DNA from: a bacterium
Lineage (GTDB): Bacteria; T1Sed10-126
DNA: 16,751 bases
NCBI GenBank assembly: GCA_003557545.1
Contig: PWOD01000092.1
Coordinates: forward strand, 1-16,751
Direction of reading: 5' to 3'
The notes under the pieces were generated by a model. It was not told the DNA's origin. It saw only the letters and a program-made list of their open reading frames with translations, and did not search any database. A program made the position numbers and the translations under genes. Shown one piece after another: positions 1-16,751 of the stretch; position 1 is the first letter of the stretch; the number at the start of each line of letters is the position of its first letter.

Positions 1-2205
1 ATACAGTTCAATCCGCCGCTGCCAGAAATAAACCCGCCGGGCAGTAAGCTCATCAGAACGGCTGTAGACAAACCTGAACTGACCATCTTTCTCACGCTGC
101 ATACCGAGGCTGATATCGCGCTGTTTAGAAACATCAAAATTTCCGGGGACCATACGTTTAGAATCACCCGTCTTTAACTGTTGGGAGGTATAGTCAAGCT
201 CAACCTCAACCCTGGCCTGGGGGGCTTGTGGATTACCAAAGACTCGCTGAATATCGTGACGAATTCTTAATCCCCGCATGGTTCGATAATAATCTCTGAT
301 AAAATCCCGAATAAATTCAGTTTTTTCATAGGATTTTCCAAAAATCGACTGATGAACAAACTCTTCAGAAACCATATCACGCAGCTGCGACTCATCGGCC
401 CGCTGTTTGGCAGAATAAAACCGATCAATCTGCTGGCGCCAGACCTCTTCAAACCTCAGAGGACGATATTCCAGAGAGCCAACAAGATTTATCAAATAAA
501 CTGGACGACCGAGTTTTTCAGTAGTCCAACCGCGCAGTTGAAAATTACTATTCACAGCTGCCTGCACAGGTACTGAAAAGGTTGCTCCGCGAATTTTAAC
601 CTCCTGCCAGCTGCGTCCACCATCGGCCGAATAAGCAATACCCTGCAGCGGTTTGGGGGATGCAAACTGAAGTTCTATCAGCCCATTTTGCTGATCATCA
701 CGATAAAGGTGGAGTGGAAATTCTACATCATCAACGGCAAAACCTGCCAGACTGGTTATTCTCAGAATATTATTTTCCTGCGGCAACGAGGGTAAAACTT
801 CTCCGGGCCTGACAGCAGTTGTAGAACTATACAGATGAATCCTGTATTGAGCCTGTTCCAGTGTTTCACCATCCTGATTAATCGCAGCCACCTGCAGTTC
901 ATAAAACTCAGGAGCTCTACCACGGGAAACAGGCACCTCCGGCTGCCAGCTATACTCCCAGCTTTCTCCCGGAAATAACTCACCGTCAGCTGCCAGGTTT
1001 TCTCCATTTAATTTCACTCTGATTCCGGCCAGATCATCCAACAGAACTGAAAACCTGGTTCGTCCAGAAAGCTCAATAACCCGTTCTTCTGAATATTCAA
1101 GCCGATGCTGCCGCTCCAGACGTTCCCCATCAATCAGCGTCTGAATAGCACGCTCAACCCGTCTATCAGCCTCAGTAAGAGTGCGATTTATAAGAGTAAC
1201 ACGATAAGCTCTGTGGGCTGAAATATTGCCCATAGAATCAATTGCCCGGACAGTTAGCTGATAATCAACAGCCTCTCCGGCCGGGGGCTGTTCAGGTTCC
1301 CAGCGATAATCCCAGGTGGCCCCGTCAAGACGCTGTTCTACAACGGCTAAATCTTCACCTTCAATCTGGATTTTCACATAGTCCAGCGTGGCATCCGGCT
1401 GCACAGCCTCGGCCTGGCCGGAGATCGTGATTGGTCGGGGATCAGTAAAATCAAGTTCCTGAGCAGACCTCAGTCTTCTACCATCAAGTTGTAAATTAAA
1501 AACTCGTGGATGGCGCAACCGGTCTAAAGCCTGTTCACGATGGGCAGCAAGGGCTTCCCGACGCGCCGAAGAAAGTTCTCTCAGCGGAGATGGTTGTGGC
1601 CGATCAAACTCAATAGTTGACTCCTGTCCGGCCCCTAAAAATATCCGCTGGTCGGGCTGTTCACGACTCTGAAAAACTACCTCGCCCATGTATACTCCAG
1701 CCCGCGTGCGAAGTCGCTCAGTTTTCAGGTCAAAAGAAGTCCCCCTGATGCCCAGGGTGGCATGCGGAGTAATCGCCTGGAGATCCAATTCGGCAGAAGG
1801 ATCCTCAATGGTTGTTGCTTTGATCTCACCATCAAACAACTCCAGTAGCAACTCCCTCACCACTACCTCTCGACGAAAAAACAATAATCCCTGATATTCA
1901 ATCTGGTCGGTCAACTGGTTAATTGACAGTGTGCTTTCCGGTTCTACTTCCAGGTATGAAGCCCCGGGGATGATCAATGTTACACGGGATCCGGGAGCTG
2001 TCCACAGCTGATCACCACCAAGCAACTCCTGACCGCTCTCCGGTGAAAATTCAACTCCGTTCCTCTGCTGGGTTACCTCTCCCGAAATATCATAGATTTC
2101 CAGCGAGGGCACAGCAACTTCAGCCCGCAACTGACCAGTGCCAGAACTACTTATCAAGAGGATTACCATGGCTAATAATAACCAAAAATATCGTTGTTTT
2201 TTCAT
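1..2205 (-). CDS. Exported FecR-domain protein with Ig-like repeats (C-terminus beyond window)
   Basis: The frame is open for 735 codons and runs off the left edge, so the C-terminus is missing. Residues 1-28 form a signal peptide (KK, hydrophobic core, then QLRA before EVAVP). Residues about 35-200 are a FecR domain; its hallmark is TPHATLGIRGTSFDL at 146-160. Two related beta domains follow, about 236-345 and 376-465. Each has a W-x-Y-x-W-x-P-E signature (WDYRWEPE and WEYSWQPE), so they look like a tandem Ig-like duplication. Residues about 480-575 are another beta-rich segment with an Asp-box-like S526-x-D-G-G-x-x-W533. From about 580 to the edge the sequence is helical and then beta-rich, resembling an NTF2/SnoaL-like fold (tentative). 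The start ATG overlaps the stop of the upstream barrel gene (TGATG) and has its own AGGAG, so the two are probably translationally coupled. FecR domains of this exported type often lie beside CHASE2 cyclases, as here. It is probably periplasmic or surface-located; the ligand is unknown. Confidence 0.88.
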   Translation of the reverse strand, partial: MKKQRYFWLLLAMVILLISSSGTGQLRAEVAVPSLEIYDISGEVTQQRNGVEFSPESGQELLGGDQLWTAPGSRVTLIIPGASYLEVEPESTLSINQLTDQIEYQGLLFFRREVVVRELLLELFDGEIKATTIEDPSAELDLQAITPHATLGIRGTSFDLKTERLRTRAGVYMGEVVFQSREQPDQRIFLGAGQESTIEFDRPQPSPLRELSSARREALAAHREQALDRLRHPRVFNLQLDGRRLRSAQELDFTDPRPITISGQAEAVQPDATLDYVKIQIEGEDLAVVEQRLDGATWDYRWEPEQPPAGEAVDYQLTVRAIDSMGNISAHRAYRVTLINRTLTEADRRVERAIQTLIDGERLERQHRLEYSEERVIELSGRTRFSVLLDDLAGIRVKLNGENLAADGELFPGESWEYSWQPEVPVSRGRAPEFYELQVAAINQDGETLEQAQYRIHLYSSTTAVRPGEVLPSLPQENNILRITSLAGFAVDDVEFPLHLYRDDQQNGLIELQFASPKPLQGIAYSADGGRSWQEVKIRGATFSVPVQAAVNSNFQLRGWTTEKLGRPVYLINLVGSLEYRPLRFEEVWRQQIDRFYSAKQRADESQLRDMVSEEFVHQSIFGKSYEKTEFIRDFIRDYYRTMRGLRIRHDIQRVFGNPQAPQARVEVELDYTSQQLKTGDSKRMVPGNFDVSKQRDISLGMQREKDGQFRFVYSRSDELTARRVYFWQRRIELY

Positions 2206-3779
2206 CAGAATTGACTCCTAAATCTCAGTTCATAACTGTTTTCTGTATAGTTTCGTGAAGAATCTCCTTTGTCACGGCTATCGAACCACTCATAGGAAAA
2301 AGCCAGGCTGGTTTCCAGGGCGGGATTCAGATGAAACTCAATCCCGATATTAAACTCTTCCTGGACAACATCGGCCTGATCTCCACCACGCCGGTCATAA
2401 TCATAACGGTGGCCAATAAAGAGCTGTTCCCGACCGCGCCCAATAACCAGGTAATTGTCGATTATATTTCGCCGGTCGTGAACAAAAACTGCCGTTCTTT
2501 CCACCCTGTCCTTACGATATTCAAAACCTAGATTCCAATCCAGAGGCTGGGCCCAAATATCACCCTGCCAATCATAAACTGCCCGGTGGGAACGTGATTT
2601 TTCCTGCTGTTTACGAATATCTTCATATTGCGTGGCTAGTAGCAAAGATGCTCCGCCCAGATTAAACCCTCCGGAGAGTTCCAGAATCCGGTTATCTTCG
2701 GGAATAATCTGATCTTCCCGCCAGCGCCGTTCCGTCTCCAGACGAAGGCTCTGCAGCCAATCAACTCCGCCTGCCCAGTAATTTACCCCACCCCGCAAAA
2801 TCCGCCGATCCTGGGTATCACCCCGGGTATACTCATCAATATCCCGCTGCCCTAACAGCTGGATTTCCCAGTTTTCCAAACCGAGTATTTGTGGTTGATA
2901 GTTAACTGTACTGCGATGGATAATTCTATCTTCAAGCACCGAGGCGGTTAATGATTCAAACTGTCTGTCGGTCCGCTCAAACCGATAATCTAAACGCAAC
3001 CGATCAAGCGGATTGATTTCAATTCCAGCACGATAGGCCAGCTGGTTTTCATGACTGGTATCACCATCCTCTATTTCCGCGAGAGCAGCTTCTCCATGGA
3101 GCTGCAGCTGGCCATCCAGTAGCTGGCGCTCGGTCGCCAGTGATAAAACCCGGTTAGAACGGGGCAGCTCGACAATATCAGCTGATGAAGCATGATCTCT
3201 TGTGCGTACAAAATTAAGCTCCCAGTGAGCAGCGGTGGTTTCATCCCAGCGCAGCTGAAACCCACTGCTAAGCCGGCGATATTGATCGGTCCGGGCTCGC
3301 CGGTCACGGCCCCCAAAAGCAGTCAATAAAATATCGCCGGTAAGCTGATAACTTCCCTGAAAACCCAGTTGGGTTGTGTTCATTGTTAAAGGACTAAAGT
3401 TTCCACTGAAATAACCACCTGTCAAATACCACCTGTCCAACTTTTCTGCTGTCAGATAAAGATTCTCTACCCGGACCCTGTCGTCACTGGTCTTAAACTG
3501 CTGATCATCTGTGGCTCGCACAACAAGCTGACCGCTGAGAAGAAGATCGTCGGTCTGACCAAGATGACTGTCATAATAAAGATAGAAATCAGTTAGATAA
3601 TTAAATCCATGTTGTTTGAAGGAAAGCGCCTCGTTACCACTAATATCATCATAATAAGCTCGAATGTCCATATCCCCACTGAACGCTCCAAAAAAATCTC
3701 CCGCAAGCGACTGACCGGGAAGCGCCAGAAGAAGCAGAACTAATAATCCAGAGAAAAACCCACCAACCGTTTTGCTCAT
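2205..3779 (-). CDS. Predicted outer-membrane beta-barrel protein
   Basis: A 524-residue protein with a clear signal peptide: hydrophobic core at 8-20 and a likely cut after LPGQSLA, about residue 26. The mature part has no hydrophobic helices. It is a long series of alternating amphipathic strands rich in Tyr, Arg, Asp and Gln (for example LDWNLGFEYRKDR, ELRFRSQF) and ends in phenylalanine. Both are marks of outer-membrane barrels assembled by the BAM machinery, and the length allows a barrel of well over 16 strands. I do not recognise a specific family, substrate or TonB box. AAGGAG lies 7 bases before the ATG, and a good TATAAT promoter lies about 45 bases upstream. The last codons contain the ribosome binding site of the FecR-domain gene, so the two proteins are probably made together and may interact in the envelope. 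Its presence is the main evidence for a diderm host. Confidence 0.85.
   Translation of the reverse strand: MSKTVGGFFSGLLVLLLLALPGQSLAGDFFGAFSGDMDIRAYYDDISGNEALSFKQHGFNYLTDFYLYYDSHLGQTDDLLLSGQLVVRATDDQQFKTSDDRVRVENLYLTAEKLDRWYLTGGYFSGNFSPLTMNTTQLGFQGSYQLTGDILLTAFGGRDRRARTDQYRRLSSGFQLRWDETTAAHWELNFVRTRDHASSADIVELPRSNRVLSLATERQLLDGQLQLHGEAALAEIEDGDTSHENQLAYRAGIEINPLDRLRLDYRFERTDRQFESLTASVLEDRIIHRSTVNYQPQILGLENWEIQLLGQRDIDEYTRGDTQDRRILRGGVNYWAGGVDWLQSLRLETERRWREDQIIPEDNRILELSGGFNLGGASLLLATQYEDIRKQQEKSRSHRAVYDWQGDIWAQPLDWNLGFEYRKDRVERTAVFVHDRRNIIDNYLVIGRGREQLFIGHRYDYDRRGGDQADVVQEEFNIGIEFHLNPALETSLAFSYEWFDSRDKGDSSRNYTENSYELRFRSQF
2215..2219 (-). promoter_or_regulatory. Ribosome binding site of the FecR-domain gene inside the barrel gene
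   Basis: AGGAG lies in the last codons of the upstream barrel gene, 9 bases before the FecR-domain ATG. The upstream TGA and downstream ATG share one base (TGATG), which points to coupled or reinitiated translation and fixes this start. Confidence 0.7.
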
Positions 3780-3820
3780 ACGATTTCTCCTTAAAAAAAT
3801 CTTTCCCTGTCCACTTACTA

Positions 3821-3849
3821 ATTATAATGCTCCAGATCGACGAAAGCAA
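3821..3849 (-). promoter_or_regulatory. Predicted sigma-A promoter for the barrel-FecR pair
   Basis: On the minus strand a perfect TATAAT (-10) lies at 3821-3826 and TTGCTT (-35, three of six matches) at 3844-3849, with a 17-base spacer. The predicted transcript starts about 35 bases before the barrel gene's ATG. Sequence match only. Confidence 0.5.
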
Positions 3850-3974
3850 ATAAATAAAATTCAGAAAAAAATAGTCCAGTACAGTTTGAACCAATAGTTT
3901 AACTGAAATGTTTTTTAGTACTGAAGTGCCTTTACTCTATCAATCGATCCCTGGAAAGCTCGGAGTGTCTCTAT

Positions 3975-3983
3975 TGTTATAAA
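3975..3983 (+). promoter_or_regulatory. Possible extended -10 promoter for the hydrolase-cyclase pair
   Basis: TGTTATAAA matches an extended -10 element (TGnTATAAT) with one mismatch. No convincing -35 lies 17 bases upstream, as is allowed for extended -10 promoters. It would start transcription near 3990, giving a leader of about 45-70 bases before the hydrolase gene. It faces away from the barrel promoter in the same 255-base gap. Confidence 0.3.
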
Positions 3984-4034
3984 GCCCTATAGCGTTTAAA
4001 CTTATTGGTGTATAACTTTTCCAATTGACAAACT

Positions 4035-5597
4035 ATGCCAGACTCAGGGATGGGACAAATGACTGAAGATTTCCTGGAAATTAAAATCATTGGTGATTCT
4101 GGACCATTTTCTCAATTAGGAGAGAGTATAGGTTATCTGGTGACAGCCGGGGAAACGGATTTTCTGGTAGACTGTGGTGGCCCGATATTTTCACTATTAA
4201 ACGAAGATGATTTAAATAAGATCGACGGAGTAGTAGCAACCCACGCGCACGAGGATCATAAGCGATGGTTTACCGATCTGGCACTATATAAAAAATTTCT
4301 CAGTCCCCGGGACAACCTGCTCCATCTCCTGGCGGCTGAAGAAGTTATGGAGGATTATCGGCTGGCTTCAACACCAGCTTTGGGGCTGACACTTTCAAAT
4401 AACTGCCAGCGAATAATTAATTATGATTTTAAAGATTACACGACGTTTAAACCGATTGCCCCCCGACCCAAATACCGCTGTATCCAAAGCAGCTCTTCAG
4501 ACAGACCCGGCCACTGGATTGTAGTTACTGAAAATGGCGAAGAACTGGGAGCTGATCGAGCTAAACTTTTTTTTCATACAAAAGATTCTATTCGACCCCG
4601 ACTTCTCTTTAAAGACCCGGAACTTAACTGCTGGATAGAACCCCAGACCTTTTATGGATTGAACGACTCAAGATTTTACCAGACCGACAGTTTTCAACCC
4701 TACAAAGCTGCTTCTGGACTGAAAATATCCGCGTTCAAGGCGCCCGCCTGGCACGGACCTTTTACGACTTCATTGCTGTTTGAATACAATGGTCTGTCAG
4801 TATTTTTCAGCAGTGATACAAAATACGATCCAATTCTCTGGGAAAAACTCACCCGACCTCTCCGACCATCTCCAACCGTCGAGGAAGACTTTCCCGAAGA
4901 ACAACAGGTGATCTATGGAGAAGATATTAATAATTACATCGAGTTCATCTGGAGTCATGAAAGATATGAGCGAGCAGTAGAATTTTACGATAGAACAGCC
5001 CTTAATCTGATGATCCATGATGTTGCCAAAAATGGTTCGGTAGTTCATACCAACCAGCGGCTGCTGGCCGAATTTTCCAGCGACGTCCTGTTAACCCACA
5101 GTCCGGAGGTTTTCACCTCGCTACACCCACTGGTTCATTCACAAAAAACCTTTCTGGTTAAAAAATCCGGCATCTGTGAACAGACCAAACAGAACAACTG
5201 TTATCCCATGAACGCCCTGTGCTACCATAAAAACCGATCAGAATATTTTGTCGGTTATCCTGACAATAACGGAGAACACTACCTGATACGTCAACCTGAT
5301 GGTTCAGTGAGATTAGCTGCAAAGTCTGGATCAGAGGCTAAGGTCATCGAAAAAATCAGACTATATCAGGATATTGGTGGAGAATATTTCCCCCGGCTGA
5401 ACAGCCCGGATGAAGAATATTATTTGCGAGCTGACAACCAGATAGTTAAACTAAAACACCAACCACAAACAACTTCTGGAGAGCTACAAACCAGCCTGCG
5501 GAAAGAGCTATCAACCAGACCAATAACGCTGCCCGAATGTCCAAGCGTTTCCTGTAAAAATCCTGCTAATCAAGAAACAATATCCGATTCAGATTGA
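4035..5597 (+). CDS. Metallo-beta-lactamase-fold hydrolase, candidate cyclic nucleotide phosphodiesterase
   Basis: A 520-residue cytosolic protein with no signal peptide. The MBL metal site is visible: H70-A-H72-E-D74-H75 in the first motif, then H240 (APAWHGP), D261 (SSDTKYD) and H355 (LLTHSP), with H328-D329 as a further candidate. The spacing is unusual: about 165 residues separate the HxHxDH motif from H240, and about 150 residues with no recognised domain follow the last ligand. It lies 43 bases upstream of a CHASE2 adenylate cyclase, and no terminator is visible between them, so co-transcription is likely. Class II cyclic nucleotide phosphodiesterases have this fold and motif, so a role in degrading the neighbour's product is attractive, but the sequence does not prove it; other phosphodiester or lactone substrates are possible. 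No ribosome binding site precedes the ATG at 4035. The ATG at 4059 (MTEDFLEI), preceded by a G-rich stretch, may be the true start. Confidence 0.83.
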   Translation: MPDSGMGQMTEDFLEIKIIGDSGPFSQLGESIGYLVTAGETDFLVDCGGPIFSLLNEDDLNKIDGVVATHAHEDHKRWFTDLALYKKFLSPRDNLLHLLAAEEVMEDYRLASTPALGLTLSNNCQRIINYDFKDYTTFKPIAPRPKYRCIQSSSSDRPGHWIVVTENGEELGADRAKLFFHTKDSIRPRLLFKDPELNCWIEPQTFYGLNDSRFYQTDSFQPYKAASGLKISAFKAPAWHGPFTTSLLFEYNGLSVFFSSDTKYDPILWEKLTRPLRPSPTVEEDFPEEQQVIYGEDINNYIEFIWSHERYERAVEFYDRTALNLMIHDVAKNGSVVHTNQRLLAEFSSDVLLTHSPEVFTSLHPLVHSQKTFLVKKSGICEQTKQNNCYPMNALCYHKNRSEYFVGYPDNNGEHYLIRQPDGSVRLAAKSGSEAKVIEKIRLYQDIGGEYFPRLNSPDEEYYLRADNQIVKLKHQPQTTSGELQTSLRKELSTRPITLPECPSVSCKNPANQETISDSD

Positions 5598-5627
5598 AAA
5601 TAGTTTACTGAAACCACAACAGCTTTT

Positions 5628-5632
5628 AGGAG
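5628..5632 (+). promoter_or_regulatory. Ribosome binding site that fixes a TTG start
   Basis: AGGAG lies 8 bases before the TTG at 5641. The triplet just before that TTG is an in-frame TAA (5638-5640), so the protein cannot start further upstream. The spacing makes TTG the natural start codon. Confidence 0.75.
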
Positions 5633-5640
5633 CCATTTAA

Positions 5641-7938
5641 TTGTTGCCAGTTAAAATCGCCCTGAACAATCTCTGGAAAAAGATTTCTCTGCGCTCTTCG
5701 CTGATTATTATTGCGATAGTTCTTCTGGTGGGAGGCATCTGGAGTTTAAATCTAGAAAACAGCTTTGGTGACCAGATAAATCGGCTAGAATATCCGCTGC
5801 TGGATCTGCGCCACCAGTGGTATGCCAATCGGACTGAACTATCAGATGAAGTTGTACTGGTTGTTATTACCGAAAACTCGCTACAGACTTTTCGGGATAA
5901 TCTTGGCCGCTGGCCCTGGCCCCGACGCATCTGGGCAGCAGTCATAGATTATCTTCGGCAGGCAGATCAAATTAAATTTGATATTGGCTTCTGGGAGCCC
6001 AGCCTGGTCGAACTGACCCCGCGCCTGATCGACCAACTACGTAACCAGCTTAATCAGGCCAAACAACTTCAGTCGACCGACAGGGCCGAAGCTAACAAAG
6101 TTTTAGAAAGACTCAACAGACAACTCGGGGATCTCCAGACTCCAGACGATCAACTTCTTGGAAAATTTACCGGCCAGGCGGGTAATGTAGTCCATGCAAT
6201 AACTTTCCGAGAATTAACCGACCGGTTAAGTGAACCACCGGAACTAACGGAGCAACAAAAGATTTTCTATGAAACCTACGGATGGAAGCTAACAGGTAAA
6301 GTTCGGGGCACAACAACCGGCGACCTCGTCATTCCAATCGATCCACTACTTTCTACTTCCGCGTTCTTTTCCCATATCCATTTCATTCCGGATCCTGACG
6401 GTGTTGCCCGGAGATTTGCTCCCTTTGTTGAAAGTTCTAATTACCAGGGGAAAACCCGATTTTTCCCACTGCTGGGAATGACCGGGAGTTTAGCCTCCGA
6501 AAAGCGCCAGACCAGCTACCAGACAAATCAACTCCGGAGTAACGGTGTTACGGTTCCCCTGGATCGTCAGGGATACATCCCAATAAGATACCGGGGGGAT
6601 ATTTCCGAATATACAGTTATCCCGGTGGAACAGCTGGTAGAACCAATGATCAGAGGAACTCAGCCGGCTATTCCGTCGGAATGGTTTGCCGGTAAAACGG
6701 TGCTGATTGGAGCTACAGCCCCGGGACTATTTGATCTTAATCCCACACCATTAGATCCGGTTCAGCCCGGAATGCTTGTCCATGCCACCGTCCACGAGAT
6801 GCTGGCCACTGGCGATCTACTCTATCCGGAAAATACCACCGTCACCTGGTTAACAATAATTGCAAGTGGGATCATAATCGGACTGGTGGCCCTGTTCACC
6901 GGACCGTTCAGCGGATTGCTGCTCATGGCTATCATCTTCGGTGGTTTTATTTATGGTAGTTTTTGGGGGTTTGATCAGGGATATACAATCAATCTTTCTC
7001 TGCCCATAATAACTGGAATTTTAGTCTTCGGCGGTGTAACTGCGGAAAATCTTTTAAAAGAAAAGCAACAGCGACGCTGGATCAAAAACGTCTTCCAGCA
7101 TTACCTTCCCCGGACACTCTTAAAAACGCTGCTGGCCGAACCAGAAAAACTTCAGCTTAAGGCGCGGCGACAAACCGTCACCATGCTGTTCATCGACATT
7201 GCAAATTTTACGAGCCTGAGCGAGAAGCTAAAGGCTACCGACCTGACCCAAAGATTAAATGAAATTTTAAGTGAGATGAGTAGTTGTGTTTTTCAATATG
7301 AAGGAATAATCGACAAATTTATCGGCGATGCTATGATGGCTGAATTCGGACTGCTTGATTTAGAACCACCCGAACAGGAGCGCAGAGCCTGCCAGGCTGC
7401 GAATGAGATGATAAAACGGCTAAAAATATTTAACCAGAATAATCCGGATAACAATCTCCAGGTAAGAATCGGAATTAATACCGGAACAGTTGCAGCCGGC
7501 AACATGGGGTCCCGAGAACTATTTGACTATACTGTGATCGGTGATGCCGTAAACCTGGCAGCGCGGCTGGAGGGTGTTAATAAGATTTATAAGACCAGCT
7601 GTATTATCGGAGAACAGACCAGACAGGGGCTGGGCGCCGATGCCATAGTTCGAGAACTGGATACCGTCCAGGTGAAGGGGCGGCAACAACCGGTTAAAAT
7701 CTATGAATGGATTGGCTGGGCGAACTCAGTCCCGGAAGGAAAACTCGAACTGATTAACAACTATGAAAAAGCGCTGGAAAAATATCGCAAGCGAGAGTTT
7801 GCCGCGGCGCTTCAGATAGTTCCCGGCCCCGAAACAGGGGACAGTCCGTCAGATTACCTGCGGATAAGATGTCAGGACCTGTTAGAAAACCCACCGGCTG
7901 AAGACTGGAAACCGTTTACAGCACTCCACCAAAAATAG
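5641..7938 (+). CDS. CHASE2 sensor fused to class III adenylate cyclase
   Basis: A 765-residue membrane sensor-cyclase. It has an N-terminal anchor at about 20-37, then a CHASE2 extracytoplasmic domain at about 40-395. CHASE2 signatures are LRHQWYANRTELSDEVVLVV, GRWPWPRRIWAAVIDYL, IKFDIGF, AGKTVLIGATAPGLFD and HATVHEMLATGDLL. Three further membrane segments lie at about 401-420, 423-441 and 450-467, then a short linker and a class III cyclase domain at about 510-690. All catalytic positions are present: metal ligands D519 and D563, base-binding K559, N638 and R642. The second base-specifying position is T631 (DYTVIGD), the class IIIb pattern linked to ATP specificity and bicarbonate stimulation. 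A TPR-like helical pair ends the protein (701-765). It should turn an envelope or extracellular signal into cytosolic cAMP. It starts with TTG and lies in tandem with the MBL hydrolase gene. Confidence 0.93.
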   Translation: MLPVKIALNNLWKKISLRSSLIIIAIVLLVGGIWSLNLENSFGDQINRLEYPLLDLRHQWYANRTELSDEVVLVVITENSLQTFRDNLGRWPWPRRIWAAVIDYLRQADQIKFDIGFWEPSLVELTPRLIDQLRNQLNQAKQLQSTDRAEANKVLERLNRQLGDLQTPDDQLLGKFTGQAGNVVHAITFRELTDRLSEPPELTEQQKIFYETYGWKLTGKVRGTTTGDLVIPIDPLLSTSAFFSHIHFIPDPDGVARRFAPFVESSNYQGKTRFFPLLGMTGSLASEKRQTSYQTNQLRSNGVTVPLDRQGYIPIRYRGDISEYTVIPVEQLVEPMIRGTQPAIPSEWFAGKTVLIGATAPGLFDLNPTPLDPVQPGMLVHATVHEMLATGDLLYPENTTVTWLTIIASGIIIGLVALFTGPFSGLLLMAIIFGGFIYGSFWGFDQGYTINLSLPIITGILVFGGVTAENLLKEKQQRRWIKNVFQHYLPRTLLKTLLAEPEKLQLKARRQTVTMLFIDIANFTSLSEKLKATDLTQRLNEILSEMSSCVFQYEGIIDKFIGDAMMAEFGLLDLEPPEQERRACQAANEMIKRLKIFNQNNPDNNLQVRIGINTGTVAAGNMGSRELFDYTVIGDAVNLAARLEGVNKIYKTSCIIGEQTRQGLGADAIVRELDTVQVKGRQQPVKIYEWIGWANSVPEGKLELINNYEKALEKYRKREFAAALQIVPGPETGDSPSDYLRIRCQDLLENPPAEDWKPFTALHQK

Positions 7939-8030
7939 CTGGATATCTAACAGCCTCTTTCCCGTCCTGTGAAAACTTCCTCCCCAATAACCACGACAGA
8001 ACTCGAGCAAATATCAATAAAAAAATATTT

Positions 8031-8984
8031 CTAATCAAACCATATTTCCTGGTTGTCCGGGGCTGACTCCCCGGGCGGCTCAGACAACTCAACCAGTCGC
8101 CGATAAAAATCAACCAGGGCCAGGGCGGTAAGCGGAAGAGTAATAATGAGTCCAATCCCCAGCATCATTATACCGAAAAAATTAATCAGATAAACCACCA
8201 GAATTGCTGCCAGAGCAGCCAGCTGACGGTTGAAGCCAACCGTTATTTTCCAGCTTTCCTGTAAACTTTCGACTGCACCAAGCCGTTGATCAACAATTAA
8301 AAAATCATAAAAAAACAGCCTGACCATTAAGTAAATTCCAGGCACTACAAAGAAAATTAAACCAACTATTGAAACCACACCAAAGAGAATTGTAGCAGCC
8401 AGATAGGCCCACAGCTTATCAGCCTGAGAAAACAGCTCAGAGGTAGCAGTCGGTTGACGATCCAGAAGCTGTAGATAGATTTTGATGTAGCCCAGTTGAA
8501 TAAAAAGAAAGAATAAGGAATAGGCTATGTACCAGATCAACATCACTACCGGCCCGCCGGTCAAAAAAATCTGTTCTCCCAGATAACTCAGCCCTAAAGC
8601 TAACAGAGCATAGAGAGCTGTAATCCCGAGAAGAAAGAAAAAATGCTGTTTAAAAATCTCCCAGGCCCGGGACAGTGAGACAAAGATTGATAGCCGCGAA
8701 CTGCCTGCGAAAGCAGCTTCATCAGTTACAGGTTCAGTCTTAAAAAAATCTGTGGTTGACCCAACCGAGGCCTCCATGGCAGCCTCACTTTGATCAGCAC
8801 TCTCCTGCGGAGCGCCAACCATTGTACGCAGTTCCGAAAATTCTTGCAGTGGACGGATATCCGCACTTTTCACCGGACAGACCCGTGTTTCTAAAGTTAC
8901 CCAGTCAAGCTCAAGCAGTTGCTCGGTGGTATAGGGACCCTGTGGCTCATCATCGCTGTAAACCCACCACTGTTTTGAACTCAC
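8031..8984 (-). CDS. GYF_2-domain multi-pass membrane protein
   Basis: A 317-residue protein starting with GTG, with an AAGGTAGG-type ribosome binding site upstream. Residues 5-52 match the GYF_2 domain (WWVYSDDEPQGPYTTEQLLEL), a small module found at the N-terminus of many bacterial membrane proteins and thought to bind peptides. An acidic, low-complexity linker follows (about 55-95). Membrane segments lie at about 112-132, 144-167, 191-220 and 265-305, the last probably two helices. The stretch VPGIYLMVRLFFYDFLIVDQRLGAVESLQESWKIT is typical of the YciC/DUF975-like and glycerophosphodiester-phosphodiesterase membrane-domain families. No catalytic residues are evident, so it may be a membrane scaffold or envelope-stress protein. 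Its stop lies 92 bases from the cyclase stop, in convergent orientation. The gene upstream on the same strand is the AIR-synthase-like enzyme, 46 bases away with a weak terminator-like palindrome between them. Confidence 0.8.
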   Translation of the reverse strand: MSSKQWWVYSDDEPQGPYTTEQLLELDWVTLETRVCPVKSADIRPLQEFSELRTMVGAPQESADQSEAAMEASVGSTTDFFKTEPVTDEAAFAGSSRLSIFVSLSRAWEIFKQHFFFLLGITALYALLALGLSYLGEQIFLTGGPVVMLIWYIAYSLFFLFIQLGYIKIYLQLLDRQPTATSELFSQADKLWAYLAATILFGVVSIVGLIFFVVPGIYLMVRLFFYDFLIVDQRLGAVESLQESWKITVGFNRQLAALAAILVVYLINFFGIMMLGIGLIITLPLTALALVDFYRRLVELSEPPGESAPDNQEIWFD

Positions 8985-9007
8985 AATAATTACCTACCTT
9001 TCCCGAG

Positions 9008-9032
9008 AAAAAACGATTTAAAGCTTAAAATC
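9008..9032 (-). terminator. Weak terminator-like palindrome after the AIR-synthase-like gene
   Basis: An 18-base palindrome (9015-9032, centred on AAGCTT, one T-T mismatch pair) overlaps the stop codon. On the minus strand it is followed by G and six T residues. The stem is only about five AT-rich pairs outside the mismatch, so termination would be partial at best. It lies just upstream of the GYF_2 gene. Confidence 0.3.
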
Positions 9033-10047
9033 ACTGATCAGCTTTGAAAAAATCAAACCCTTTTAACAACTGGTCCTGGGTAAATTTGGGCAGTTTTCTA
9101 GAATTTCCGCTGGAGTCTAACATATAAATTCCGGGGTTTGCAGTTAATCGACCCAGCCGCCGCAAATTTTCCCGGACAGCCGGTCCAAGTTTCTGATACT
9201 GTTTTTCAGAATAAACAACCAGCAAACAGCCGGACGACAGAAGGCCCAGTGGATCAACCGGTATCTTCTGAAAAATTTCCTCACTATGATCAGGCCAGAC
9301 TATTTTATTCTGCTCAACAACCAGTCCCGTACCAGCGACTTCTGCCAGCTCATGCAGTGCGGTAGCTATACCCCCTTCAGTCGGATCATGCAGAGCCGAA
9401 GGCATGGCAGTAGAAAATAGTTCGCGAGCCGCTGGCCAGACACAGATTCCCGGTTCGTTCAATAAATTTTGGAAATAGGACAGCTCCAGCTCAGGAAACA
9501 ACCGTTCCCAGGCCTGAGGAAACTCACAGGCCAGCAAAGCTAATCCTTCCAGGGCGGCCGGACGCCACTGATAGATCCCCTCACCCGGATTGGCATTGGC
9601 CGGGTCCAGTGGCAGATCTTGCAGCGGAACCCCCAGCATCTGCCCGGCTAACAAGGGACGGTTGACTCCATCCGTTATCTCAGTATGGCCGGCAACCACA
9701 GCAATATTCCACTGTTCAAGAGCCTCAACCAGATCTTCCCAGATTATTTCCAGTTGCGAACGGGTTGTCCCTACCGGCAGTAAAAGACTGGTGCTATACC
9801 AAACCGGTCGAAACCCCTGGCAGACAAGATCATTTATATTAACTGCCACACTGTATACACCAATCTGCCGGGTCGTGAAAGTGATTGGATCAACAGCCAC
9901 TGACAGATAGTCAGAGCTGGTTTTGATTACTCCGGCATCCACCCCGACCCGCGGGCCAATAACAATCGACTCAGCGGTAGGCAGCCGTTCCAGCGATTTC
10001 CGTAAAATATCCGCATCCAGCTTACCTTCCGGCAGTACCTGTTCCAT
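9031..10047 (-). CDS. AIR synthase-related (PurM/HypE-like) ATP-binding enzyme
   Basis: A 338-residue protein of the PurM superfamily, which includes PurM, PurL, SelD, ThiL and HypE; these enzymes bind ATP and activate a carbonyl or acyl oxygen by phosphorylation. Family signatures are VGVDAGVIK (34-42), the substrate/Mg region AVDPITF and VAVNINDLVCQG (51-78), VVAGHTEITDGVNRPLLAGQMLG (117-139), and the C-terminal-domain motif ALHDPTEGGIATALHELAEVAG (218-239). It is closest in style to COG0309 'AIR synthase-related' proteins. It lacks the C-terminal PRI-C tail that HypE needs to carry its thiocarbamoyl group, and no hydrogenase genes are nearby, so it should not be called HypE. The true substrate is unknown. 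The ATG has no strong ribosome binding site (only GGGTG further upstream), but the N-terminal LPEGKLDADIL fits the family start. Confidence 0.85.
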   Translation of the reverse strand: MEQVLPEGKLDADILRKSLERLPTAESIVIGPRVGVDAGVIKTSSDYLSVAVDPITFTTRQIGVYSVAVNINDLVCQGFRPVWYSTSLLLPVGTTRSQLEIIWEDLVEALEQWNIAVVAGHTEITDGVNRPLLAGQMLGVPLQDLPLDPANANPGEGIYQWRPAALEGLALLACEFPQAWERLFPELELSYFQNLLNEPGICVWPAARELFSTAMPSALHDPTEGGIATALHELAEVAGTGLVVEQNKIVWPDHSEEIFQKIPVDPLGLLSSGCLLVVYSEKQYQKLGPAVRENLRRLGRLTANPGIYMLDSSGNSRKLPKFTQDQLLKGFDFFKADQ

Positions 10048-10116
10048 AGTTCAAACACCCGTTCAAATTAGTCTTGATTGTAACAATTGATTAACTAACA
10101 GCACCCGAACAGTTGA

Positions 10117-10157
10117 AAAACGTAAAACGTAGTGTCTGACCCCGGTTGACCCCGGTT
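10117..10157. repeat. Short tandem repeats, possible REP-element remnant
   Basis: Two adjacent copies of AAAACGT (10117-10130) are followed by AGTGTCTGACCCCGG, then two adjacent copies of GACCCCGGTT (10138-10157). The patch lies between the beta-rich exported protein and the AIR-synthase-like gene. GTGTCTGACCCCGG-like strings are familiar as ends of REP sequences mobilised by Y1-type transposases. No transposase is present here. Confidence 0.35.
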
Positions 10158-10165
10158 GCTGTGGT

Positions 10166-10945
10166 TTAGTTGGGCCAGAGGTGGTAGACGAAATTTACTC
10201 GGGAGATATTTCTTGTGGCTGTTTCGCCGACTTTGTCCTGATAATAGAGAGTAAAACGGTATTCTATATCCAACCAGCTATTTACCGAGGCCAGCAGAGT
10301 ATTATCCCAGCGGACTGTATAATCATTCTCATAAAAGGGAGCGTAGGTTTCAAGGCTGGAACTAAACTGGCTGCCATTTTCAAAGGTTTTAAGATACTCA
10401 GCAATGAACTCATAATGACCATCAAATTCATTGGAGGGATTCCAGCTTCTGCTCCAGCGGGCGCCCAGGCGAAACTCCAGCTCACCCCAGCGGTCGGAGT
10501 CGAGAAGAAAATAGCCAACCCCTCCTGCACCGTCGAAACGTGACGGATGAGCAAATGTATCAAACTCACTGCGCAGCCGGGCGCTTGCATAACCGAACAG
10601 CTCAGGAGTAAACCGACGACGCAGGATATTGTTTAAATCTATTTCATCCTCTTCTACGTCACCGTCAGCTTTACCAAAGCGCAGCGTAATCCGATGTTCC
10701 TGGCTCCAATCGTCGGTTTTTCGTTCAAACCGACCGCTGGTACCAAGCTGCCAGCTGGTCTGACTATCGACTCCGGCAATTCCCGAAACTTCAGGGTAAT
10801 ATTCAGTATGAGCCGAGCTAATACTGGTAAGTGAGGCTGAAAATCGGAGATTTCTGTCCCAGTTTGTTTCTCCATAAACTATCGATACAGAATATCCCGG
10901 CAGTAGATAAAAGAGCAAAAGAATTACTGAAAAATATTTTTTCAT
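10166..10945 (-). CDS. Exported beta-rich protein, probable small outer-membrane barrel
   Basis: About 259 residues. A signal peptide is clear: MKK, hydrophobic core at 5-15, and a likely cut after VYG at about residue 25. The remainder alternates polar and aromatic residues in strand-length blocks (SWQLGTSGRFERKTD, QEHRITLRFGKAD, ELEFRLGARWSRSW, LDIEYRFTLYYQDKVGE), as in small barrels of the DUF481 kind. It ends in YHLWPN, not phenylalanine, so membrane insertion is less certain than for the larger barrel. I chose the ATG at 10945 over a TTG two codons upstream because CAGGG lies six bases before this ATG, leaving no room for a site before the TTG. It follows the M42 peptidase gene by 65 bases with no good terminator, so the two may be co-transcribed. 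No specific function can be assigned. Confidence 0.75.
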   Translation of the reverse strand: MKKYFSVILLLFYLLPGYSVSIVYGETNWDRNLRFSASLTSISSAHTEYYPEVSGIAGVDSQTSWQLGTSGRFERKTDDWSQEHRITLRFGKADGDVEEDEIDLNNILRRRFTPELFGYASARLRSEFDTFAHPSRFDGAGGVGYFLLDSDRWGELEFRLGARWSRSWNPSNEFDGHYEFIAEYLKTFENGSQFSSSLETYAPFYENDYTVRWDNTLLASVNSWLDIEYRFTLYYQDKVGETATRNISRVNFVYHLWPN

Positions 10946-11010
10946 AACCAACCCTGCTTTCCCTGGTAGTCGATCGTACTAAAATTGGGCAGTTACTCTG
11001 CTTGAGCTAA

Positions 11011-12048
11011 TCAATCAAGTTGGGCAATAAATTTTTGCAGCAGCAGTACGCTGTTTTCAAGATCTTCAGTACTGACAACCTCAACAGGTGTATGCATATA
11101 TCTCAGGGGGATACTGACCAATCCGGTGGCAACACCGGCGCGGGTGGTCTGGATGACATTGGCGTCAGTTCCGGTCGCCCGGGAGATGCTCTGGACCTGG
11201 TAGGGGATTTCAGCAGACTCAGCAATCTCAACCAGTGCTTTAAAAATCCGGGGCGTGATATTGGGACCGCGGGCGATTACCGGACCGCCGCCAAGCTTAA
11301 TATCACCGGACTTTTTTTTATCCATCGTGGGAAAATCACTGGCAAAGGTTACATCAACGGCAATACCAATATCCGGGGAGATTCCGTACGCGCTGGTCCG
11401 GGCACCCCGCAAACCGATCTCTTCCTGGACGGTAGCCACCGAATATAAGGCTGCTTTCAGCTGTTCACCGGCCAGTTCTGTAAGAACACGGGCAGCAACA
11501 TAAGCACCAACCCGGTCGTCAAATCCCCGCCCGGTTATCAGCTCAGAATCCAACCTCTGCATACCAACATCAAATACAACAGGGTCACCAATAGCTATCT
11601 TCTGGCCGACAGTTTCTCCGTCATCAGCGCCGATATCGATCCAGAGGTCTTCTATTTTAGGAACTTTTTTCTTCTCCTCATCTTCCAGCAGATGGATTGG
11701 TTTTCGACCAATCACACCACGAATATAGCCCTCGTCTGTTTTTATTTTAACCCGCTGTCCGGGCACCACCTGGGGATCAACACCACCCACAGAAGAAAAG
11801 TAAATAAAGCCGTTTTCATCAATATATTTGACCATAAATCCAATCTCATCGATGTGGCCGGCCAGCATGACCCGGGGACTCCCTTCTCCGTTCAAACTGG
11901 CCAGACAGTTCCCATGAACATCAACATCAACCCTGTCAGCCACAGTTTCCAGTTGAGATTTCCAGAGTTCGACCGCCTCTTCTTCAAATCCAGACGGACT
12001 CACCGCAGCAATTAATTTGTTCAGAAATTTTCTATCAGAATCCTTCAT
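11011..12048 (-). CDS. M42 family metallo-aminopeptidase
   Basis: A 345-residue cytosolic peptidase of family M42 (glutamyl aminopeptidase/TET type), which removes N-terminal residues from peptides in large oligomeric shells. The binuclear metal and catalytic residues are all visible: H65 and D67 (LAGHIDEIGFMV), D177 (GRGFDDRVGAY), the catalytic E209 and ligand E210 (VQEEIGLRGA), D232 (AVDVTFASDFP) and H319 (YMHTPVEVV). Length and order match the family, and the gene appears intact. The frame remains open further upstream to 12087, but the start at 12048 has a perfect AGGAGG six bases before the ATG and gives the usual family N-terminus (MKDSDRKFLNKLIAAVSPSG). The upstream gap carries two adjacent inverted repeats. 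This is probably a housekeeping peptide-recycling enzyme; annotations as 'endoglucanase M' are historical. Confidence 0.93.
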   Translation of the reverse strand: MKDSDRKFLNKLIAAVSPSGFEEEAVELWKSQLETVADRVDVDVHGNCLASLNGEGSPRVMLAGHIDEIGFMVKYIDENGFIYFSSVGGVDPQVVPGQRVKIKTDEGYIRGVIGRKPIHLLEDEEKKKVPKIEDLWIDIGADDGETVGQKIAIGDPVVFDVGMQRLDSELITGRGFDDRVGAYVAARVLTELAGEQLKAALYSVATVQEEIGLRGARTSAYGISPDIGIAVDVTFASDFPTMDKKKSGDIKLGGGPVIARGPNITPRIFKALVEIAESAEIPYQVQSISRATGTDANVIQTTRAGVATGLVSIPLRYMHTPVEVVSTEDLENSVLLLQKFIAQLD

Positions 12049-12054
12049 AAATAA

Positions 12055-12060
12055 CCTCCT
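12055..12060 (-). promoter_or_regulatory. Strong ribosome binding site of the M42 peptidase
   Basis: AGGAGG six bases before the ATG at 12048 selects this start over the longer open frame that begins at 12087. Confidence 0.85.
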
Positions 12061-12131
12061 GTTATAGTTAGTATAGGCAGGTAGCAAATATCCCGATACT
12101 GAACTTTGGGAAAGTCAATGGGGCAGTATTT

Positions 12132-12182
12132 TTAACTCAAGTTGAATCAAAGCAATAAACAAATCTCAATTTGATTATTGCT
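12132..12182. repeat. Two adjacent inverted repeats upstream of the M42 gene
   Basis: At 12151-12182, AGCAATAA and CAAAT pair with ATTTG and TTATTGCT around a CTCA loop, with a single A-A mismatch (13 pairs). Directly beside it, at 12132-12150, is an imperfect palindrome centred on TCAAGTTGA (7 of 9 pairs). The larger element could act as a hairpin in RNA or as an operator in DNA. Neither strand has a U-tract right after it, so a classical terminator is unlikely. Confidence 0.55.
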
Positions 12183-12278
12183 ACTACCCACATCAGCTTT
12201 TAAAGGCTTAATTCTACCAGATATTACAGCTAAAAAAACCAACACCAGGTATTTCTATTAGAATTTTTCAGGATTTTA

Positions 12279-13178
12279 TCATTCCTTATGGTGAGCGCGG
12301 CGGAAATCGTTGATTATTTTCTCAAACCGGGGTTCGAAAGCCTCCCAGTCGATGTCATCTTCCCAGGCCTGACTGAGTTCTTTAAGAGCCCACCTATCCC
12401 GCTGAGTTACCTGCTCGTTGGCACTGACAATAGCCATTGCCATGGCATAGATGGTGGCTTTTTGTTCCGGGTCCAACTCGCGATCCAATTCCTCCAGAAT
12501 TTCTTCCATATCAACCTCTCCGGCCTCCATATCAGCCAAAAAACGACGAGCAACCCGCTCGTGGTCAAAATCGATCTCAAGCTGCGACTCCGCGAAAAAG
12601 CGATCTATAATAACCAGAGCACGCGGGTCCTGGTCGGAATCCATACTTATGAAAAATAGTCCCAGTTCAAATATCTTCCGGCCAAGTGATTTTTCCCGAA
12701 TAGGTATTGAGGGAGCCGGTATAATCTCCTCGTCAACATCAGAAAATTCCAGTTCTACTTCACAGTTGTAGCAGTAGTTGAAATCCTCCCTTATACCGAC
12801 GCCACACTGACTACAAATACTGGGATCTGTTTCTTTTATCAGATCTCGAGCGTATTGGTGAAAATCTTCGCCGCGTTGAAAAGGACGCAGATAAAAATCT
12901 CCGGTAAACTCTTTACCGAGAAACATCCGGTTCCACTTTCCACTGATCTCCTGGCCGTCCAGCTCACCCTGCCAGTTCATCGAGGCATCTTCAAAGTTGA
13001 TAGTCCACTCATAGTTATCATCAGTAGCCGTACCGAATAAAGTAAATTTTCCGTTTTTCGCACTTATTCCCTCTCCACTCAGATTATCTTCCTCACGGAT
13101 CAAGCGCAGTTGCAGACCATGCTTTGTCGGAGAACCATCGGAACTGTAATAGCCAATATACCTGGTACTCTTGCCCAT
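12279..13178 (-). CDS. Zinc-ribbon protein with TerB-like C-terminal region
   Basis: A 299-residue soluble protein that I do not recognise as a named family. Residues 1-100 are beta-rich (IGYYSSDGSPTKHGLQLRLI, MNWQGELDGQEISGKW, FTGDFYLRPF), like a small barrel or lipocalin-type fold. Residues 122-139 form a four-cysteine zinc ribbon: C122-x-x-C125 and C136-x-x-C139. An acidic linker rich in Glu and Pro follows (about 143-160). The C-terminal part (about 165-295) is helical and acidic; the segment around 230-275 (AMAMAIVSANEQVTQRDRWALKELSQAW) resembles the TerB fold found in stress and tellurite-resistance proteins. AGGAG lies nine bases before the ATG. It may be a stress-related or adaptor protein; no enzymatic motif is visible. 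Confidence 0.75.
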   Translation of the reverse strand: MGKSTRYIGYYSSDGSPTKHGLQLRLIREEDNLSGEGISAKNGKFTLFGTATDDNYEWTINFEDASMNWQGELDGQEISGKWNRMFLGKEFTGDFYLRPFQRGEDFHQYARDLIKETDPSICSQCGVGIREDFNYCYNCEVELEFSDVDEEIIPAPSIPIREKSLGRKIFELGLFFISMDSDQDPRALVIIDRFFAESQLEIDFDHERVARRFLADMEAGEVDMEEILEELDRELDPEQKATIYAMAMAIVSANEQVTQRDRWALKELSQAWEDDIDWEAFEPRFEKIINDFRRAHHKE

Positions 13179-13230
13179 TTTATTTCACTCCTAACAATTG
13201 ATTGTGCAAATCACTTGTAAAATTATCGCA

Positions 13231-13257
13231 ACAGGTTGAACTGTTATTTTTTAACAA
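13231..13257. promoter_or_regulatory. Operator-like overlapping inverted repeats upstream of the zinc-ribbon gene
   Basis: AACAG at 13231-13235 pairs with CTGTT at 13242-13246. Overlapping this, TGTTA (13243-13247) pairs with TAACA (13253-13257). The pair lies about 55-80 bases before the ATG at 13178, where an operator would be expected. Confidence 0.25.
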
Positions 13258-13569
13258 ATTCTCAACCATCCCCCGACTCAACCGTCCTGTCTGTTAAGTA
13301 ACCTTGATTACTGTCCAACCTCAAAAGAGATAGCAAAGCGTCGAAAAAATTACCCTTAAATACTCTAAGCCGATTATTTATTTTCTTCCAACTGCTGATG
13401 GCAGCCAAAACAATCCGATACCATGCCGGTTTGCGCTCTATACCTACCAGCGGTTTTTTCGATCTTACTCAGCAATCCAACCCGATGACTGACAAGATAT
13501 ATTTTAGCCACTTATAAAAAAGGCCTTCCAACTAATTAAATCGTCACAGAATTTAAGAGTTTTATGTAA

Positions 13570-13593
13570 TTTAAAACAACATGTTCTTTTAAA
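13570..13593. repeat. 24-base near-perfect palindrome
   Basis: The centre AACATGTT is flanked by one C-C mismatch pair, then seven further pairs (TTTAAAA against TTTTAAA): 11 of 12 positions pair. It is symmetrical with no loop, which favours a dimeric protein-binding site over a terminator. It lies 81 bases beyond the stop of the HTH regulator gene. Confidence 0.55.
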
Positions 13594-13673
13594 ATTAACA
13601 TTGTCTCTTAAGGGTGATTACACCTGTAAAATATGGGTAGTCAACATCTTGTTTGTAAATTGTTAAGGAAAAA

Positions 13674-14273
13674 CTATTCTTTTTCTTCCAGCAGGACCTT
13701 CGTCTTTTGTTTTAATTTTTTCTTCCAGAGGGGATAAAGATCACTCATAATATCTTCTTCTACAGAGTCCAGAACAGCCATAAATTCATCCTCGGAAATG
13801 TCAATATACTCCGGGGCCACCCCACGTTCTTCGGCCAGTTCACAAAACGCCTGGTTGGTGGCTTCAGCGCCGATCCGAAAACCCTGTTTAAAAAAACCGA
13901 TTATAGAATCCATCCGTCCCCAGCGGACGTATTCCACGGCGGGGATCGCCTGTATTTGAAATTTCTGGGCGGTAACTGAATCTTTTATCTGGCGATTTTC
14001 CTGCAGATAAGTTACAAAAAGCATGGCATGTTTATACTGACACCGCTGAGCCCGAGTGGCGAGTTGTTCTGCCTTACGCGCAAGCGCAACTAAGTTTGAC
14101 AGATGACCTAACGGTTGGTTTTCCTGGCGTTTCCAGCGGCTAATTGTCCCGGGAGCACAACCCAAAATATCAGCCAGTTCATTCTGAGTGCATTCAAAAC
14201 TATCACAGATACGCTCAACCAGCATTCCTGCCGCCCGTCGCAGGGCTTCTTTTTGGTCCTCAACCTTGCTCAT
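13674..14273 (-). CDS. XRE-type HTH regulator, frame extends upstream through a TAG
   Basis: A 199-residue cytosolic DNA-binding protein. The helix-turn-helix lies at about 28-50 (CTQNELADILGCAPGTISRWKR), in the XRE/Cro family style. The rest is a helical effector or dimerisation region (about 80-199) that I cannot match, with a basic tail ending in EEKE. The ATG at 14273 has only GGTGA as a ribosome binding site, 10 bases away. The same frame continues upstream for 38 sense codons to an ATG at 14390, broken by one TAG at 14331-14333. The short upstream peptide, the codons after the TAG (ending LGIGEDLD) and a candidate promoter just before 14390 leave open that the gene once began, or still begins, at 14390. 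Target genes are unknown; palindromes on both sides are candidate operators. Confidence 0.75.
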   Translation of the reverse strand: MSKVEDQKEALRRAAGMLVERICDSFECTQNELADILGCAPGTISRWKRQENQPLGHLSNLVALARKAEQLATRAQRCQYKHAMLFVTYLQENRQIKDSVTAQKFQIQAIPAVEYVRWGRMDSIIGFFKQGFRIGAEATNQAFCELAEERGVAPEYIDISEDEFMAVLDSVEEDIMSDLYPLWKKKLKQKTKVLLEEKE

Positions 14274-14330
14274 ATCCAGGTCTTCACCGATACCAAGATC
14301 GAATCGGTTGTAAATAAAGTTAATATTTTG

Positions 14331-14390
14331 CTAATGCTCTTGAGCGATTTTCTGGTTTTCTTTCGAAACCTCAATTTCAGCTGCTGTCAT
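14331..14390 (-). other. 19-codon in-frame upstream ORF ending in TAG
   Basis: It encodes MTAAEIEVSKENQKIAQEH followed by TAG, in the same frame as the HTH regulator, 57 bases before that gene's ATG. It could be a leader peptide, the 5' part of a regulator gene cut by a nonsense mutation, or part of a readthrough product. No strong ribosome binding site precedes it. Confidence 0.3.
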
Positions 14391-14420
14391 GGAGAATCAC
14401 TTCTTCATTTCTAGAAAAAA

Positions 14421-14449
14421 TTTATAGTGAAATAACTATCATAGATAAA
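14421..14449 (-). promoter_or_regulatory. Possible promoter of the HTH regulator with overlapping palindrome
   Basis: On the minus strand, TATAAA (14421-14426) and TTTATC (14444-14449) are spaced by 17 bases. A nine-base palindrome, CTAT-n-ATAG (14436-14444), lies in the spacer and touches the -35, where an autoregulatory operator would fit. The -35 match is weak. Confidence 0.3.
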
Positions 14450-14487
14450 ATGCTACAAAGAAATTTTTTTCTTTTTTACTGTTTCAA

Positions 14488-14525
14488 GATTAGGTTGGAA
14501 TGTATTAAATTAAAACCAACCAATC
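14488..14525. repeat. Bulged hairpin upstream of the HTH regulator
   Basis: GATT-A-GGTTGG pairs with CCAACC-AATC (10 pairs with one bulged A) around a 17-base AT-rich loop. No T-tract follows on either strand, so it is not a standard terminator. It may be an operator or the remnant of a small repeat. Confidence 0.45.
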
Positions 14526-14909
14526 GCTCACGTCGGGGTAGGGTTAAGCATGTGATCTGATAATTTTCCTCCCCGGTAATTGTTTATTCTATCAGTTTAC
14601 ACAATCATTGCCAAACTCTCAAAGAATAAAACACTCTAAAAAAAACTCTATTAAGCTCAAAACCAGCAGGCAAGCCAGAGAGCAGGAAAAATTTCCTCGA
14701 ATAAACAGACAGAGACAGGTTGCTATTAAAAATAGAAGTTAAATCTGGTTGCCGGTCCAGTCTATCGCTAATTCCTCAATAATTGGGATGTGGAAGAAAA
14801 AATTTGAGAAAGATCAGATGGTATCATCTAAAATGTCAGGAGATCCACTTTATCGAATATTAGACATTTCGCGAATGATCCACAGAAGGGCCAACCAAAC
14901 AGGAGTAAA

Positions 14910-14981
14910 TGGGGCCTGCAGGATTCGAACCTGCGGCTTCTACCGTGTGAAGGTAGCGCTCTACCCCTGAGCTAAGGCCCC
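14910..14981 (-). tRNA. trnV: tRNA-Val (anticodon CAC)
   Basis: The 72 bases fold into a full cloverleaf: acceptor GGGGCCT with AGGCCCC, D stem GCTC with GAGC, anticodon stem CTACC with GGTAG around loop TTCACAC, a five-base variable loop, and T stem GCAGG with CCTGC around TTCGAAT. The anticodon CAC reads GUG, so it charges valine. The discriminator base is A and the 3' CCA is not encoded, so it must be added by the tRNA nucleotidyltransferase. It lies downstream of the methionine synthase pair on the same strand. Confidence 0.96.
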
Positions 14982-14982
14982 T

Positions 14983-15017
14983 TTTTCGATGGTCCAAAAA
15001 AATCAGACCGGCGAAAA
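14983..15017 (-). terminator. Hairpin between methionine synthase and tRNA-Val
   Basis: TTTTCG and GGTC (14983-14994) pair with GACC and CGAAAA (15006-15017) across a 2x2 internal loop and an 11-base loop. It lies 18 bases after the MetE C-half stop. The U-run sits in the loop and not after the stem, so it may be a processing site or weak terminator. Confidence 0.3.
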
Positions 15018-15035
15018 TTGTCAGCTATTAACGGC

Positions 15036-16025
15036 TTAACGAAGCTGTTTGGTTGCTTCAGCCAGAACCTCCATCTTCCCCAGCGCCTCATCAACAGTAC
15101 GAGTTTTCAATCCACAATCAGGACTGATCCAGAGGGCCTCACGGGGGACAATAGACAGAGCTTTTTCAATCAATTCAATAACAACTTCAGGGCGCTCAAT
15201 CTGATGAGTATGAACATCTACCGCACCGAAAGAAAGATCCTTGGTGAAAGGATCCTGCTTGAACAGATCGAGCAGGTAAAGATCGCTGTTAGTAAACTCC
15301 AGATCGAAATTATCGACCGGCACTTCCAGCATTTTCGGATAGATCTTTTCAAACTCCCCGTAACATATGTGGGAGATAAAATAGGCGTCCTGACCCTCGA
15401 CAACATCGTTCACAACCTCTTTTACCAGTTCCATCTCATCATGGCGGACAGAGCAGGCCGGCTCGTCGATTTGAACTATCTTACAGCCGGCTTCGATCAG
15501 AGCTTCCACCTCACTGCGAATAGCTCGAGCAAAAGCCCGCGCCGTATCAGCCCGGGAAGCATAATGTTCGTTAAAGGTCCAATCCATCATCGTGTAGGGG
15601 CCGGTGAGCATCCCTTTAACCGGCTTATCAGAATTTTCCTGGGTAAACTTCCACCAGTCTACAGTGATTGGTTTTTCCCAGACAATTTCATCAACCACAA
15701 TCGGTTTTCTATAGTACCGATTACCATAGGAACGCACGAGACCACCAATCTCAAAACCACGGAGATTTTCAGCAAAATAAGTCGCCATATCTCCCCGGTA
15801 TTGTTCGCCATCAACAAAGACGTCATAATCCAGTTCTGCCTGCTTTTCAATCCAGAAGAGGGTCATCTTGCGGGCCATATCATCCAGCTCAGCCTGTGAA
15901 ATTTGACCTTCACGATGTTTTTTCCGGGCCTCTTTGAGCTCCGGGGGTTTAGGAAAGCTTCCCACCGTGGTCAATGGAAGATCCGGTAGTTCAATTCCTA
16001 ATTTTTCAAGTTTTTCTCGTTCCAT
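15036..16025 (-). CDS. metE: Cobalamin-independent methionine synthase, C-terminal catalytic barrel as a separate protein
   Basis: A 329-residue protein equal to the catalytic C-terminal half of MetE, which moves a methyl group to homocysteine to make methionine. The zinc ligands are all present: H219 and C221 (FISHICYGEF), E243 (LEFTNS) and C304 (SPDCGLKTR). The homocysteine-binding aspartate is D187 (VQIDEPA). The N-terminus carries the family's LPLTTVGSFPKPPELKEAR. Full MetE is about 750 residues; here the two barrels are separate genes. AGGA lies seven bases before the ATG, and only two bases separate this gene from the stop of the N-half gene, so they should be co-translated. Stand-alone C-barrels ('core MetE') in archaea and some anaerobes take methyl groups from corrinoid proteins, but the adjacent N-half favours a split methyl-tetrahydrofolate enzyme. 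Confidence 0.9.
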   Translation of the reverse strand: MEREKLEKLGIELPDLPLTTVGSFPKPPELKEARKKHREGQISQAELDDMARKMTLFWIEKQAELDYDVFVDGEQYRGDMATYFAENLRGFEIGGLVRSYGNRYYRKPIVVDEIVWEKPITVDWWKFTQENSDKPVKGMLTGPYTMMDWTFNEHYASRADTARAFARAIRSEVEALIEAGCKIVQIDEPACSVRHDEMELVKEVVNDVVEGQDAYFISHICYGEFEKIYPKMLEVPVDNFDLEFTNSDLYLLDLFKQDPFTKDLSFGAVDVHTHQIERPEVVIELIEKALSIVPREALWISPDCGLKTRTVDEALGKMEVLAEATKQLR

Positions 16026-16027
16026 AA

Positions 16028-16751
16028 TTATCCTAATACCTCCTGAAGTTGATCTCCAATTTGCACCAAGCGCTGGAGTTTTAGCCGGGCTCTATCCCGG
16101 GGTAAATAATCAAGACTGCTGGTAAAACTCAATGAGTTTCGCCCCTCCGGCAGACTATCTAAAACTGGCTTAAGTTTTTCAACAAGCTCAGCCGGATCAG
16201 CAAGTTTGGTGTTACGACCATCAAGCACACCCATAACAAGCCGGCGATCGCTACCTTTTTGCTGAATGGTTTTATACAGCTCATTACCATAAACAAAATC
16301 AAACATCAGCAGATCAACAGCTGATTCCTGCAGCTGATCATACAGAGGAACCGGATCGCCAAAATAGCTGGCCAACCGCACTTCAACATCAGCTGCGGCA
16401 GTAGCAATCCGATCGACCAGGGGCAGAGCCCACTCGGCAGCCTCGGGATTCTGCAATAAAACAGGTTCTTCAATCTGCAGCTCTTTTAATCCAGCGGCTG
16501 ATAGATCGGCAACCTCTTCCACCAGCAGGTCAGCATAAGCTTCAGCAAGCTCCTGCTGAGTTGCATAGGGGCTATCAGCCAGCTCAGCAAAATAGCTCAA
16601 AGTTAAGGGGCCGGTCAAAATCTGCTTAACCGGTCGGTCCGCCACAGAACTGGCAAATTTAAACTCCTCCACCAGCAGGGGCTGCTGCCGTTCCAGCGTA
16701 GATTTAACCAGACCCTCCCGCACCAGGTAGTTAGTATCAAAATAACGAACC
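16028..16751 (-). CDS. MetE N-terminal barrel as a separate protein (N-terminus beyond window)
   Basis: The frame is open at the right edge, so the first part is missing; about 240 residues are visible. The visible start, VRYFDTNYLVREGL, corresponds to the KWFDTNYHY region in full-length MetE, which suggests about 110 residues lie outside. Other family signatures are VKQILTGPLTLSYFAELAD, LQIEEPVLL and LVMGVLDGRNTKLADPAE. In full-length MetE this half binds and positions the polyglutamyl folate and supports the catalytic barrel, but has lost its own zinc site; no His-Cys zinc motif is visible here either. It ends in TAA, two bases before the start of the C-terminal catalytic barrel gene. The split falls in the linker between the two barrels, so the two products could reassemble as one enzyme. 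Confidence 0.85.
   Translation of the reverse strand, partial: VRYFDTNYLVREGLVKSTLERQQPLLVEEFKFASSVADRPVKQILTGPLTLSYFAELADSPYATQQELAEAYADLLVEEVADLSAAGLKELQIEEPVLLQNPEAAEWALPLVDRIATAAADVEVRLASYFGDPVPLYDQLQESAVDLLMFDFVYGNELYKTIQQKGSDRRLVMGVLDGRNTKLADPAELVEKLKPVLDSLPEGRNSLSFTSSLDYLPRDRARLKLQRLVQIGDQLQEVLG

Follow-up and report, generated by a model that had tools for sequence, protein, structure and literature searches.

A putative outer-membrane barrel, a FecR-domain protein, a CHASE2 cyclase and an MBL hydrolase encoded together: a candidate envelope-to-cAMP relay

Do four clustered genes, encoding a probable outer-membrane barrel, an exported FecR-domain protein, an MBL-fold hydrolase and a CHASE2 adenylate cyclase, form one path by which the cell envelope could set the level of cAMP? 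The window, that is the whole stretch of 16,751 bases analysed here, makes up the whole of contig C204; the draft genome to which it belongs measures 2.15 Mb. Comparison within the phylum covered two genomes in total, the window's own (G000) and that of one relative from a different genus (G001).

Gene layout and linkage in a relative

An earlier note had described the four genes from the window. All four are present as open reading frames (Table 1), and Pfam backs the FecR, MBL, CHASE2 and cyclase assignments. Since the window is a whole contig, the FecR gene breaks off at base 1. The two arms had also been said to share one divergent promoter region. The gap between them is real, and a consensus promoter scan of its 255 bp gave no score above chance, so that a shared promoter is plausible but unproven. 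Divergence itself is not conserved, because barrel, FecR and cyclase genes share one direction in the relative. Elsewhere in the window lie a DUF481 outer-membrane protein, a second likely barrel, and a cobalamin-independent methionine synthase whose N-terminal and catalytic domains are two adjacent separate genes.

Table 1. Positions of the features discussed, in the window (C204) and on other contigs of the two genomes
Feature	Contig	Position	Strand	Remarks
Exported FecR-domain protein	C204	1-2205	-	735 aa visible, 3' end cut by contig end
AGGAG ribosome site and TGATG stop/start overlap	C204	2203-2218	-	common to relative
Probable outer-membrane beta-barrel protein	C204	2205-3779	-	524 aa; predicted TGATG coupling to FecR
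Intergenic region between divergent arms, candidate control region	C204	3780-4034	.	255 bp
MBL-fold hydrolase, candidate cyclic-nucleotide phosphodiesterase	C204	4035-5597 (probable start 4059)	+	PF12706 type
CHASE2 class III adenylate cyclase	C204	5641-7938	+	TTG start
Conserved cyclase C-terminus	C204	7890-7938		NPPAEDWKPFTALHQK
DUF481 outer-membrane protein	C204	10166-10951	-	40.7 bits, cut-off 21.1
Methionine synthase genes	C204	15036-16750	-	two adjacent genes
MBL, relative	C69	2915-4372
Barrel, relative	C69	9789-11438
FecR, relative	C69	11435-13909
Cyclase, relative	C69	14871-17135
cNMP-binding/AI-2E transporter genes, relative	C69	17158-18770	+	L036
cNMP-binding/transposase gene, relative	C69	1189-2871	+	L036; 560 aa
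Second barrel/FecR module, relative	C67	6932-12835	-	L178
cNMP-binding/AI-2E transporter genes, window's genome	C174	10474-12163	-	L181

In the relative, all four genes lie inside 14.2 kb, in an order unlike that of the window. Identities between the two genomes are 46% for the MBL protein, 53% for the barrel, 33-35% for the FecR protein (824 aa in the relative) and 50% for the cyclase. When all window proteins were searched by tblastn against the 46-kb contig C69, the four cluster genes were found and no other window gene; the four therefore stayed together while their surroundings changed. On this contig the barrel gene, the FecR gene, a gene for a SnoaL-like lipoprotein and the cyclase gene run in one direction, and the MBL gene lies ~10.5 kb away from the cyclase. 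Conserved linkage of the four families, named beforehand as support for a unit, is thus found in the one informative genome, and the pattern named as its refutation, a cyclase without the barrel/FecR pair or arms that are unlinked, was not seen there.

Neighbours of CHASE2 cyclases across bacteria

The survey comprised 113 other distinct CHASE2-type cyclase loci from genomes, plasmids and named genome contigs. FecR genes occurred within three genes of the cyclase at 36 loci, filling 6.1% of these positions against 0.28% of those further away (p = 5e-11), and MBL genes adjoined the cyclase at 14 loci (6.6% of adjoining positions and 0.18% of those further off, p = 5e-10); both p-values are optimistic because the loci are related by descent. 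The pairing of exported FecR-domain proteins with CHASE2 cyclases, called familiar in the earlier note, is indeed widespread. Genes for cNMP-binding proteins stood within two genes of the cyclase at 11 of the 113 loci. The cyclase-adjacent MBL genes span Betaproteobacteria, Alteromonas, Desulfovibrio, Verrucomicrobiota-type bacteria, Ensifer and others, and FecR, cyclase and MBL occur together at L104, L147 and the Ensifer plasmid locus L089. In the literature searched, we found no description of MBL-type candidate phosphodiesterases linked to CHASE2 cyclases across phyla.

Candidate barrels recur at these loci in several forms. Bacteroidota/Calditrichota-type loci (L112, L113, L118, L125 and others) repeat the order exported protein of ~400 aa, FecR protein of ~228 aa, exported protein of ~800 aa, cyclase. 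These ~800-aa putative barrels end in Phe, and most show an excess of amphipathic strands without matching a Pfam barrel family. At other loci the barrel is of a Slam-like TPR kind (L127) or of the ShlB type (L103 and L093). The 479-aa neighbour at L057 was considered as a barrel and rejected, as it is a TPR protein. A search of 1,571 neighbour proteins and of the PDB with a profile of the window's barrel returned no homologue, as expected of barrels, which change fast. Profile-profile alignment of the window's barrel with the other candidates likewise returned nothing, and we therefore do not claim that the candidate barrels of different loci are homologous.

Three observations from the survey stand apart. 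At L111, L128 and L169 (Betaproteobacteria) the CHASE2 cyclase gene is directly followed by an MBL gene and has upstream of it a gene for a protein of ~850 aa; in L111 and L169 the latter is a CHASE2 Ser/Thr kinase, so that one cluster holds two CHASE2 sensors whose outputs differ. Record CP090106.1 (L092, L094), titled as S. meliloti pSymB, is chromosome-sized at 3.7 Mb, carries cyaD1 and cob genes, and may be mislabelled. The C-terminus of the window's cyclase (Table 1) belongs to a conserved tail, PP..(D/E)W(D)GV.....TK, present in 72 of 111 CHASE2 cyclases from many phyla.

The cyclase, cyclic-nucleotide readers and the MBL hydrolase

The cyclase scored 130 bits for CHASE2 (PF05226) and 87 bits for Guanylate_cyc (PF00211), both over the cut-off, and its catalytic set is present: D519 and D563, the metal-binding Asp residues of class III cyclases, K559 and T631, which specify ATP, and N638 and R642, which act on the transition state. 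Each of the two phylum genomes (92-93% completeness) has one PF00211 class III cyclase. Possible readers of its product number three cNMP-binding proteins in the window's genome and seven in the relative, five of the seven being encoded on C69, and by eye most of these proteins seem to have kept an intact phosphate-binding cassette (GE...R-S/T-A). In the relative, the MBL gene directly follows two cNMP-binding genes and another directly follows the cyclase. This last cNMP-binding gene overlaps an AI-2E family transporter gene, and an orthologous overlapping pair is found on another contig in the window's genome (Table 1). Its position directly after the relative's cyclase makes this pair a candidate cAMP target.

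The gene directly before the relative's MBL gene encodes a 560-aa protein in which a cNMP-binding domain (75.7 bits) is fused with a transposase domain of the Mutator family (76 bits). Its catalytic Asp-Gly-His stretch appears changed, which suggests a transposase that has been domesticated and linked to cyclic nucleotides.

The MBL protein matched PF12706 and PF00753 above cut-off. Its true start is probably internal to the open frame (Table 1), since window Met9 corresponds to the first residue of the protein in the relative. The dinuclear metal ligands are complete (HxHxDH, H, D, H: H70, H72, D74, H75, H240, D261, H338), and all seven are invariant in an alignment of 11 sequences with cyclase-linked MBL proteins. 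Modelled in part with AlphaFold (mean pLDDT 50, with 70-85 in the core), the protein matched PNGM-1, YhfI, Apyc1, RNase Z-type chains and ELAC proteins in the PDB; the model places the protein in the RNase Z/phosphodiesterase branch of the MBL fold, and we assign it no further. It scored 14.3 bits against the NCBIfam cyclic-nucleotide phosphodiesterase NF041851, whose cut-off is 400, and falls well short of the cut-off of each NCBIfam equivalog; we therefore do not count it as a member of that family. A scan of named genome contigs with this single protein found no relative.

A precedent for cAMP as substrate is Rv1339, which belongs to PF12706, has been modelled on YhfI and is a proven cyclic-nucleotide phosphodiesterase that degrades cAMP (PMC9293780). 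The window protein shares with Rv1339, YhfI and Apyc1 the PF12706-type fold and the metal ligands. It differs in having about double the length, its inserts and C-terminus finding no match, and in that its 46% identity is to its own orthologue only, with scores far under the family cut-offs. The hydrolase could instead process RNA or cleave some other phosphodiester, as RNase Z and PhnP do, its link to the cluster being regulatory only. On the window protein the profiles for RNase Z, PhnP and the phosphodiesterase give similar scores, all of them far below cut-off, and the same holds for its cyclase-linked relatives; PNGM-1 and ELAC proteins are among the structural matches. However, MBL genes adjoin CHASE2 cyclases at the 14 surveyed loci in several phyla, five of which also carry cNMP-binding genes, and in this company a cyclic nucleotide fits better than tRNA. 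We regard this reading, of RNA processing or another phosphodiester, as rather unlikely, though the strongest of the alternatives, and treat the protein as a candidate cAMP phosphodiesterase.

From the outer membrane to the cyclase

The barrel candidate has a hydrophobic N-terminus and the C-terminal sequence ...YELRFRSQF, ending in Phe, and contains 21 amphipathic strand-like segments where shuffled sequences have 14.2. Pfam gave no match for the protein itself. A paralogue in the relative, 30% identical, matches the SlpA_C beta-barrel (40.6 bits, cut-off 35) and, weakly, a Gram-negative porin (Porin_4). An AlphaFold model built from one sequence reached a pLDDT of only 31 and was set aside. 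On these sequence features the product is a probable outer-membrane barrel of predicted topology.

The FecR protein carries its FecR domain (PF04773, 31.6 bits, cut-off 24) at residues 65-176, behind a signal peptide recognised by eye; its middle regions include an internal repeat match, and a SnoaL_2/SnoaL-like domain at residues 594-685 scored sub-threshold. The whole protein looks exported, and it lacks the cytoplasmic anti-sigma domain that would stand at the N-terminus. The barrel/FecR junction reads ...AGGAGTCAATTCTGATGA, and both the TGATG overlap and the AGGAG inside the barrel's last codons are kept in the relative. The overlap by which the earlier note coupled the two genes is thus conserved in two genera, and barrel and FecR are probably translationally coupled.

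The four genes are best read as one envelope-to-cAMP relay, and we hold this to be probable. The barrel would take up an external cue or report the state of the outer membrane. The co-translated FecR-domain protein, in the periplasm, would pass the signal to CHASE2, the periplasmic domain of the cyclase in the inner membrane, and the cAMP made by this enzyme would work through the cNMP-binding-domain proteins of the genome until the MBL hydrolase ended the signal by cleaving the cyclic nucleotide. This is the path that the earlier note had laid out, and it gains support because the sole class III cyclase, the cNMP-binding neighbours, the FecR and MBL enrichment and published precedents agree. 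We infer the barrel-FecR and FecR-CHASE2 contacts, the direction of regulation and the substrates of the enzymes, that of the MBL protein included.

The barrel and FecR genes might alternatively belong to a separate envelope system, a porin or surface-layer anchor, in which FecR anchors or scaffolds the barrel without signalling to CHASE2. The relative's contig C67 holds a paralogous module of SnoaL-like lipoprotein, barrel, 872-aa FecR protein and small outer-membrane-like protein, with no cyclase on the 13.7 kb of that contig, so that a barrel/FecR pair can exist without an adjacent cyclase; the barrel of this module matches an S-layer SlpA barrel. Against such a separation, the relative's other barrel, FecR and SnoaL-like lipoprotein genes are followed directly, in the same direction, by the cyclase, and FecR is very common near CHASE2 cyclases. 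As the genome has one cyclase only, the second module may feed it as a second input, or may be a sign of another job. A separate envelope system seems to us unlikely. Classical FecA-FecR-FecI cell-surface signalling, with the barrel as transducer and FecR as anti-sigma factor, would account for a FecR domain adjoining a barrel and is very improbable: no sigma-factor-like gene was recognised among the window's open reading frames, a Pfam search found no plug/TonB domain in the barrel, and the FecR protein appears exported throughout.

The relay, preferred over these alternatives, has relatives among known systems. In S. meliloti the CHASE2 cyclases CyaK and CyaD1/CyaD2 depend for their activation on NsrA, an outer-membrane barrel, and signal on to Clr (PMC7529298, PMC13001267). 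The window's system would resemble that one in its probable outer-membrane barrel, its CHASE2 cyclase and a cAMP output to a CRP-family protein, and both phylum genomes link a barrel gene to a CHASE2 cyclase gene, as expected of the NsrA/CyaK type. As described there, a single large protein makes up NsrA, and residues 600-1200 form the barrel (PMC7529298), whereas the window has barrel and FecR as two coupled genes; S. meliloti also has several cyclases and the window's genome one. In the S. meliloti record cyaD1 adjoins FecR, phosphodiesterase and Crp/Fnr genes, and the phosphodiesterase there may differ in type from the window's MBL protein. Campylobacterota clusters of a CHASE2 cyclase, a cAMP phosphodiesterase, a FecR outer-membrane protein and a TPR protein have been proposed to form one pathway (PMC9239204). 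The window too clusters a cyclase, a predicted hydrolase and FecR/outer-membrane parts, but in a distant phylum, without the TPR protein, with a separate barrel gene and with a large FecR protein that has a SnoaL-like end. In the BiofilmReg operon a LysM-FecR protein accompanies a CHASE2 histidine kinase (PMC5192318). There, as here, an exported FecR-domain protein is paired with a CHASE2 sensor; the output is instead a kinase and response regulator, with neither barrel nor MBL. With these precedents the kind of circuit is already known, which makes the idea less novel than the earlier note implied. New elements are the phylum, the division of barrel and FecR between two genes, a FecR protein with a SnoaL-like end and the MBL protein as candidate hydrolase.

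To our knowledge, TonB/FecR/sigma systems are the only ones for which the passage of a signal from the outer membrane to second-messenger enzymes of the inner membrane is understood in detail. The cluster offers a minimal set to reconstitute: a barrel, a FecR adaptor, the sole cyclase and a candidate phosphodiesterase, conserved unlike their neighbours. It also ties MBL-type candidate phosphodiesterases to CHASE2 cyclases in several phyla. More tentatively, and with somewhat less than even confidence, we suggest a general, modular relay from outer membrane to second messenger, in which unrelated barrels (SlpA-like, Slam-like TPR, ShlB/FhaC-type and the ~800-aa Bacteroidota/Calditrichota proteins) would repeatedly have been connected to CHASE2 cyclases through exported FecR-domain adaptors, an MBL phosphodiesterase often serving as the off-switch; such a relay may be this phylum's sole source of cAMP.
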